From positions 372,001 to 436,000 of the forward strand of contig JASCOE010000002.1 of NCBI GenBank assembly GCA_029959285.1: a stretch of 64,000 nucleotides of DNA, in the 5' to 3' direction. Numbering within the stretch: position 1 is the stretch's first letter; each line of letters opens with the position of its first letter. Both the position numbers and the translations under genes were made by a program. Positions 1 through 64,000 of this stretch are shown here, piece after piece. The stretch is from Flavobacteriaceae bacterium PS02337 (GTDB lineage: Bacteria > Bacteroidota > Bacteroidia > Flavobacteriales > Flavobacteriaceae). The notes beneath the pieces were generated by a model. The model searched no databases, was not told the origin of the DNA, and worked only from the letters and a program-made list of their open reading frames with translations.

Positions 1-2
1 CC

Positions 3-122
3 CTCTACTCTCTTTTAGAACTTCATAGAGAAGGAAAATCGATGTCTGGAAAACCATTTGTTTTTACCGATGAATTGAAAAATGAAGCTTTCAATTTGGT
101 ATTAAAAGCTTTAACTCCTTAA
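3..122 (+). CDS. C-terminal end of an unidentified protein (cut by window edge)
   Basis: An open frame enters from the left edge and runs 39 codons to a TAA at 120-122. The visible tail is short and mixed in charge (it ends ..LVLKALTP) and carries no motif that names a family. It reads in the same direction as the monooxygenase at 239. A one-component regulator of the TetR or MarR kind is often found next to such enzymes, so that is a guess, but nothing in these 39 residues proves it. The frame could also be chance, since only its end is visible. Confidence 0.45.
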   Translation, partial: LYSLLELHREGKSMSGKPFVFTDELKNEAFNLVLKALTP

Positions 123-186
123 TTTTTTAATGACAATTTCAATTTCAAAAATCAATTTCAATAGCTTGTCGCTCTGAACGTTCCGA

Positions 187-202
187 TCCCGAAGTTTCGG
201 GA
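187..202. repeat. short perfect palindrome TCCCGAA-gt-TTCGGGA
   Basis: A 7-bp perfect inverted repeat with a 2-nt loop lies between the partial first gene and the monooxygenase. It sits in a GC-richer patch (about 170-210) that stands out from its AT-rich surroundings. No T-run follows, so it is not a convincing terminator. It resembles the small interspersed palindromes seen elsewhere in this window. Confidence 0.5.
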
Positions 203-238
203 CGGGAGAAGAGCAATTACAATATAAATTTCAAAAAA

Positions 239-1381
239 ATGAAAACTTCAATTATAGAAAATAAAAAAATTGCCATTATTGGCGGAGGACCAGTTGGATT
301 AACAACTGCTCGAATTTTACAAATTAATGGTGCTGATGTTACGGTTTACGAAAGAGACGTTAATGCTGAAGCTCGAACTTCTGGAGGAACTTTGGATATT
401 CACTCTGATTCAGGTCAATATGCAATTCAAAAAGCAGAATTAATGGATATTTTTCTGCAATACGCAAGACCAACTGGCGAGAAAATGGCTGACATTGATG
501 GAAATATTACTTCTGATGAAATGCCCGATGAAACCAATGCATTTTCGCGTCCCGAAATTGATCGTAACGACTTAAGAAAAATCATGCTGGACAATCTGGA
601 AGAAAATACGGTTGTTTGGAACAGTCAATTAATTGATATTAAAAAAGTTGAAGATCAGTATATTTTAGATTTTAAAAATGGTACAAAAACAATTGCAGAT
701 TTTGTAATTGTTGCTAATGGCGGAAGATCTAACGCAAGAAAATTTGTGAGCGATCAGGAACCAAAACTTTCTGGAACGTATATTATTCAGGGAGAAATCG
801 TAAATCCAGATCGAGATTATCCTGAATTTAAACCGAAATACGGAAACGGCAATGTGATGGCAATGGGAGAACACAAAATGTTTTACACACATACTATGCG
901 CGACGGTTCGGTTCATTTTGGAGTTTCTTTTAAGGCAGATGAAAACTGGATTTTAAATAATGGAATTGACTTTAAAAATAATAAAGAAGTAATTTCATTT
1001 TTGAATGAAACTTTTGAAAATTGGGGAGACGATTATAAAAAATTCTTTGCCGCTGCTACCGATTTTTCTGGTTTGCCTTTAAGATTATTTTCTTTAGAAG
1101 AAACTTGGAAAGAGCATTCAAACATTACTCTTGTTGGTGACGCAGCGCATTTAATGCCTCCATTTGCAGGTGAAGGTGTAAATATGGGATTATTTGACGC
1201 TTTTCATTTAACTAAAAACTTAACAGAAGGAAAGTTCGAAACAATTGACGAAGCAATTGCAGACTATGAACAAAAAATGTTTGGTTACGCTTTAGAAGCG
1301 CAACGCATGACAAAAAAAATGGAAGATTTACTACACTCTGATGTGGTTGCAGAAGATATTTTGAATAGTCGGTTTTTGTAA
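239..1381 (+). CDS. TetX-like FAD-dependent monooxygenase
   Basis: Group A flavoprotein monooxygenase of 380 residues, a cytoplasmic enzyme that would use NADPH and O2 to hydroxylate a small aromatic or polyketide-like substrate. The FAD-binding GGGPVG lies at residues 15-20 with the acidic residue E38 after the second strand. The second FAD motif, GDAAHLMPPFAGEG, is at 300-313. From memory the protein aligns along its length with TetX, the tetracycline-inactivating enzyme of Bacteroidota: EARxxGGTLD, the conserved Q (Q184 here) and HFGxSFK (H226) are kept. The arginine of TetX that lies near bound drug (R213) appears to be V206 here, so tetracycline activity cannot be assumed. No neighbouring resistance or mobilisation genes are seen. 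The ATG at 239 is the only sensible start. Confidence 0.85.
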   Translation: MKTSIIENKKIAIIGGGPVGLTTARILQINGADVTVYERDVNAEARTSGGTLDIHSDSGQYAIQKAELMDIFLQYARPTGEKMADIDGNITSDEMPDETNAFSRPEIDRNDLRKIMLDNLEENTVVWNSQLIDIKKVEDQYILDFKNGTKTIADFVIVANGGRSNARKFVSDQEPKLSGTYIIQGEIVNPDRDYPEFKPKYGNGNVMAMGEHKMFYTHTMRDGSVHFGVSFKADENWILNNGIDFKNNKEVISFLNETFENWGDDYKKFFAAATDFSGLPLRLFSLEETWKEHSNITLVGDAAHLMPPFAGEGVNMGLFDAFHLTKNLTEGKFETIDEAIADYEQKMFGYALEAQRMTKKMEDLLHSDVVAEDILNSRFL

Positions 1382-1444
1382 TTTCTAAAATTAATTTGAG
1401 TAAATTTTCAATATCTTTAAAAGATTAAAACTATAATTAAGATT

Positions 1445-1816
1445 ATGGAATCAAAACAATCGCTTGATGTTTTTGGAGAATTCTTGGTTAAAAACCTAAG
1501 AGATAAAGGAATTGGAAATGCTGAAACTCTTTTAAGTAATACCTCCAAAGCACTATCAAATTTGAAATTACAAACTGAAATTAATCAATTTAATGAATCA
1601 CAAAAAGAACTGATTAAAGAAATTGTTATTAAAAGTATAGATGTAGCAATTCACGATTTTCTTTTTTCATTACAAGAATTAGCTGATTTTGAAAACAATA
1701 TTCAAGTATCTGTAAATGGCAAAAATATCGTTGAACTTAGCGATGGTATACATGGAGAATCTTATTCAGAAAATGGATGGAATGCCAAATTTAGCAAATA
1801 TGGAGCAAAAGAATAA
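1445..1816 (+). CDS. conserved-looking protein of unknown function
   Basis: A 123-residue protein I cannot assign. It is mostly predicted helix, with a charged N-terminal half rich in K, E and N. The C-terminal third holds a pattern LSDGIHGESYSENGW that looks like a conserved core rather than random sequence. It has no signal peptide, membrane segment or cysteine cluster, so it is probably cytoplasmic. It stands alone between the monooxygenase and a secreted protein, both on the same strand, with gaps of 63 and 69 bp. Codon use matches the neighbours. Confidence 0.6.
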   Translation: MESKQSLDVFGEFLVKNLRDKGIGNAETLLSNTSKALSNLKLQTEINQFNESQKELIKEIVIKSIDVAIHDFLFSLQELADFENNIQVSVNGKNIVELSDGIHGESYSENGWNAKFSKYGAKE

Positions 1817-1885
1817 AATGACAAAGTTGTTTTAATTTCTTACTTTCGTTTTTAAATAAGTGGAAAATCCACATTAAAAACCATT

Positions 1886-2716
1886 ATGAAAAAAACATTT
1901 TTACTTCTTTTTATCTTCGGAACAATTTTAAATTATGGACAGTCTAATCAGGTTTTAGATTTTAAAGCTGGCTATTCTCCTCAAACCGCTTATAATCAGA
2001 CAACATTAAACTCTTCTGATTATGAAGTTTTGTATTCTGGCAGCGAAGCTTTTTTAGAAAATATTAAAAACAATGGAGTATCGAATCCGACTAAGATTAA
2101 GACCATCTTTACAGTAGAAACACTTACTAAGACTGGAAAAATAGATAAAAATGGTAATTTCCCACTAACAATTGAATACTTAAAATCTTCTGATGGAAAT
2201 GGAAAAGCGATAATTCCAAGCGGAACTCTTCTTTATGGCAATGTCTCAGCATCGAGTTTACCTAAGATGGATTCTATTGTCGCAAAAGACATGGAAGAAA
2301 GTTTTAAAAATACTATTTTTGAGATGGTTAAAAGTACTTTTTCGCAATTAGTTATGCCTCAGAAAAAACTAAAAATTGGAGAATCTTTTGTTCAAGAAAG
2401 CCCATTAACATTACCCATTGCTGGTATTAATATTGAAATGCAGATTACTACAACATACAAATTAAAAAGTATGACCTCTAAAAGTGCATTTTTTGATATT
2501 ACTCAAACTTATACAATGAAAATGTCTGATACTAGATTTGACACAAAAGGATCTGGAATTGGAAGCGGAAATTTAACTTATGATATTCCAAACCATTTTA
2601 TAAGTGAAAACACTTTAGAAATGGACTTTAATCTCAATTTAAAACACACCGATTTCAGTATGGAGCTAAAATCGAAAAGTGATTTTAAACAAACAGCACA
2701 GATAACAAAAAACTAA
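1886..2716 (+). CDS. secreted protein of unknown function (DUF6263-like)
   Basis: 276 residues opening with a Sec signal peptide (MKKTFLLLFIF..LNYGQS, cleavage near residue 19-20). The rest is rich in Thr, Ser and Lys with alternating hydrophobic residues, which suggests a beta-rich periplasmic or surface protein. It has no cysteine in the mature part and no lipobox. The layout (a strand-rich repeat with a central EMQITTTYKLKSM stretch) is reminiscent of the DUF6263 family, but I am not certain. A near-consensus -7 box TACTTTCG lies at 1841-1848. A strong bidirectional terminator follows directly. Confidence 0.65.
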   Translation: MKKTFLLLFIFGTILNYGQSNQVLDFKAGYSPQTAYNQTTLNSSDYEVLYSGSEAFLENIKNNGVSNPTKIKTIFTVETLTKTGKIDKNGNFPLTIEYLKSSDGNGKAIIPSGTLLYGNVSASSLPKMDSIVAKDMEESFKNTIFEMVKSTFSQLVMPQKKLKIGESFVQESPLTLPIAGINIEMQITTTYKLKSMTSKSAFFDITQTYTMKMSDTRFDTKGSGIGSGNLTYDIPNHFISENTLEMDFNLNLKHTDFSMELKSKSDFKQTAQITKN

Positions 2717-2717
2717 A

Positions 2718-2749
2718 AAAAGGCGTAAGAAATAAATCTTACGCCTTTT
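2718..2749. terminator. bidirectional intrinsic terminator
   Basis: A perfect 13-bp stem (AAAAGGCGTAAGA with its complement) and a 6-nt loop. The A-run on one side and T-run on the other make it work for both the gene ending at 2716 and guaB ending at 2772 on the other strand. Confidence 0.9.
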
Positions 2750-2771
2750 GTTTTATATAAAAAACTAAAAA

Positions 2772-4244
2772 TTATCTAGAATAATTTGGAGCTTCTTTTG
2801 TAATAGTTACGTTATGCGGGTGACTTTCTGTAATTCCGCTAGAAGTGATTCTAACAAAACGTCCTGTTTCTTGTAAAGTCGGAATATCTTTTGAACCACA
2901 GTATCCCATTCCGGCGCGAAGACCTCCAATAAATTGAAGCATACTTTCGTTAAGTTCCCCTTTGTAAGGAACACGTCCAACAATTCCTTCTGGAACTAAT
3001 TTTTTAACGTCGTCTTCAACATCTTGGAAATAACGATCTTTTGAACCTGTTTGCATTGCTTCAACAGAACCCATTCCGCGGTATGATTTGAATTTTCTTC
3101 CTTCAAAAATGATAGTTTCACCTGGAGATTCTTTTGTTCCTGCTAATAATGAACCTAACATTACACAGTCAGCACCTGCAGCGATTGCTTTAGGAATATC
3201 TCCAGTATAACGAATTCCACCATCTGCAATTACAGGTACGCCAGTTCCTTTGATAGCTGCAGCAACTTCTAAAACTGCCGAGAATTGAGGAAATCCAACA
3301 CCAGCAACGATACGAGTTGTACAGATAGAACCAGGTCCGATTCCAACTTTTACTCCGTCTGCACCATTTTCTACTAAATATTTAGCAGCTTCCGGAGTTG
3401 CGATGTTTCCAACAATTACATCAATTTGAGGGAATTTTGCTTTTACTTCTTTTAAGGTATTTACAACACCTTCTGTATGTCCGTGAGCTGTATCAATAAT
3501 AATAGCATCTACACCAGCAGCAACCAAAGCTTCAGCTCTTTGAACTGCATCTCCAGTAACTCCAATTGCAGCAGCCACTCTTAAACGACCAAAAGAATCT
3601 TTATTTGCGATTGGTTTTTGAGTCAGTTTTGTAATATCTCTAAAAGTGATTAAACCAACTAATTCGTTTTTATCGTTTACAACTGGTAATTTTTCGATTT
3701 TATGACCTTGCAAAACAACTTCTGCTTGTTCTAATGAAGTTCCTTCAGAAACCGTCACTAAGTTTTGGCTTGTCATTACTTCTGCAATTGGTTTTGCACC
3801 GTTTTTTTCGAAACGTAAGTCACGATTTGTTACAATACCTTTTAAGATTCTGTTTTCGTCAACGATTGGAATACCGCCGATTCCGAATTCTTTCATAGCA
3901 TTTTTTGCGTCAGCGATAGTAGAATTCATTGGCAATGTTACCGGATCGATAATCATTCCTGCTTCAGCACGTTTTACTTTTCGAACTTTTCCTGCTTGTT
4001 GTTCGATAGTCATATTTTTATGTAAAACACCAATTCCGCCTTCTTGCGCCATAGCGATTGCCATTGCACTTTCTGTAACTGTATCCATAGCAGCAGATAC
4101 AATCGGAACGTTTAATGTAATGTTTCTTGAGAATTTTGATTTGATACTCACTTCGCGAGGAAGCACATTCGAGTAGTTAGGTACTAATAATACATCGTCG
4201 TAAGTTAAACCTTCGCCGATAATCTTGGAGTTGTGTGCTATCAT
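2772..4244 (-). CDS. guaB: inosine-5'-monophosphate dehydrogenase
   Basis: Oxidises IMP to XMP with NAD+, the committed step of guanine nucleotide synthesis in the cytoplasm. The 490 residues are the normal bacterial length. The TIM-barrel start ([12 protein letters not shown]) is at 11-22. The paired CBS domains span about 95-210. The catalytic loop GPGSICTTR holds the nucleophile C308, and the mobile flap with YRGMGS and the E/RVPY region follows. It is transcribed alone from its own TATATTTG box at 4271-4278 and ends at the shared terminator at 2718-2749. No guaA is visible nearby. Confidence 0.97.
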
Positions 4245-4270
4245 GTTGCAATTTCTAGTTGAATTGCGTG

Positions 4271-4278
4271 CAAATATA
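4271..4278 (-). promoter_or_regulatory. -7 box TATATTTG of guaB
   Basis: Full match to the Bacteroidota TAnnTTTG consensus on the minus strand, about 27 bp before the guaB ATG. Confidence 0.7.
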
Positions 4279-4351
4279 GTGAATAAATTGCTTACTTGAA
4301 TACTAAGTTATTCATAAATTTATGTTTACAAGAATTGTCTTATAAAAATAT

Positions 4352-4505
4352 ACGCCCTAGCCCAGATGGAAATGAAAAGCCACGAAAAGCTAAAAAACAT
4401 TTTTTTCTGGTTTAAAAAAGCGACCAGCGGAAGCTCTTTTTAAGCCTTGAAAAAAAGTTTTTTGGCTCGAGTGCTTGTAATGGACAGCTGGAATTAGCTT
4501 CTAAT
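4352..4505. repeat. structured interspersed element between barrel gene and guaB
   Basis: This non-coding stretch of about 150 bp fills most of the 275-bp gap. It opens with CGCCCTAGCCCAGATGG and closes with ACAGCTGGAATTAGCTTC, which matches my memory of an abundant flavobacterial intergenic element. It also holds a local hairpin AGCC..GGCT at 4443-4467 with an internal A7/T6 pair. It may serve as the terminator of the minus-strand barrel gene, or be a small structured RNA or a mobile repeat. The sequence alone does not decide among these. Confidence 0.45.
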
Positions 4506-4519
4506 TATTAGAAAAAAAA

Positions 4520-5920
4520 TTAATCATCACGGCCTTGAAAAACAAAATTGATTCCGAGTTGAAATGTGGCACTACTCGCCTTTGATAAATCTTTGTATTC
4601 TAAAACATTACCAAATAAAGCATATATATTGACGGCTCCGAGCGTTCCTGCCAATCCTAAACCAATATTTTTATTTGAAAATGTATCAAAAGTATATGTT
4701 GCTTTTGCTTCTAATTTTCTAAAAATACTTCTTTTATAAAATGCTGTCAACGCAAATAACGGTTCTCGTGGTGCAGACATGGCAAATAATTGTGCTCCAA
4801 CTGCATTCTTATAATAGGTATTGATTTTTCCGTGACAATTGCATTCATCGTCTGGACGCTCTTCTCCAAATGAATATTGTATCGAAGAATAAAATTTGGT
4901 CGGGCGCCAGGTAGTATATTTATTGTATAGTGTATCTCTTGGAATTGCTTTGTCAAATTCGTCAAAAATATCTTCGGGCTCGTCATTTCCCATAAAATCA
5001 GGATTTACACCATCGTATTTATAGGTTCCTTTATACGTTAAGGTTTCGATATCTTTGGATTGTCTTATAAAACCCAAATCGATAATACTTGCTGTAAGCT
5101 GTAAATTGTCTTTTATATAATAGGTAAATCCGGCATCAACTCCTAAACCTAAACTTCCGCTTAAGAACGTGTTATTGGCAATATCTTTCACTACATTTCC
5201 TTCGTATTCATCTTTTGTAAACTTAGAAAGTCCAGAGGTTTTTAATTCTAAATCGGAAGAAATGATTTGATTGTAAAGATTTACATCGCCTGAATTTTGT
5301 CCTGTATAAATATAACCTGAATTTTTTGTTGATGTAGCATTTGCGCCACTTGAATAGATTTTAGCGCGACCGCCATACACTAATTTTTCGCTTACTTTTT
5401 TATGAAAACCGACATGCCAAACAGAAAGAACCTCAGCTTTCATGCTTAAATCTCCAAGATTAAAGGATTTTCCGATATAATTTCGATTTCCATCTAAAGC
5501 CAATATGGCAAGATCTTTTGGAACAAACATGAAAAAATCGAATTCTTGATATAAACCGAATGAAATATACGATTTGCTATCTCTGCCGCCAATTCTAAAT
5601 CCGCCAGAGAATACTTCCAATTGCTGGTTGGTTACGACTTTATCTCTATTTGTTGATTGATTGATAACGTTTCGAACTTTTTGATTGAAATCGACGCCGT
5701 TGTTTGCAAATAGATCGTATGCCGTAAAACTGCTTGAACCTACATTTGCCGAAACTCCTGACAAAATTGGAAATCCGAAATAGTATTTGTACGAAACGTC
5801 GGCTCCAGGATTTACCATTAATGATTGCGGAATCGAGGTAAAATTATAAAGCAATTCTTTGTTTTGAGCAAAACAAGAAAGTTGAAAAATCAGGCAGATA
5901 ATCAGATATCTTTTTCTCAT
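4520..5920 (-). CDS. outer-membrane beta-barrel protein (DUF5723 or PorP/SprF-like)
   Basis: 466 residues with a Sec signal peptide (MRKRYLIICLIFQLSCFAQ). The mature protein opens with LLYNFTSIPQSLMVNPGA, the kind of start seen in flavobacterial PorP/SprF-type and DUF5723 barrels (VNPG and a string of aromatic, glycine-rich strands). Strands continue to a C-terminal GINFVFQG, as expected for an outer-membrane barrel. PorP/SprF proteins help anchor type IX-secreted proteins; that role is not shown here because no large adhesin or gliding gene is adjacent. Its start overlaps the stop of the upstream lipoprotein by 4 bp (ATGA), so the two are translationally coupled. Confidence 0.7.
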   Translation of the reverse strand: MRKRYLIICLIFQLSCFAQNKELLYNFTSIPQSLMVNPGADVSYKYYFGFPILSGVSANVGSSSFTAYDLFANNGVDFNQKVRNVINQSTNRDKVVTNQQLEVFSGGFRIGGRDSKSYISFGLYQEFDFFMFVPKDLAILALDGNRNYIGKSFNLGDLSMKAEVLSVWHVGFHKKVSEKLVYGGRAKIYSSGANATSTKNSGYIYTGQNSGDVNLYNQIISSDLELKTSGLSKFTKDEYEGNVVKDIANNTFLSGSLGLGVDAGFTYYIKDNLQLTASIIDLGFIRQSKDIETLTYKGTYKYDGVNPDFMGNDEPEDIFDEFDKAIPRDTLYNKYTTWRPTKFYSSIQYSFGEERPDDECNCHGKINTYYKNAVGAQLFAMSAPREPLFALTAFYKRSIFRKLEAKATYTFDTFSNKNIGLGLAGTLGAVNIYALFGNVLEYKDLSKASSATFQLGINFVFQGRDD

Positions 5921-6468
5921 CCAATTGTTAAATAAGCTGTTGCACTTGATTTTAGTTTTAGACTTCCCAAACTTTGACTATTTAATGGAGGTCCAGCAGA
6001 AATAATTACAACAAAACCTATTTTTACGGTTTGTTTTAATCTATCTAAACGTTGATTTTCAAAAACTTCTGTTGGGTATTTTATAACATTTGAACTTCCT
6101 GCATAGGCTGGAACTGTATAAGTAATGGTTTCCAAAACTTGATTGTTTGCATTCATCAAGAGCATGTTCACAACAAAAGTACGATCTATAGTATTTTCAA
6201 TTTGAATATCGAATTCTGCTTTTTTTAGATGATCGTTGAAAAACTTATCTTTAAAAACATCAAATCCTCTTACATCGGCTACAACATTATTTCCTCCATC
6301 GTCTATCAGTTCATTGGCAGGAATATCAAAATGGGCAAGATTTGCCAATATAGTAGGCTCAAGCTTTAGGTCATTTACTTGATTGAAATCTAAATCACTT
6401 GAACATGAAGAAAATAAAAGTGATAGAATTACTATTTTTAAAACTTTACTTAAGAAATTTGATTTCAT
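5917..6468 (-). CDS. lipoprotein of unknown function
   Basis: 183 residues with a lipoprotein signal: a hydrophobic stretch ending LLFSSC, with C22 as the lipid-modified residue. The mature part is beta-rich with no cysteine pairs or catalytic motif. A DGGNN loop near residue 58 is the only conspicuous feature. It forms a two-gene operon with the downstream barrel through an ATGA overlap, so the lipoprotein and barrel probably work together at the outer membrane. A TACTTTTG box ends only 2 bp before the ATG (6471-6478), which would make the message almost leaderless. Confidence 0.65.
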   Translation of the reverse strand: MKSNFLSKVLKIVILSLLFSSCSSDLDFNQVNDLKLEPTILANLAHFDIPANELIDDGGNNVVADVRGFDVFKDKFFNDHLKKAEFDIQIENTIDRTFVVNMLLMNANNQVLETITYTVPAYAGSSNVIKYPTEVFENQRLDRLKQTVKIGFVVIISAGPPLNSQSLGSLKLKSSATAYLTIG

Positions 6469-6470
6469 GA

Positions 6471-6478
6471 CAAAAGTA
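6471..6478 (-). promoter_or_regulatory. -7 box TACTTTTG directly before a start codon
   Basis: Full TAnnTTTG match on the minus strand. Its final G is followed by only two bases before the ATG at 6468, so transcription from it would start at or inside the start codon. Confidence 0.45.
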
Positions 6479-6542
6479 TATCTAATAAATGTAACGTATA
6501 ATGTTTACAATCATTATCTAAGTTAGTAAATATAACCATTTA

Positions 6543-7409
6543 TTAATGGAACTTTCCGAACAATTTTGAAGCTTCATTATAAGCACTTTCAAAACTTAAA
6601 GAATTTAAACCCGTAACTTTTTTATTTGCAGTAAAATAAGAAACTAGTTTTTCTGTCGGCATATTTCCAGTTAATTTATCTGTTGCCATCGGACAACCGC
6701 CAAAACCTTGAATAGCGCCATCAAAACGAGTACAACCTGATTTTGCTGCGGCGTCAATTTTTTCGAACCAACTTTCGGGTGTTGTATGAAGATGTGCTCC
6801 AAACTCGATTTTTGGATATTTCGGAATTAAATCTGAAAACAAATACGTAATTACTTCTGGTGTAGAAGTTCCAACGGTATCAGAAAGTGATAAAATCTTC
6901 ACTCCCATTCCTGCTAGTTTTTCTGTCCATTCCGCAACAATTTCAACATTCCACGGATCTCCATACGGATTTCCAAAACCCATAGAAAGATAGGTTACGA
7001 CTTCTTTTTTATTTTTATCGGCAACTTCTAAAATTTCTTCTAAAGTAACTAATGATTCTGCAATCGTTTTGTGTGTATTACGCATTTGAAAATTCTCCGA
7101 AATAGAAAATGGAAAACCTAAATACTGAATCTGTTCGTACGCCGAAGCCGTAATTGCTCCTTGTGTATTTGCAATTATAGAAAGAAGTTTACTTGTTGTT
7201 TGAGATAAATCGAGTTGTTCTAAAACTGCAGCCGTATCCTGCATTTGCGGAATAGCTTTTGGAGAAACAAAACTTCCAAAATCAATAGTATCAAATCCAA
7301 CACGAAGCAAAGCTTGTATGTATGTCACTTTATTTTTCGTAGGAATAAAAGTCTTGATACCTTGCATGGCATCTCTCGGACATTCGATAATCTTGATTTC
7401 TTTATTCAA
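6543..7409 (-). CDS. hydroxymethylglutaryl-CoA lyase
   Basis: Cleaves HMG-CoA to acetyl-CoA and acetoacetate, the last step of leucine breakdown, in the cytoplasm. The 288 residues are near the usual length (about 300). The DRE-TIM fold start ECPRD (R12, D13) carries the catalytic arginine and a metal ligand. GAHLHTT supplies H206 and H208. The family signature GFGGCPMATDKLTGN at 236-249 places the catalytic cysteine at C239. It is a single gene, divergent from satD, and shares with it the 210-bp space that holds the operator array. No other leucine-degradation gene is next to it. Confidence 0.92.
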   Translation of the reverse strand: MNKEIKIIECPRDAMQGIKTFIPTKNKVTYIQALLRVGFDTIDFGSFVSPKAIPQMQDTAAVLEQLDLSQTTSKLLSIIANTQGAITASAYEQIQYLGFPFSISENFQMRNTHKTIAESLVTLEEILEVADKNKKEVVTYLSMGFGNPYGDPWNVEIVAEWTEKLAGMGVKILSLSDTVGTSTPEVITYLFSDLIPKYPKIEFGAHLHTTPESWFEKIDAAAKSGCTRFDGAIQGFGGCPMATDKLTGNMPTEKLVSYFTANKKVTGLNSLSFESAYNEASKLFGKFH

Positions 7410-7484
7410 AGCTTATTCATTTGTAAAGGCTAAGTTAGTTTCTTTTTTAATGAAATGAAAAATAATTTTAGCGCAAAAAGGATT

Positions 7485-7586
7485 ATTACAAAATATCGTA
7501 ATAGTCAAAATAATTACCAAAAAGTGTAATTTTTAATATTATTACCTAAAAACGTAATAATTAAAAATATTACTTATATTTGTAAT
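7485..7586. promoter_or_regulatory. array of four ATTAC-N8-GTAAT operators, 28-bp period
   Basis: Four dyads with identical arms and 8-bp spacers lie at 7485-7502, 7513-7530, 7541-7558 and 7569-7586. Their starts are exactly 28 bp apart. The spacers differ in sequence, so only the arms and the spacing are conserved, as expected of binding sites rather than a copied repeat. The last copy covers the -7 box of satD. The array lies between the divergent HMG-CoA lyase and satD genes and could control either or both. Confidence 0.85.
7575..7582 (+). promoter_or_regulatory. -7 box TATATTTG of satD
   Basis: A full TAnnTTTG match 37 bp before the satD ATG. It lies inside the fourth ATTAC-N8-GTAAT dyad, so a protein bound there would block transcription. 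Confidence 0.7.
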
Positions 7587-7619
7587 ACAAAGTTTATTAT
7601 TTTTTAATTATATTTGATT

Positions 7620-8234
7620 ATGACTAGTGTAATTACAGGCGACATTATTGGGTCAAGACAGCAGCAATCAGAGCATTGGGTTGAAGATTTAAAAAAAATC
7701 TTGACTCCATTTGGTCAGACGCCAAGTCAATGGGAAATTTATCGCGGAGATGAATTTCAGATTGAAGTTCCCAATCCTGAAGATGCTTTGTTAGTAGCAA
7801 TTTTAGTAAAAGCACGTTTGCGAGCCATAAAATCTGACGCACGAATGAGTATTGGTTATGGAGATAAAACCCATAATGCCGAAAGAATTTCTGAAAGTAA
7901 TGGTACAGCTTTTATCAATTCTGGAGAATTGTTTGAAACTTTAAAAAAGCAAAAAGTCACATTAGCTTTGCGAACAGGCGATTCAAATTTTGATGAAAAA
8001 TTAAATTTAATGATTCAGCTTGCATTGACTTTTATGGACAGCTGGCTGGTACAATCGGCAGAATTTGTCGCGCTGGCAATAGAAAATCCTACTTTATCTC
8101 AAGAAGAATTAGGGCAAAAATTAGGCATCAATCAAGCTGCTGTGAGTCGAAGACAGAAACGTGCTCAGTTTGATTTGGTAATGCAATTAGACAAATATTT
8201 TAGAACCCAAATAAAACAACTCTCAGCATTATGA
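7620..8234 (+). CDS. SatD family protein with C-terminal helix-turn-helix
   Basis: 204 residues. It starts at ATG 7620 with MTSVITGDIIGSRQQQ, the diagnostic opening of the SatD family; a TTG 6 bp upstream is less likely. The C-terminal 45 residues (TLSQEELGQKLGINQAAVSRR) read as a helix-turn-helix, so the protein may bind DNA. SatD proteins are named from a streptococcal stress locus and their biochemistry is poorly known. The stop overlaps the ATG of the DUF3307 gene (ATGA), so the two are coupled. Upstream lies the four-copy operator array, whose last site covers the promoter. Autoregulation is an inference. Confidence 0.82.
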   Translation: MTSVITGDIIGSRQQQSEHWVEDLKKILTPFGQTPSQWEIYRGDEFQIEVPNPEDALLVAILVKARLRAIKSDARMSIGYGDKTHNAERISESNGTAFINSGELFETLKKQKVTLALRTGDSNFDEKLNLMIQLALTFMDSWLVQSAEFVALAIENPTLSQEELGQKLGINQAAVSRRQKRAQFDLVMQLDKYFRTQIKQLSAL

Positions 8235-8941
8235 TAATATTTATAAAACTGCTTTTAGCACATTTATTAGGCGATTTTATCTGGCAACCCAATTCTTGGG
8301 TAACTGATAAAGAACATAAAAAGCATAAAAGTATTTACTTATATGTTCATATTTTGCTTCACGGAGTTTTAGCTGCTGTTTTAGTCGGAGAAATTAGTTT
8401 TATTCCTTATGCCATTTTGATTGCTGTAACTCATGGAATTATTGATTTAATCAAATTGAATTTTCAGAAACCTAAAAATAAACGCACTTGGTTTGTAGTC
8501 GATCAAATTGCACATGTATTGATTTTAATTGGAGTTGCTACGCTTCTTTATCAAGATAATGGCTTCATTCATTTTTGGGTTATGAATGAATTTTGGATCT
8601 TAATAACAGGCTTTTTATTGGTTACAAAACCCGCTTCTATTTTCATTAAAACCATCATTTCAATTTGGAGTCCAGAAAGTCAAAATAGTCATCAAGACAA
8701 TTCTCTTGCCAATGCAGGAAATTACATTGGCATATTAGAACGTCTGCTTGTAGTTTGTTTTATTTTAACTGGACATTTTGAAGCAATCGGTTTTCTGCTT
8801 GCTGCAAAATCTATTTTTAGATTCGGAGATTTAAAAGAAGCCAAAGACCGAAAACTGACTGAATATGTAATGATCGGAACTTTAATTAGTTTCGGAATTT
8901 CAATACTTGTCGGTTTAGCAATTCAGGCACTTCTTTTATAA
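8231..8941 (+). CDS. DUF3307 family membrane protein
   Basis: A 236-residue integral membrane protein with about six hydrophobic segments. The N-terminal part ([18 protein letters not shown], then HILLHG and THGIIDLIK) is the DUF3307 pattern, with conserved His and Asp residues set in membrane helices. That hints at metal or proton chemistry, but its function is unknown. It is translationally coupled to satD, a pairing I recall from other genomes, so SatD probably controls or assists it. Its last 6 bp overlap the end of pyrD on the opposite strand. Confidence 0.8.
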
Positions 8942-9970
8942 TTGCTCTAATACTTTTTTATTGATCGCTTTTATCAAGGCTGGACCTTCATAAATAAATC
9001 CTGTATACAATTGCACTAAGCTTGCTCCTGCATTTAATTTTTCAATTGCATCGTCTGCAGAATGAATTCCTCCTACTCCAATAATTGGGAATGCTTTATT
9101 ACTTTTTTCTGAAAGAAAACGAATTACTTCTGTAGAACGTTTAGTTAGTGGTTTTCCAGACAAACCTCCCATTTCAGATTGATTTGCAGATTGTAAACCA
9201 TCTCTAGAAATTGTGGTGTTTGTAGCAATTACGCCCGCAATCTGAGTTGTTTTTATAATATCAATAATATCTAACAATTGCTCGTCTGTTAAGTCTGGAG
9301 CAATTTTTAAAAGAATTGGTTTTACTTTTTGAGTACTTGTTTTTTGTTTTTCGACATTTCTATTTTGCAAAGTCTGCAATAAAGCTGTCAAAGGTTCTTT
9401 ATCTTGTAAAGCTCTTAAATTTGGTGTGTTTGGCGAACTTACATTTACAACAAAATAATCTACGTGATTAAAAAGAGCGTCAAAACAAATGATATAATCT
9501 TTAACCGCATCTTCGTTATCTGTCACTTTATTTTTTCCGATATTTCCACCGATTAAAACACCCGAATTTTTCTTCAAACGTTCTACAGCTTCTAGGACAC
9601 CACCATTATTAAATCCCATTCGGTTAATAATTGCCTGATCTTCTTTTAAACGGAATAAACGTTTTTTCGGATTTCCTTCTTGTCCAACTGGCGTTACCGT
9701 TCCGATTTCAATAAAACCAAAACCAAAATCACCTAATTCTTTATACAGTTTAGCATCTTTGTCAAAACCAGCCGCAAGTCCAACCGGATTTTTAAATTTA
9801 ATTCCGAACACTTCTCTTTCTAAACGAGAATCTTTCACTTCATAAATTGATCTTATAATTGCCGAAACTCCAGGAATTTTTGAAATGAATTTAACAAATG
9901 AAAAAGTAAAGTAATGCACTTCTTCTGGATCAAACCAAAAAAGTATCGGACGAATTATCAATTTATACAT
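8936..9970 (-). CDS. pyrD: dihydroorotate dehydrogenase (quinone)
   Basis: Oxidises dihydroorotate to orotate in pyrimidine synthesis, passing electrons to the quinone pool at the inner membrane. The 344-residue length and the N-terminal extension ([23 protein letters not shown]) that forms the membrane-docking helices mark class 2. The FMN barrel has [11 protein letters not shown], the catalytic-serine loop [11 protein letters not shown] and the phosphate-binding IGVGGI near the end. It stands alone with its own promoter at 9999-10006 and converges on the DUF3307 gene with a 6-bp overlap. Confidence 0.96.
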
Positions 9971-9998
9971 AAAAGTTGTGTTGTTGTTATTTTGGCTG

Positions 9999-10006
9999 CA
10001 AATTTA
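9999..10006 (-). promoter_or_regulatory. -7 box TAAATTTG of pyrD
   Basis: Full TAnnTTTG match on the minus strand, 28 bp before the pyrD ATG. The rest of the 375-bp gap up to the sulfatase gene is AT-rich with no clear element besides a short chance-looking frame at 10163-10321. Confidence 0.65.
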
Positions 10007-10345
10007 AATATTATAGTTTAAAAAGGTGCTTTTTTACGAAAACAAATCATTTCTATTTTGTTTCAATTCTTTAAAAGCTACTAAGAAGATAAAAAATAAA
10101 AACAAACAGGTTTACTGCCCAATTCTTTTTAAAAAAAACTTTTTGATGTTGCAGATTATAATATGAAACCACTTAGAAGCTTTTCAAAACTACGTTTAGC
10201 TTTATTATTATCTAATTTTGAACTAATTAAGAATATTTTCTATTACACCCTATTCAAGTCGCATTTTATTTACGGATTATTTTTTTCATACAGAAAATCA
10301 AAAATGTTTTTTACCCAATAAACAATAATTAAAACCATAAAAATT

Positions 10346-12787
10346 ATGAAGACCAGCAAAACTCACGCACTAAAAAGAAGTGCGATATTCTTCTTTTTCT
10401 TATGCCTTTTTCTTGGTATAAATCAGAAAAATTTCGCTCAAGCAGATCCTCAGAAAGTAACCAAAGAAAATTTTCATGGTGTCATCGAACTTGACATTAG
10501 AAATTCAAAACCAGACTGGAAACCCTACACCAAAAAAGCAGCTCCAGAAGGTGCACCAAACGTATTGTTTATCTTATACGATGACACAGGACAGGCTGCC
10601 TGGTCACCTTACGGAGGAGCCATAAACATGCCAACACTACAAAAATTAGCGGACAATGGTATTACATACACCCAATGGCACACTACAGCATTATGTTCGC
10701 CAACTCGTTCTACTTTATTAACCGGTCGTAACCACCACTTAAACGGTATGGCATCTATCACCGAAACTACAGATGGTTATCCTGGAGCAAACGGACAGAT
10801 CCCAGCTCAGTGTGCTACTATTGGTCAAGTATTACAACAAGCAGGATGGAGTACTTTCTGGATTGGGAAAAACCACAACGTACCGGAACAAGACGTTTCT
10901 TCTGGAGGCTCCAAAACACAATGGCCAACCCAAATGGGCTTTGACCGCTATTACGGATTCATAGGAGGCGAAACTAACCAATGGTATCCTGATTTAATAG
11001 AAGACAACCACTTTATTGAGGCACCTTACACTCCTGAAGAGGGGTATCACTTATCTAAAGATTTAGCCGATAAAGCCATTGAATATATCAAAGACCAAAA
11101 AGCCACCAACCCTTCTAAACCATGGTATATGTGGTATTGCCCTGGAGCGAACCATGCACCACACCATTCACCAGAAGAGTACATTGCTAAATACAAAGGA
11201 AAATTTGATACTGGTTACGATGCCTACCGCGAATGGGTATTACCTCGCATGATTGCTAAAGGAATTTTACCTAAAGGAACTAAAAACACCGATTTCAATT
11301 TCTTACCTCCCAATATTGCTAATCCTGGTGATTATGTAAAACCTTGGAATAAACTAAGTGCTGATGAGAAAAAATTATTCTCAAAACTAGCAGAAGTATA
11401 TGCCGGTTTCTCCGAATACACTGATGCTCAAGTTGGACGTGTTATTGAGTATTTAGAAAAAACAGGTCAGTTAGAAAATACTGTGGTTCTTTATGCTGCC
11501 GATAATGGTGCTTCTGGTGAAGGTTCTCCTTCTGGATCTGTAAACGAAAACAAATTCTTTAACGGCTATCCTGATGAATTATCTGAAAATTTAAAATATT
11601 TGGATAAACTAGGAGGCCCAGATACTTACGAGCATTATCCTACTGGTTGGGCTGCGGCTTTCTCTGCTCCTTACAAAATGTTTAAACGTTACAGTAATTA
11701 TGCAGGAGGAACTTGTGATGCATTAGTAATTTCATGGCCAAAAGGGATTAAAGCCAGAGGCGAAATCCGTAATCAATACCACCATTCTACTGACATTGTA
11801 CCTACTATTTTGGACATCTGTGGTTTAGAAATGCCTACTAAATATAATGGCGTAGATCAATATCCATTATCTGGAGTTTCAATGAGATACTCGTTTGATG
11901 CTAAACCAGATGCTCCTACTCAAAAACACATACAATACTATACAATGTTGGGGACTCGTGCCATTTGGAAAGACGGTTGGAAAGCAGTTGCTGTACACGT
12001 ACCACTTACCGGCAAAAGCAACTTTGACAAAGACAAATGGGAATTGTACAATGTAGATGTGGACAGAGCTGAGTCAAACAATTTGGCTAAAAAGAACCCT
12101 GAAAAATTAAAAGAACTTAAAGATGCTTGGTTTGATGAAGCGGCTAAAAATTTAGTTTTACCTCTAGACGACCGTTCTCCTATGGAATTATTAAGCACGG
12201 AACGTCCTTCTCAAGAAAAACCAAAAACTCGTTACATTTACTATCCCGGAACTGCTGCCGTACCAGAAGGTGTAGCAGTAAACGTACGTGGTCGTTCATA
12301 CAAAATTGTAGGTGATGTAGATGTTAAATCGGGAGCTTCAGGGGTAGTTTTTGCTCACGGATCTCGCTTTGGAGGACACTCTTTATTCATCAAAGACAAT
12401 AAATTATACTATGTATATAATTTCTTAGGAATTCAGCCAGAACAAACTTTTGTTTCATCGACTACCTTAAATCCTGGTAAACACGCCTTAGGATTTGAGT
12501 TTATAAGAGAAAGTACCGGTAAAAACGGAGAACAAGTTGGTACAGGTCATTTATACATTGACGGCAAAGAAGTAGCCAAAGGCCCTATGAAAACACAACC
12601 AGGTAAATTCACTCTCTCTGGTGATGGGCTTTGTGTAGGATTCGATAGTGGAGACGCCGTAAGTCATCAATATAAATCACCAGGTACTTTTAAAGGTGGA
12701 GAAATCTTAGGTGTTGGTGTTGATATTAGCGAACAAAGCTATGAAGACCTTAACAAAGAAGCTTTGAGAATTATGAAAAGCGAGTAA
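10346..12787 (+). CDS. secreted arylsulfatase (type I, formylglycine-dependent)
   Basis: Hydrolyses sulfate esters outside the cytoplasm. 813 residues: a Sec signal peptide (residues 1-32, ending NFAQA), a sulfatase domain at about 70-560, and a C-terminal beta-rich extension at about 615-810 of the kind found in the longest bacterial arylsulfatases. The metal-site pair D79-D80 is seen in FILYDDTG. The signature CSPTRSTLLTGR begins at C117, which must be oxidised to formylglycine. The partner enzyme is encoded at 15833 in the same cluster. The C-rich wobble positions and higher GC compared with neighbours suggest high expression or a foreign origin. The substrate cannot be read from the sequence; the lack of a SusC/D pair argues against a classical polysaccharide locus. 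Confidence 0.93.
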   Translation: MKTSKTHALKRSAIFFFFLCLFLGINQKNFAQADPQKVTKENFHGVIELDIRNSKPDWKPYTKKAAPEGAPNVLFILYDDTGQAAWSPYGGAINMPTLQKLADNGITYTQWHTTALCSPTRSTLLTGRNHHLNGMASITETTDGYPGANGQIPAQCATIGQVLQQAGWSTFWIGKNHNVPEQDVSSGGSKTQWPTQMGFDRYYGFIGGETNQWYPDLIEDNHFIEAPYTPEEGYHLSKDLADKAIEYIKDQKATNPSKPWYMWYCPGANHAPHHSPEEYIAKYKGKFDTGYDAYREWVLPRMIAKGILPKGTKNTDFNFLPPNIANPGDYVKPWNKLSADEKKLFSKLAEVYAGFSEYTDAQVGRVIEYLEKTGQLENTVVLYAADNGASGEGSPSGSVNENKFFNGYPDELSENLKYLDKLGGPDTYEHYPTGWAAAFSAPYKMFKRYSNYAGGTCDALVISWPKGIKARGEIRNQYHHSTDIVPTILDICGLEMPTKYNGVDQYPLSGVSMRYSFDAKPDAPTQKHIQYYTMLGTRAIWKDGWKAVAVHVPLTGKSNFDKDKWELYNVDVDRAESNNLAKKNPEKLKELKDAWFDEAAKNLVLPLDDRSPMELLSTERPSQEKPKTRYIYYPGTAAVPEGVAVNVRGRSYKIVGDVDVKSGASGVVFAHGSRFGGHSLFIKDNKLYYVYNFLGIQPEQTFVSSTTLNPGKHALGFEFIRESTGKNGEQVGTGHLYIDGKEVAKGPMKTQPGKFTLSGDGLCVGFDSGDAVSHQYKSPGTFKGGEILGVGVDISEQSYEDLNKEALRIMKSE

Positions 12788-12806
12788 TCTATAGAAAAAC
12801 AAAATT

Positions 12807-12851
12807 AAAGAGGTATTTATATACTGAATAAAGTGAATAAAATACCTCTTT
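12807..12851 (+). terminator. hairpin with T-run after the sulfatase gene
   Basis: A perfect 12-bp stem (AAAGAGGTATTT and complement) with a 21-nt loop, followed by T-rich sequence. It probably ends or reduces read-through from the sulfatase into the downstream genes. Confidence 0.75.
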
Positions 12852-12880
12852 TTTTATTAAAGATTAAAAACTAAATCACA

Positions 12881-13459
12881 ATGACTCGTAAAAGCAATCT
12901 TAAAAAAAAACTTTTTCTAACAGCCCTTTTGTACTTAATTATTCAAAACAAAATTACAGCTCAAGAAATTGAAGAAAAAGCTTTTAGTCCGCATCATCAA
13001 ATTGGACTTTCTATCAATCATGTTCATGTTTTTGAAGGTCGCGATGACGAAGGAAATCGTGAGGTTTTAAGTCTTCCTGCTTGGGGATTGGATTATACAT
13101 TTCAGTTTCATGAAAAATGGGCGATCGGACTTCATACAGATTTTATTGTCGAAAAATTCAAAGTCGAAAAAAATCTCGCAAGCGGAGAAGATAAAGAAAC
13201 TATCGAAAGAAGTTATCCCATTGCTCCCGCCCTTATGGGAATTTACAAACCAAATGAACATTGGAGTTTTCTTTTAGGATTTGGTGGTGAATTTGCCAAA
13301 GAAGAGGATTTCTTTCTAACTCGTGCCGGAGTAGAATACGGTTACGAACTACCAAAAGGCTGGGAAGTTTTTGGTACCGCGAGTTATGATTTTAAATGGA
13401 ATGCGTATGACAGCTGGGGAATTGGTTTAGGAATTGCAAAAAACTTTGGAGGAAAATAA
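12881..13459 (+). CDS. small outer-membrane beta-barrel-like protein
   Basis: 192 residues with a signal peptide (KKLFLTALLYLIIQNKITAQ, cleavage near residue 28). The mature protein alternates polar and aromatic residues in short strands (YTFQFHEKWAIGLHTDFIVEKF, WSFLLGFGGEFA, and WEVFGTASYDFKW near the C-terminus) and ends in IGLGIAKNFGGK. That fits an 8-stranded outer-membrane barrel with no named family. It lies 22 bp upstream of the porin gene and is presumably co-transcribed with it. Its presence within the sulfatase cluster suggests uptake or sensing of the sulfated compound, but that is an inference from position only. Confidence 0.65.
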   Translation: MTRKSNLKKKLFLTALLYLIIQNKITAQEIEEKAFSPHHQIGLSINHVHVFEGRDDEGNREVLSLPAWGLDYTFQFHEKWAIGLHTDFIVEKFKVEKNLASGEDKETIERSYPIAPALMGIYKPNEHWSFLLGFGGEFAKEEDFFLTRAGVEYGYELPKGWEVFGTASYDFKWNAYDSWGIGLGIAKNFGGK

Positions 13460-13481
13460 TTTTTACAAACCGATCGATCTT

Positions 13482-14702
13482 ATGTACAGAGAAAACAAAA
13501 CAAATCGGAATTCTAAAAGCTTTCTTTTAATTTTATTCGTATTAATTGGTCTTAAAGGATTTTCACAAATAGAAAAAGACACTTCTAAACTAATGAATGT
13601 CAGATATGGCAGCAAAGGAATTGAGTTAGAAACCCGAGATAAAAAATTTTTATTTCAATTACAAAGCAGATTGCAATTTCGTTTTTCTACTCCTTACGAC
13701 ACAGATCCTTTAACCTATGATGATTACAGTCAAGATACCAAAACAACTTTCAAAATAAACCGCGCCAGACTAAAAATTGGCGGTCACGCTTTTGAACCTT
13801 GGCTAAAATATTATTGGGAATATGAATTAAGCCAATCCAATTTACTTGATTTTAGAATTATGATTGAAAAATGGGATTGGTTGAGTTTTAAAGTCGGACA
13901 ATGGAAAACAGAATTCACTCGTGAACGCTTCATCAGCAGCGGCGAGCAGCAAATGGTCGAAAGGTCTTTAATAAATCGCCCTTTTACAGTTGATCGTCAG
14001 TTGGGTGTTGAAGTTTATGGGCATTTGAAAGGAAAAGGTATTGCCGATTTTAATTATTGGGCTGCAGCTTTAACTGGTACTGGACGTGGAAGCACTTCAA
14101 ATGACGATGGAAACCTTATGTACTTTGGAAGAGCACAATGGAATTTTTTAGGAAGATTTCTAGATTTTGAAGGCTGTGATTTAGAATTTCATGAAAAAAT
14201 CACACCAATAATAGCTTTTTCAGCAATCACAAACCGAAGCCCTTATACTAGATTTTCACAAGCTGGCGGAGGTTCATTAGACGGATTTGAAGATGGTTTA
14301 CCCGGACAATATAGAGTCAATCAATGGAATTTGGAAACCGCTTTTATGTATCGTGGTTTTTCTTGGCAAAGCGAATGGCACAATAAAGAAATTATTGATA
14401 AAATTAGTAATAATGACACAACAATTATGAAAGGATATTACGTTCAGGCTGGTTATTTTTTTCATAATGTATTTGAATGGTGGCCAAAACACTTAGAAAT
14501 GGCTGGAAGACATGCCGCTTATAGACCAGATAATTCGATAAGAGAAAATAGACAAAACGAATCTACTTTGGCATTTAATTGGTTCTTTAAAGGACATAAA
14601 AACAAACTCACATCAGAGGTAAGCTATTTTAGTTTTCAAGACAAGACATTACCACTAGAACAAGGATGGCGTTTTAGAATACAATGGGACATTTCGCTAT
14701 AA
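13482..14702 (+). CDS. porin of the OprO/OprP type
   Basis: 406 residues counted from the ATG at 13482, which places a clean signal peptide (SFLLILFVLIGLKGFSQ) at the N-terminus. Starting further upstream at 13434 would add a non-hydrophobic leader and overlap the previous gene. The mature sequence has the phosphate-selective porin pattern: LQSRLQFRF near the start, FKINRARLKIGG, a long run of amphipathic strands, and an aromatic end (WRFRIQWDISL). In flavobacteria such porins serve anions in general. Sulfate released by the neighbouring sulfatase would be a reasonable cargo, though that is an inference. Confidence 0.78.
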   Translation: MYRENKTNRNSKSFLLILFVLIGLKGFSQIEKDTSKLMNVRYGSKGIELETRDKKFLFQLQSRLQFRFSTPYDTDPLTYDDYSQDTKTTFKINRARLKIGGHAFEPWLKYYWEYELSQSNLLDFRIMIEKWDWLSFKVGQWKTEFTRERFISSGEQQMVERSLINRPFTVDRQLGVEVYGHLKGKGIADFNYWAAALTGTGRGSTSNDDGNLMYFGRAQWNFLGRFLDFEGCDLEFHEKITPIIAFSAITNRSPYTRFSQAGGGSLDGFEDGLPGQYRVNQWNLETAFMYRGFSWQSEWHNKEIIDKISNNDTTIMKGYYVQAGYFFHNVFEWWPKHLEMAGRHAAYRPDNSIRENRQNESTLAFNWFFKGHKNKLTSEVSYFSFQDKTLPLEQGWRFRIQWDISL

Positions 14703-14736
14703 ATCAAATCTTTAAGTCATTAACACATATCAATTC

Positions 14737-14754
14737 TTTTTTTTCATAACTTTA
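14737..14754 (+). promoter_or_regulatory. promoter-like element T8-CATAACTTTA before the DUF6515 gene
   Basis: Eight T followed by CATAACTTTA, 20 bp before the ATG at 14775. The 3' part (TAACTTTA) is one base off the TAnnTTTG box. An almost identical element stands before the FGE gene at 15774-15791. Confidence 0.4.
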
Positions 14755-14774
14755 ATTCACATAAATAACTGAAT

Positions 14775-15740
14775 ATGAAAAACATAAACAAAACAATAAG
14801 AAAAGCAGTAACAATTTGTTTCGCTGGATCGTTTTTTTTGATTTCAATAGATAGTTTCGCACAACGTCATGGTGGCGGAGGTGTTGGAAATAGAGGCGGA
14901 GGCGTTCATAGACCTTCAGGCGGAACTCAAACAAGACCTTCAGTTACTAGACCAGCCAATCAGTCCAGACCAGCGGTCACACGACCAGGATCTAATGGTT
15001 CTGGAACTAAAGTTACAAGACCTAACAATAGTTCTAATACTAAAATCAATAACAGAAAAAACAATACCACTAACCGAAATTCTAATAACAATATAAACTC
15101 AGGTAATAGAAATTCAGGAAACAGAAACACAAATATTAGCGGAAATACACGAAATGTAGACCGAAGCAGAGATATTACAATCAACAACAATAGAAATACC
15201 GTAGTAAGAAGAAATACAGTTGTTTACACACGTCCGCCTTATGTACATGGCGGTTATAGATATTACGGTTATCATCCGTATTATTATCACCCATACAGAC
15301 CTTTTTATTGGGGACCAGTTTGGCATCCTTGGGGATTTTTTGTAGCAACTCTGGCTGTTACAGCAATTGTGGTTAGTGTAGAAAGTACTCAATATCATTA
15401 CGATCAAGGCGTTTGGTATGCTCCTTCAAACGGAGGTTATACCGCTGTTCCCGCTCCCGTTGGCGGAACGGTTAACAATATTCCGAGCGGAGCACAAACG
15501 GTCAACACCGGAACGGTTAATAATTATTATTACGGAGGTACATACTATGAAAAAGATGGAAGTTCGTATAAAGTGGTTGCGCCTACCGCGGGTACTGTAG
15601 TAGAAAGCCTTCCTGAAGGCGGAGAAGAAGTTACAATAGGAGATGTAAAATACATCAAATTTGGCGAAACGTATTATCAGCCTGTTCAAGTCGACGGAAA
15701 AGACAAATATGAAGTCGTACTTGTTGAGGAAGATAAATAA
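14775..15740 (+). CDS. secreted DUF6515 family protein, Asn/Arg-rich
   Basis: 321 residues. A signal peptide (ICFAGSFFLISIDSFAQ) is followed by a Gly-rich RHGGGGVGNRGGG stretch, a Pro/Arg segment and a low-complexity Asn/Arg region at about 80-150. Then comes a Tyr/His/Pro-rich stretch (YRYYGYHPYYYHPYRP), one hydrophobic segment (FFVATLAVTAIVVSV), and repeated beta units with the pattern GGTYYEKDG and YYQPV. This order is typical of DUF6515 proteins, which are cell-envelope proteins without a known job. Here the gene separates the porin from the FGE, all on the same strand, so it may be part of the sulfatase apparatus or a carried-along envelope protein. Confidence 0.78.
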   Translation: MKNINKTIRKAVTICFAGSFFLISIDSFAQRHGGGGVGNRGGGVHRPSGGTQTRPSVTRPANQSRPAVTRPGSNGSGTKVTRPNNSSNTKINNRKNNTTNRNSNNNINSGNRNSGNRNTNISGNTRNVDRSRDITINNNRNTVVRRNTVVYTRPPYVHGGYRYYGYHPYYYHPYRPFYWGPVWHPWGFFVATLAVTAIVVSVESTQYHYDQGVWYAPSNGGYTAVPAPVGGTVNNIPSGAQTVNTGTVNNYYYGGTYYEKDGSSYKVVAPTAGTVVESLPEGGEEVTIGDVKYIKFGETYYQPVQVDGKDKYEVVLVEEDK

Positions 15741-15773
15741 AACTATTAATCCTATATATTTACTATAGTTTAG

Positions 15774-15791
15774 TTTTTTTTCATAATTTTA
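15774..15791 (+). promoter_or_regulatory. promoter-like element T8-CATAATTTTA before the FGE gene
   Basis: The same 18-bp pattern as at 14737-14754 with one base changed, 41 bp before the FGE start. Finding it twice in front of two neighbouring genes suggests shared control. Confidence 0.4.
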
Positions 15792-15832
15792 TCCCATCTA
15801 TTACAACCATTATCAGATCAAAAAAATAAACC

Positions 15833-16969
15833 ATGAAAAATAAAACTTTTTGGCTTTTCGCCATACTAACAATTTCTATTATTTCACTTGCATACGGTTA
15901 TACTAAATTAATAGTGCCAAAAAAAGAAATAGCAGAAGCTGCAGAATGTCATGAAACTCCAAAGACTTTAGAATCTGAATTCAAACCAACCATCGAAAAT
16001 AAATTCAAACCAGCAGCAAAAGCACCAGAAGGGATGGTTTGGATTCCGGGCGGCGAATTTTCTATGGGAACAAACGTTGAAGATGAAAGTTTATGCAGTA
16101 TAAAAGGTGTTACAAAAGACGCTGCTCCTATTCACCGCGTGTACATTGACGGTTATTATATGGATGAAACCGAAGTAACAAATGAAGAATTTGAAAAATT
16201 TGTAAAAGCTACTGGTTATGTTACAGTTGCAGAGCAAAAACCAACAAAAGAGGAATTTCCAACAGCAAATGAAGCAGATTTAATTACTGGTTCTGTTGTT
16301 TTTACTCCTACTCCTTCAGCTGTTAATTTGAATAATTTTCTGCAATGGTGGCGTTATGAACCAGGTGCTGACTGGAAACATCCTGAAGGTCCGCAAAGCA
16401 CTATTAAAGGAAGAGAAAAATATCCTGTGGTTCATGTGGTCTATGAAGATGCAGAAGCTTATGCTAAATGGGCTGGCAAAAGACTTCCAACTGAAGCTGA
16501 ATGGGAATTTGCCGCTCGTGGCGGAAAAACAGGAAATCTGTACGCTTGGGGAAATGATTTAAAGCCTAAAGGAAAATTTCAAGCTAATATTTACCAAGGG
16601 CATTTTCCAATAAAAGATGGAGATACGGGAGAAGACGGATTTAAAGGAATCGCACCAACTGCACAATACGCGCCAAACTCATACGGTCTTTATGATATGG
16701 CAGGAAATGTATGGGAATGGGTACACGATTGGTACAGCGTAGATTATTATAAATCATTAGCGGAAAGCGGGAAAGTAGCAAAAAATCCACAAGGTCCAGA
16801 TGCATATTACGATCCTAATGATCCTTCAGAAATAAAAAGAGTACATCGTGGCGGTTCGTTTTTATGCACCGATCAATATTGCACGCGCTATATGGTTGGA
16901 ACAAGAGGAAAAGGAGAAATCAGATCTGCCGCAAATCATGTTGGTTTTAGATGCGTTAAAAGTAAATAA
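15833..16969 (+). CDS. formylglycine-generating enzyme, exported
   Basis: Oxidises the active-site cysteine of type I sulfatases to formylglycine, using O2 and copper. 378 residues: an N-terminal hydrophobic segment (FWLFAILTISIISLAYGY), a linker, then the FGE/SUMF1 domain from about residue 66. Landmarks are MVWIPGGEFSMG, HRVYIDGYYMDETEVTNEEF, RLPTEAEWEFAARGG and GLYDMAGNVWEWVHDWY. Both catalytic cysteines are present with the CX4C spacing (C345 and C350 in FLCTDQYC). This sets it apart from the related gliding proteins GldJ and GldK, which lack the pair. The signal or anchor sequence places it outside the cytoplasm, unlike well-studied actinobacterial FGEs. Its likely client is the sulfatase at 10346. 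Confidence 0.88.
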   Translation: MKNKTFWLFAILTISIISLAYGYTKLIVPKKEIAEAAECHETPKTLESEFKPTIENKFKPAAKAPEGMVWIPGGEFSMGTNVEDESLCSIKGVTKDAAPIHRVYIDGYYMDETEVTNEEFEKFVKATGYVTVAEQKPTKEEFPTANEADLITGSVVFTPTPSAVNLNNFLQWWRYEPGADWKHPEGPQSTIKGREKYPVVHVVYEDAEAYAKWAGKRLPTEAEWEFAARGGKTGNLYAWGNDLKPKGKFQANIYQGHFPIKDGDTGEDGFKGIAPTAQYAPNSYGLYDMAGNVWEWVHDWYSVDYYKSLAESGKVAKNPQGPDAYYDPNDPSEIKRVHRGGSFLCTDQYCTRYMVGTRGKGEIRSAANHVGFRCVKSK

Positions 16970-16987
16970 CAACATTTCAAATATCAT

Positions 16988-17012
16988 AAAGGGATTCATA
17001 CAGGATCCCTTT
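16988..17012 (+). terminator. intrinsic terminator after the FGE gene
   Basis: An 8-bp perfect stem (AAAGGGAT / ATCCCTTT) with a 9-nt loop, followed by a run of T. It closes the sulfatase cluster. Confidence 0.88.
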
Positions 17013-17063
17013 TTTTATTAATTCAGATAGAAAAAGCTAAATTATTCAGCAGAAAAAATTTTC

Positions 17064-17071
17064 TATATTTG
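17064..17071 (+). promoter_or_regulatory. -7 box TATATTTG of pepT
   Basis: Full TAnnTTTG match, 16 bp before the ATG at 17088. Confidence 0.75.
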
Positions 17072-17087
17072 CTAAAAATTCAAAGAA

Positions 17088-18365
17088 ATGCAACATATCA
17101 TAGATCGTTTTATCAGTTACGTAACAATTGATACTGAATCAGATCCACATTCACAAACAACACCAAGCACAGAAAAACAATGGAATCTGGCTAATAAATT
17201 AGTTGAAGAACTAAAAGCAATTGGACTTGACGAAGTTACGATAGACGATAAAGCGTATATTATGGCAACGCTTCCAAGCAATGTTGACCATGAAGTTCCG
17301 ACAATTGGTTTTGTTTCTCATTTTGATACTTCTCCCGATTTTAGCGGAGCAAATATAAAACCTCAAATTGTTGAAAATTACGACGGAAAAGATATTGTTT
17401 TGAATGCCGAAAAGAACATTATTTTATCTCCAAATTACTTCAAAGATTTATTGCAATATAAAGGTCAAACCATTATTACAACTGATGGAACAACGCTTTT
17501 AGGTGCAGATGATAAAGCTGGAATTACAGAAATTGTTTCGGCAATGGAATACCTAATTCAGCATCCTGAAATTAAGCACGGAAAAATCAGAATTGGTTTT
17601 ACACCAGATGAAGAAATCGGTCGCGGTGCACATCATTTTGATGTTGAAAAATTCGGAGCGCAATGGGCTTACACAATGGATGGAAGTCAGATTGGCGAAT
17701 TAGAATATGAAAATTTCAATGCTGCTGGCGCGAAAATTACTTTTAAAGGAAAAAGCGTTCACCCAGGTTATGCAAAAGGAAAAATGATCAATTCGATGCT
17801 TTTGGCAAATGAATTTATTAATGAACTTCCGAAAGGCGAAACTCCACAGGAAACTAAAGGTTACGAAGGATTTTTCCACGTTCATCATATCAAAGGAAAT
17901 ATTGAAGAAACGGTTTTAGAATTAATTATTCGCGATCACAACAAAAAGAAATTTGAAAGCCGAAAAGAATTGATTCATAAAATTGCTAAAAAATTCAATA
18001 AAAAATTCGCAAAGAAATTTGGTGAAGATATTGTTATCGCTGAAGTTAAAGATCAATATTACAACATGAAAGAAAAGGTTCTTCCTGTAAAACATATTGT
18101 TGATATTGCCGAAAAAGCGATGCGTGAATTAAACATTAAACCGATCATAAAACCAATTCGTGGCGGAACTGACGGTTCTCAATTATCATTTATGGGATTA
18201 CCTTGTCCGAATATTTTTGCGGGCGGACATAATTTTCATGGAAAATACGAATATGTTCCAGCAGAAAGCATTCAAAAAGCGACTGATGTTATTGTGAAAA
18301 TTGCTGAATTAACAGCAATTCCTGGAATTTTTGATACGGCTGAAAAATCTAAAAAGAAAAAATAA
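17088..18365 (+). CDS. pepT: peptidase T (tripeptide aminopeptidase)
   Basis: Removes the N-terminal residue from tripeptides in the cytoplasm. It is an M20-family di-zinc enzyme of 425 residues, slightly longer than the usual 410 because of a lysine-rich tail (EKSKKKK). Metal and catalytic residues are visible: H78 and D80 in [14 protein letters not shown]141 in [11 protein letters not shown]175 and E176 in TPDEEIGRG, and a late HNFHGKYE for the last zinc ligand. It has its own promoter. The next gene begins at once after its stop. Confidence 0.95.
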
Positions 18366-18366
18366 T

Positions 18367-18954
18367 TTGGAACCTAATTCTGATAAAAAACACGTTTGGG
18401 ACAAAGTCAATCAATGGGAAGAAGAACTACTTTTTCTCAAGTCAATTATTGACAAAACCGAATTAGTTGAAACCATAAAATGGGGCGCACCAATTTATGT
18501 TTACAATAAGAGAAACGTTATTGGAATTGGCGGTTTTAAAAATTATTTTGCCATTTGGTTTCTAAATGGTGTATTTCTGAAAGATGAGAAAAAGAAATTA
18601 ATCAATGCTCAGGAAGATAAAACAAAGTCCATGCGTCAATGGCGATTTACATCTAAAGAGGAAGTAAACGAAAAAGAAGTTCTAGAATATATTGCCGAAG
18701 CAATTGAAAATGAAAAGCAAGGAAAAATCATTAAACCTTCTAAAAAAGAAGCCATTATTTCTGAGTTTTTAAATAAAGAAATGGAACTAAATCCTGCTCT
18801 AAAAGACGCTTTTGAGAAATTCTCTCCTTATAAACAATATGAGTTTTTAGAATATATTGAATCGGCAAAACAAGAAAAAACAAAACTTTCGAGAATAGAA
18901 AAGGTGATTCCGATGATTTTGGCGAATGTTGGGCTGAATGATAAATACAGGTAG
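18367..18954 (+). CDS. DUF1801 / YdeI-OmpD-associated family protein
   Basis: About 195 residues. The N-terminal half has the DUF1801 pattern (ETIKWGAPIYVYNKRNVIGIGGFKNYFAIWFLNG). The C-terminal half has the bacteriocin-protection YdeI/OmpD-associated motif (LKDAFEKFSPYKQYEFLEYIESAKQ) that ends many such proteins. It is probably cytoplasmic, and its function is unknown. There is no in-frame ATG near the beginning: the candidates are TTG at 18367, one base after the pepT stop, and TTG at 18331 inside pepT. I prefer 18367 because homologous sequence seems to begin near there. Co-transcription with pepT is likely. Confidence 0.75.
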   Translation: MEPNSDKKHVWDKVNQWEEELLFLKSIIDKTELVETIKWGAPIYVYNKRNVIGIGGFKNYFAIWFLNGVFLKDEKKKLINAQEDKTKSMRQWRFTSKEEVNEKEVLEYIAEAIENEKQGKIIKPSKKEAIISEFLNKEMELNPALKDAFEKFSPYKQYEFLEYIESAKQEKTKLSRIEKVIPMILANVGLNDKYR

Positions 18955-19001
18955 ATTTTGATGTCACTCTGAGCGAAGTCTAAGAGTTTTCTAACGATAC
19001 G

Positions 19002-19041
19002 AAACCTTTGTCAAAGTTTTAAACTTTGACAAAGGTTTTTT
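19002..19041 (+). terminator. strong intrinsic terminator
   Basis: Two 18-nt arms (AAACCTTTGTCAAAGTTT and its complement) nearly abut and are followed by TTTTTT. It ends the pepT transcript. A GAGCGAAGTC-type repeat fragment lies just upstream at 18965-18980. Confidence 0.85.
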
Positions 19042-19057
19042 CTTTACACAAAGTATT

Positions 19058-19145
19058 GTCATTGCGAGGAACGAAGCAGCCGCACTAATATAAATATTCG
19101 CATTCGTGATAAATTTTGTGTGATTGCTTCGTTCCTCGCAATGAC
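19058..19145. repeat. large inverted repeat with GCGAGGAACGAAGC arms
   Basis: Perfect 21-bp arms at 19058-19078 and 19125-19145 are separated by 46 bp. Pairing continues inward for about seven more bases with wobbles. The arm core GCGAGGAACGAAGC is GC-rich in an AT-rich genome and matches an interspersed palindrome I recall from many bacterial genomes. It lies between convergent genes and codes for nothing. Confidence 0.75.
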
Positions 19146-19168
19146 CTAAGACTCCATTAAACAAAAAA

Positions 19169-19201
19169 AAATCCCAAACTCCATTTTGGAATTTGGGATT
19201 T
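19169..19201 (-). terminator. intrinsic terminator of yajC
   Basis: Ten-bp arms (AAATCCCAAA / TTTGGGATTT) with an inner CCA/TGG pairing. On the minus strand a T-run follows, as required for the yajC transcript. Confidence 0.8.
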
Positions 19202-19221
19202 AAATATTGTAATTTAAAAAA

Positions 19222-19497
19222 TTAAGCCTTTTTATTCAAAGCTGCGCTCAATTCTAAAGAAATTGCAGAACGCTCTAATTTTAATTTTCCAGACATAGTT
19301 TCGATTACAACAGTAGTTTCTGCTAATTCAGCAATTTTACCGTGAAATCCGCTTTTTGTAACTATTTTATCACCAACTTTTAAGCCGCTTTCAAATTCTT
19401 TTTCATTTTTAGCTCTTTTTTGTTGTGGTCTAATCATGAAAAAATAGATTACCACGAACATTAAAAGGAATGGCGCAAATTGAGTTAATTGTCCCAT
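19222..19497 (-). CDS. yajC: preprotein translocase subunit YajC
   Basis: Small single-pass inner-membrane protein of the SecDF-YajC complex that assists Sec export. It has 91 residues, the usual size. One membrane helix lies at about residues 5-22 (FAPFLLMFVVIYFFMIRPQQKR). The conserved cytoplasmic domain follows, with VGDKIVTKSGFHGKIAEL. It lies downstream of nusB on the same strand with an 88-bp gap, a neighbourhood I recall as common in Bacteroidota, and ends at the terminator at 19169-19201. Confidence 0.94.
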   Translation of the reverse strand: MGQLTQFAPFLLMFVVIYFFMIRPQQKRAKNEKEFESGLKVGDKIVTKSGFHGKIAELAETTVVIETMSGKLKLERSAISLELSAALNKKA

Positions 19498-19585
19498 AAT
19501 TTAAATTTGTTTTTGATTTATATTTAATATTTTCTTTTAATTCTTCGACTTCACTCAGAGAGACAAAGCAGTTGAAATTTGAGAT

Positions 19586-20530
19586 TTACATTAACCCTCT
19601 TCCAACTTTTACCATCTTTTTATTGGCAGTAAGTTCTTTAACAAGATTATCTAAAATTCCGTTGATAAAAATACTACTTTTTGGGGTAGAATATTCTTTT
19701 GCAATTTCTAAATATTCGTTAAGAGTTACTTTTACTGGAATTGAAGGAAATTTAACAAATTCGCATATTGCCATTTTCAAGATAATAGTATCAATTTCTG
19801 CAATACGATCGCTGTCCCAATTTGGTGTTTTATCATCATATTCTTTTGCAAATTCATTTTCATTTAAAACTGTTCTTCTAAATAAATCTTTTGCAAAATC
19901 TTTATCTTCAACATCTTTATACAATTTAGGAACTCTAAAATCATCTGGATCTTCAGTTTTAATTGCTTTCAATTGTTTTACAATATGCGTATTTACAACA
20001 GGAATATCATCAACCCAAGTCAATTTATCATCTTCTAAATACTCGTATAATTTCTCATTCGGAACAATAACATTTTCAAACAAATCAATAATAAATTGTC
20101 TGTCTTCTTCAAATGTATTTACATTATTGCTCATGTATTTTTTGTACAAATCGCTTGCTTTTACATCATTTAAAAGCAAAATAATATAATCGTCGTTTAA
20201 TGACCAGTTATTGATTTTACGATTTTCTAAAGCGATACTAAGAGAATTGCTTTCGGCAAGAAGTTGAAAAATTTTATTTTTTACAAATTTTTCGTTTGGA
20301 TTACGTTCTGCGGCAGTTGCCAGGTGTTTTTTACTTGACAGATGTAAAAAAACAGATTCTTTTTTACAAATTTCTATCAATGAAGAAAGCATTATAAGAT
20401 ATAAGTCCTGAATATTATCAATACTGTAGAAAAGAAATTTTTCTTCTTTTTCCATATTTTCAGAACCGCTTTGATGCATTGCATAAATGGATTGCATTAC
20501 TTTAACGCGTATGTGTCTTCTATTTACCAC
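19586..20530 (-). CDS. nusB: transcription antitermination protein NusB, long form
   Basis: Binds boxA RNA with NusE (S10) to promote complete rRNA transcription. The 314 residues are about twice the length of the E. coli protein. The NusB fold with the basic start RRHIRVKVMQSIYA is at 3-16. The C-terminal part ILKMAICEFVKFP, then VTLNEYLEIAKEYSTPKSSIFINGILDNL, is the classic NusB ending. The added middle segment is typical of Bacteroidota. The only start in frame is GTG at 20530; no ATG precedes the conserved block. A TAnnTTTG box is at 20559-20566. Confidence 0.93.
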   Translation of the reverse strand: MVNRRHIRVKVMQSIYAMHQSGSENMEKEEKFLFYSIDNIQDLYLIMLSSLIEICKKESVFLHLSSKKHLATAAERNPNEKFVKNKIFQLLAESNSLSIALENRKINNWSLNDDYIILLLNDVKASDLYKKYMSNNVNTFEEDRQFIIDLFENVIVPNEKLYEYLEDDKLTWVDDIPVVNTHIVKQLKAIKTEDPDDFRVPKLYKDVEDKDFAKDLFRRTVLNENEFAKEYDDKTPNWDSDRIAEIDTIILKMAICEFVKFPSIPVKVTLNEYLEIAKEYSTPKSSIFINGILDNLVKELTANKKMVKVGRGLM

Positions 20531-20558
20531 CTCGTAAGAACATTTAAAAATTAGTCTG

Positions 20559-20566
20559 CAAAAGTA
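20559..20566 (-). promoter_or_regulatory. -7 box TACTTTTG of nusB
   Basis: Full TAnnTTTG match on the minus strand, 28 bp before the GTG start of nusB. Confidence 0.65.
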
Positions 20567-20641
20567 TAACTTTTAAGGCATATTTTAAAATTAATTCGTA
20601 AAAAAGTCGTGGTTTTTGGTCTACTTTTTATTTAGTTTTCA

Positions 20642-20719
20642 GTCTCAGTCTCAGTTTTCAGTAATAAGACAAAAGAAAAAGTCTCAGTTTCCAGTAGATC
20701 TGAAAACTGAGACTGAGAC
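20642..20719. repeat. inverted repeat built of CTCAGT units
   Basis: Perfect 20-bp arms at 20642-20661 and 20700-20719 are separated by 38 bp, with a further partial copy (GTCTCAGTTTCCAG) between them. The arms repeat CAGTCT in tandem. A decayed relative lies at 36141-36222. It lies between the amino-acid dehydrogenase and nusB on the minus strand and may also stop transcription. Confidence 0.75.
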
Positions 20720-20734
20720 TTTAAACTTAAAAAA

Positions 20735-21841
20735 TTACTTTTTAGCGTTCTCGATTCTTCTTTGATCGATACGGTTTTGAGCAATTGTTAGAGCAGCTTT
20801 ATGCGTTGTAATATTATTTTTAGCAGCGAAATCAATAATTTCTAAAGTTGTATTGTAGATATTTTCTGTTTTAGTCATGATTTCAGCTTTACCGTAGTTT
20901 GCTAATTCAGCATAAACATTAATAATTCCACCAGCGTTGATTAAGAAATCTGGAGCGTATAAAATTCCTCTTTCTTGCAATCTTGCTCCGTGAACATTCT
21001 CATCTGCTAATTGATTGTTTGCTGCACCAGCAATAACTTTAGCTTTAATTTTATCTACAGTATTATCATTGATTGTTGCTCCCATTGCACATGGCGCGTA
21101 GATGTCAACATCAGCAGTATATAAATCTTCTCCAGTATAAATTGTTGCGTTGTATTTTGAAGCAACTTGATATAATTTTTCTTCGTTAATATCAGAAATA
21201 GTTACCTGTGCTCCTTCTTTAGTTAAATACTCAACCAAAGTTTCACCAACGTGTCCAATTCCTTGTACCAAAACTTTTTTACCGTCTAAAACATCAGAAC
21301 CAAACTGACTTTTAGCAGCAGCTTTCATACCTAAATAAACACCGTAAGCTGTAATTGGAGAAGGATTTCCTGAACCACCTCTTTCTTCAGAAATACCAGT
21401 AACATAAGGCGTTACATCTCTTACAGTATCCATGTCTTTAGTTTCCATTCCAACATCTTCTGCAGTGATATATCTTCCGCTCAAAGAGTGAACGAATTCA
21501 CCAAACTTGCGCATTAATTCAGGTGTTTTTTGCGTTTTCGCATCACCAATAATAACTGCTTTACCTCCACCAATATTAAGTCCAGTAATAGCCGATTTAA
21601 AAGTCATACCTCTCGAAAGACGTAAAACATCGTTTAAAGCTTCCCATTCTGTGTTGTAATTCCACATTCTGGTTCCTCCTAAAGCTGGTCCCATAACCGA
21701 ATTATGAATACCAATAATTGCTTTTAAACCTGTATCTTTGTCATTGCAAAATACAATTTGTTCGTGATCATCAAAAGATAATTGACCAAAAACAGGATCC
21801 ATTTTTTGAAGTTCCTTTCCAGTTGCAAAAGTTGCATCCAT
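20735..21841 (-). CDS. Glu/Leu/Phe/Val dehydrogenase (leucine dehydrogenase type)
   Basis: NAD-dependent oxidative deamination of branched-chain amino acids in the cytoplasm. 368 residues, typical of leucine/valine dehydrogenases rather than the roughly 450-residue glutamate enzymes. The substrate-binding loop is GPALGGTRMW. The catalytic lysine lies in LNIGGGKAVI. The Rossmann motif GIGHVGE is in VLVQGIGHVGETLVEYL, and DFLINAGGIINV is the conserved late block. With the HMG-CoA lyase elsewhere in the window it could feed leucine breakdown. It is monocistronic. No clear -7 box is visible before the ATG. Confidence 0.9.
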   Translation of the reverse strand: MDATFATGKELQKMDPVFGQLSFDDHEQIVFCNDKDTGLKAIIGIHNSVMGPALGGTRMWNYNTEWEALNDVLRLSRGMTFKSAITGLNIGGGKAVIIGDAKTQKTPELMRKFGEFVHSLSGRYITAEDVGMETKDMDTVRDVTPYVTGISEERGGSGNPSPITAYGVYLGMKAAAKSQFGSDVLDGKKVLVQGIGHVGETLVEYLTKEGAQVTISDINEEKLYQVASKYNATIYTGEDLYTADVDIYAPCAMGATINDNTVDKIKAKVIAGAANNQLADENVHGARLQERGILYAPDFLINAGGIINVYAELANYGKAEIMTKTENIYNTTLEIIDFAAKNNITTHKAALTIAQNRIDQRRIENAKK

Positions 21842-22044
21842 AGCGCTAGTATAAATTAGTTAAAATTATGAATTCGTCAAAAAGACTTCTCAAACATAAT
21901 TAAAAAATACACATGTGCTAATTTTTTATCTTTAAAATAACAATATTACAATATAATTGTTTTGATTAAATCGCAAATTATTATAATTTTATTTAATAAT
22001 AATTCTTAAATACAAAACAATTCAATATCAGATTTCTTAAAAAA

Positions 22045-23823
22045 ATGAAAGAATTAAGCTATTTAAACAAATATTTCATTAAATATAAATACAGTTTTTC
22101 GTTAGGTATTTTAATCACCATAATCGCACAAATATTTTCATTATTTACTCCAAAACTTATCAGTAAGTCTTTAAACGCCATTGAAAATTTTGACAAACTC
22201 TCTTCGGCAGACCAAAAATCAGAAGTAGTCATTGCAGCTTTTCGTCAAGATTTAATTCATAACGTACTGTTAATCATCGGAACAACTATTGTCGCGGGAT
22301 TTTTAACCTTCTTAATGCGTCAGACTTTGATTGTAATGTCTCGTCATATCGAATTTGACTTGAAAAATGAAGTTTTCAGACAATATGAAAATCTTTCACA
22401 AACATTTTACAAACAAAACCGAACTGGAGATTTAATGAATCGTATCAGCGAAGACGTTTCAAAAGTCCGCATGTACGTTGGTCCCGCCGTAATGTATACT
22501 ATCAACACATTTATTCGTTTCGCAATTGTTATATTATATATGTATAATGTATCGCCGCTGCTTACCTTATATACTATTTTGCCATTGCCGATTCTTTCGT
22601 ATTGCATTTTCAAATTAAGTTCAGAAATCAATAAACGAAGCACTACTTTTCAGCAATATCTTTCTAAAGTTTCAAGTTTTACTCAGGAAATATTTTCTGG
22701 AATTAGAGTTATTAAAGCCTATTCATTAGAAAATCAGCATCAAAATAATATGGTTGATTTGGCTGAAGAAAGTAAACGTAAAAGTTTAAGTTTGGCAAGA
22801 GTTCAATCTTTATTTGGACCGTTAATGATTGCGCTTATCGGAATCAGTAATTTAGTTGTGATTTATTTTGGAGGCGTCATGTACATTAACGGAACTATCT
22901 CAAACATCGGAACAATTGCTGAGTTTATATTATATGTAAACATGCTGACTTGGCCAGTTGCTTCTTTAGGCTGGGTTTCGTCAATGGTTCAAGAAGCCGA
23001 AGCTTCTCAAAAACGTTTGAATGAATTTTTGAAAATTGAGCCAGAAATTAAAAACAATAACGAAAATTCATCTGACATTCAAGGAAATATTACTTTCGAC
23101 AATGTTTCTTTCACTTATAAAGACACTAATATTGAAGCTTTAAAAAATATTTCTTTTACAGTAAAAAAAGGAGAAACCTTGGCTATTTTAGGAAAAACAG
23201 GTTCTGGAAAATCTACGATTCTTTCTTTAATTTCGAGATTATATGATGTAACAGAAGGTGAAGTTAAAATTGATGAAACTGAAATAAGTGCTTTAAACCT
23301 CAACGATCTTCGAAATAATATCGGAATTGTACCTCAAGATGCCTTTTTATTTTCGGATACTATTCAAAACAATATCAAATTCGGTAATCAAAATGCAACC
23401 GATGAAGAGGTTATAAAAGCTGCAAAAAATGCTGTTGTTCATGATAACATTATTGGCTTTAACAAACAATATGATACTATTTTAGGAGAAAGAGGAATTA
23501 CACTTTCGGGAGGACAAAAACAACGTGTTTCGATTGCGCGAGCTATTATTAAAAACCCAGCAATTTTACTTTTTGACGATTGTTTGTCTGCGGTTGACAC
23601 AGAAACGGAAGAAATGATTTTGAATAATTTATTTGAAATTTCTAAAGACAAAACAACCATAATTGTCAGCCATCGAGTATCATCTGCAAAGAATGCAGAC
23701 AAAATTATCATCTTAGAAGACGGTCGTATCATACAACAAGGCTCTCATAATCAATTAATAAATCAAGAGGGTTATTATGCATCGTTATATTTAAAACAAC
23801 TTTCGGAAAAAGAATTACTTTAA
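22045..23823 (+). CDS. ABC transporter, fused membrane and ATPase domains (exporter)
   Basis: 592 residues, a half-size exporter that works as a dimer in the inner membrane. The transmembrane domain occupies about residues 1-330 with six helices. The nucleotide-binding domain runs from about 345 to the end. Walker A GKTGSGKST is at 383-391, signature LSGGQKQR at 487-494, Walker B ILLFDDCLSAVD just after it, and the switch histidine in VSHRV. This is the MdlB/LmrA/MsbA type; the cargo cannot be told from sequence. It stands alone after a 203-bp gap, with a short PUR-domain gene following at 54 bp. Confidence 0.92.
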   Translation: MKELSYLNKYFIKYKYSFSLGILITIIAQIFSLFTPKLISKSLNAIENFDKLSSADQKSEVVIAAFRQDLIHNVLLIIGTTIVAGFLTFLMRQTLIVMSRHIEFDLKNEVFRQYENLSQTFYKQNRTGDLMNRISEDVSKVRMYVGPAVMYTINTFIRFAIVILYMYNVSPLLTLYTILPLPILSYCIFKLSSEINKRSTTFQQYLSKVSSFTQEIFSGIRVIKAYSLENQHQNNMVDLAEESKRKSLSLARVQSLFGPLMIALIGISNLVVIYFGGVMYINGTISNIGTIAEFILYVNMLTWPVASLGWVSSMVQEAEASQKRLNEFLKIEPEIKNNNENSSDIQGNITFDNVSFTYKDTNIEALKNISFTVKKGETLAILGKTGSGKSTILSLISRLYDVTEGEVKIDETEISALNLNDLRNNIGIVPQDAFLFSDTIQNNIKFGNQNATDEEVIKAAKNAVVHDNIIGFNKQYDTILGERGITLSGGQKQRVSIARAIIKNPAILLFDDCLSAVDTETEEMILNNLFEISKDKTTIIVSHRVSSAKNADKIIILEDGRIIQQGSHNQLINQEGYYASLYLKQLSEKELL

Positions 23824-23876
23824 TTGTTGCGTAATAGATAATTTTTTATGATTTTTGAGTACTATTAATTCCAAAA

Positions 23877-24260
23877 ATGATAGAACGTATTATGAGAGAA
23901 AATGACATGTTAGAAAAAGAAGAGATTTTTTCTAAAGTATTACGAGCAGGAAGAAGAACTTATTTCTTTGATGTGAGAGCTACCAAAGCTGATGATTACT
24001 ATATCACGATTACCGAAAGCAAAAAATTTACTGAAGAAGACGGTTCGTTTCACTTCAAAAAACACAAAATTTACTTATACAAAGAAGATTTTAGTGCTTT
24101 TGCCGAAATATTAGAAGAAATGACTTCATACGTTTTGAACCACAAAGGCGAAGAAGTAATTTCTGAAAGACATCAAAAAGATTTTAAGAAAGAATATGGT
24201 TCTGAAAAAGTTGAATCACAAAGATCTAGCTTTACAGACATTGATTTTGATGATATTTAA
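23877..24260 (+). CDS. DUF3276 / PUR-domain protein
   Basis: 127 residues. The core EEIFSKVLRAGRRTYFFDVRA, then YYITITESKK and HKIYLYKEDF, is the DUF3276 pattern, the bacterial relative of the PUR single-strand nucleic-acid-binding repeat. The C-terminus is acidic (DIDFDDI). It is likely a cytoplasmic DNA- or RNA-binding regulator; the family member in Borrelia represses transcription. The start could be the ATG at 23877 or the one 30 bp downstream (MLEKEEIF). It may be co-transcribed with the ABC exporter. A terminator follows. Confidence 0.85.
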   Translation: MIERIMRENDMLEKEEIFSKVLRAGRRTYFFDVRATKADDYYITITESKKFTEEDGSFHFKKHKIYLYKEDFSAFAEILEEMTSYVLNHKGEEVISERHQKDFKKEYGSEKVESQRSSFTDIDFDDI

Positions 24261-24288
24261 TTCAAAATAAAACTTTTCAAAAAGTACG

Positions 24289-24320
24289 AGTCCAATTTGT
24301 TCTACATTTTGGACTTTTTT
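24289..24320 (+). terminator. intrinsic terminator
   Basis: A 7-bp stem AGTCCAA / TTGGACT with a 13-nt loop and a following T-run, closing the ABC/PUR transcript. Confidence 0.75.
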
Positions 24321-24355
24321 TATAAATTTAAGTTTCTTGTTTAAAAAATTATAAA

Positions 24356-25180
24356 ATGAAAAAATTAATTCTTCTTTTAAGTTTCATCTTCTTCGGAATT
24401 TCTCTTTCTGCACAGAACGTAGAATATGAAACGAAAAACAACATTCAATATTACAATTCAGCAGCAAATAAATCAGATAAATACATCAATGAAAGATGCG
24501 TTTTAGATATTTATTACCCAAAAAATAAAAAAGATTTCGCAACTATTGTCTGGTTTCACGGCGGCGGATTGACAGGCGGAAGTAAAGAAATTCCTGAAGC
24601 TTTAAAAAATAAAGGTTTTGCAATTATTGGAGTTAATTATAGACTTTCGCCAAAAGCAAAAGCTGCAAAATCTATTGAAGATGCAGCAGCGGCAGTAGCT
24701 TGGACTTTCAATAATATTACAAATTATGGCGGAGACAAAACTCAAATTTTTGTTTCTGGGCATTCTGCTGGCGGATATTTAGCTTTAATGATTGGTCTTA
24801 ATAAAAAATATCTTCAGAAAGAAAATATTGATGCCAATCAAATCGCAGGACTTATTCCTTTTAGCGGACAATGTATTACGCATTTCGAAATTAGAAGAGA
24901 AAACGGAATTCCAGAAAAACAGCCAACAATTGACGAATTTGCTCCTTTGTATCATGTTCGTGCCGATGCTCCACCACTTTTATTAATTACTGGAGATCGT
25001 GAATTAGAAATGCTTGGTCGTTATGAAGAAAACGCATACATGGCTAGAATGATGAAATTGGTTGGACATACACAAACCAAACTATACGAACTTGACGGCT
25101 ACGGTCACGGAATGACAGAACCTGGTTTTCCACTTTTGGTTAATGAAGTAAACCGAATTCTGAAAGAACACAAAAAATAA
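24356..25180 (+). CDS. secreted alpha/beta hydrolase, esterase/lipase family
   Basis: 274 residues with a Sec signal peptide (LILLLSFIFFGISLSAQ). It is an HSL-like esterase: the oxyanion-hole motif HGGG begins at H68, the nucleophile elbow GHSAGG places the serine at S137, and an Asp (ITGDRE) and a His (GYGHGM) complete the triad in the last third. It would act in the periplasm on short esters or acetylated sugars. It is followed at 23 bp by a second, unrelated hydrolase on the same strand, so the two are likely co-transcribed. Confidence 0.88.
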   Translation: MKKLILLLSFIFFGISLSAQNVEYETKNNIQYYNSAANKSDKYINERCVLDIYYPKNKKDFATIVWFHGGGLTGGSKEIPEALKNKGFAIIGVNYRLSPKAKAAKSIEDAAAAVAWTFNNITNYGGDKTQIFVSGHSAGGYLALMIGLNKKYLQKENIDANQIAGLIPFSGQCITHFEIRRENGIPEKQPTIDEFAPLYHVRADAPPLLLITGDRELEMLGRYEENAYMARMMKLVGHTQTKLYELDGYGHGMTEPGFPLLVNEVNRILKEHKK

Positions 25181-25203
25181 TCACTAAATAAAATTCCACG
25201 GCA

Positions 25204-25746
25204 ATGGAGACACAATTATTAATTATACCAGGACTTGGAGATTCTGGAGAAAAACATTGGCAAACCTTTTGGCATAAAAAATTCGAAAATTCCATTCGTG
25301 TTGTGCAAGATAATTGGGATGAACCAATTCTCGAAGAATGGCTTGAAAGATTAAATGAGAATATTTTAAAACTTGATAAACCAACTATTTTAGTGGCACA
25401 CAGTTTAGCTGTTTCGTTGGTTTTACATTGGGCAGAAAAATACAATAATCCGAATATAATAGGTGCTTTTCTAGTTGCGCCGGCAGATATCGATTCACCC
25501 GAACATACACCAGAATGTACAAGGAATTTTTCACCAATGCCACTTTACAAATTACCTTTTCCATCGGTAGTTGTTGCGAGCGAAAATGATCCGTATTCTC
25601 TATTTGAAAGAAAAAAATATTTCGCTGAAAAATGGGAAAGCGATTTTGTAAATGTCGGACAACAAGGTCATATTAACTCCGATTCTGATTTGAAATATTG
25701 GGAAGAAGGACAAGCTATACTAAAAGATTTCATTGCTAAAATCTAG
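25204..25746 (+). CDS. RBBP9/YdeN family serine hydrolase
   Basis: A 180-residue cytoplasmic alpha/beta hydrolase of the small RBBP9/YdeN kind. The opening LIIPGLGDSGEKHWQTFW is diagnostic. The nucleophile serine lies in VAHSLAVSLVLHW, the Asp in ASENDPYS and the His in QQGHINSDS, with the full-length fold present. The physiological substrate is not known for most members. It sits between the secreted esterase and a Yip1 protein, with only 4 bp to the latter start. Confidence 0.88.
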   Translation: METQLLIIPGLGDSGEKHWQTFWHKKFENSIRVVQDNWDEPILEEWLERLNENILKLDKPTILVAHSLAVSLVLHWAEKYNNPNIIGAFLVAPADIDSPEHTPECTRNFSPMPLYKLPFPSVVVASENDPYSLFERKKYFAEKWESDFVNVGQQGHINSDSDLKYWEEGQAILKDFIAKI

Positions 25747-25750
25747 AAAA

Positions 25751-26401
25751 ATGACAAATTATAATTCAAAAGAAGAAGCTGTTAATCCAAAAAATATTTT
25801 AGAAAAAGTATGTACTTCTCCAAAACAAGCTTTTCAATTTATTGATAATTATAAATATAATAAACACGTAATATTATTATTAGTTTTATCTGGAATAGTT
25901 AAAGCACTTGACAAAGCAGAAACGAAAAGTATGGGAGATAATATTCCCATTTGGGGAATTATTGGTTTTAGTCTTTTTATTGGTCTTCTTTTCGGATGGT
26001 TATTAAATTACATTTATGCATTTCTAGTAAGCAAAACTGGGGAATATCTTAACAGAAAAGCAAGTACAGAATCAATTTTAAGAGTGCTTGCTTACTCCTT
26101 AATCCCAGCAATCATTTCTTTATTTGTATACTTTGTTCGAATTTTATTTTATGGAAATTCGATTTTTCAATCTACACTCCTATATTCCAGCGATGAATTT
26201 TTAAACAATATTATTTCTTATATTTTTATTTTCATCGATCTATTTTTGATGGTATGGTCCTTAATACTTCTTATAATTGGTGTATCAATTGTACAGAAAT
26301 TTTCTATTGGAAAAGCAATAGTAAATATAGTTTTACCAGCAATTTTAATAGTGCTAATTTTTCTTATTATATATGTAGTTATTGACTTAATAGCTCATTA
26401 A
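25751..26401 (+). CDS. Yip1-domain-like membrane protein
   Basis: 216 residues with about five hydrophobic segments (IIGFSLFIGLLFGWLLNYIY and others) and a GEYLNRKAS loop, the general form of bacterial Yip1/YIF1-like integral membrane proteins. The N-terminal 45 residues are cytoplasmic and include CTSPKQAFQFI, which resembles the pre-helix segment of this family. The function is unknown. I chose the ATG at 25751; a TTG upstream would overlap the previous gene. The stop overlaps the end of the convergent CsaA-like gene by 4 bp. Confidence 0.7.
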   Translation: MTNYNSKEEAVNPKNILEKVCTSPKQAFQFIDNYKYNKHVILLLVLSGIVKALDKAETKSMGDNIPIWGIIGFSLFIGLLFGWLLNYIYAFLVSKTGEYLNRKASTESILRVLAYSLIPAIISLFVYFVRILFYGNSIFQSTLLYSSDEFLNNIISYIFIFIDLFLMVWSLILLIIGVSIVQKFSIGKAIVNIVLPAILIVLIFLIIYVVIDLIAH

Positions 26402-26733
26402 CCAATACGCAAACCATTTTCTATCTTAAAATCGGGAGCCAATAAAATCACATCTCCCTCCTCGCCTACAGCACCGAGAACCAAACATTCACTCATGAAT
26501 TTTCCAATTTGTTTTTTTGGAAAATTGACAACTGCAACAATCTGACGGTTAACCAATTCTTCTTTTTTATATCTTTTGGTAATTTGTGCAGACGATTTTC
26601 TAATTCCTATTTCTGAACCAAAATCAATGGTAAGCTGAAAAGCTGGTTTTCGTGCTTCGGGAAAATCATTTACTTCTAAGATTGTTCCCACGCGCATATC
26701 GGTTCTTTCAAATTCGTTCCAAGTTAAATCCAT
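26398..26733 (-). CDS. csaA: CsaA-like tRNA-binding domain protein
   Basis: A 111-residue stand-alone OB-fold domain of the EMAP/tRNA-binding type, dimeric and cytoplasmic. The family blocks are FERTDMRVGTILEV at the start, ARKPAFQLTIDFG, then SSAQITKRY and VAVVNFPKKQIGKFMSECLVLG. The last matches the CsaA chaperone-like proteins, which bind tRNA and have been linked to protein export in Bacillus. It is complete and of normal length, a single gene convergent with the Yip1 gene. Confidence 0.92.
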   Translation of the reverse strand: MDLTWNEFERTDMRVGTILEVNDFPEARKPAFQLTIDFGSEIGIRKSSAQITKRYKKEELVNRQIVAVVNFPKKQIGKFMSECLVLGAVGEEGDVILLAPDFKIENGLRIG

Positions 26734-26858
26734 TTTTACTTTTTTTTACAAACCTATAAATTTTGTAATTAATCAGCTTAATTCTATAACCTATTTCTTT
26801 TGCTTACCGTCTAATTTTACGAAAGAAAATAATTACACTAACGTAAAAAACATATAAC

Positions 26859-27752
26859 ATGGAACATACTGAACCAAATGCATGCATGTCAATAAAAGAT
26901 TTTGAATCGAATTTAAAACAGGTTCATACTGATAAATATATAGAAACAGCGCAAAATGTTAGACTGTATGTGAAAGATTACGGACAAGGAAAACCTGTAA
27001 TTTTAATACATGGCTGGCCGCTTTCTAACGAAATGTGGGAATATCAAATCGATCATTTAGTACAAAATAATTACCGCGTGATCGCTTATGACCGCCGCGG
27101 ATTCGGAAAATCTTCTCAACCTTGGGACGGATATGATTATGACACTTTAACTGATGATCTTCAAGAAATTATCGAACAATTAGAATTAGAAAATGTAACA
27201 CTTGTTGGCTTCTCAATGGGCGGTGGCGAGGTTGTTCGTTATTTCAGCCGTCATGGCGGAAAAAACGTTTCTAAAATTGCTCTGATTTCTTCTATTATTC
27301 CTTTTTTATTAAAAACGAATGATAATCCTGATGGACATCCAAAAGAAAAAAGCGAAAATACTGCTGCTGCGATCAAAGAAGATAGAATCGGATTTATTGA
27401 TAATTTCGGAAAAACTTTTTTCGGTGTCAACATTATCAACAAACCTTTAAGCACCCCTTTATTAGAATATTATAGAGCGTTATGTTCTGCAGCTTCTCCG
27501 CGTGCTACTTTAAAATGCGCTGAATCATTTTCTTTTACTGATTTTAGAGATGAGCTAGATTTCATTAAAGTTCCAACGCTTATCATTCATGGAAATGATG
27601 ATAAAATTGTACCAATAGATCTTACTTCTAGAAAAGCGGCCGAAGCTATTCAAAACAATACATTTATTGAATACGAAGGCGCTCCACACGGATTATTTTA
27701 TACCGATAGAGAAAAACTAAACGAAGATTTACTTCAGTTTTTGAATTCATAA
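26859..27752 (+). CDS. alpha/beta hydrolase, arylesterase / non-haem chloroperoxidase type
   Basis: 297 residues, without a signal peptide. The oxyanion region is ILIHGWPLSNEMW, followed by YDRRGFGKSSQP. The nucleophile elbow GFSMGGGE gives S119. The acid is in IHGNDDKIVP and the histidine in GAPHGLF. These blocks match the cofactor-free haloperoxidase/arylesterase family, which usually acts as an esterase in vivo. It has an extended N-terminus of about 25 residues. It is monocistronic, ending at a 14-bp terminator. Confidence 0.9.
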   Translation: MEHTEPNACMSIKDFESNLKQVHTDKYIETAQNVRLYVKDYGQGKPVILIHGWPLSNEMWEYQIDHLVQNNYRVIAYDRRGFGKSSQPWDGYDYDTLTDDLQEIIEQLELENVTLVGFSMGGGEVVRYFSRHGGKNVSKIALISSIIPFLLKTNDNPDGHPKEKSENTAAAIKEDRIGFIDNFGKTFFGVNIINKPLSTPLLEYYRALCSAASPRATLKCAESFSFTDFRDELDFIKVPTLIIHGNDDKIVPIDLTSRKAAEAIQNNTFIEYEGAPHGLFYTDREKLNEDLLQFLNS

Positions 27753-27767
27753 AAAAATTAAAAAAAG

Positions 27768-27818
27768 TATCCAAAGAAGCAAGCTGAATAAGCTAACTGC
27801 TTCTTTGGATAGTTTTTT
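27768..27818 (+). terminator. intrinsic terminator
   Basis: A perfect 14-bp stem (TATCCAAAGAAGCA and complement) with a 16-nt loop, followed by TTTTTT. Confidence 0.9.
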
Positions 27819-27881
27819 ATTCTTGTGCTCTTTTATTTACAGTTTTTTAAGCCTATTTTTGAAATTCTAATTTCATGTAAA

Positions 27882-28436
27882 ATGGCACGAACTGAATCTA
27901 CTATGCTTCCTCTTGGAACGATTGCTCCCGATTTTCACTTAAAAGACACCAATTCTAATGATACTTTTTCATTCAAAGATTTAAAAGGTACTAAAGGAAC
28001 TTTGGTGGTATTTATTTGTAATCATTGTCCATTTGTACTTCATGTTATTAAAGAAATTGTAATGATTTCTAACGATTATCGCGTACAAGGAATTGGAATA
28101 ATTGCGATTTCTAGTAACGATGTTGTAAAATATCCTGCAGACGCTCCAGAATTAATGACCGATTTTGCTTTAGAAAACAAAATTGATATTCCTTATTTAT
28201 ATGATGAAAGCCAAGAAACCGCAAAAGCCTATCAAGCTGCTTGTACTCCAGATTTCTACTTATTTGATAATCAAGACAAATTATTCTACCGCGGACAACT
28301 CGATGATTCTAGACCTGGAAACGGAATTCCGTTAAGCGGAAGCGATTTAAGAGGCGCAATAGATGCCTTAATTTACAACAGAAGTTTGAACGAATTACAA
28401 AAACCAAGTTTAGGCTGCGGCATAAAATGGAAGTAA
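27882..28436 (+). CDS. thioredoxin-like redoxin (AhpC/TSA-type) protein
   Basis: 184 residues from the ATG at 27882, where the conserved fold begins (MLPLGTIAPDFHLKDTNSNDTFSFKDLKG). A more upstream ATG in the same frame would add a non-conserved hydrophobic leader. The peroxiredoxin/TlpA-like fold contains a CNHC pair (C46, C49) in VVFICNHCPFV, a thioredoxin-style active site, then VQGIGIIAISSNDV and DFYLFDNQDKLFYRGQLDDSRPGN. It is a cytoplasmic thiol oxidoreductase of unassigned partner. The gene is followed by 350 bp containing the leader unit. Confidence 0.88.
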   Translation: MARTESTMLPLGTIAPDFHLKDTNSNDTFSFKDLKGTKGTLVVFICNHCPFVLHVIKEIVMISNDYRVQGIGIIAISSNDVVKYPADAPELMTDFALENKIDIPYLYDESQETAKAYQAACTPDFYLFDNQDKLFYRGQLDDSRPGNGIPLSGSDLRGAIDALIYNRSLNELQKPSLGCGIKWK

Positions 28437-28463
28437 TATCTCACTAAATCCAAAAAGATTACC

Positions 28464-28471
28464 TATCTTTG
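28464..28471 (+). promoter_or_regulatory. -7 box TATCTTTG of the leader unit
   Basis: Full TAnnTTTG match, 22 bp before a short reading frame (ATG at 28494) and well upstream of any annotated gene, so it drives the leader transcript. Confidence 0.75.
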
Positions 28472-28493
28472 CAGATCAATTTTAATTCTCCTT

Positions 28494-28595
28494 ATGGGAA
28501 ATATAATATCACATACAGCTTCTATAAAGACGTTTTGCATTGCAAGACCGTTTTGTGCTGTAATTATTTCGCATAATAAGGCCTTTATTTTTTAG
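28494..28595 (+). CDS. candidate leader peptide, 33 codons
   Basis: A 33-codon frame begins ATG-GGA-AAT and ends at a TAG (28593-28595), giving a small peptide with two Cys, six Ile and no low-complexity run. It starts about 16-20 bp after the expected transcription start, which is where leader peptides sit. Its stop codon lies in the 3' arm of a hairpin that competes with a second one. In AT-rich DNA a 33-codon frame is not rare by chance, so expression is unproven. It has no clear run of one regulatory amino acid, so I cannot name the sensed compound. Confidence 0.4.
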   Translation: MGNIISHTASIKTFCIARPFCAVIISHNKAFIF

Positions 28596-28632
28596 GCCTC
28601 CGTCTACTTCAATTTCTTCTTTCGGGCGGAGG
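28579..28632 (+). promoter_or_regulatory. two mutually exclusive hairpins (attenuator-like)
   Basis: Stem A pairs AGGCCT at 28579-28584 with AGGCCT at 28594-28599. Stem B pairs CCTCCG at 28597-28602 with CGGAGG at 28627-28632 and can extend three further pairs with wobbles. They share bases 28597-28599, so only one can form. A stop codon in stem A couples the choice to translation. Stem B is followed by only ATTTT, so it is a weak terminator by the usual rule. The first gene downstream is the Rnk/GreA-like gene at 28789. Confidence 0.45.
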
Positions 28633-28788
28633 ATTTTACATCAGTTTAAACATTTCGTTATTTGACAAAATTATATTTTGATCAAGTATTTTTTGTTTTT
28701 CCTATTTTTTAAAATTTTACCGTATCAATTTGGTAAATAATCTGTTGTCAAATCAAAAAGGAAGAAATCATTAAAACGAACAATAATA

Positions 28789-29211
28789 ATGCATAACAAT
28801 AAAATTCAAATAGATATGAAACCTATTCCAAATTTCTGTAAATCAGATTATCAATTTTTAAGAGAATTGATTTTAAAAAGTAAAAATTCAACAAATACTA
28901 AAGAAGCCAATCAACTTTCACAAGAATTAGATCGCGCTGTAATAAGTAAGGAAAGCGAACTTGACAGTTCTGTAATCCGAATCAATTCATTTGTCACGAT
29001 TGAAGATGTGAAGGCAAATAAACAAATGAAAATTCAAATCGTTTTACCTTCTACAGCAGATGTAAAACAATCTAAAATCTCAATCTTAGCACCTTTAAGC
29101 GTTGCCATAATTGGTTTTAAAGAAAATGACGAAGTAGATTGGGAATTGCCAGCTGGAATCAAAACTTTAAAGATCGTTGCCGTAGATAATACAGCTGTAC
29201 TTCATTCTTAA
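28789..29211 (+). CDS. Rnk/GreA-like C-terminal domain protein
   Basis: 140 residues. The N-terminal half is helical. The C-terminal part (SVIRINSFVTIEDVKANKQMKIQIVLPSTAD, then ISILAPLSVAIIGFKENDEVDWELPAG) is the GreA/GreB C-terminal fold used by Rnk, the RNA-polymerase-binding regulator. It lacks the long coiled coil with acidic tip needed for transcript cleavage, so it should bind polymerase but not act like GreA. The start could be ATG 28789 or the internal ATG 27 bp on (MKPIPNF). It follows the leader unit by 150 bp and may be controlled by it. Confidence 0.82.
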   Translation: MHNNKIQIDMKPIPNFCKSDYQFLRELILKSKNSTNTKEANQLSQELDRAVISKESELDSSVIRINSFVTIEDVKANKQMKIQIVLPSTADVKQSKISILAPLSVAIIGFKENDEVDWELPAGIKTLKIVAVDNTAVLHS

Positions 29212-29216
29212 ATTTT

Positions 29217-29248
29217 AAAACACCTCATTTTGTGAAGGTGTTTTTTTT
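29217..29248 (+). terminator. intrinsic terminator
   Basis: A 9-bp stem AAAACACCT / AGGTGTTTT with a T-run, six bases after the stop of the Rnk/GreA-like gene. Confidence 0.9.
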
Positions 29249-29272
29249 ATATCTATTTGAAAACAAAAAAAC

Positions 29273-29294
29273 CGATTCAAAATGTATTGAATCG
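29273..29294. terminator. bidirectional hairpin CGATTCAA / TTGAATCG
   Basis: An 8-bp perfect stem with a 6-nt loop, an A-run before it and a T-run after it, so it can terminate the cytochrome gene on the minus strand and back up the terminator of the plus-strand gene. Confidence 0.8.
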
Positions 29295-29324
29295 ATTTTT
29301 TTGTTTTTTTTTGAAATACAAATT

Positions 29325-29648
29325 TTACAATTGAGAATCTATAAAATTGGTTATTGATGCCATTTTTATATCATCAAGCTTCGCTTTTTTCTGCATTCTA
29401 ACCAAAATTGGTTTCCACTCTTCTTTACTAAATTGTTTTGGTTCATACCATTTGTGGCATTTCGCACAATTATTATCATACAATTGTTTACCTTCAGCCA
29501 AGGCTGTATCACCAAATATAAGATCCTTAGCAGACACATCTTTTGATGGCGGAGGTGGCGGTGGCGGAGGTGTTTCTCCTTTTGATTGTTTAGCACCGCA
29601 AGCAGCAAGAATCAAGATTGTTCCTGCCAGAATTATAGTTTTTTTCAT
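29325..29648 (-). CDS. small cytochrome c lipoprotein
   Basis: 107 residues. The lipoprotein signal (ILAGTILILAAC) ends at C17. A Pro-rich linker (PPPPPPPP) follows, and then a cytochrome c domain with a single haem site CAKCH (C61, C64, H65). A late methionine (KMASI) is a possible sixth ligand. It is an electron carrier tethered to a membrane facing the periplasm. It is convergent with the Rnk-like gene and lies 89 bp downstream of the peptidyl-prolyl isomerase gene on the same strand. Confidence 0.9.
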   Translation of the reverse strand: MKKTIILAGTILILAACGAKQSKGETPPPPPPPPSKDVSAKDLIFGDTALAEGKQLYDNNCAKCHKWYEPKQFSKEEWKPILVRMQKKAKLDDIKMASITNFIDSQL

Positions 29649-29676
29649 TACTTATGTTTTTAGTAAAAATAAAAAA

Positions 29677-29703
29677 AATCCCATTCGAGATTCGAATGGG
29701 ATT
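29677..29703 (-). terminator. intrinsic terminator of the PPIase gene
   Basis: A 12-bp perfect stem AATCCCATTCGA / TCGAATGGGATT with a 3-nt loop, followed on the minus strand by a T-run. Confidence 0.9.
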
Positions 29704-29737
29704 CTATTTAAAACAATCCTAAATTGCTTTTAAATTC

Positions 29738-30670
29738 TTATTTTACGTCCATTAATTCAACGTCAAAAATCAAAGTTGCGTTTGGCGGGATAACTCCTCC
29801 TGCACCAGATGGTCCGTATCCTAAATCAGATGGAATTACAAAACGAGCTTTGTCTCCAACTTGCAATAAAGCGATACCTTCGTCCCATCCTTCGATAACT
29901 TGTCCAATTCCTAATTTAAATTCGATCGGTTTTTTACGTGGGTAAGAAGAATCAAAAACTTTTCCGTTTTCTAAAGAACCTTCGTAGTGAACAGAAACTG
30001 TTTTTCCTGCCTCAGCTCTTTTTCCATCTCCTTTTTGAATCATTTTGTAACGTAAACCGCTTTCAGTTTTATCAAAACCAGCAGCCAATTGTTCCATTTT
30101 TGCTTCAGATTCTGCTTTTAAAGCTGCTTCTCTTTTTAGACGAGCACCTTTTAAACCAATAAAAGCTTCAATAGCATTAAATTTTTGAGCTTCTTCTCCA
30201 ACTCTAATGATTTCTACTGACTCTAAATTATCACCTTGAGCAACAGCATCAACGATATCTTGTCCTTCAACAACATATCCAAAAACACTGTGTTTTCCGT
30301 CTAACCAAGGAGTTGGAACGTGAGTGATGAAAAATTGAGAACCGTTACTTCCAGGACCAGAGTTTGCCATAGATAAAACTCCTGGACGATCGTGTTTTAA
30401 AGTTGGGTGAAATTCATCATCAAATTTATAACCTGGATCTCCAGTTCCTGTTCCTTTTGGGCAACCACCTTGAATCATGAAATCTGCAATTACTCTGTGG
30501 AAAGTTAATCCGTCATAGAATTTTTGTCCTTGAGGTTTTACTTTATTTTCCATATTTCCTTCTGCAAGAGCAACAAAGTTCCCTACAGTTCCTGGCGTTA
30601 AATCGTGTGTCAATTTTACTAAAATCGAACCTTTGCTAGTATTGAATTTAGCGTATATTCCGTTTTCCAT
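29738..30670 (-). CDS. cyclophilin-FKBP fusion peptidyl-prolyl isomerase
   Basis: 310 residues from the ATG at 30670, which matches the start of the cyclophilin fold ([20 protein letters not shown]). The N-terminal cyclophilin domain at about 5-165 has [19 protein letters not shown] with the catalytic Arg, and [24 protein letters not shown] charged helical linker of about 40 residues follows. The C-terminal FKBP domain is at about 210-310 ([57 protein letters not shown]). There is no signal peptide, so it should fold proteins in the cytoplasm. Having both isomerase folds in one chain is unusual outside some Bacteroidota, spirochaetes and protists. Confidence 0.93.
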
Positions 30671-30693
30671 GTTGTTATTTTTAATTTTGAACG

Positions 30694-30701
30694 CAAATTT
30701 A
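30694..30701 (-). promoter_or_regulatory. -7 box TAAATTTG of the PPIase gene
   Basis: Full TAnnTTTG match on the minus strand, 23 bp before the ATG at 30670. It supports that start over an upstream in-frame TTG. Confidence 0.65.
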
Positions 30702-30713
30702 CAAATTAATTTC

Positions 30714-31898
30714 TTAATCAATTTGCGCTTTTTGTTTTTTAGATTTTGATTTATAAGTCAGTCCGTAAATCGTTAATGATATTAAAGATAAAACCATACA
30801 GCCGATTGTTACAGCTGGCCATCCGCCCAATTTCCATAATAATAAACCGTAAGCAGATCCTGCCGCAGTTCCCAAAAAGGTCAATGACATAAATACCGTA
30901 TTTAATCGGTTTCTAGCTTCTGGCATTAATGAATATACTCGTGTTTGATTTGAAATATGAACGCCTTGAATTCCGATATCAATAAATACAATTCCGATTG
31001 CAATTCCGATTACACTTTCAATTGAAAAATAGAAAATAATAAAGCTTATTAAAACCAATAAACAGCCGTAACCGACAGCAATTCTTGAGTTTCCTTTATC
31101 TCCAAGTTTTCCAACTAAAGGCGCTGCTAAAGCTCCGGATGCACCCACAATTCCGAATAAACCAATTGTAGCGCTATTAAAACCAAAAGGTTCACCAGAA
31201 AGTAATAAAACCATCGTAGTCCAGAACGCTCCAAATTGAGCAAAACTAAAAACATTTATTGCAGTTGCTTCACGCAAAACTGGTTGTGTTTTTATAAGTG
31301 TAAACAGAGACTTAATCAACTGACCGTAAGTTCCTTGAAACTGCGGTTTATTAACTGGAAATTTACTTTGAATAACAAAAAAGATCAAAAGGCAAATTAC
31401 AGCTGCGATATAAAACATTGACCTCCAACCTAAAACTTGACCAATAAATCCGCTTAAAGTTCGCGAAAGCAAAATTCCGACTAAAAGTCCGCTCATAATA
31501 GTTCCTACCACTTTTCCTCGCTGTTCTGGCGCGCTTAAAGAAGCAGCCAAAGGCAAAATAAGCTGCAGAACAATGGATGTAATTCCGATTAATAAGGAAG
31601 CGATTTGTAAAACAAAAAAACTTTTTGCCGTTGCTGCAATTAGAAGTGCAATTACGGTAGCAAAAGTTGTCATTAAGATTTGCTTTTTTCGTTCTAATTT
31701 ATCGCCAAGTGGCACCATAAAAAACAACCCGATAGCGTAACCCGCCTGAGTTAGGTATGTTATTGTTCCGGCGCTGGCTTCAGGAATTTTAAATTCGTTG
31801 GCAATTAAAACAATCAAAGGCTGGCAGTAATAAAGATTTGCAACTATAAGACCAGTGCAAACTGCCATAAACAGTACGTTAGTTTTTGATAAATTCAT
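30714..31898 (-). CDS. MFS transporter
   Basis: 394 residues with twelve predicted membrane helices, a single major facilitator unit in the inner membrane. The first-half signature appears as [13 protein letters not shown] between helices 2 and 3. The pattern [32 protein letters not shown] fits the multidrug or small-solute exporter branch. The substrate is not readable. It lies 43 bp upstream of the PPIase ATG, but the PPIase has its own -7 box. A TATTTTTG box ends only 4 bp before the ATG. Confidence 0.88.
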
Positions 31899-31902
31899 GC
31901 TG

Positions 31903-31910
31903 CAAAAATA
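31903..31910 (-). promoter_or_regulatory. -7 box TATTTTTG just before the MFS start
   Basis: Full TAnnTTTG match on the minus strand with only 4 bp between it and the ATG at 31898, implying a very short or absent 5' leader. Confidence 0.45.
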
Positions 31911-31956
31911 CCATCAATATTTAACCTAAACTTATAATTTAAGTTATTTTTTTAAT

Positions 31957-32040
31957 AAAATCTGTGTAAATCCGCGTCTATTTATAGAACACTGATGACG
32001 CAGATTTGCTATCGCGAAGACGCAGATATTTACGGATTTT
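31957..32040. repeat. imperfect inverted repeat with CGCAGAT units
   Basis: An 84-bp stretch between two minus-strand genes. Outer arms AAAATCTGTGTAAATCCGCG and AGACGCAGATATTTACGGAT pair with gaps, and the middle GACGCAGATTTGCTATCGCG repeats the same words. It is another flavobacterial-style intergenic palindrome. Confidence 0.55.
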
Positions 32041-32048
32041 TATTGACT

Positions 32049-32393
32049 TTATTTCAAAAAATCTTCTCTTGCTGGACTAAAAACATCTGTTAACATACCA
32101 GTTTCTAGACAAACAACTCCATGAATAGCATGTGGCGGAATATAGAAACTATCGCCTTCTTTTAAAGTCTGAGTTACACCGCTAATGGTAACATCAAATT
32201 TGCCGCTTGCTATATACGTCACTTGCGAATGATAATGTTCGTGTAAAGTTCCGATACCTCCTTTTTCAAAATGAACATTTACAAGCATCACTCTTTCATC
32301 AAAAGCTAAAATCTTACGTTTGATTCCTTCTCCAACAACTTCCCACTCGATTTCGTCTCCTTTTATAAACTCTTTGCTTGTTCCTAAACTCAT
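32049..32393 (-). CDS. cupin domain protein
   Basis: A 114-residue single cupin. The metal-binding first motif is LHEHYHSQVTYIASGKFDVTI, and the second is DSFYIPPHAIHGVVCLE, giving the usual His/Glu ligand set. It ends in a short tail. It is a cytoplasmic, small stand-alone cupin of unknown activity; many such proteins tune sugar metabolism or act as dioxygenases. It lies 13 bp downstream of the archaemetzincin gene on the same strand, so the two are likely one transcript. Confidence 0.88.
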   Translation of the reverse strand: MSLGTSKEFIKGDEIEWEVVGEGIKRKILAFDERVMLVNVHFEKGGIGTLHEHYHSQVTYIASGKFDVTISGVTQTLKEGDSFYIPPHAIHGVVCLETGMLTDVFSPAREDFLK

Positions 32394-32406
32394 AATCTTT
32401 TTATTT

Positions 32407-33324
32407 TTATTGAATACTTTTAAGGTCTTTTTTCGTCAATTCTAAGCCTTCAGTTAATTTATTTTCCTTGAAGAACTTTTCTAACTCCAATAATCTTTTT
32501 TTATTATCGTATTTAAATCCGGAATTTAATTTTCTCTGACAATTTGAACACAATCTCAAGGTATGTTCATCTGTTTCTACTAAACTATTGGTCCCATTCA
32601 TAACACAATCTGCATCTATGCAATGATGCAAACCAAACATATGTCCAATCTCATGTGAACATATTTTTAATAAACGATCCAAACATAAATTAAAATCGGC
32701 TCCTTTTAAACTTTTGTCCTGCAATCTGTGAATTGAGCTTACCGCAACTTTATCTCTATACGATGCCAGACCAAAAACATAATTCCATTCTGGTTTTGGA
32801 TATAAATCTTTTTCAGTTATTGCCATTAATGCAATCCTTTTATTTGGGTTTTCTTCTTTTAAAACATCGTCTAAAATATATCCTGCTAAAAACTGTTCTT
32901 GTCCAACATCTCCAATTCGTCTTGCATGATTCGGAATAATATCATTCGAAACATTTTCTAAAACCTTAGTTTCAAGCTGAAAGAATATTTGCAAATATTG
33001 GCGAACCAATTCAATCTGCTTTAATTGTAATACATCAAATTTTCCTATCGGTTTCAAATAGATAATGTTCTCTTGCTCGCTTGGAACAACATGTTTAGTT
33101 CTAACAAATTGTTCAAAACTCTGCCCTTTTTCTTTATGAGAAAATAACCAATCACCAAAAACCGGTTTTTCAAGCTTAACATCATTAACTTTAATATCTA
33201 AAAAATAAGGCTGAGGCGGTAAAATTTGTTGCGAGTTTAACTGCACTTTTGAATTTATTTCTTCTTTTTTGTTCGAATTACAAGAACAAAAAATCACAAA
33301 TACCAGTAAAAGTATTTTCTTCAT
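32407..33324 (-). CDS. archaemetzincin-family zinc metallopeptidase, lipoprotein
   Basis: 305 residues. The N-terminus is a lipoprotein signal (ILLLVFVIFCSC, lipid Cys near residue 15). The active site is HEIGHMFGLHH (H224, E225, H228, H234). It is followed at once by C235, then C240, a methionine at 242 and a CSNC pair (C259, C262). This string is the archaemetzincin signature, with a second, structural zinc site. A catalytic Glu and all cysteines are intact, so it should be an active peptidase at the cell envelope. It probably forms one transcript with the isomerase-like gene upstream and the cupin downstream. Confidence 0.88.
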   Translation of the reverse strand: MKKILLLVFVIFCSCNSNKKEEINSKVQLNSQQILPPQPYFLDIKVNDVKLEKPVFGDWLFSHKEKGQSFEQFVRTKHVVPSEQENIIYLKPIGKFDVLQLKQIELVRQYLQIFFQLETKVLENVSNDIIPNHARRIGDVGQEQFLAGYILDDVLKEENPNKRIALMAITEKDLYPKPEWNYVFGLASYRDKVAVSSIHRLQDKSLKGADFNLCLDRLLKICSHEIGHMFGLHHCIDADCVMNGTNSLVETDEHTLRLCSNCQRKLNSGFKYDNKKRLLELEKFFKENKLTEGLELTKKDLKSIQ

Positions 33325-33333
33325 AAATGAAAT

Positions 33334-34206
33334 TTAGATTAGATTTTTTGATATAAAATCACAACTCGATTTAATTGATTCGAAAGAATTTGAAGCAAAA
33401 TTATTTTCCTGTTCTACAAAAAAATGAATCATTCCAGATTGTTTTGCTGCAGCGAATAAAGGTTTAAAATCAATTGTTCCAGAACCAACTTCCGTATTTA
33501 GATCGTTATTAGTCTTGTCTTTATCTTTTACGTGCCACATTTTAAAGCGGCCTGAATTTGCTGCAAAGAATTCTAAAGGATCATTTCCAGAATGAATTAC
33601 CCAATATAAATCCAATTCAAAAAAGACTAAATCCTTATCGGTTTCTTTTAATAAAATTTCAAAACCTGTAATTCCATCGTGCTTTTGAAATTCAAAATCA
33701 TGATTATGATATGCCAGTTTTAAACCTGCTTTTTTACACATTATCGCAGCTTCGTTTACACGAGCCGCAATCTTTTTATAATCTTCAATATTTCTTCTAA
33801 AAGGTTCATCGACCCACGGAATCGTTAAAAATTCACTTTTTAAAATCTTAGCAGCTTCAATTGACGCAAGTAATTCTGAGGTTTTTCCATCATATAAAAA
33901 ACTTCCTAAATTATAATGTCCGCTAACAGCTTTTAGATTATTTTCATCGAGAATCTTTTTTAATTCTTTTGGCGTCAATCCCCAAAATTGATCTTTTATT
34001 GAAAACCCGTATGTTTCGACGGTTGTATATCCAACTTTCGCGACTTTCTCTAATGTTCCTTTTACATCTTTCGGAAGTTCATCTCGAAGTGTATATAACT
34101 GTAAACCAATTTCTTTTTTATTCATAGAAAATGCAAATGATGGTGAAGCCAAAACTGCCGATGCAGCAAGACCTGTGGTTACGATAAAGTTTCTTCTGCT
34201 AATCAT
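33334..34206 (-). CDS. sugar phosphate isomerase/epimerase-like TIM barrel, exported
   Basis: 290 residues. The N-terminus MISRRNFIVTTGLAASAVLA looks like a Tat-type signal (SRRNF), with a cleavable hydrophobic segment. The mature domain is a xylose-isomerase-like TIM barrel: IGLQLYTLRDEL, VGYTTVETYG, ISGHYNLGSF, KLAYHNHDFEF and WHVKDKD, with a late EQEN acid. Such proteins bind a metal and act on sugars or inositols; exported ones are frequent in Bacteroidota. The specific substrate is unknown. Confidence 0.85.
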   Translation of the reverse strand: MISRRNFIVTTGLAASAVLASPSFAFSMNKKEIGLQLYTLRDELPKDVKGTLEKVAKVGYTTVETYGFSIKDQFWGLTPKELKKILDENNLKAVSGHYNLGSFLYDGKTSELLASIEAAKILKSEFLTIPWVDEPFRRNIEDYKKIAARVNEAAIMCKKAGLKLAYHNHDFEFQKHDGITGFEILLKETDKDLVFFELDLYWVIHSGNDPLEFFAANSGRFKMWHVKDKDKTNNDLNTEVGSGTIDFKPLFAAAKQSGMIHFFVEQENNFASNSFESIKSSCDFISKNLI

Positions 34207-34238
34207 TTAGATAATATAAATTTCAGAAAGTAAATATA

Positions 34239-34775
34239 TTATAAAAATTGGTTCTCAAATTCTTTTGTGAAGTTTTGAAGTGCTTCTGCGGTTTCTTGAT
34301 TTGTAATTTCTCCTTCGGCACCAACTTTTCCGCGCACACCTTGAATTAAAAGCTGGGTTTTATTATCAAATTTAGATTCAAGAGTTTTCATTATCAATAA
34401 AAGCTGTTCGTGCCCCATTTCACCAGAAGCCGAAGCTGTTATCAAACCCGTCTTTTTATTTGAAAAAATAGTAGTCGAAACACACCATTCTAAAGCATTT
34501 TTTAAACTTCCGGGAAGGCTAAAAATATATTCTGGAGTACAAATAATAATACCGTCGGCATTTATTATTTTGTTTCTGAAAGAAGTGATTTCTTTTGGAG
34601 GATTATCTGTATCTAAGTCAGGATTAAAATGCGGAAGAGTATCTAAAGCTCCGAATATTTCAAGCTCAAATTCTGATCGAAATTGATTTGAAATATACTT
34701 TAGAATTTTAAAATTACTTGAATTCTCTCTAATACTGCCATTTAAAGCCAGTATTTTTATTTTTTTTGAAGACAT
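34239..34775 (-). CDS. NADPH-dependent FMN reductase family protein
   Basis: 178 residues from the ATG at 34775. Starting at an upstream in-frame site would add a hydrophobic leader that the family lacks. It is a flavodoxin-like fold: ILALNGSIRENSSN for the FMN phosphate, PHFNPDLDTDNPP, then IIICTPEYIFSLPGSLKNALEW and TASASGEMGHEQLL. It would reduce FMN, quinones, azo dyes or chromate in the cytoplasm. It stands 32 bp downstream-side from the isomerase-like gene's start, on the same strand. Confidence 0.92.
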   Translation of the reverse strand: MSSKKIKILALNGSIRENSSNFKILKYISNQFRSEFELEIFGALDTLPHFNPDLDTDNPPKEITSFRNKIINADGIIICTPEYIFSLPGSLKNALEWCVSTTIFSNKKTGLITASASGEMGHEQLLLIMKTLESKFDNKTQLLIQGVRGKVGAEGEITNQETAEALQNFTKEFENQFL

Positions 34776-34866
34776 TATGATATAATAAAAAAGTAGTATT
34801 CCTAAATTGATCATTTAAAAATACTACTTTTCTGTTAATGAAATCTCTTTGCAACAATAAAACTAA

Positions 34867-35214
34867 TTATCTTATTTGCTGATTTAAACCAATTACATTT
34901 TTAGATTCTACGGCTTGAGGCGGAAATTTTTGCTTTTCATTGCGCCAAGATGAAATTTTTCCATCTTTACCGATATACATATAATCATATTTCCAATAAT
35001 ATGGCCCAGCAGCGCCAGAATCAGTAATGAACACTTGATCTGCATAAAGGAAAATTTCATTTTCCTGATCATCATGCAAAACTCTAATTGGAGGTCCCCA
35101 GGTTTTCATTAATTTTTGTTTGGATTGCCCAATCCAATTATCGTGAGATTTACTTGTACTGGAACAAGAGGCTTGCAAAATTAAAATTGCAACTAAAAGT
35201 AGAGTTTTCTTCAT
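34867..35214 (-). CDS. small lipoprotein of unknown function
   Basis: 115 residues from the ATG at 35214; a GTG two codons upstream is possible. The lipoprotein signal KKTLLLVAILILQASC ends at C17. The mature part (WIGQSKQKLMKTWGPPIRVLHDDQ, then YWKYDYMYIGKDGKISSW) resembles small outer-membrane assembly-type lipoproteins (SmpA/BamE-like), where WIGxxKxxLxxxWGPP is the common core. I make that link with low certainty. It has no neighbour on the same transcript. Confidence 0.7.
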   Translation of the reverse strand: MKKTLLLVAILILQASCSSTSKSHDNWIGQSKQKLMKTWGPPIRVLHDDQENEIFLYADQVFITDSGAAGPYYWKYDYMYIGKDGKISSWRNEKQKFPPQAVESKNVIGLNQQIR

Positions 35215-35422
35215 AAGCACTAGGCAGTTTTTTAAGTTTAGTAGTAAGCATATATAAATTTAACACAAATGTTTCAAATAAACATAATGATAGTTTAACA
35301 GAATATTAAATCCGATAAACTGTATAATATATACGACGAAATGCATTATTTAGATTTAAGTTACTTATTTAATTAAAATTAGAAGTAAAAAAAACTTTAG
35401 AAATTGAAAACTATTTACTTTG

Positions 35423-35430
35423 TATCTTTG
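35423..35430 (+). promoter_or_regulatory. -7 box TATCTTTG of trmD
   Basis: Full TAnnTTTG match 25 bp before the trmD ATG. A second, poorer TACTTTG lies just upstream. Confidence 0.75.
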
Positions 35431-35455
35431 CCAACAAGAACTCATTGAATAGAAA

Positions 35456-36136
35456 ATGCGAATTGATATTATTACACTTTTACCTGAATTATTAAGAAGT
35501 CCTTTTGAGGCTTCAATTATGAAACGTGCTATTGACAAAGGTTTGGTCGAAGTACATTTTCACAATCTTCGTGATTATAGCACCAACAGACAAAAAAGTG
35601 TTGATGATTATCCGTTTGGCGGTGGCGCAGGAATGGTGATGACGATACAGCCTATAGATGATTGTATTACGCATTTAAAAAGTCAGCGCCAATATGATGA
35701 AGTAATTTATATGTCACCAGACGGTGAAACTTTAAATCAGAAAATGGCAAATAAAATGTCGATGTATGAAAACATTATCATTTTATGTGGACATTATAAA
35801 GGTGTTGACCAAAGAGTTAGAGATCATTTTATTACGAAAGAAATTTCTATTGGTGATTATGTTTTATCAGGAGGAGAATTGGGTGCCATAGTTTTGTCTG
35901 ATGCCCTAATCCGATTAATTCCAGGTGTTTTAAGTGACGAAACCTCAGCATTGACAGATAGTTTTCAAGATAATTTACTTTCAGGACCTATATATACAAG
36001 ACCCGCAGATTATAAAGGTTGGAAAGTCCCAGAAGTTTTAACCAGCGGACATTTTGCGAAAATCGATAAATGGCGTGAAGATATGGCGTATGAACATACT
36101 AAGAATAGACGCCCAGATTTGCTTGAAGAAAATTAA
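35456..36136 (+). CDS. trmD: tRNA (guanine-N1)-methyltransferase TrmD
   Basis: Methylates G37 of tRNAs reading CNN codons, preventing +1 frameshifts; essential and cytoplasmic. 226 residues, complete. The family start [13 protein letters not shown], then [29 protein letters not shown] and the SPOUT knot [28 protein letters not shown] are all present. It lies before rplS as in many bacteria, but a 229-bp gap with its own promoter separates them here, so they are not strictly co-transcribed. Confidence 0.97.
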
Positions 36137-36140
36137 TGAA

Positions 36141-36222
36141 TTTTCAGTCTCAATCTCAGTCTCAGTTTAATTTGAATTCATTTAATAAAAACTAAAAACT
36201 GCTACCGAAAACTGCGACTAAA
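36141..36222. repeat. decayed CTCAGT-type inverted repeat
   Basis: Tandem CAGTCT words at 36141-36168 face a degenerate reverse copy at 36194-36222 (AAAACTGCTACCGAAAACTG). It is a weaker relative of the repeat at 20642-20719. Confidence 0.5.
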
Positions 36223-36285
36223 AAGCTTTTTATCAACAAGTTAAAATAATTTACAATTTATAATTCATAATTTATAATTATTTTT

Positions 36286-36293
36286 TACATTTG
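36286..36293 (+). promoter_or_regulatory. -7 box TACATTTG of rplS with a long 5' leader
   Basis: Full TAnnTTTG match, 72 bp before the rplS ATG. Bases from about 36298 to 36365 form a 5' leader that is richer in G and C than its surroundings and could house an autoregulatory element. Confidence 0.65.
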
Positions 36294-36365
36294 CACCCGA
36301 ATTAGACTAACCTCTGGCGAAATCCGTGAATGTTGCTCTATTAAAAACAATAATATAAAATTATC

Positions 36366-36716
36366 ATGGCAGATTTATTAAAATTCGTTCAAGACGAATT
36401 CGTTGCTAGAAAAGATTTCCCTGAATTTGGAGCTGGAGATACTATCACAGTATTCTACGAAATTAAAGAGGGTGAAAAAACTAGAACTCAGTTTTTTAAA
36501 GGAGTTGTTATTCAAAGAAGAGGTTCTGGTAACACAGAAACTTTTACTATTCGTAAAATGTCTGGAGCTATTGGAGTTGAGCGTATCTTCCCAGTAAACT
36601 TACCAGCTTTACAAAAAATTGAAATCAACAAGAAAGGTGCTGTACGTAGAGCTAGAATTTTCTACTTCAGACAACTTACTGGTAAAAAAGCTAAGATTAA
36701 AGATAAAAGAAGATAA
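36366..36716 (+). CDS. rplS: 50S ribosomal protein L19
   Basis: Protein at the interface of the ribosomal subunits. 116 residues, normal length. The blocks FGAGDTITVFYEIKEGEKTRTQFFKGVVIQRRGSG, then TFTIRKMSGAIGVERIFPVNLPALQKIEI and a basic tail are the L19 pattern. Codon use is biased towards common codons, as expected for a ribosomal gene. It is transcribed from its own promoter and ends at a strong terminator. Confidence 0.97.
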   Translation: MADLLKFVQDEFVARKDFPEFGAGDTITVFYEIKEGEKTRTQFFKGVVIQRRGSGNTETFTIRKMSGAIGVERIFPVNLPALQKIEINKKGAVRRARIFYFRQLTGKKAKIKDKRR

Positions 36717-36737
36717 TCATTTATCAATCTGTTATAA

Positions 36738-36770
36738 AAAACTCGTTTCATATCGTTTGAAACGAGTTTT
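36738..36770 (+). terminator. intrinsic terminator of rplS
   Basis: A 13-bp perfect stem AAAACTCGTTTCA / TGAAACGAGTTTT with a 7-nt loop and T-run. Confidence 0.92.
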
Positions 36771-36914
36771 TTTTATGTTCTATTTTCAAGACTATCAAAA
36801 CTGTAATTTTTTAATACCAAAATCATCGATTTAGCAATATTATGAGTATGAAATAACAATCTGTTAATTTCATCTTTTCTCTGCAAAACTCAACCGTTTT
36901 CGTTGTGATTTTAT

Positions 36915-36922
36915 TATATTTG
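36915..36922 (+). promoter_or_regulatory. -7 box TATATTTG of icd
   Basis: Full TAnnTTTG match, about 75 bp before the ATG at 36997, leaving a leader of roughly 70 nt. Confidence 0.65.
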
Positions 36923-36984
36923 CTCCGCTCATTTTGAGCCAAATATATCTTTTACATCGTTAACTCCTGACGATACGATTATAA

Positions 36985-39216
<2,232 letters not shown>

Positions 39217-39246
39217 TTCAGAATACATTGTAATTCTAAATAAATA

Positions 39247-39277
39247 AAAAGGACAACTCATAAGGTTGTCCTTTTTT
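39247..39277 (+). terminator. intrinsic terminator of icd
   Basis: An 11-bp perfect stem AAAAGGACAAC / GTTGTCCTTTT with a 7-nt loop and T-run. Confidence 0.92.
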
Positions 39278-39357
39278 TGTCTTAACTTATGTTTAACAGT
39301 CGTTTCGTCATGATAATTAAGCAAGAATCGTTATCTATGTAAATCAAAATCAATGCA

Positions 39358-41739
39358 ATGATTACAAAAAATACCTGTACATTTTTTATTTTTATTTTAA
39401 CGATTTTCACCTCATTTGCACAGGACAAGTTTACTTTAAGCGGAACTATCAGCGACAGCAAAAACAACGAAACTCTTATTGGAGTTGCCATTTATATTCC
39501 ATCATTAAAAATTGGAACTACAACAAACGAATATGGTTTTTACTCTCTTTCGGCTCCAAAAGGAGAATATGAAGTCGAAATTAGTTATGTGGGTTATCAG
39601 ACCATTCAAAAAAATATTGTTTTAAATCAAAACACAAAAAGTAATTTTTCTATAAAAGAAGGCGGCGAAGAACTTGATGAAGTTATTATAACCGAAAATA
39701 AAGGAAAAATAAACGTCAAATCGCCCGAAATGAGCGTGAATAAACTCTCTATTTCAACCATAAAAAAAATGCCAGTTGTTTTAGGAGAAGTTGATGTTTT
39801 AAAATCTATTTTATTACTTCCAGGTGTTACCAACGCAGGCGAAGGCGCTTCTGGATTTAATGTTCGTGGAGGCGGTGCCGATCAAAACTTGATTCTTTTA
39901 GACGAAGCTACTATATTTAATTCCTCTCACGTTTTTGGTTTCTTTTCTGTTTTTAATCCAGACGCTATTAAAGATTTAAAATTATATAAAGGCGGAATTC
40001 CAGCGCGTTACGGCGGAAGAGCTTCTTCTGTTTTGGATATTTACCAAAAAGACGGTAGCAGTAAAGATTTTCATATGAATGGCGGAATCGGATTAATTTC
40101 TAGCCGTTTACTTGCAGAAGGTCCGATTGTAAAAGACAAAGGTTCGTTTTTAATTGGCGGACGCGCTTCTTACGCACATTTATTTTTAAAACTTTCCCCT
40201 GACGACAAAGACAATGCTGCTTATTTTTATGATTTAAATACCAAATTAAGCTATAAACTAAACGATAACAACAGTTTATACTTGTCTGGCTATTTCGGAC
40301 GCGATGTTTTTAGATTGAATAAAAGTTTTACCAATACGTACGGAAATTCAATTTTAAATTTGAGATGGAATCATTTGTATTCTGATAAATTATTTTCAAA
40401 TCTCTCTTTAATTTACAGCGATTATTATTACGGTTTAGATCTTGATTATGTTGGTTTTAAATGGGATTCTGGAATTAAAAACTACAACATTAAATACGAT
40501 TTCAAACATTATCTTTCGGATAAATTGAAACTGAATTATGGAATAAATGGAACTTATTATGAATTTAACCCTGGAACTGTAAAACCTACAGGAACAGATT
40601 CTGGAATAAATCCGGATCAATTGGACAAGAAATATGCTTTTGAACCTTCTGTTTATTTGGATGCAGAAAGTCAGCTTTCTAAAAAAATTACAATTGCTTA
40701 CGGATTGCGTTACAGTCTTTTTTATCGGTTAGGCGCTTCAACAATTAATTATTACGATAATAATCAAGCCGTAGTTTTTAATGATCAAATGCAGATTTAC
40801 GAAAAAGGAACACCAACCTCAACGCGATATTTCGGCAAGAATAAAGTCATTCAAAGTTATGATAATCTAGAACCAAGATTTTCTATTTCTTATCAATTAA
40901 ATGAAGATCAAGCTTTAAAAGCAAGTTATAATAGAATGACGCAATATCTCCAGTTAATTTCTAATACTTCTTCTCCTACTCCACTAGATGTTTGGATGCC
41001 GAGCGATAATTACATAAAACCTCAACTTGCAGATCAGGTTGCGGTAGGTTATTTTAGAAATATTAAAAACGCTGCTTATTCTTTGGAAGTAGAAACGTAT
41101 TATAAAGAAATTCAAAATAGATTGGATTACATTGACGGTGCCGATTTAATTGCCAATAATGCGATCGAACAAGTCATTTTGAATGGGAAAATGAGATCGT
41201 ATGGTTTAGAAATTATGGTGAAGAAAAACAAAGGTAAATTTAACGGATGGATTGCTTATACTTTATCTAAATCTGAACAGCAAACACCAGGAAGAACAAC
41301 CGAAGAAACAGGAATTAACGACGGAAAATGGTACGCTTCTGCTTATGACAAAACGCATAATTTAGCCATTACATCTGCGTATAATTTAAACGAAAAATGG
41401 TCTTTTGGTGCTAACTTTGCCTTACAATCGGGACAGCCCGTAACATATCCGAATGGACAATATGAATATTTAGGAATTACAGTTCCAAGTTACGGTTTAC
41501 GAAATGAAAATCGATTGCCAGCTTATCATCATTTAGATATTTCTGCCACTTTAACGCCTCGAAAAAACAAAGACAGAAATTGGAAAGGAGAATGGGTTTT
41601 CAGCATTTATAATCTTTACAATCGTATGAATGCGGCGTCAATAAATTTTCGTCAGAATGTTGATACTGGCGTAAATGAAGCGGTTCAATTATCCATTTTT
41701 GGAGTTGTTCCAGCAGTAAGTTATAATTTCAAATTCTAA
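39358..41739 (+). CDS. TonB-dependent receptor with carboxypeptidase-like N-terminal domain
   Basis: A 793-residue outer-membrane transporter. After the signal peptide (FFIFILTIFTSFAQ) comes a carboxypeptidase D regulatory-like domain at about 22-105 (LSGTISDSKNNETLIGVAIYIPSL). The plug follows at about 115-230 (MPVVLGEVDVLKSILLLPGV, then SGFNVRGGGADQNLILLDEA). The 22-strand barrel runs to the aromatic C-terminus SYNFKF. The SusC hallmark set is absent, so it is not a glycan importer of that class. It heads a three-gene operon with a DUF4249 lipoprotein (3-bp gap) and a GyrI-like gene (3-bp gap). Confidence 0.93.
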   Translation: MITKNTCTFFIFILTIFTSFAQDKFTLSGTISDSKNNETLIGVAIYIPSLKIGTTTNEYGFYSLSAPKGEYEVEISYVGYQTIQKNIVLNQNTKSNFSIKEGGEELDEVIITENKGKINVKSPEMSVNKLSISTIKKMPVVLGEVDVLKSILLLPGVTNAGEGASGFNVRGGGADQNLILLDEATIFNSSHVFGFFSVFNPDAIKDLKLYKGGIPARYGGRASSVLDIYQKDGSSKDFHMNGGIGLISSRLLAEGPIVKDKGSFLIGGRASYAHLFLKLSPDDKDNAAYFYDLNTKLSYKLNDNNSLYLSGYFGRDVFRLNKSFTNTYGNSILNLRWNHLYSDKLFSNLSLIYSDYYYGLDLDYVGFKWDSGIKNYNIKYDFKHYLSDKLKLNYGINGTYYEFNPGTVKPTGTDSGINPDQLDKKYAFEPSVYLDAESQLSKKITIAYGLRYSLFYRLGASTINYYDNNQAVVFNDQMQIYEKGTPTSTRYFGKNKVIQSYDNLEPRFSISYQLNEDQALKASYNRMTQYLQLISNTSSPTPLDVWMPSDNYIKPQLADQVAVGYFRNIKNAAYSLEVETYYKEIQNRLDYIDGADLIANNAIEQVILNGKMRSYGLEIMVKKNKGKFNGWIAYTLSKSEQQTPGRTTEETGINDGKWYASAYDKTHNLAITSAYNLNEKWSFGANFALQSGQPVTYPNGQYEYLGITVPSYGLRNENRLPAYHHLDISATLTPRKNKDRNWKGEWVFSIYNLYNRMNAASINFRQNVDTGVNEAVQLSIFGVVPAVSYNFKF

Positions 41740-41742
41740 AAA

Positions 41743-42591
41743 ATGAAGCTAGAAACTAAAAATATAGGTATGAGAAAATTAGTTTTTTTAATCGCATTTT
41801 TTGCTTCCATTTTCTTTACAAGCTGCGAAGATGTTGTGGATGTGGAATTAGATACAGCTTCTCCAAAATTAGTTATTGAAGCTTCTATAAATTGGGAAAA
41901 AGGCACAAATGGAAGACAGCAAATAATAAAATTATCGACAACAACTGGTTATTTTGACCAAGTAATTCCGATAGTTTCTGGAGCTGTGATTTCCATCAAA
42001 AACAGTAAAAATCAAAAATTTAATTTCATAGAATTTAATAAAACTGGACGTTATATCTGCAACGATTTTAGACCTGCAATTAACGAACAATATACTTTGA
42101 CTGTTGTTAGCGGAGGAAATACGTATACGGCAACCGAAACCTTAAAATCGGTTACGCCTATAACTAGAATTGAACAAAAGAACAATGGCGGTTTTACAGG
42201 AAAAGATATCGAAGTAAGAGCGTATTATACAGACCCTGCCGAAGAGGAAAACTATTATCTGTTTAAATATGTTTACTCTAATAAAGTAACTTCTATTTAT
42301 TATGCATCTGAAGATAAATTTTATCAAGGAAATGAATTTTACAGCATTACCGATGATGAAGATTTAAAAGTTGGAGATGAAATTGAAGTTACGCATTACG
42401 GAATTTCTAAACAATATTTCAACTATATGAATATTCTGGTAAGTATTGCCGGATCTAACGTTGGCGGACCATTTCAGTCGCCGCCCGCAACCGTAAAAGG
42501 AAATATTATAAACACCAAAGATAAGAGTAATTATCCTTTAGGGTATTTTTCTTTAAGTGAATCTGATACTCAAAAATATAAAATTGAATAA
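41743..42591 (+). CDS. DUF4249 family lipoprotein
   Basis: 282 residues. The lipoprotein signal (VFLIAFFASIFFTSC) ends at C28. The mature part opens DVVDVELDTASPKLVIEASINWE, the DUF4249 hallmark, and continues with beta-sandwich repeats. The family is tied to TonB receptors of this type and is thought to be a surface partner that helps capture the ligand, though its role is not proven. The start at 41743 is 3 bp after the receptor stop; an internal ATG 27 bp on would remove nine residues and is less favoured by spacing. Confidence 0.88.
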   Translation: MKLETKNIGMRKLVFLIAFFASIFFTSCEDVVDVELDTASPKLVIEASINWEKGTNGRQQIIKLSTTTGYFDQVIPIVSGAVISIKNSKNQKFNFIEFNKTGRYICNDFRPAINEQYTLTVVSGGNTYTATETLKSVTPITRIEQKNNGGFTGKDIEVRAYYTDPAEEENYYLFKYVYSNKVTSIYYASEDKFYQGNEFYSITDDEDLKVGDEIEVTHYGISKQYFNYMNILVSIAGSNVGGPFQSPPATVKGNIINTKDKSNYPLGYFSLSESDTQKYKIE

Positions 42592-42594
42592 TTT

Positions 42595-43077
42595 ATGCAG
42601 CCTCTAATCAAAACTTTAACCGAAAAAAAACTTGTTGGTCAGTTTATCGAAATGTCTTTTATCGAAAATAAAACTTTCCAGTTATGGAGCGGTTTTATGC
42701 CAAAAAAGAAAGAAATCAAAAATGTAGTTAATGCTAATTTATATTCTTTAGAAGTTTATCCACATCATTATTTTGATCATTTTGATCCTAAAAATGAGTT
42801 TCAAAAATGGGCAACCGTAGAAGTTTCAGATTATGATGATGTTCCTTCAGAAATGAAAACTTTAATTGTTCCGAATGGTTTATATGCTGTTTTTCTTCAC
42901 CTTGGACCTGCAACTGAAGCGCACAAAACTTATAATTATATTTTTGCAGAATGGCTTCCAAATTCAGAATATGTGGTAGACGAAAGGCCGCATTTTGCAG
43001 TTATGAATGAAAGATATAAAAAAGACGATCCAACTTCTGAAGAAGAAATCTGGATTCCGATAAAAAATAGAGCTTAA
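42595..43077 (+). CDS. GyrI-like effector-binding domain protein
   Basis: 160 residues, a single GyrI/AraC-effector-binding fold without a DNA-binding domain. Features are LVGQFIEMSFIENKTFQLWSGFMPK, EVYPHHYF, PNGLYAVFLHLGPA and YIFAEWLPNSEYVVDERPHFAVM, with a conserved Glu (EEEIWIPI) at the end. Such stand-alone proteins bind small hydrophobic ligands or gyrase inhibitors. It is the third gene of the receptor operon, so its ligand may be the compound imported by the receptor (inference). Confidence 0.85.
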   Translation: MQPLIKTLTEKKLVGQFIEMSFIENKTFQLWSGFMPKKKEIKNVVNANLYSLEVYPHHYFDHFDPKNEFQKWATVEVSDYDDVPSEMKTLIVPNGLYAVFLHLGPATEAHKTYNYIFAEWLPNSEYVVDERPHFAVMNERYKKDDPTSEEEIWIPIKNRA

Positions 43078-43120
43078 TTATTAAAAAGTAGTTATTTTCT
43101 TTCATTTAAAATAACTGAGT

Positions 43121-43128
43121 TACATTTG
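43121..43128 (+). promoter_or_regulatory. -7 box TACATTTG of the SUKH gene
   Basis: Full TAnnTTTG match, 28 bp before the ATG at 43157. Confidence 0.65.
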
Positions 43129-43156
43129 TAAATTAATTATTAAAAATCAATTGAAA

Positions 43157-43579
43157 ATGATAACAAGTAACAATCCTAAATTAACAATAGAAGACATAAA
43201 TCTTTTTGAAATAAATCATAGTATATTATTTCCAATTGAGTATAAAAATTTTTTATTAAATTATAATGGAGGCACTCCTAATTTATCTCTTTTTAAGATT
43301 ATAGGAAATGAAGAAAATTATGAAAATGTTTTAAATAAATTTTATGGCATTGGTGTCGGATCTCTTTCACTAGAAAATATATTGGATTATCTTGATGATC
43401 TTGTTGAAATTGGTTTTCTCCCAATTGCAAATGACCCAGGAGGAAATCAGATATGCATTGGAATTAGTGAAGAAAATTATGGGAAAATTTATTTTTGGGA
43501 ACATGAAATGGAAATTGAACTAGAAAACTTATTATTTGTTTCAAATAGTTTCCAAGAGTTATTAGAAAATTTACACTAA
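43157..43579 (+). CDS. SUKH/SMI1-KNR4 family protein
   Basis: 140 residues from the ATG at 43157. The SUKH core is visible: an N-terminal LTIEDINLFEINHSILFPIEYKNFLLNYNGG, then the PIANDPGGNQICIGI block and YFWEHEME. SUKH proteins are most often immunity proteins against polymorphic nuclease toxins, and stand-alone copies are common in Bacteroidota. No toxin or secretion gene lies near, so here it is an orphan. It has its own promoter and differs in codon use only slightly (very AT-rich) from its neighbours. Confidence 0.85.
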   Translation: MITSNNPKLTIEDINLFEINHSILFPIEYKNFLLNYNGGTPNLSLFKIIGNEENYENVLNKFYGIGVGSLSLENILDYLDDLVEIGFLPIANDPGGNQICIGISEENYGKIYFWEHEMEIELENLLFVSNSFQELLENLH

Positions 43580-43601
43580 TAAATTTAAGATATAATCATA
43601 T

Positions 43602-44048
43602 ATGATAATCGAAACTTTAAAAATACTTTTTAATCGAGATTTAGAAAGACTAAAATTTGAAATCGAATCGTACGAATTCGAAAAACAAATTTGGGTTGTA
43701 GATAAAAACATCTCCAATTCTGCAGGAAATCTTTGTCTTCATTTAATTGGAAATCTGAATACTTACCTTGGAGCAGAAATTGCAAAAACAGGTTATGTAC
43801 GCGATCGTCCTTTAGAATTTTCATTAAAAGACATTCCTCAATCTGAATTAATTTCAAAAATAGAAAATACAATTTTAGTGGTAAATAATGCACTAGATTC
43901 TTTATCCGAAGAAGATTTAAAAAAGACGTATCCGCAAATTGTTTTTGAAAAAGAAATGACAACCGGATTTTTCTTAGTTCATCTTGCCACTTATTTAGGT
44001 TATCATTTAGGACAAATTAATTACCACAGAAGATTATTAGATTTCTGA
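43602..44048 (+). CDS. DinB/DUF1572-like protein
   Basis: 148 residues. It shows the four-helix-bundle DinB pattern with a metal-binding His set: an N-terminal LCLHLIGNL, and HLATYLGYHLGQINYHRR near the end. DinB-fold proteins often use glutathione, bacillithiol or mycothiol as thiol partners; in Bacteroidota bacillithiol is one candidate, but no substrate is shown. It starts 22 bp after the SUKH gene and may be co-transcribed with it. Confidence 0.88.
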   Translation: MIIETLKILFNRDLERLKFEIESYEFEKQIWVVDKNISNSAGNLCLHLIGNLNTYLGAEIAKTGYVRDRPLEFSLKDIPQSELISKIENTILVVNNALDSLSEEDLKKTYPQIVFEKEMTTGFFLVHLATYLGYHLGQINYHRRLLDF

Positions 44049-44062
44049 TTTTAGATTTTTTC

Positions 44063-44120
44063 TGCCACAGATTTCACAGATTAAAAAGATTAATCATTTC
44101 AATCCTTTTAATCTGTGGCA
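44063..44120. repeat. palindromic element TGCCACAGAT..ATCTGTGGCA
   Basis: A perfect 10-bp outer stem (44063-44072 with 44111-44120) encloses a second, alternative pairing (CAGATTAAAAAGATT against a near-complement with one G-T). A-rich sequence follows. It ends the DinB transcript and also matches a frequent flavobacterial intergenic motif. Confidence 0.7.
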
Positions 44121-44148
44121 AAAAATTAAAATCTAAAATCCTAACCCG

Positions 44149-44156
44149 TATCTTTG
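44149..44156 (+). promoter_or_regulatory. -7 box TATCTTTG of the TPK gene
   Basis: Full TAnnTTTG match, 22 bp before the ATG at 44179. Confidence 0.75.
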
Positions 44157-44178
44157 CTTCACATTCAAAAAAACTCAA

Positions 44179-44841
44179 ATGTCATCACACCATATAGTTC
44201 GCGACGATCAGGAACCTGCTTTAATAATTGCAAACGGCGCTGCCTGCGATCCTGAATTGTTAGGGCAATTGTTAGAATGGTCTCCGCTAGTAGTCGTTTT
44301 AGATTCTGCTATAGAAAGAGTAATTGAATTGGGCATAAAAGTCGATGTTCTTTTAGGTGATTTTGACCATGGTTTTGATCCAGAAATCTACAAAACATCG
44401 CAATTTCCTATTGAAATTGTACATACTCCAGATCAAGATAAAACCGATTTAGAAAAAGCTTTTGATTATTTAATTGAAAGAAAAATTCCTGCCGTAAACG
44501 TCGTTTGGGCAACTGGAAGACGCGCCGATCATACTATTACAAATTTGACCAATATTGTTCGTTATCGCAATTTGCTTAAAATAGTTATTCTAGACGATCA
44601 TTCTAAAATATTTCTTTTGCCGACAAAATTTGAAAAATGGTATACGGCAAAAACGCCAATTTCATTGATTCCGATTGGAGTTGTAAATGGTATTTTTTCG
44701 AATAATTTAAAATACGAATTAAACGATGATACGCTTACAATGGGTTATAGAACCGGCAGCAGCAATTCTGTCGAAAAAGATGGCATTGTAACTATTACAC
44801 ATCATGAAGGTGATTTGCTTTTAATGGAATGTTTTGATTAA
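44179..44841 (+). CDS. thiamine pyrophosphokinase
   Basis: Transfers pyrophosphate from ATP to thiamine, making the cofactor thiamine diphosphate. 220 residues, usual size. The catalytic N-terminal domain has LIIANGAACD, VVVLDSAIERVIELGIKVDVLLGDFDHG and HTPDQDKTDLEKAFDYL. The thiamine-binding C-terminal domain has GRRADHTITNLTNIVRYRN and GYRTGSSNSVEKDGIVTITHHEGDLLL. It stands alone with its own promoter. No thi operon is nearby, so it probably serves the salvage pathway. Confidence 0.94.
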   Translation: MSSHHIVRDDQEPALIIANGAACDPELLGQLLEWSPLVVVLDSAIERVIELGIKVDVLLGDFDHGFDPEIYKTSQFPIEIVHTPDQDKTDLEKAFDYLIERKIPAVNVVWATGRRADHTITNLTNIVRYRNLLKIVILDDHSKIFLLPTKFEKWYTAKTPISLIPIGVVNGIFSNNLKYELNDDTLTMGYRTGSSNSVEKDGIVTITHHEGDLLLMECFD

Positions 44842-44925
44842 ATCATTCTACAGTAGGCTTAATTTTATTCAAACTCAATGGAATAAATAAAATGTTAATA
44901 GAATTTGCTTAAAACCTAATTGAAA

Positions 44926-45273
44926 ATGAGCAAAAAGTTCAATAAAATTAAATATGCTCCTATTCTAATATTAATAGGCGTAGTAATCTTTTCGTTTGTA
45001 AATACATATTTTAAATCAAGAAAAGTACATTTTGAAAAATACGATTTTGTCATAACCAAAATTATTAACACTCCAACTGGCAGCGCTATCCCATTCAAAA
45101 ACAATATTAAAATGGATATGTGGCAATATAATTTTTATCCCAAAAACATTATCTATATAGGTGATTCCGTCCATAAAGGATCAGAAGAAAAAAATTTATA
45201 TATTTTCCGAAGAAACGAAACTGAAAAATTTATTTTAATTGACAGTATTCAGCCTACAGGAATGTATTTCTGA
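44926..45273 (+). CDS. small membrane-anchored protein of unknown function
   Basis: 115 residues from the ATG at 44926. One N-terminal membrane helix (YAPILILIGVVIFSFVNTYF) is followed by a soluble domain of about 85 residues with alternating polar and aromatic positions and a YIGDSVHKGSEEKNLYIF loop. There is no lipobox. It resembles no family I recognise. It lies between thiamine pyrophosphokinase and the GCTCCAGCGGAGC repeat region. Confidence 0.6.
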   Translation: MSKKFNKIKYAPILILIGVVIFSFVNTYFKSRKVHFEKYDFVITKIINTPTGSAIPFKNNIKMDMWQYNFYPKNIIYIGDSVHKGSEEKNLYIFRRNETEKFILIDSIQPTGMYF

Positions 45274-45296
45274 AATTATAAACACTAAATAAAATA

Positions 45297-45445
45297 GTCC
45301 CAGCGGGACGAAATCTTTATAGATTAAAATGTTATGATTTAATCAAAGCTCCAGCGGAGCGACATATATTTGTATGTGTCGCTCCGCTGGAGCTTTTTCT
45401 TTAATGACAAATTAATTCGCTATAAATATTACGCTCCGCTGGAGC
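45297..45445. repeat. GCTCCAGCGGAGC palindrome cluster
   Basis: A 20-bp perfect stem (arms at 45345-45364 and 45377-45396, 12-nt loop) is built on GCTCCAGCGGAGCGACA. A further GCTCCGCTGGAGC copy lies at 45433-45445, and a TCCCAGCGGGA variant at 45298-45308. The GC-rich words stand out in AT-rich DNA. A T-run after the main stem lets it act as a terminator. The same words recur in many flavobacterial genomes as I remember them. Confidence 0.75.
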
Positions 45446-45467
45446 ATTCATTAAAAAAAGGAATACC

Positions 45468-45475
45468 TATCTTTG
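45468..45475 (+). promoter_or_regulatory. -7 box TATCTTTG of rlmF
   Basis: Full TAnnTTTG match, 17 bp before the ATG at 45493, and supporting that start. Confidence 0.75.
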
Positions 45476-45492
45476 CACAGAAATCAAGAAAA

Positions 45493-46443
45493 ATGAAAGC
45501 AGAAAACAATTCACAAAAAGACAATTTACATCCAAGAAATCTTCATCGTTCGCAATATGATTTTGAACTTCTTATTTCAAATTGTCCTGAATTAAAAGCT
45601 TTTGTTTCCATCAACAAACACGGAATTGAAACTATTGATTTTAGCAATCCGAATGCGGTAAAAACGTTGAATAAAGCTTTATTGCAAACGTATTACGGAA
45701 TTCAAAATTGGGATATTCCTAAAAACTTTCTTTGTCCGCCAATTCCAGGCCGTGCAGATTACATTCATTACATTGCCGATTTATTAGCAGAAAACAATGC
45801 TAATCAAATTCCAAATAATTCAGATATTTTAGGTTTAGATATCGGAACGGGCGCTAATTGTATTTATCCGATTTTAGGAAATTCTATTTACAATTGGAGT
45901 TTTGTTGCAACGGATATTGATAAAAAAGCTATTGAAAATTGCAGTAAAATTATCGAAGCAAATCCGAAATTAATTGACGCTATTAGTTTACAGCAACAAA
46001 CAGAATCTCGATTTATTTTTAAAAACATCATTACACCCGAAGATCGTTTTACTTTTACGATGTGTAATCCGCCTTTTCACGCTTCTGCGGAAGAAGCCAA
46101 TAAAAGTGCTTCGAGAAAAGTTTCGAATTTAAATCCGAAAGAAAAAAGAAACAACAATCCTGTTTTAAACTTCGGAGGTCATAACGCGGAATTATGGTGT
46201 AATGGCGGCGAAATCGGATTTGTAACCCAAATGATTTACGAAAGTGCAAAATACGCTTCGCAAGTTTTATGGTTTACCACTTTAGTTTCTAAAAAAGAAA
46301 ATCTTCCTTCCATTTATAAAACTTTGAAAAAAGTAAATGCCACTGAAATCAAAACTATTGAAATGTCACAAGGGCAAAAAAATAGCCGAATTGTGGCGTG
46401 GAGTTATTTTAATAATGCTGAACATAAATCTTGGAAATTTTAA
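45493..46443 (+). CDS. rlmF: 23S rRNA (adenine-1618-N6)-methyltransferase RlmF
   Basis: Methylates A1618 of 23S rRNA with SAM. 316 residues from the ATG at 45493, which starts the conserved NLHPRNLHRSQYDF block; an upstream in-frame start would lie inside the repeat cluster. The SAM motif is GLDIGTGANCIYP at about 114-126. The base-flipping NPPF motif is at 192-195 (CNPPFHAS). The RlmF-specific LWCNGGEIGFVTQMI region follows. It is monocistronic. Confidence 0.94.
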   Translation: MKAENNSQKDNLHPRNLHRSQYDFELLISNCPELKAFVSINKHGIETIDFSNPNAVKTLNKALLQTYYGIQNWDIPKNFLCPPIPGRADYIHYIADLLAENNANQIPNNSDILGLDIGTGANCIYPILGNSIYNWSFVATDIDKKAIENCSKIIEANPKLIDAISLQQQTESRFIFKNIITPEDRFTFTMCNPPFHASAEEANKSASRKVSNLNPKEKRNNNPVLNFGGHNAELWCNGGEIGFVTQMIYESAKYASQVLWFTTLVSKKENLPSIYKTLKKVNATEIKTIEMSQGQKNSRIVAWSYFNNAEHKSWKF

Positions 46444-46501
46444 GATTTACAAAACTCCAATATTAGTTTTTGTTTTGTAACTTCGATAAAATTATTTGAT
46501 T

Positions 46502-46735
46502 ATGAATACTCTTGAACTTAAAAATATTTTGATTTCTGAAATTGAAAAAATTGATGATGATATATTTTTATCAGCTCTAAAAATAATTTTAGATAGCCGT
46601 AAAACTTCTTCTCCTAAAAATTATTCCGAACAATATCATGAAGATTTAAAAGTTGCCGAGGAAGATATTCAAAGCGGTAATTTTTATTCTCATAATGAAA
46701 TTAAGAATAAAATTGAGCAATGGAAAAAGAAATAA
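46502..46735 (+). CDS. antitoxin-like small protein
   Basis: 77 residues from ATG 46502. It has an N-terminal helical part and a charged C-terminal tail (KIEQWKKK), the layout of short antitoxins whose tail wraps the toxin. The last 16 bp overlap the start of the ParE/RelE-like gene, a strong sign of a pair. No typical DNA-binding fold is evident, so the type is unassigned. Confidence 0.68.
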   Translation: MNTLELKNILISEIEKIDDDIFLSALKIILDSRKTSSPKNYSEQYHEDLKVAEEDIQSGNFYSHNEIKNKIEQWKKK

Positions 46736-47022
46736 TTTGGTCAAAAACTGCTCAGAATCAACTTGAAAAAATTTACTTCTATTTATTTAAAGAAACAAAA
46801 AGCAAAAACATTCCAAATAAAGTAGTTGACAATATATATGACTCCGTAACTATTTTAAGTACTAGTTGGGAAATTTATGAATTGGATGAAATGAAAATCC
46901 CTAATGATGGAAGCTATCGCGCTTATGAAATTTACAGTTATAGAATAACCTACAAAATAACTCCAAAAGGAATTCACATTTTAAGAATTCGACATACGAG
47001 TCGAAATCTTAAAAAACTATAA
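46720..47022 (+). CDS. ParE/RelE-superfamily toxin
   Basis: 100 residues. The pattern IIWSKTAQNQLEKIYFYLF, then a helix, SYRAYEIYSYRITYKITPKGIHILRIRHTSR, is the RelE/ParE fold with the conserved basic C-terminus. ParE poisons gyrase and RelE cleaves mRNA; the sequence does not decide between them. The start overlaps the antitoxin gene by 16 bp. No further regulatory site was found. Such pairs are widespread and do not imply mobility by themselves. Confidence 0.82.
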   Translation: MEKEIIWSKTAQNQLEKIYFYLFKETKSKNIPNKVVDNIYDSVTILSTSWEIYELDEMKIPNDGSYRAYEIYSYRITYKITPKGIHILRIRHTSRNLKKL

Positions 47023-47148
47023 TTTTATTTTTTGAAATTCACTTTGCAGACACCTTAACGTTTACACAAACTTCTCATTTCCAATACAAAATATTGATTT
47101 TACAATTGCTTTTATTACATTTATTGTAAACAATTTAAAATCAATATT

Positions 47149-47385
47149 ATGGCTGAATATATCGGATATCTCGCATCTGTTTTTATTGTTGGCGGTTTCT
47201 TACTTAAAAATCTCAAAACAATACGATTAATTAATATGTTTGGCTGTATTTGCTTTGTTATTTACGGCATTTTTTTAGTCGATTATAGCGATTTCAGCAA
47301 ATGGCTTTTACCTGTAATAATTCCGAATGCTATTTTGGCGTTTGTTCAAATTTATTATTTGACTACTAAAAACGAGAAATCTTAA
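47149..47385 (+). CDS. small integral membrane protein (YgjV-like)
   Basis: A 78-residue, very hydrophobic protein with two or three membrane helices (YLASVFIVGGFLL; FGCICFVIYGIFL; ILAFVQIYYLTT). The overall pattern resembles YgjV-type proteins of unknown role. A positively charged loop lies between the first two helices (KNLKTIRL). It is a single gene between the toxin-antitoxin pair and a hydrolase. Confidence 0.7.
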   Translation: MAEYIGYLASVFIVGGFLLKNLKTIRLINMFGCICFVIYGIFLVDYSDFSKWLLPVIIPNAILAFVQIYYLTTKNEKS

Positions 47386-47470
47386 AATTCTGAAATTTTA
47401 AAATAAAATTCTGATACACTTTTCGCTTGAGATAATCATAACTTTAAGCTCAAAACTGAATTTTATTCCT

Positions 47471-48409
47471 ATGTTAAAAAAATATTCCCGAATCTTAATT
47501 GTATTATTTTTAATTTCAAGTTGCGCTTCAAAAAAAGCAAAATTTGAAGATTATGTCTTTAAAACCAAAAGTGAAGAACAAAAATACCAATCTGCTTACG
47601 ACAAGGCTTTAAAGCTTTGGAACATTCCGTATACCGAAGAAGATGTAAAAACAACTTTTGGAACTGCACATATCGTTATGGCGGGACCAAAAAATGCAAA
47701 ACCTTTGGTTTTACTTCACGGCATGGACGCCAGTTCGACCATGTGGTATCCAAATATAAAAGCTATGGCAAAAAATCATCGTATTTATGCCATCGATTTT
47801 TTAATGGAACCTGGAAAATCCAATTTAACTTCAAAATCTCTTTCGTCAGAAGAAATAGCAATTTGGTACAATGAGATTTTCTCGCATTATAAATTAAAGA
47901 AATTTGACATTGTGGCGGCTTCACGAGGCGGCTGGATTGCAACCTTATTGGCAACTCAAAAACCAAATTCAATAGATAAAATTGTTTTATTGAGTCCAGC
48001 GCAGACTTTTAAATTTATCGATCAAGTCGGTAAAACAACTTCTGCGTTAATGCTAAAACTTTTTCCAAGTGAAAAGAAATTCGGAAAGACATTAAATACT
48101 TTTTCGACTCATCCAGAAAATATAAGCCGAATTTATCAAAGACAATTTTATCTGGCTAATAAATATGCAAAATCGAATTCGAGCATGCTAAAAATGCATC
48201 CGTTTTCTAATAAAGATTTAGAATCTATTCAAAATCAGGTTTTGGTTTTAATTGGCGATAAAGACGTTATTAATTCTGAAGAAAGTTTAGAAAGAGCGCA
48301 GAAATATTTAGTCAACAGCAAAACAAAAATAGTAAAAGATGCTGGGCATTTTTTAACCATCGATCAACCTAAAGTGGTTAATGATGCGATTATTAATTTT
48401 TTAGATTAG
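47471..48409 (+). CDS. alpha/beta hydrolase lipoprotein
   Basis: 312 residues. A lipoprotein signal (ILIVLFLISSC) ends at C18. The alpha/beta hydrolase fold has LVLLHGMDASSTMWYPN as the oxyanion part, and AASRGGWIATLL around the nucleophile serine. GDKDVINSEESLERAQ supplies the acid and DAGHFLTIDQP the histidine. It is anchored at the cell envelope and would act on esters or amides in the periplasm. The substrate is not known. It is monocistronic, close to uvrB (46 bp). Confidence 0.88.
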   Translation: MLKKYSRILIVLFLISSCASKKAKFEDYVFKTKSEEQKYQSAYDKALKLWNIPYTEEDVKTTFGTAHIVMAGPKNAKPLVLLHGMDASSTMWYPNIKAMAKNHRIYAIDFLMEPGKSNLTSKSLSSEEIAIWYNEIFSHYKLKKFDIVAASRGGWIATLLATQKPNSIDKIVLLSPAQTFKFIDQVGKTTSALMLKLFPSEKKFGKTLNTFSTHPENISRIYQRQFYLANKYAKSNSSMLKMHPFSNKDLESIQNQVLVLIGDKDVINSEESLERAQKYLVNSKTKIVKDAGHFLTIDQPKVVNDAIINFLD

Positions 48410-48455
48410 CATCCAAACTTCTTATCTTTACAAAACCAATTTTTAGTATACTAAA

Positions 48456-50447
48456 ATGAAATTTCAAGTTTCTTCAGAATATAGTCCAAAAGGAGATCAG
48501 CCGCAAGCGATACAAAAATTAGCGCAAGGTATAGTCGACGGAGATAAATATCAAACTTTATTGGGAGTTACCGGTTCCGGAAAAACATTTACGGTTGCCA
48601 ACGTAATTCAAGAAGTACAAAGACCCACTTTAGTTTTGGCTCACAACAAAACTTTGGCAGCGCAGTTGTATTCAGAATTTAAACAATTCTTTCCCAATAA
48701 TGCTGTTGAATATTTCGTTTCGTACTACGACTATTATCAGCCTGAAGCTTTTATGCCTGTAACTGGAGTTTTTATTGAAAAAGATTTATCTATCAATGAA
48801 GAACTAGAAAAAATGCGTTTGAGCACTACTTCTTCCCTGCTTTCAGGAAGACGCGACGTTTTGGTTGTGGCGTCTGTTTCTTGTTTGTATGGTATCGGAA
48901 ATCCTGTTGAATTTCAAAAAAACGTAATTGAAATTACAAGAGATCAAGTTATTTCGAGAACTAAATTATTGCATAGTTTGGTTCAGAGTTTATATGCAAG
49001 AACTGAAGCCGATTTTAATCCTGGAACTTTCAGAATTAAAGGCGATACGGTTGAAGTGTATCCGAGTTATGCTGATGATGCATACCGAATTCACTTTTTT
49101 GGAGATGAAATTGAAGAAATCGAATCTTTTGATGCTAAAACTTCGCAAGTAATCGAAAAATTCAAAAGATTAACGATTTACCCAGCGAATATGTTTGTGA
49201 CTTCTCCTGAAGTTTTACAAGGCGCGATTTGGGAAATTCAGCAAGATTTAGTGAAACAAGTTGATTATTTTAAAGAAATTGGAAAACATCTTGAAGCCAA
49301 ACGTTTGGAAGAAAGAACCAATTTCGATTTAGAAATGATTCGCGAATTGGGGTATTGTTCTGGAATTGAAAATTACTCAAGATATTTGGACGGACGTCAA
49401 GCAGGAACAAGACCTTTCTGTTTATTAGACTATTTTCCAAGTGATTATTTAATGATTATTGACGAAAGTCACGTAACAGTTTCTCAAGTTCATGCCATGT
49501 ACGGAGGCGACCGAAGCAGAAAAGAAAATCTGGTTGAATATGGTTTCCGTCTTCCGGCAGCAATGGACAACCGCCCTTTAAAGTTTGAAGAATTTGAAGC
49601 TTTGCAAAATCAGGTGCTTTATGTTTCTGCAACTCCAGCAGATTATGAATTGCAAAAATCGGATGGTATTTATGTTGAACAGATTATTCGTCCAACTGGA
49701 TTATTAGATCCGACGATTGAAGTGCGTCCGAGTTTAAATCAGATTGATGATTTGATTGAAGAAATTCAAGTTCGATGCGAATTAGACGAAAGAGTCTTAG
49801 TGACTACTTTAACCAAAAGAATGGCAGAAGAATTGGCAAAATACCTAACAAAAGTCAACATTCGCTGTCGTTATATTCATTCTGAAGTAGACACTTTAGA
49901 ACGTATCGAAATTATGCAGGATTTGCGTAAAGGTATTTTTGATGTTTTAATTGGAGTAAACTTGCTTCGTGAAGGTTTAGATTTACCAGAGGTTTCACTT
50001 GTTGCCATTTTAGATGCCGACAAAGAAGGTTTCTTGCGTAATCACAGATCGCTAACGCAGACTATTGGTCGTGCGGCGAGAAACTTAAACGGAAAAGCAA
50101 TTCTGTATGCCGATAAAATTACGGCTAGTATGCAGAGAACTATTGACGAAACCAATTATAGAAGAACCAAGCAAATTAATTTCAACACAGAAAATAATTT
50201 AGTTCCTCAGGCATTAAATAAGAAAATTGAAAGCGCATTTACCAAAAATCCATTGGTTGAATATGAATTAGGACATCCGATTCCTGTTGCAGCTGAGCCA
50301 GAAACAGCTTATTTATCTAAAACAGAATTAGAGAAAATGATTCGCGAAAAACGTAAAACAATGGAAAAAGCGGCTAAAGAATTAGACTTTTTGCAAGCGG
50401 CTAAACTTCGTGACGAAATTAAAAAACTACAGGAACAGCTGGCTTAA
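48456..50447 (+). CDS. uvrB: excinuclease ABC subunit B
   Basis: Nucleotide excision repair helicase-like subunit that loads onto damage with UvrA and recruits UvrC. 663 residues, normal length. Walker A GVTGSGKT is at 37-44, followed by the hairpin region YYDYYQPEAFMP and the DESHVT motif. Motifs V/VI are INLLREGLDLPEVSL-like and QTIGRAARN, and the C-terminal UVR domain (EKAAKELDFLQAAKLRDEIKKLQEQ) binds UvrC. A TATCTTTA box, one base off consensus, lies at 48423-48430. It converges on the TerB-like gene with a 4-bp overlap. Confidence 0.97.
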   Translation: MKFQVSSEYSPKGDQPQAIQKLAQGIVDGDKYQTLLGVTGSGKTFTVANVIQEVQRPTLVLAHNKTLAAQLYSEFKQFFPNNAVEYFVSYYDYYQPEAFMPVTGVFIEKDLSINEELEKMRLSTTSSLLSGRRDVLVVASVSCLYGIGNPVEFQKNVIEITRDQVISRTKLLHSLVQSLYARTEADFNPGTFRIKGDTVEVYPSYADDAYRIHFFGDEIEEIESFDAKTSQVIEKFKRLTIYPANMFVTSPEVLQGAIWEIQQDLVKQVDYFKEIGKHLEAKRLEERTNFDLEMIRELGYCSGIENYSRYLDGRQAGTRPFCLLDYFPSDYLMIIDESHVTVSQVHAMYGGDRSRKENLVEYGFRLPAAMDNRPLKFEEFEALQNQVLYVSATPADYELQKSDGIYVEQIIRPTGLLDPTIEVRPSLNQIDDLIEEIQVRCELDERVLVTTLTKRMAEELAKYLTKVNIRCRYIHSEVDTLERIEIMQDLRKGIFDVLIGVNLLREGLDLPEVSLVAILDADKEGFLRNHRSLTQTIGRAARNLNGKAILYADKITASMQRTIDETNYRRTKQINFNTENNLVPQALNKKIESAFTKNPLVEYELGHPIPVAAEPETAYLSKTELEKMIREKRKTMEKAAKELDFLQAAKLRDEIKKLQEQLA

Positions 50448-50845
50448 TTGTGCTGTTCCTGAAAAATTTCCAATAAAACAATTGGTTCAATTATCGCATT
50501 TGGTGCTTTTTTCATCATTTCTAAAACACGTTTTACAGCAAAAAGATTTAATCCCATTTCTAAAGCAATTTGCTGAATGGCTTTAAATTCTCTTTCGTGC
50601 AAAACGCCGTCACAATGCATTAATAAAGCCAATCTGTAAAATTGATTGATACGCTGCATTTCTGATTTTATCGGAATCGGTTTGGTTTCCTGATGAAATA
50701 AATCCTGAAATTCTTCTTCTGTAATATTCAACTCTAAAGCTACAAGTCTTAAAAAATCGAGCTCACGTTTGTGCAAATGTCCGTCTACAGTGGCGAACAT
50801 AATCATTTCTAAAAGTAAACTTCTTTTTTCTGCTTCTGTATTCAT
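50444..50845 (-). CDS. TerB-like tellurite-resistance domain protein
   Basis: 133 residues from the ATG at 50845; a TTG one codon upstream is possible. It is an all-helical TerB fold with two repeated halves. The first has FATVDGHLHKRELDFLRLVALELNI and the second HCDGVLHEREFKAIQQIALEMGL. The paired D-G-x-x-x-x-x-E motifs are the metal-binding positions of TerB. The protein is probably cytoplasmic; the tellurite phenotype is not implied. It overlaps the uvrB stop by 4 bp. Confidence 0.82.
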   Translation of the reverse strand: MNTEAEKRSLLLEMIMFATVDGHLHKRELDFLRLVALELNITEEEFQDLFHQETKPIPIKSEMQRINQFYRLALLMHCDGVLHEREFKAIQQIALEMGLNLFAVKRVLEMMKKAPNAIIEPIVLLEIFQEQHN

Positions 50846-50899
50846 CAATTTATTATTTTTAGCTAAAATATTGCTTTTAAATATAAATACAAAAACTAG

Positions 50900-51700
50900 A
50901 TGATGAAGAGGATTTTATTGGCAGTTTTACTTCTATTTATTCTTGTTGGAAAAGCACAAAGTACGGCTTCAAAAAATGTATCTACTTTTACCATTGAAGC
51001 TCCTCAACTAAAAACTTCAAAAAAAATCTGGATTTATCTTCCAGAAAATTATTCAAAAGACATAAAAAAAAAATACAGCGTTATTTATATGCATGACGCT
51101 CAAAATCTGTTTGATGGTAAAACTTCTTATGCTGGAGAATGGAATGTTGATGAAAAATTAGACAGTTTAAAAGCTCCCGTAATTGTGGTTGGAATTGAAC
51201 ATGGAAATGAAAAACGCATTGATGAATTGACTCCGTTTAAAAACGAAAAATATGGCAGTGGAAATGCCGATAATTATTTAGAATTTATTGTAAAAACGCT
51301 AAAACCATATATCGACAAAAATTATAGAACCAAAACAAAAGCAAAAAATACGATTCTTTTCGGAAGCTCGCTCGGCGGATTGGTTTCTTATTATGGTGCT
51401 TTAAAATATCCTGAAGTTTTTGGAAAAGCGGGCGTTTTTTCTCCATCTTTTTGGTTCTCGAATGACATTTATACTTTCACCGAAAAACAATCTAAAATCA
51501 AAACCAAAATATACTTTTTGTGCGGAGATAAAGAAAGTGACGATATGGTAAAAGATTTAACTAAAATGAAGCGTTTATTAGATACAAAACGCTGTTATTG
51601 TCTTCATCTCGATAAAACTAAAGTTGTAAAAGGTGGCGAGCACAACGAAAAATTATGGCGCGATCATTTTGCTGAAGCGCTGCTTTGGCTGGGTTATTAA
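50900..51700 (+). CDS. secreted esterase-D-like alpha/beta hydrolase
   Basis: 266 residues. A signal peptide (RILLAVLLLFILVGKAQS) precedes a putative esterase domain of the S-formylglutathione hydrolase/enterobactin esterase fold. Landmarks are IWIYLPENYSKD, VIYMHDAQNLFDG, FGSSLGGLVSYY (serine nucleophile) and GGEHNEKLWRDHFAEAL (His). It leads a three-gene run with the dipeptide epimerase and an aminotransferase (gaps of 19 and 1 bp). It may release substrates from peptides or siderophores outside the cytoplasm, but the cargo is unknown. Confidence 0.88.
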   Translation: MMKRILLAVLLLFILVGKAQSTASKNVSTFTIEAPQLKTSKKIWIYLPENYSKDIKKKYSVIYMHDAQNLFDGKTSYAGEWNVDEKLDSLKAPVIVVGIEHGNEKRIDELTPFKNEKYGSGNADNYLEFIVKTLKPYIDKNYRTKTKAKNTILFGSSLGGLVSYYGALKYPEVFGKAGVFSPSFWFSNDIYTFTEKQSKIKTKIYFLCGDKESDDMVKDLTKMKRLLDTKRCYCLHLDKTKVVKGGEHNEKLWRDHFAEALLWLGY

Positions 51701-51719
51701 TTAAAAATACGTCTTAAAA

Positions 51720-52730
51720 ATGAAACTTATTTTAAGAGAATACAATTTAAAACTAAAACACACTTTTACCATTTCGAGAGAATCGATTGATGTACAGCCT
51801 TCGCTAATTGTAGAATTGCAAAGTGATGATTTTTCTGGTTTTGGAGAAGCCACTTCAAATCCTTATTATCATATTACAGTTCCGATGATGATTGCTGATT
51901 TGGAAAAAATAAGATCGATTATTGAAAGTACAGAAAACGAAACACCAGAAGAATTTTGGTCCAAAATGCATCCGTATTTAAAAGATGACATGTTTGCTTT
52001 GTGCGCATTAGATTTGGCTTATAATGATCTTTACGCGCGTAAAAAAGGCAAGAAATTATACGAATTGTGGAATTACAAAACCGACCACAATCCGTTAACC
52101 GATTACACAATCGGAATTGATACGATTGAAAAAATGGTTTCTAAAATGAAAGAACTGCCTTGGCCGATTTATAAAATCAAATTGGGAACAAAGGAAGACA
52201 TTGCCATTGTAAAAGAACTCAGAAAACATACCGATGCTATTTTTAGAATTGACGCCAACTGCGGATGGACGGTTGACGAAACCATTAATAATGCTGTTGA
52301 ATTGAAAAAATTAGGCGTTGAATTTCTAGAACAGCCCATGAAAGCCGATAATTGGGAAGCGCACAAAGAAGTTTTTAAACATTCTGTTCTTCCTGTAATT
52401 GCTGACGAAAGCTGTATTATTGAAGAAGATGTTGCAAAATGTTTCAATCATTTTCATGGTGTGAATGTAAAATTGGTAAAATGCGGCGGACTTACTCCAG
52501 GAAAACGCATGATTGAAGAAGCCAAAAAGTTAGGTCTGAAAACGATGGTCGGATGCATGACCGAATCGACTGTCGGAATTTCTGCTATTGCACATTTATT
52601 GCCGCAATTGGATTATGTAGATATGGACGGCGCGCTTCTTTTGGCAGAAGATATTGCAACTGGCGTAACGATAAAAAACGGCATTGTACGTTATTCTGAT
52701 TTAAACGGAACTGGAGTTACATTACTATAA
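51720..52730 (+). CDS. dipeptide epimerase (enolase superfamily, L-Ala-D/L-Glu type)
   Basis: Epimerises the second residue of dipeptides such as L-Ala-D-Glu from peptidoglycan. 336 residues, the family length. The superfamily catalytic set is in place: KIK with K152 and K154, metal ligands D178 (FRIDANCGW), E204 (FLEQP) and D229 (ADES), and the second base in NVKLVKCGG (K251). The MTESTVG block that follows is also typical. It is followed by the aminotransferase at a 1-bp gap, so the two are tightly linked. Confidence 0.93.
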   Translation: MKLILREYNLKLKHTFTISRESIDVQPSLIVELQSDDFSGFGEATSNPYYHITVPMMIADLEKIRSIIESTENETPEEFWSKMHPYLKDDMFALCALDLAYNDLYARKKGKKLYELWNYKTDHNPLTDYTIGIDTIEKMVSKMKELPWPIYKIKLGTKEDIAIVKELRKHTDAIFRIDANCGWTVDETINNAVELKKLGVEFLEQPMKADNWEAHKEVFKHSVLPVIADESCIIEEDVAKCFNHFHGVNVKLVKCGGLTPGKRMIEEAKKLGLKTMVGCMTESTVGISAIAHLLPQLDYVDMDGALLLAEDIATGVTIKNGIVRYSDLNGTGVTLL

Positions 52731-52731
52731 A

Positions 52732-53754
52732 ATGATAGTCGAAAAATTTCCAGATCGAATCATCGAAATTGACCAAAAACAGTATTTGTATTTCGGAGGA
52801 ACTGCTTATTTGGGACTTCCAACAAATAAACAGTTTCAAGATTTAGTCGTTCACAATATCTTAAAATGGGGAACAACGTACGGAAGTTCCAGAACTGCAA
52901 ATATTCAATTGAGTGCTTACGATAGCGGTGAAACGTTTTTAGCGTCTCACATTGGTTCAGAAAGTGCAGTTACCATTTCGTCTGGAATGCTGGCTGGAAA
53001 ATTGGTTTTAGAAAAATTGAAAAAACAAACCGATTCTTTTTTTCATTTAAATGAAATTCATTCCGCAATTCAAATTGAAAATAGTTTTCCCGTTTTTATC
53101 AATGAAAAATTAAATGAACGATTATTAGATTCAAAACCAGAAAAAATAACGATTTTGACAGATGGCGTTCCTTCATTTCAAACTGAACCCGCTGATTTAT
53201 CATTTTTAAAACAAATCTCCAATCAAAAAGAAATTACTTTGGTAGTCGATGAATCACATTCTTTAGGAATTATTGGTAAAAACGGTTCTGGAATTTATGC
53301 TTCAATTGACTTTCCAATTAAAAGAAAAATTTTGGTTTCGTCTCTTGGAAAAGCTTTCGGATTAACGGGCGGTGTAATTGCTTCGGATTCTAAATTTATT
53401 AATGAAATAAAAGAAATTGAAACGTTTACAAGCGCCGCCGGAATGAATCCTGCTTTTGTACAAACACTTTCAGATGCATCTGAAATTTATAAAATGCAAC
53501 ATCAAAAACTACTTGATAATTTAAATTATATCAATTCGATTTTAATTGAAAATAAACACATTAAATTCAACAAAAGCTATCCATTAATTTATTTATTGTC
53601 AAATGAATTAGTTGATAAATTAAAGTCTGAAAAGATAATTATAGCAAGTTTTAAATACACAAAAGATGCCGAACCTTTAAATCGGATTGTAATTACGGCA
53701 AACCATTTAAAAGAAGATTTAAACAAATTAATTAGTGTTTTAAATAAAAAATAG
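52732..53754 (+). CDS. PLP-dependent aminotransferase (8-amino-7-oxononanoate synthase-like)
   Basis: 340 residues, fold type I. The entry YLYFGGTAYLGLP and TYGSSRTANIQLSAY correspond to the substrate-binding start of the AONS/KBL family. VVDESHSLGIIGKNGSG carries the ring-stacking D173 and H176, and VSSLGKAFGLTGG carries the Schiff-base lysine K207. It is shorter than BioF, and no biotin genes surround it, so I do not call it bioF. Its tight linkage to the dipeptide epimerase suggests the product of peptide recycling is condensed or transaminated. That is an inference. Confidence 0.85.
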   Translation: MIVEKFPDRIIEIDQKQYLYFGGTAYLGLPTNKQFQDLVVHNILKWGTTYGSSRTANIQLSAYDSGETFLASHIGSESAVTISSGMLAGKLVLEKLKKQTDSFFHLNEIHSAIQIENSFPVFINEKLNERLLDSKPEKITILTDGVPSFQTEPADLSFLKQISNQKEITLVVDESHSLGIIGKNGSGIYASIDFPIKRKILVSSLGKAFGLTGGVIASDSKFINEIKEIETFTSAAGMNPAFVQTLSDASEIYKMQHQKLLDNLNYINSILIENKHIKFNKSYPLIYLLSNELVDKLKSEKIIIASFKYTKDAEPLNRIVITANHLKEDLNKLISVLNKK

Positions 53755-53815
53755 CCACGAATTCACGAATTATTTTTGATAATCTCTGAGAATAAAAATT
53801 AGTGAATTCGTGGCT
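53753..53815. repeat. palindrome AGCCACGAATTCAC..GTGAATTCGTGGCT
   Basis: 14-bp perfect arms at 53753-53766 and 53802-53815 with a 35-bp spacer. The first arm begins next to the stop codon of the aminotransferase gene. A second copy of the same family forms the innermost stem at 57264-57326. Confidence 0.8.
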
Positions 53816-53828
53816 GAAAAATAAAACG

Positions 53829-53836
53829 TACCTTTG
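53829..53836 (+). promoter_or_regulatory. -7 box TACCTTTG of the DUF1456 gene
   Basis: Full TAnnTTTG match, 14 bp before the ATG at 53851. Confidence 0.7.
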
Positions 53837-53850
53837 TAAAAAATAAAACA

Positions 53851-54315
53851 ATGACGAATAACGATATACTTAAAAAACTTCGCGTGGCTTTGATGCTCCG
53901 TGATGACCAAATAGTTGAAATTTTAGAATTGGTAGATTTTAGAATTACAAAATCAGAATTAGGTGCTTTTTTTAGAGCCGAAGATCATCCAAATTATATG
54001 GAATGCGGCGATCAGGTTTTACGTAATTTTCTTAACGGATTGGTAATTCATTTGAGAGGAACTAAAGAAAATCCTAAAAACCCAACAGACGTTTTAGCAA
54101 AACATAAAGCTGAAATTCCGAAAAAAGAAACTTCTAAAGAAAGACCTGAATTTAAAGCGGCTCCAAAAGATTCTGAAAAATATAGAGGTGATCGAAAACC
54201 TTCAACGTCAGGTTCATCAGCTGGAAAACCTAAGAAAAAGTCATTCCCAAAAGGAAATGGAAAACCAGATGTTGTAGAAAAAGTGGTTTTTAAAAATGGG
54301 AAAAACAAGAAATAG
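53851..54315 (+). CDS. DUF1456 family protein (YehS-like)
   Basis: 154 residues. The N-terminal two-thirds is the DUF1456 fold, with two similar halves (NNDILKKLRVALMLRDDQIVEILELVDF; then CGDQVLRNFLNGLVIHLRG). The C-terminal 55 residues are a Lys/Pro/Ser-rich, probably disordered basic tail (SGSSAGKPKKKSFPKGNGK), longer than in E. coli YehS. Its function is unknown. The tail suggests nucleic-acid contact. Confidence 0.88.
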   Translation: MTNNDILKKLRVALMLRDDQIVEILELVDFRITKSELGAFFRAEDHPNYMECGDQVLRNFLNGLVIHLRGTKENPKNPTDVLAKHKAEIPKKETSKERPEFKAAPKDSEKYRGDRKPSTSGSSAGKPKKKSFPKGNGKPDVVEKVVFKNGKNKK

Positions 54316-54340
54316 TTAACTACAAAAAAATCAAGGATTT

Positions 54341-54386
54341 ACGCAAAGTTCGCAAAGTTTTATTCATAAAGCTTTGCGAACTTTGC
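54341..54386. repeat. palindrome GCAAAGTTCGCAAAG..CTTTGCGAACTTTGC
   Basis: 15-bp perfect arms at 54343-54357 and 54372-54386. The same words form the middle stem of the nested palindrome at 57240-57358. It lies between convergent genes. Confidence 0.8.
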
Positions 54387-54438
54387 ACTTTTACTGAAAA
54401 AGCTAAAACAAATTCTTATCGTGCTTTGCGTTTAAAAA

Positions 54439-55146
54439 TTATATTTTATTCTCTTCTATTTTATCAAAAAAAGCATCTTTAAAAGTCGCTCCAATTGGCA
54501 ATTCTTTTCCATTTATAAAAACCGAAAAATTATCAGTAGATTCGATATGTTTGAAAGAAATAATATGCGATTTATGTATTTGAATAAAATCATTTTCAGG
54601 AAGCGATTCAATAACATTTTTTAATGAAGAATGCGTTATAATCTGTTGTTTTACAGTATGTATACAAACATAATTCTGCAGACTTTCTATATATAAAATA
54701 TCAGTCAGAAAAACCTTTTGAAATTTATTTTTTCCATCGGTTTTAATGAATAAAAAATCTGGCGTATTACTTTGATTTGAAACCATCGTTTTTGATTCTG
54801 AATTCAGTTTTGAAACAGCCTGATAAAAACGTTCAAACGAAATTGGTTTTAATAAATAATCAACTGCATTTAATTCAAAACCTTCCAAAGCAAAATCTGG
54901 ATAAGCAGTCGTAAAAATGACTTTTATGTCTTTTGAAATGATTCTTGAAATCTGCAAACCAGTTAATTGCGGCATTTGAATATCTAAAAAAATAACATCT
55001 ACAGATTGCGTATTTAGAAATTCTAATGCTTTTAATGAATCGTTAAAAACACCAACTTTTTCTAGAAAATTTACTTTCCCGATGTAATTTTCTAATATTC
55101 GAGTTGCAGGCGGTTCATCGTCGACTATTATGCATTTAAAAACCAT
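54439..55146 (-). CDS. LytTR response regulator
   Basis: 235 residues, a two-component regulator. The receiver domain spans about 1-120, with acidic pocket D9/D10 and phospho-acceptor D55 (VIFLDIQMPQ); LLKPISF supplies the conserved Lys. The LytTR DNA-binding domain is at about 130-235 (DILYIESLQNYVCIHT, LPENDFIQIHKSHIISFKHIE). It is transcribed behind its sensor kinase with a 3-bp gap and is probably autoregulated. Its target genes are not visible. Confidence 0.93.
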   Translation of the reverse strand: MVFKCIIVDDEPPATRILENYIGKVNFLEKVGVFNDSLKALEFLNTQSVDVIFLDIQMPQLTGLQISRIISKDIKVIFTTAYPDFALEGFELNAVDYLLKPISFERFYQAVSKLNSESKTMVSNQSNTPDFLFIKTDGKNKFQKVFLTDILYIESLQNYVCIHTVKQQIITHSSLKNVIESLPENDFIQIHKSHIISFKHIESTDNFSVFINGKELPIGATFKDAFFDKIEENKI

Positions 55147-55149
55147 AAA

Positions 55150-56190
55150 TTATTTCTTTAGCGGTATTTTTAAGTAAGTTTTAAAGGTATTATTTTCTTC
55201 GGTTTTTTCAAGTATAAATTTATCTTCATACATGTATTTGAGCCTTTTTATAAGATTATCAAAACCAATTCCAGTTGAAGAATAATTTTCTCCATCAATG
55301 AAATAATTAAAAGTTGAAATCTGTAGAAAATTGGTATTTATTTCAATTGAAATAACAGCTTTTTCTTTTTCATTATTGAATTTTCCATGTTTGAAAACAT
55401 TCTCAACAAAATGAATTAATGCCGACGAAAGTATCTTTTCATTTGAATATTCTCCTTCAACAAAAAAATCCATATATAACTGATCTTCAAATCTTTTCTT
55501 TTGTAAATGAATGTAGTTTTGAATGAACTGAATTTCTTTAGAGAGTATCGCTTCGTCTTTATCCGTTTCGGTAATTACATAACGAAGCAAATCGGAAAGC
55601 ACCAAAATATCATCGGCCATTTTATCGTCTTTTAAAATCAATTGACTGTAAAAAGAATTCAATGTATTAAACAAAAAATGCGGACTTACCTGCGCTTTCA
55701 ACATTTGAAATTCGGCTTTTTTATTTTCTAAAAGCAATTCTTGATTTTGTTTCTGAGAATATTGAGACTGCCAAAATAAATAGCTCAGAGCGCTAAAAAT
55801 AACAGCTGGCAAACCAAAGAAAAAATTGTCTTTTATATAATATGATATCTCTCTTGCTTTATCAAAATAATTATGAACTCCAGTAAATTGAAACATAATT
55901 ACTTCTTGAAAAAGATATCTAACACCTGCAAAAATCAGTAAAGAAAACGGAATGCTCAAAAAGTAAAAATGAATTTTCTTTTTGTTGAGAAACCAATCAC
56001 AAAACGTATAAAAATTGAGAATATAAACCACAAAAACCGCAAGAATAAAGGTTGATACAATCCAAAAATAAAGTGTGGTCTGCTGTACCATCTCGATTCG
56101 GTTGTTTATTCCGTAATCCCAAAGGCAGTAAGTTAAAAACAATCCGAGGAAAAGAATAATATGGTAGTAAAAAGGAATTTTAAGTTTCAT
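55150..56190 (-). CDS. LytS/YehU-type sensor histidine kinase
   Basis: 346 residues from the ATG at 56190; an upstream TTG would add three residues. Four hydrophobic segments fill the N-terminal 140 residues (IILFLGLFLTYCLWDYG, IVSTFILAVFVVYIL, FYFLSIPFSLLIFAG, FFGLPAVIFSALSYL). The His_kinase domain follows with the phospho-acceptor in SPHFLFNTLNSF (H171) and a short ATPase with SSALIHFVENVFKHG and GIGFDNLIKRL. It has no periplasmic sensor domain, so it probably senses within the membrane. It pairs with the LytTR regulator downstream. Confidence 0.92.
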   Translation of the reverse strand: MKLKIPFYYHIILFLGLFLTYCLWDYGINNRIEMVQQTTLYFWIVSTFILAVFVVYILNFYTFCDWFLNKKKIHFYFLSIPFSLLIFAGVRYLFQEVIMFQFTGVHNYFDKAREISYYIKDNFFFGLPAVIFSALSYLFWQSQYSQKQNQELLLENKKAEFQMLKAQVSPHFLFNTLNSFYSQLILKDDKMADDILVLSDLLRYVITETDKDEAILSKEIQFIQNYIHLQKKRFEDQLYMDFFVEGEYSNEKILSSALIHFVENVFKHGKFNNEKEKAVISIEINTNFLQISTFNYFIDGENYSSTGIGFDNLIKRLKYMYEDKFILEKTEENNTFKTYLKIPLKK

Positions 56191-56208
56191 AGAAATCAAT
56201 TATGAGTT

Positions 56209-56216
56209 CAAAAATA
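56209..56216 (-). promoter_or_regulatory. -7 box TATTTTTG of the kinase/regulator operon
   Basis: Full TAnnTTTG match on the minus strand, 18 bp before the ATG at 56190. Confidence 0.65.
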
Positions 56217-56410
56217 CGATTATGACTTTAAATGAAAATGGTATTTATATGAAACCTCATTTTTTATATGACGAACAGCTAAAAACTTTACACGAACATT
56301 TTTAAATAGAAATTTTGATAGTTCGTCAACTGAAATTTAGCATTCATCAAAAATGAAAATAAAGCATGAAATCTGCTGATACATTTGCAATGAACTTAAA
56401 AACAAACACC

Positions 56411-57208
56411 ATGCAAAAAATCATTTTATTATTAGCTTTTTTAACATTTAACTTGTCTTCTGCTCAAACAAAGAAAAAACAAATATTACTGATTGGAACT
56501 TTTCATTATGCAAATCCAGGTCGTGATATCGCTCAAGTAAAAGCTTTCGATATCATGTCTGATAAAAGTCAGAAAGAGCTTGAAACTATGAGCGACAAAA
56601 TCAAGAAATTTGGTCCAGATAAAATTTTTGTAGAATGGAAATACAGCAAGCAAGCAGAATTAGATAAATTCTATAATAAAAATACAGACAGTCTTTTTAA
56701 AAGTGACAAAAATGAAATTACACAGCTAGCGCTTCGCACGGCAAAAAAACTAAAACATACAAAATTATACGGAATTGATTATCGTACTCGTTTTCCATAC
56801 GACAGCTTAATGATGAGTATGGAAAAAGCCAATCAAAAAGATTTGATGAAGATAAATGATGAATCAACAAAAGAGTCTGAAAATCAACATAATCAAAGAA
56901 TTGGCAAAATTTCGTTGATTGATATGATGTTGTTTTACAATAAAAAAGAAACAGAAAACCAAAACATTCAGTGGTATTTAGAAGTAGCAAATAGAACAGG
57001 AAATCCAGATGATTTTACGGGAGCTTCTTTAGTTTCAAATTGGTACAAAAGAAACTTATATATGTATTCTTTAGTTCAAAAACTAACTGAAAGTAAAGAT
57101 GAAAAAGTAATGGTTTTACTTGGTGCAGGACACGCAGCGATGCTAAGAGAATTTATAAAACATGATCCAACATTTGAGATTGTGGAATTATCTTCTGTTT
57201 TGAAATAA
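56411..57208 (+). CDS. DUF5694 family secreted protein
   Basis: 265 residues from the ATG at 56411, which gives a clean signal peptide (MQKIILLLAFLTFNLSSAQT); an earlier ATG would precede it with a polar segment. The mature protein has LLIGTFHYANPGRD at the start, FVEWKYSKQ, and a late VMVLLGAGHAAMLREFIKHD. The G-T-F-H and G-x-G-H motifs recall the TraB/TIKI/ChaN superfamily of putative metallohydrolases. The activity of DUF5694 is unknown. It is followed by the nested palindrome. Confidence 0.8.
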   Translation: MQKIILLLAFLTFNLSSAQTKKKQILLIGTFHYANPGRDIAQVKAFDIMSDKSQKELETMSDKIKKFGPDKIFVEWKYSKQAELDKFYNKNTDSLFKSDKNEITQLALRTAKKLKHTKLYGIDYRTRFPYDSLMMSMEKANQKDLMKINDESTKESENQHNQRIGKISLIDMMLFYNKKETENQNIQWYLEVANRTGNPDDFTGASLVSNWYKRNLYMYSLVQKLTESKDEKVMVLLGAGHAAMLREFIKHDPTFEIVELSSVLK

Positions 57209-57213
57209 TATTT

Positions 57214-57406
57214 TTTAACCGCAAAGCACGCTAAGAATTACGCAAAGTTCGCAAAGTTTTTTTAGCCACGAATTCACGAATTTTATTTTTTTACAATCTT
57301 TGAAAATAATTCGTGAATTCGTGGCTATTTTCAACATATAGCTTTGCGAACTTTGCGTTTTTATAGGCACCGTAAAATAAAAAACCTTGCGTTCTTTGCG
57401 GTTAAA
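57214..57406. repeat. three nested perfect palindromes
   Basis: Outer stem TTTAACCGCAAAG with its complement (57214-57226 / 57394-57406, 13 bp), middle stem ACGCAAAGTTCGCAAAG (57240-57256 / 57342-57358, 17 bp), and inner stem AGCCACGAATTCACGAATT (57264-57282 / 57308-57326, 19 bp). All are perfect and concentric, giving one long cruciform-capable element of 193 bp between the DUF5694 gene and sucC. No coding frame crosses it. Confidence 0.9.
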
Positions 57407-57414
57407 TAACAAAA

Positions 57415-57440
57415 AAATCCACTCCTTTCGGAATGGATTT
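57415..57440 (-). terminator. intrinsic terminator of sucC
   Basis: An 11-bp stem with one mismatch (AAATCCACTCC / GGAATGGATTT) and a 4-nt loop; on the minus strand a T-run follows. It sits beside the outer arm of the nested palindrome. Confidence 0.8.
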
Positions 57441-57467
57441 TCTATATAAATTGATTTCTTATTTTAA

Positions 57468-58661
57468 TTAAGAAAGAGCAGCTTTAACTTGGTCAGCAGC
57501 TTCTTGGAATTGAACTGCAGATAAGATTGGCATACCAGAGTTGTCAATTAATTCTTTTGCAATTTCAGCATTTGTTCCTTGCAAACGAACGATAATTGGC
57601 ACATTGATAGCGTCTCCCATGTTTTTGTAAGCATCAACAACACCTTGAGCAACACGGTCGCAACGAACGATTCCTCCGAAGATGTTAATTAAGATAGCTT
57701 TTACGTTTGGATCTTTCAAGATAATTCTGAAAGCAGTTTCAACACGTTTAGCATCAGCAGTTCCACCAACGTCAAGGAAGTTAGCAGGCTCAAAACCAGC
57801 GTATTTAATTAAATCCATAGTTGCCATTGCAAGACCAGCTCCGTTTACCATACATCCTACAGTACCGTCAAGGTCAACATAGTTAAGACCAACTTCTTTA
57901 GCTTCAACTTCAATTGGATTCTCCTCACGGATATCTCTCATTTCAGCATATTTAGCTTGTCTGTATAAAGCGTTATCGTCAATATTTACTTTAGCATCAA
58001 CAGCTAAAATTTTGTTATCAGATGTTTTTAAAACTGGGTTGATTTCAAACATAGAAGCATCAGAACCAATGTAAGCATTGTAAAGTGCGTCGATGAATTT
58101 AACCATTTCTTTGAAAGCATTTCCAGAAAGACCTAAATTGAAAGCAATTCTTCTAGCTTGGAAACCTTGTAATCCTACAGAAGGATCGATTTCTTCAGTA
58201 AAGATTAAGTGTGGAGTATGCTCTGCAACTTCTTCGATATCCATACCACCTTCAGTAGAATACATAATCATGTTGCGTCCTGTACCTCTATTCAATAAAA
58301 CAGAAACATAAAATTCAGAAGTTTCGCTTTCTCCAGGATAGTAAACATCTTCAGCAACTAATATTTTGTTAACTTTTTTACCTTCAGGCGGAGTCTGAGG
58401 TGTAATCAATTGCATTCCGATGATTTGTTCTGCTAACTCTTCAACTTGCTGTAAGTTTTTTGCCAGCTTAACTCCACCACCTTTTCCACGACCACCTGCG
58501 TGAATTTGTGCTTTAATTACATGCCATCCTGTTCCAGTTTCGGCAGTTAATTGTTTTGCAGCAGCCACAGCTTCAACTGCATTATTAGCCACGATTCCGC
58601 GTTGCACGCGTACTCCGTAACTCGCTAAAATTTCTTTTCCTTGATATTCGTGTATGTTCAT
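57468..58661 (-). CDS. sucC: succinate--CoA ligase, beta subunit
   Basis: Beta subunit of succinyl-CoA synthetase, making ATP or GTP in the TCA cycle with SucD. 397 residues from the ATG at 58661, the normal start ([17 protein letters not shown]). An upstream in-frame site would add 20 residues. The ATP-grasp part has [18 protein letters not shown]; the CoA-ligase part includes [14 protein letters not shown] and [21 protein letters not shown]. sucD is not in the window, which is common in Bacteroidota where sucC and sucD can lie apart. Its promoter is at 58710-58717. Confidence 0.96.
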
Positions 58662-58709
58662 AATATAGAATTTGTCTGGTCCTGAATTTATTTCAGAATA
58701 AAAGTGCGA

Positions 58710-58717
58710 CAAAAGTA
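58710..58717 (-). promoter_or_regulatory. -7 box TACTTTTG of sucC
   Basis: Full TAnnTTTG match on the minus strand, about 48 bp before the ATG at 58661. The remaining divergent space to gltB (58718-59051) is AT-rich; I see no further clear element in it. Confidence 0.65.
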
Positions 58718-59051
58718 ACAAAATACAACTTAATAGTAAAATCTTTTTTGAATTAATAACTTCACTTTAATTGATTCTTTACCTATATAATTTCAAAGGA
58801 AATAAATCATTAAACAATTGTATCCAAAAAGTTAACACAAAATCGCTAAAACGTTTGAGATTTAACAAAAACTTCACTGTTATCAATACCTTACAGACGA
58901 TTTTTCTTAATATATTTTAAACGCAATTATGATTTTGATAATTCGCAATGCTTTCTTTAATAATATTATCATTTAAGAACCCTTTTTCTAATATTCCAGT
59001 AAAAATGAAAGCGAATTTATAATTTCACTACATTATGTTTAACGAAATCTT

Positions 59052-59059
59052 TATTTTTG
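59052..59059 (+). promoter_or_regulatory. -7 box TATTTTTG of gltB
   Basis: Full TAnnTTTG match, 17 bp before the ATG at 59077. It lies downstream of an earlier in-frame ATG (59035), so the message would start after that codon, which supports the later start. Confidence 0.65.
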
Positions 59060-59076
59060 TAGAAAAAATATCAAGA

Positions 59077-62000
59077 ATGAGAGTTAAAGAACAAGGGCTT
59101 TATCTGCCTGAATTTGAACACGACAATTGTGGTGCAGGATTTATTTGTAATTTGAATGGTATTAAGTCAAATGATATTATTCACAAAGCATTAGACATCT
59201 TAATTAAATTAGAACATCGTGGTGCCGTAAGTTCTGATGGAAGAACTGGTGACGGAGCCGGAATTTTATTCGACATTCCTCATGATTTTTTTAAGAAAGT
59301 TTGTGACTTTGAAATCCCTGAAACGCGTGAGTATGCAGTAGGAATGGTTTTTTTACCAAAAAGCAAAAACCAAGTTTCTTTTTGCATTAATGCATTTGAG
59401 GCTACTATTAAAGACCAAAACTTAAAAGTTTTAGGTTGGAGAGATGTGCCAGTTGACGTTGAAAATTTAGGTGAAATCGCCGCAGAAAAAGAACCAACAA
59501 TTAAACAAGTTTTCGTTTCTAAAAACGGACAAGATTTAACTGAACAAGAATTTAATGCAAAACTTTTTGCAGCTAGAAAAATTGCTGAACATGCCGTAAG
59601 AGGATCTAAAACCTCAGAAAGCCACATGTTTTATTTTACTAGTTTATCGACAACTACTATAATATATAAAGGTCTATTGATGCCAGAAGACATCAGCCGT
59701 TATTATATAGATTTGAAAGATCCAGACTTGGTGACGCGTTTAGCGCTTGTACACCAACGTTTCTCTACCAATACATTCCCATCTTGGGATCTAGCTCAAC
59801 CGTTTAGATACATGTGTCATAATGGTGAGATCAATACACTTCGTGGAAACGTAAGCCGTATGCGTGCTCGTGAAGAGCTTATGCAAAGTGCTGTTTTTGG
59901 CGATGATATCAAAAAATTATTCCCAATTATCTTAGAAGGAAAATCAGATTCTGCTTCTATGGATATGGTGGTTGAACTTTTATTAATGACTGGTCGTTCT
60001 CTTCCAGAGGCAATGATGATGGTGGTTCCTGAAGCTTGGGAAAAACACCAAACAATGTCTCCAGAGAAAAGAGCTTTCTATGAATACAACGCTTGTATCA
60101 TGGAGCCTTGGGATGGTCCTGCTTCTATTCCGTTTACAGATGGAAACGTAATTGGTGCTTTACTAGACAGAAACGGATTGCGTCCTTCTCGTTATACTTT
60201 AACGAAAAGCGGATTCGTAATTATGTCATCTGAAATTGGTGTATTAGACATCGATCCAGAAGATGTAATTCAGCACGGTCGTTTAGAGCCAGGAAAAATG
60301 TTCTTGGTTGATATGAACGAAGGCCGTATTATTGAAGATGATGAAGTTAAGAAAGCGATAGTTACAAAACGTCCGTACAAACAATGGGTTGACGAAAACT
60401 TATTGCCATTAGCTAGCGTTCCTTACACAAACAACCCAACTCCTGTTGAAAAATTAGATTTCTTAACAAGACAGCGTTTGTTTGGTTACACTATTGAAGA
60501 TTTAAAAACAATCATCAACCCAATGGGAAGCGATGGAGCTGAAGCAATTAGTTCTATGGGTAACGATACACCTTTGGCAGTTCTTTCAGATCAGCCTCAG
60601 TTGTTGTATAATTACTTCAAACAATTATTTGCTCAGGTTACAAACCCGCCGTTGGATGGTATTCGTGAAGAAATTATTACTGATATCAGTTTAGCGATTG
60701 GTGGAGATTTCAATATTTTCGAAATCGAATCAAAACAATGTAAAAAATTAAAAATCCAAAATCCAGTTATTTCTAACGAGGATTTGGATAAAATCAGAAA
60801 TATCGATCACGCAGATTTCAAATCGGCTACTATTTCTACTTTATATAAAATAGAAAAAGGAGTTAACGGTTTAGAAAGAGCTCTTGAAAAATGTGTTCAG
60901 GCTACTTTTAAAGCAGTTGAAGAAGGATGCAACATCATTATCTTGTCTGATAGAGGTGTGAGCGAAGAATTAGCTCCAATTCCAATGTTATTGGCTTCTT
61001 CTTACATTCACCATTCATTAAACATTTTACAAGTCCGTTCTAAATTCGGAATCATCATCGAATCTGCTGAACCAAGAGAACCTCATCATTTTGCTTTATT
61101 GTTCGGATACGGTGCAAGTGCAATCAATCCATACATGGTAAATGAAATCATTCACGATCAAGTTGAAAAAGGTTTCATTACAAAAGTAAAAGCAGATTAC
61201 GCTGTTGTAAACTACAACAAAGCAACTGCAAAAGGAATCGTAAAAATCATGAACAAAATTGGTATCTCTACTTTACATTCGTATAGAGCTGCACAGATTT
61301 TCGAGATTTTAGGTTTAAACAAAACATTTACTTCTAAATATTTCCCTTACACGCCATCAAGAATTGAAGGAATTGGTTTAATGGAAGTAGAAAAAGAGGT
61401 TAAAAAACGTTTCCAAAAAGCGTTCCCAAATTCAAAAATTGCAAACTTGCTTTCTCTTGAAATTGGAGGTATTTACAGATGGAGACGTGGCGGTGAAAAA
61501 CACATGTTTAACCCAACCACTATTTCTAAATTACAACAAGCGGTTCGTTTAAACAGCCCAGAAAGTTATAAAGAATACTCAAATGCCGTTAACGAGCAAA
61601 GCTCAAACTTAATGACTATTAGAGGTTTATTTGAATTCAACAATTTAGATCCAATTTCTATTGATGAAGTAGAACCTTGGACAGAAATTGTGAAGAAATT
61701 CAAAACGGGTGCAATGTCTTACGGATCTATTTCTAGAGAAGCACACGAGAATTTAGCAATTGCAATGAACAGAATTGGTGGAAAAAGTAACTCTGGAGAA
61801 GGTGGAGAAGATCCAAAACGTTTCCAGAAAGAAATCAACGGAGATTCTAGAAACAGTGCAATCAAACAAGTTGCTTCGGGACGTTTTGGTGTTTCGATCA
61901 ACTATCTGACAAACGCTAAAGAAATCCAGATTAAAATGGCTCAGGGAGCAAAACCTGGAGAAGGTGGACAGTTACCTGGAGAAAAAGTAGTGCCTTGGAT

Positions 62001-63591
62001 TGCTGAAACAAGAAACTCTACACCTTACGTAGGTTTGATTTCGCCTCCTCCTCACCACGACATTTATTCAATTGAGGATTTATCTCAGTTGATTTACGAT
62101 TTGAAAAATGCAAACCGTGAAGCTCGTATCAACGTGAAATTAGTTTCTGAAGTTGGAGTTGGAACCATCGCTGCCGGTGTTGCCAAAGCAAAAGCTGACG
62201 TTATATTGATTTCTGGTTACGACGGAGGAACGGGAGCTGCACCATTAACATCTTTACAACACACAGGTATTCCATGGGAACTTGGTTTAGCGGAAGCACA
62301 GCAAACTTTGATCTTAAACGATTTAAGAAGCCGTGTGGTTTTAGAATGTGACGGACAGTTGAAAACAGGTCGTGACGTTGCTATCGCAGCTTTATTAGGA
62401 GCTGAGGAATTCGGTTTCGCAACTGCACCGCTTGTAGCTTCTGGATGTATCATGATGAGAGCTTGTCACTTAAATACTTGTCCAGTTGGTATTGCAACTC
62501 AGGATCCTGAATTAAGAAAGAATTTCAAAGGAACTCCAGAGCACGTAATCAACTTCATGTATTTCATTGCTGAAGAGTTAAGAGAAATCATGGCGCAGTT
62601 AGGTTTCAGAACTTTAAAAGAAATGGTTGGTCAATCACAAAAATTAAATGTGAACAAAGCCATCAAACATTATAAAGCAAATGGTTTAGACTTGTCATCA
62701 ATTCTATACAAACCGGAAAAAGCGAAAACAGAGCCAAACCATAATACAACAACTCAAGATCACCAACTTGAAAATGTATTGGATTTTGACATCATCAAAG
62801 AAGCGATTCCGTCTATCTATAGAAAAGAGAAAACAAGAGTAACCTTTAAAATTAAAAATACAGACCGTTCTGTAGGTGCGATTTTGAGTAACGAAATCTC
62901 AAAAATCTACGGCGCACAAGGATTACCTGATGACACTATTTTAGTTGATTTTGAAGGTTCTGCCGGACAAAGTTTTGGTGCTTTTGCAACAAACGGATTG
63001 TCATTTAAAATTCACGGAAACTGTAATGATTATTTAGGAAAAGGACTTTCTGGAGGAAAATTAATTGTAAAAGTACCTCCTACTGCAACTTTCAAACCTG
63101 AAGACAACATCATTATTGGGAACGTTGCCCTTTACGGAGCTATTACCGGAGAGGCTTATATTAATGGAATGGCCGGAGAGCGTTTCTGTGTAAGAAATTC
63201 TGGAGCAACAGCAGTTGTTGAAGGAATTGGAGATCACGGATGCGAGTACATGACCGGTGGTACAGTAGTAGTTTTAGGAAAAACAGGAAGAAACTTCGCG
63301 GCTGGTATGAGCGGTGGTGTGGCTTATGTTTACGATCCAAATAAGAAATTCGATTCTACAGTTTGCAACATGGAAATGGTTGCATTCGACCCAATGGAAG
63401 AAGAAGATCTTACGAAACTAAGAAAACTGATCAAAAATCATTCATTGTACACAAGCAGTCCATTAGCAAAAAGAATTTTAGCAGACTGGGAAAACCAACA
63501 ACAGCACTTCGTAAAAGTAATGCCAACTGATTACAAAAAAGCATTACAAAGAATTGCAGAAGAGAAAAAAATAGAAGAATTAATAGCTTAA
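59077..63591 (+). CDS. gltB: glutamate synthase large subunit
   Basis: Transfers the amide of glutamine to 2-oxoglutarate, giving glutamate; cytoplasmic. 1504 residues from the ATG at 59077. Residues 1-17 are a short propeptide ending before C18 (HDNCGAGF), the N-terminal nucleophile of the amidotransferase domain. FMN-binding and synthase domains occupy the middle, with [15 protein letters not shown] as a clear landmark. The [3Fe-4S] cluster cysteines are C1124, C1130 and C1135 (CX5CX4C). The C-terminal GXGXG-type beta-helix ends the protein. It is followed by gltD, the small subunit, after 94 bp. Confidence 0.97.
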
Positions 63592-63685
63592 TTAAAAGGT
63601 TCTGAGATACAAAGGTGCAGAGGTGCTAAGTTTTTTAACTCACCTCTCACATTTTACAACTCACAACTAAATTTATTTAAATGTC
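63592..63685. repeat. gltB-gltD spacer with repeat-like words
   Basis: The 94-bp gap holds AGGTGCAGAGGTGCTAAG facing CACCTCTCA, a short pairing common between flavobacterial genes. No promoter box is visible, so gltD is probably read from the gltB promoter. Confidence 0.4.
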
Positions 63686-64000
63686 ATGGGTAAAATAGGC
63701 GGATTTAAAGAATATAACAGAGCCGATGAAAGTAATTTAGCAGTAGCAGAACGTGTTTCTAACTACAATGAATTTACTATTCCGGTACCAAAAGATAAAA
63801 TAAAAGAACAAGGATCAAGATGTATGGACTGTGGAATTCCTTTTTGCCACAGTGGTTGTCCGTTAGGGAATTTAATTCCTGACTTCAACGACATGGTACA
63901 TCAGGAAGAATGGCAAAGTGCATTAGAGATTTTACAATCGACTAATAACTTTCCAGAATTTACAGGACGCTTATGCCCTGCTCCATGTGAGAAATCATGT
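63686..64000 (+). CDS. gltD: glutamate synthase small subunit (5' part, cut by window edge)
   Basis: The first 105 codons of GltD, which passes electrons from NADPH to the large subunit. The start is ATG 63686 ([14 protein letters not shown]); a nearby ATG at 63681 is out of frame and hits an early stop. The visible part is the N-terminal iron-sulfur domain with its cysteine pattern: [17 protein letters not shown] (two [4Fe-4S] ligand groups) and CPAPCEKSC at the edge. The FAD and NADPH domains lie beyond the window. Confidence 0.95.

Follow-up and report, generated by a model that had tools for sequence, protein, structure and literature searches.

The window, by which we mean the whole 64,000-nucleotide stretch of DNA that was analyzed, contains four dyads at an exact 28-bp period in front of satD. 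On comparative evidence the array is a precisely kept operator system, and the core idea of an earlier note on this DNA was right. The overall explanation that the array is the operator of satD and is bound by SatD itself is very likely, judging from sequence comparisons within and beyond the phylum. SatD, a family of obscure action, thus becomes a candidate regulator with a predicted target.

An array of four dyads precedes satD

The features of the locus are listed in Table 1. A pattern scan of the 64-kb window found exact matches to ATTAC-N8-GTAAT starting at 7485, 7513, 7541 and 7569, as had been claimed for four dyads with identical arms and an exact 28-bp period. The chance expectation is 0.11 per window, and at least four dyads were seen in 0 of 100 dinucleotide shuffles. 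A fuller reading of the arms is TATTAC-N8-GTAATA, which gives dyads of 20 bp with a linker of 8. The earlier description of invariant arms and differing spacers was correct for the four copies; a freely variable spacer was not supported, as the spacer is constrained in a set of 277 dyads. The four central spacer positions were A or T except for 4 of 1108 letters, and spacer positions matched between copies of one locus in 53% of cases, compared to 35% expected from composition. By these measures the copies are not plain duplicates, yet their spacer is under constraint.

Table 1. Coordinates of the satD locus in the window.
Feature	Position	Strand	Basis
Operator dyad 1 (putative), TATTAC-N8-GTAATA type	7484..7503	.	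Pattern match; array conserved in relatives
Operator dyad 2 (putative)	7512..7531	.	Pattern match
Operator dyad 3 (putative)	7540..7559	.	Pattern match
Operator dyad 4 (putative), holds distal -7-like box	7568..7587	.	Pattern match
TATATTTG, -7-like box within dyad 4	7575..7582	+	TAnnTTTG motif, kept in relatives
Second TATATTTG, proximal to satD ATG	7609..7616	+	TAnnTTTG motif, kept in relatives
satD: palm residues 1-118, C-terminal helix-turn-helix ~144-181	7620..8234	+	Pfam SatD 30.2 bits
D8, first conserved palm aspartate	7641..7643	+	267/267; aligned to D of DI-S in Ma1120
G43-D44, second conserved aspartate (RGDEFQ)	7746..7751	+	267/267; aligned to GD of Ma1120
Recognition helix (predicted), residues 172-181 (QAAVSRRQKR)	8133..8162	+	AF2 model helix
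DUF3307 membrane protein, 4-nt overlap of its start with the satD stop	8231..8941	+	Pfam DUF3307 101.6 bits

The motif TAnnTTTG, which we take to be a -7-like promoter box of the Bacteroidota type, occurs twice before satD. The last dyad had been said to overlap the satD -7 box, and the distal copy does sit within dyad 4. All 26 loci L005-L030 have this distal box, at -42 to -49 relative to the ATG, and in 21 of them it is within an exact last dyad. Among L031-L048, it was seen only in L047 (at -54), outside any dyad of the TATTAC-type arm. Of the 44 loci L005-L048, 40 have the proximal box, at -11 to -15 (it is absent in L033, L037, L044 and L047). The conserved start of satD is the ATG at 7620 and not the TTG at 7614 that the ORF finder had picked. 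Dyad 4 ends about 33 bp before this ATG. Transcription of satD may start at or near the ATG and give a leaderless transcript.

The own genome (5.7 Mb) has 18 ATTAC-N8-GTAAT dyads and 11 matches to the backward control, which puts the single dyad near chance. A double dyad with a 28-bp step was found in the own genome only at the satD array. Such double dyads occurred in 41/150 same-genus genomes and in 0/150 for the backward control and, among the places listed, which were compared by eye, all were before satD. One double dyad (G114:C4:20-65) is at a contig end, and the satD of that genome is at another contig end.

Other targets in the own genome were considered and rejected, since the 14 further single dyads are near the backward control of 11 in number. 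The most promoter-like of them (G000:C54:100675) was unconserved, its best matches in 40 relatives being short pieces, and is probably a chance occurrence. This lone dyad (L073 1501-1518) shares 17/18 letters with dyad 4 and precedes an unrelated open frame.

The pitch of the array is conserved in relatives

By protein search, satD was located at 69 places in 68 of the 150 same-genus genomes. The best upstream array was then searched with no preset arm, spacer or period; L049 was excluded throughout, its upstream sequence being missing. The period was 28 in 59 of 67 same-genus loci, 29 in two and another value in three, and no array was found in three (L062, L027 and L032, the last two with short upstream sequence). 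Of the 59 arrays with period 28, 51 scored above all 201 shuffles (shuffle maximum 24; period 28 in one shuffle). The same search gave period 28 in 0/244 window tiles.

A lag test, which takes the best self-match at lag 15 to 60 within 260 nt upstream of satD, was also conducted (without L027, L032, L071, L155 and L179, which are too short). The strongest lag was 28 or 29 in 58/64 distinct same-genus genes, 69/78 named genes, 41/50 phylum-wide genes and 78/84 genes of a later held-out set. The controls gave 28 or 29 in 31/870 pieces of the same loci and in 1/117 AT-rich window pieces. The locus sets overlap: several genomes behind L005-L048 recur among the named loci (L125-L204). A scan upstream of orthologous satD genes had been proposed as a check, and the array was present, not absent, in the same-genus, named, phylum-wide and held-out sets.

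The distance between dyads is kept with high precision. In 87 loci with at least two exact dyads, 184 of 190 gaps were 28, with three of 56, two of 84 and one of 85, so that 189/190 are multiples of 28. The gaps of 56 or 84 indicate that lost copies keep the phase intact. The copy number ranges from 2 to 4 exact dyads and up to 6 with mismatches.

In five same-genus loci (L031, L161, L162, L163 and L165, of which L031 and L163 look like one genome) the 28-bp array was displaced, not lost. It lies about 240-500 bp before satD, which is 200-300 bp farther upstream than usual. In L031, an inverted-repeat-rich, GC-richer stretch is present between the displaced array and satD. A search out to 1500 bp upstream gave no 28/29 array in L057, L064, L101, L102, L111, L199 and L202, although L057 has two TATCG dyads at 28 near satD. 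Also, no clear array was seen before satD in L097, L113 and L117.

Shared control of the divergent HMG-CoA lyase gene had been suggested earlier. The lyase is the divergent neighbor in 110 of 190 loci (overlapping sets), which would fit an array that controls this gene too, or mainly. The 28/29-bp array is nearly as frequent in loci without the lyase (68/80) as in those with it (100/110), and the suggestion of shared control did not hold up. Since the array is present with or without this neighbor, it belongs to satD, and a role in lyase control is improbable.

The arms are rewritten at the same pitch, also on plasmids and in archaea

L047 (58% identical) and most relatives below about 55% identity have other arms at the same pitch, including TATTCC, TATCG, TATCTG, TATATG, TATAAG, TATTAG, TATGT, ATTGGC and more. 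In lineages with a new arm, every copy of an array carries that arm. A distant canonical SatD group of the phylum has many odd-length dyads (e.g. TTTCA-N7-TGAAA), with a pitch that is mostly 29.

The 28/29 geometry also precedes satD on plasmids of Proteobacteria and haloarchaea. Three haloarchaeal plasmids have a pitch of 29, with GTTCG-N10-CGAAC in two groups of two and with CAACC-N6-GGTTG. The pitch is 28 on plasmids of Vibrio, Pseudoalteromonas and Segatella, and the best lag is 28 on those of Sphingomonas parapaucimobilis, Agrobacterium and Salinivibrio, where the dyads were read by eye (the Salinivibrio array is weak). An Enterobacter plasmid has two dyads at 29. An E. coli plasmid has two dyads at 28-29 that were read by eye, with a tie between lags 28 and 29, and the L218 array is a near copy of it. 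No array was found before satD in 3 of the 15 plasmid loci (L205-L219), namely those of S. insulae, P. fragi and Fusobacterium. Two of the haloarchaeal plasmids (L205 and L206 2340-3888) were seen to carry a coupled satD-DUF3307 pair together with the GTTCG-N10-CGAAC dyads at 29 bp.

A tandem duplication or selfish repeat without a regulatory role could produce an exact period and a variable copy number. It would not be expected to leave arms intact while spacers differ between copies, to leave gaps of exactly 56 or 84 where copies are missing, or to give all copies the same new arm in other lineages. This explanation can practically be dismissed.

Arm bases covary with the predicted recognition helix of SatD

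The covariation set was made from 122 loci, which gave 35 non-redundant SatD-array pairs. Loci were left out when the array score was below 36 or the arm was unreadable (14 listed), and others when bases 4-5 were tied. The L120 arm was assigned by hand from the sequence, as the automatic register was shifted, and one fixed rule served to reorient half-sites that had been read on an alternative axis. The SatD columns that best track arm bases 4-5 were 178, 174, 170 and 186, followed by the palm columns 116 and 45; in these 35 pairs, column 175 ranks 7th and column 177 ranks 11th. The palm columns at ranks 5 and 6 count against covariation of the helix only. In pairs with 30-60% palm identity, palm identity was 0.483 for the same arm versus 0.471 for different arms. 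Helix-turn-helix identity in the same pairs was 0.52 versus 0.38, and this was reached by 0 of 2000 label shuffles.

A code for arm prediction was fixed before the data were seen and then applied to 85 held-out satD loci, which came from further genomes in the family. The predictions were right in 27 of 43 held-out cases, compared to a mean of 7.9 and a maximum of 17 in shuffles (n=5000). One held-out locus (L268), identical to the known L195, had been removed; with it the count is 28/44. By class, S-K-R predicted TATTCC in 6/6, S-Q-R predicted TAT[TA]AG in 12/15, and S-Y-S or S-T-S predicted TATATG in 4/4. The prediction of TATCG from E, A or G at residue 177 was weak (5/17), and that of TATTAC from S-R-R was right in 0/1. 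By residue 177 alone, the results were 6/10 for K, 28/39 for Q and 0/2 for R; both predictions for R177 outside the Q-A-A context failed. One training protein, L198, is the nearest relative (68-70% identical) of five of the six held-out S-K-R proteins, which may be one clade. The six S-K-R successes are therefore not six independent cases.

Ten of the 12 misses in the E/A/G177 class carry N174, and seven of those have a TATCT arm. This points to residue 174 as a second contact, a pattern that was noticed after the prediction test. Among the held-out loci L223-L283, helices of the form Q-S-N-[IV]-S-E were seen mostly with TATCTG or TATCTT, and those of the form Q-S-[ST]-[IL]-S-E with TATCG. From this pattern, arm base 5 may be read by residue 174; L229, L235 and L236 are exceptions. 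Residues 174, 177 and 178 and arm bases 4-6 would thus make up a partly readable recognition code.

On a palm-only tree, S-K-R and TATTCC each change six times, on 8 and 8 of 114 rows. On well-supported branches of this tree, the two independent S-K-R/TATTCC pairs both agree. Other traits have two or three pairs on such branches, which mostly agree or are undecided, with 0.0 to 0.2 against on average. The covariation is non-significant on well-supported branches alone, where two or three pairs per trait are too few.

Because the arms change together with its recognition helix, SatD very probably binds the array. A different regulator, with its gene elsewhere, could instead bind the array and control satD. 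The array alone names no binder, and single dyads are also present elsewhere in the genome. Such a third protein would need to change in step with the arms in every lineage, as the arms covary with the SatD helix; in addition, double dyads are only at satD among the places listed, and arrays of this kind are also on plasmids and in archaea. A regulator other than SatD is very unlikely.

SatD and its membrane partner

The Pfam family PF16264 takes its name from satD in the sat operon of Streptococcus mutans. The window protein matches it with 30.2 bits against a cut-off of 29, and the PF16264 model gave no SatD match in a whole-genome scan of the own genome (G000). It is therefore a borderline, divergent member of this family. 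D8, S12, G43 and D44 are present in 267/267 distinct aligned SatD proteins, which have the motifs GD-x3-S and GD[ES]FQ.

An AlphaFold2 model of SatD, built with 51 sequences, had a mean pLDDT of 93.5 and a pTM of 0.90, and a beta-alpha-beta-beta-alpha-beta palm fold was predicted. In a Foldseek search, 47 of the best 50 of 1143 matches were adenylyl, guanylyl or uridylyl cyclases, GGDEF-type proteins or Cas10 complexes. The palm E-values are weak, with 0/1143 reaching 0.001 and a best value of 1.5e-3; the TM to the query was about 0.4 and the probability about 1. A sequence profile matched the class III cyclase Ma1120 over residues 3-88 (E 0.009), and the alignment pairs SatD D8 and G43-D44 with the DI and GD of Ma1120. 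These aspartates bind metal in class III cyclases. The N-terminal domain is thus predicted to be a palm of the nucleotidyl-cyclase/GGDEF/Cas10 type with both metal-type aspartates kept. Because of this predicted fold and the conserved aspartates, the palm is reasonably likely to bind or make a nucleotide. The profile of residues 137-182 matched MarR-type repressors (E 0.008). A helix-turn-helix-like C-terminus had been proposed for SatD, in agreement with this weak match and with the helix at 172-181 in the model.

Coupling of SatD to DUF3307, another earlier proposal, was supported. A DUF3307 homolog directly follows satD in 67/67 same-genus, 80/80 named and 46/49 phylum loci with room for it, and was not found after satD in L084, L092 and L113. 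The most frequent arrangement, a 4-nt overlap, occurs in 48 same-genus, 73 named and 13 phylum loci. In an alignment of 189 partners, the C-terminal block is best conserved, with G167, E170, K193 and G216 in 189/189 and R171, R197 and S220 in 188/189. In some distant loci, the partner is little beyond this C-terminal part. The gene behind satD encodes only about 100-150 aa in L207 (3034-3450), L095 (downstream frame) and L215 (3102-3551). It was also observed that the best conserved block is C-terminal and not the N-terminal region that Pfam calls DUF3307 (the alignment is without L207 and L215). The partner model has ten helices at a pLDDT of 86.6, and no solved structure in the PDB matched its fold with an E-value below 1.3.

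The pair is the main cargo of a 3,770-bp E. coli plasmid and of five Klebsiella plasmids with the same length and SatD. In the E. coli plasmid record it is beside Rop and mobilization genes. On E. coli/Klebsiella plasmids of 3.8-4.4 kb (L219 1792-3481 and L218 248-1937), the pair was seen with little else, and SatD is annotated as a hypothetical protein. A search for DUF3307 in phages gave no match, and of 44 pattern matches to canonical SatD (alignment A4) in viral contigs, 0 were confirmed. The gene table of a jumbo-phage paper lists a 134-aa DUF3307 match.

A model for the control of satD

In the proposed mechanism, a SatD dimer would read each dyad through its C-terminal winged helix-turn-helix. 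The binding unit is taken to be the 20-bp dyad (Flavobacterium-type) because N10 between the 5-bp arms holds while the linker is 8 or 9. Adjacent dimers would touch across the 8-bp linker (9 bp at pitch 29) and assemble side by side on the promoter. Since the pitch survives a full change of sequence and host, contacts between SatD dimers may set the distance between dyads, and we consider such contact between neighbors quite likely from the comparative data. Cooperative assembly is inferred from the invariant spacing, in which 184/190 gaps are exactly 28. It had been pointed out that this period is not a whole number of helical turns, and by arithmetic 28 bp is 2.67 turns, or about 120 degrees per step, so that three sites cover 84 bp or eight turns. 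Successive dimers turned by this angle suggest a SatD oligomer that would wind round the DNA rather than line one face. The geometry of the array has outlasted the sequence that it carries.

The assembly over the last dyad would repress satD and the coupled membrane protein. The locus has the arrangement of an autoregulated transcription factor with tandem operators, with the putative binder encoded directly downstream and the sites over its own promoter. Repression appears most likely since a -7-like box lies under the last dyad, whose end is about 33 bp upstream of the ATG, and on this reading of the sequence autorepression rather than activation is probable.

The main rival is that SatD is an activator, with the dyads assisting RNA polymerase at the proximal box (7609). 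There are two promoter boxes, and position alone therefore gives no sign of control. Activation would suit the conserved -7-like box just before the ATG, an array that ends near the expected -33 element, and the location of most dyads upstream of both boxes. It would not suit the last dyad covering the distal box (in an exact dyad in 21 of the 26 loci L005-L030). Tandem operators over a gene's own promoter usually mean an autorepressor. An array 200-300 bp farther upstream, as in the five displaced loci, is unsuited to activation at the proximal box and speaks for an effect at the distal box. Activation is thus unlikely, if still a serious contender, and autorepression is preferred. Of the autoregulated SatD system in the earlier note, selected sites, very probably bound by SatD, are upheld by the covariation and conservation, and the repressor sign is probable.

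In the autorepression model, the N-terminal palm would sense or make a nucleotide that tunes the SatD assembly and the partner, and SatD proteins may in this way couple a cyclase-type palm to DNA binding. A bolder and rather doubtful extension is that SatD and its membrane partner are a widespread nucleotide-signaling unit. The array would template a DNA-wound oligomer whose palms are active or inactive together, and occupancy, nucleotide synthesis and restraint of the partner would be one switch.

The firm tie of SatD to one membrane partner offers an entry point to DUF3307 and to the question of why satD seems essential in some streptococci. According to an S. pyogenes pangenome paper (PMC11323703), satD is seemingly essential in all transposon-tested strains and present in 178/249 genomes. 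On the bolder reading, a gene that is essential yet accessory would fit one that holds a harmful partner in check.

Comparison with known systems

In the literature searched, a scope outside which most subscription papers fall, no SatD operator, DNA target or fold was described, and no paper linked SatD to a nucleotide cyclase and a helix-turn-helix. The same search returned nothing on DUF3307 beyond the phage gene table.

A defense role was considered from the known systems. A Panoptes-type defense system appears unlikely, as no S-2TM-beta effector is beside SatD and the window pair has no PADLOC match; the haloarchaeal and S. insulae pairs also have none, and the defense reading was set aside. 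The E. coli plasmid pair had helix-turn-helix-type matches only for SatD and none for the partner. A PADLOC scan of neighbor frames covered 91 of 165 (flanks of about 1.5 kb). Among the 25 of 59 families listed, each had at most two matches, and the families are mostly housekeeping. A few plasmid satD loci adjoin defense-type genes. The Sphingomonas insulae pair, which has no array (L213 4072-5561), is beside an annotated Pycsar effector, an E2-associated protein and an adenylate/guanylate cyclase.

The window protein has the GD-x3-S and GDEFQ motifs in common with the SatD family PF16264. With class III cyclases and GGDEF diguanylate cyclases (Ma1120, Rv1900c and PleD) it shares the predicted palm, the metal-type aspartates and the DI-S and GD-F motifs. 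In contrast to those enzymes, the SatD palm is fused to a helix-turn-helix that apparently recognizes its own operator, and any cyclase activity is putative. Mycobacteria have cyclases that are fused to other DNA-binding domains. The mCpol domain was reportedly named in a paper by Burroughs on nucleotide-centered systems. Panoptes OptS-OptE, an mCpol cyclase with a transmembrane effector, likewise pairs a small palm enzyme with a membrane protein in a two-gene operon, and the main text of the paper does not mention SatD (PMC12657218). SatD differs from Panoptes in its helix-turn-helix and operator array, and its partner is DUF3307, not S-2TM-beta.

Winged-helix MarR-type repressors resemble SatD by the weak C-terminal profile match (AdcR 3tgn, E 0.008; adhesin competence repressor 5jlu, E 0.035). 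Compared to these and to tandem-operator autorepressors, the SatD sites keep a fixed 28/29-bp pitch while they are rewritten, from bacteria to archaea. The surprising part, as sequence and model suggest, is the combination of a cyclase-type palm, a self-recognized operator array and a constant membrane partner.
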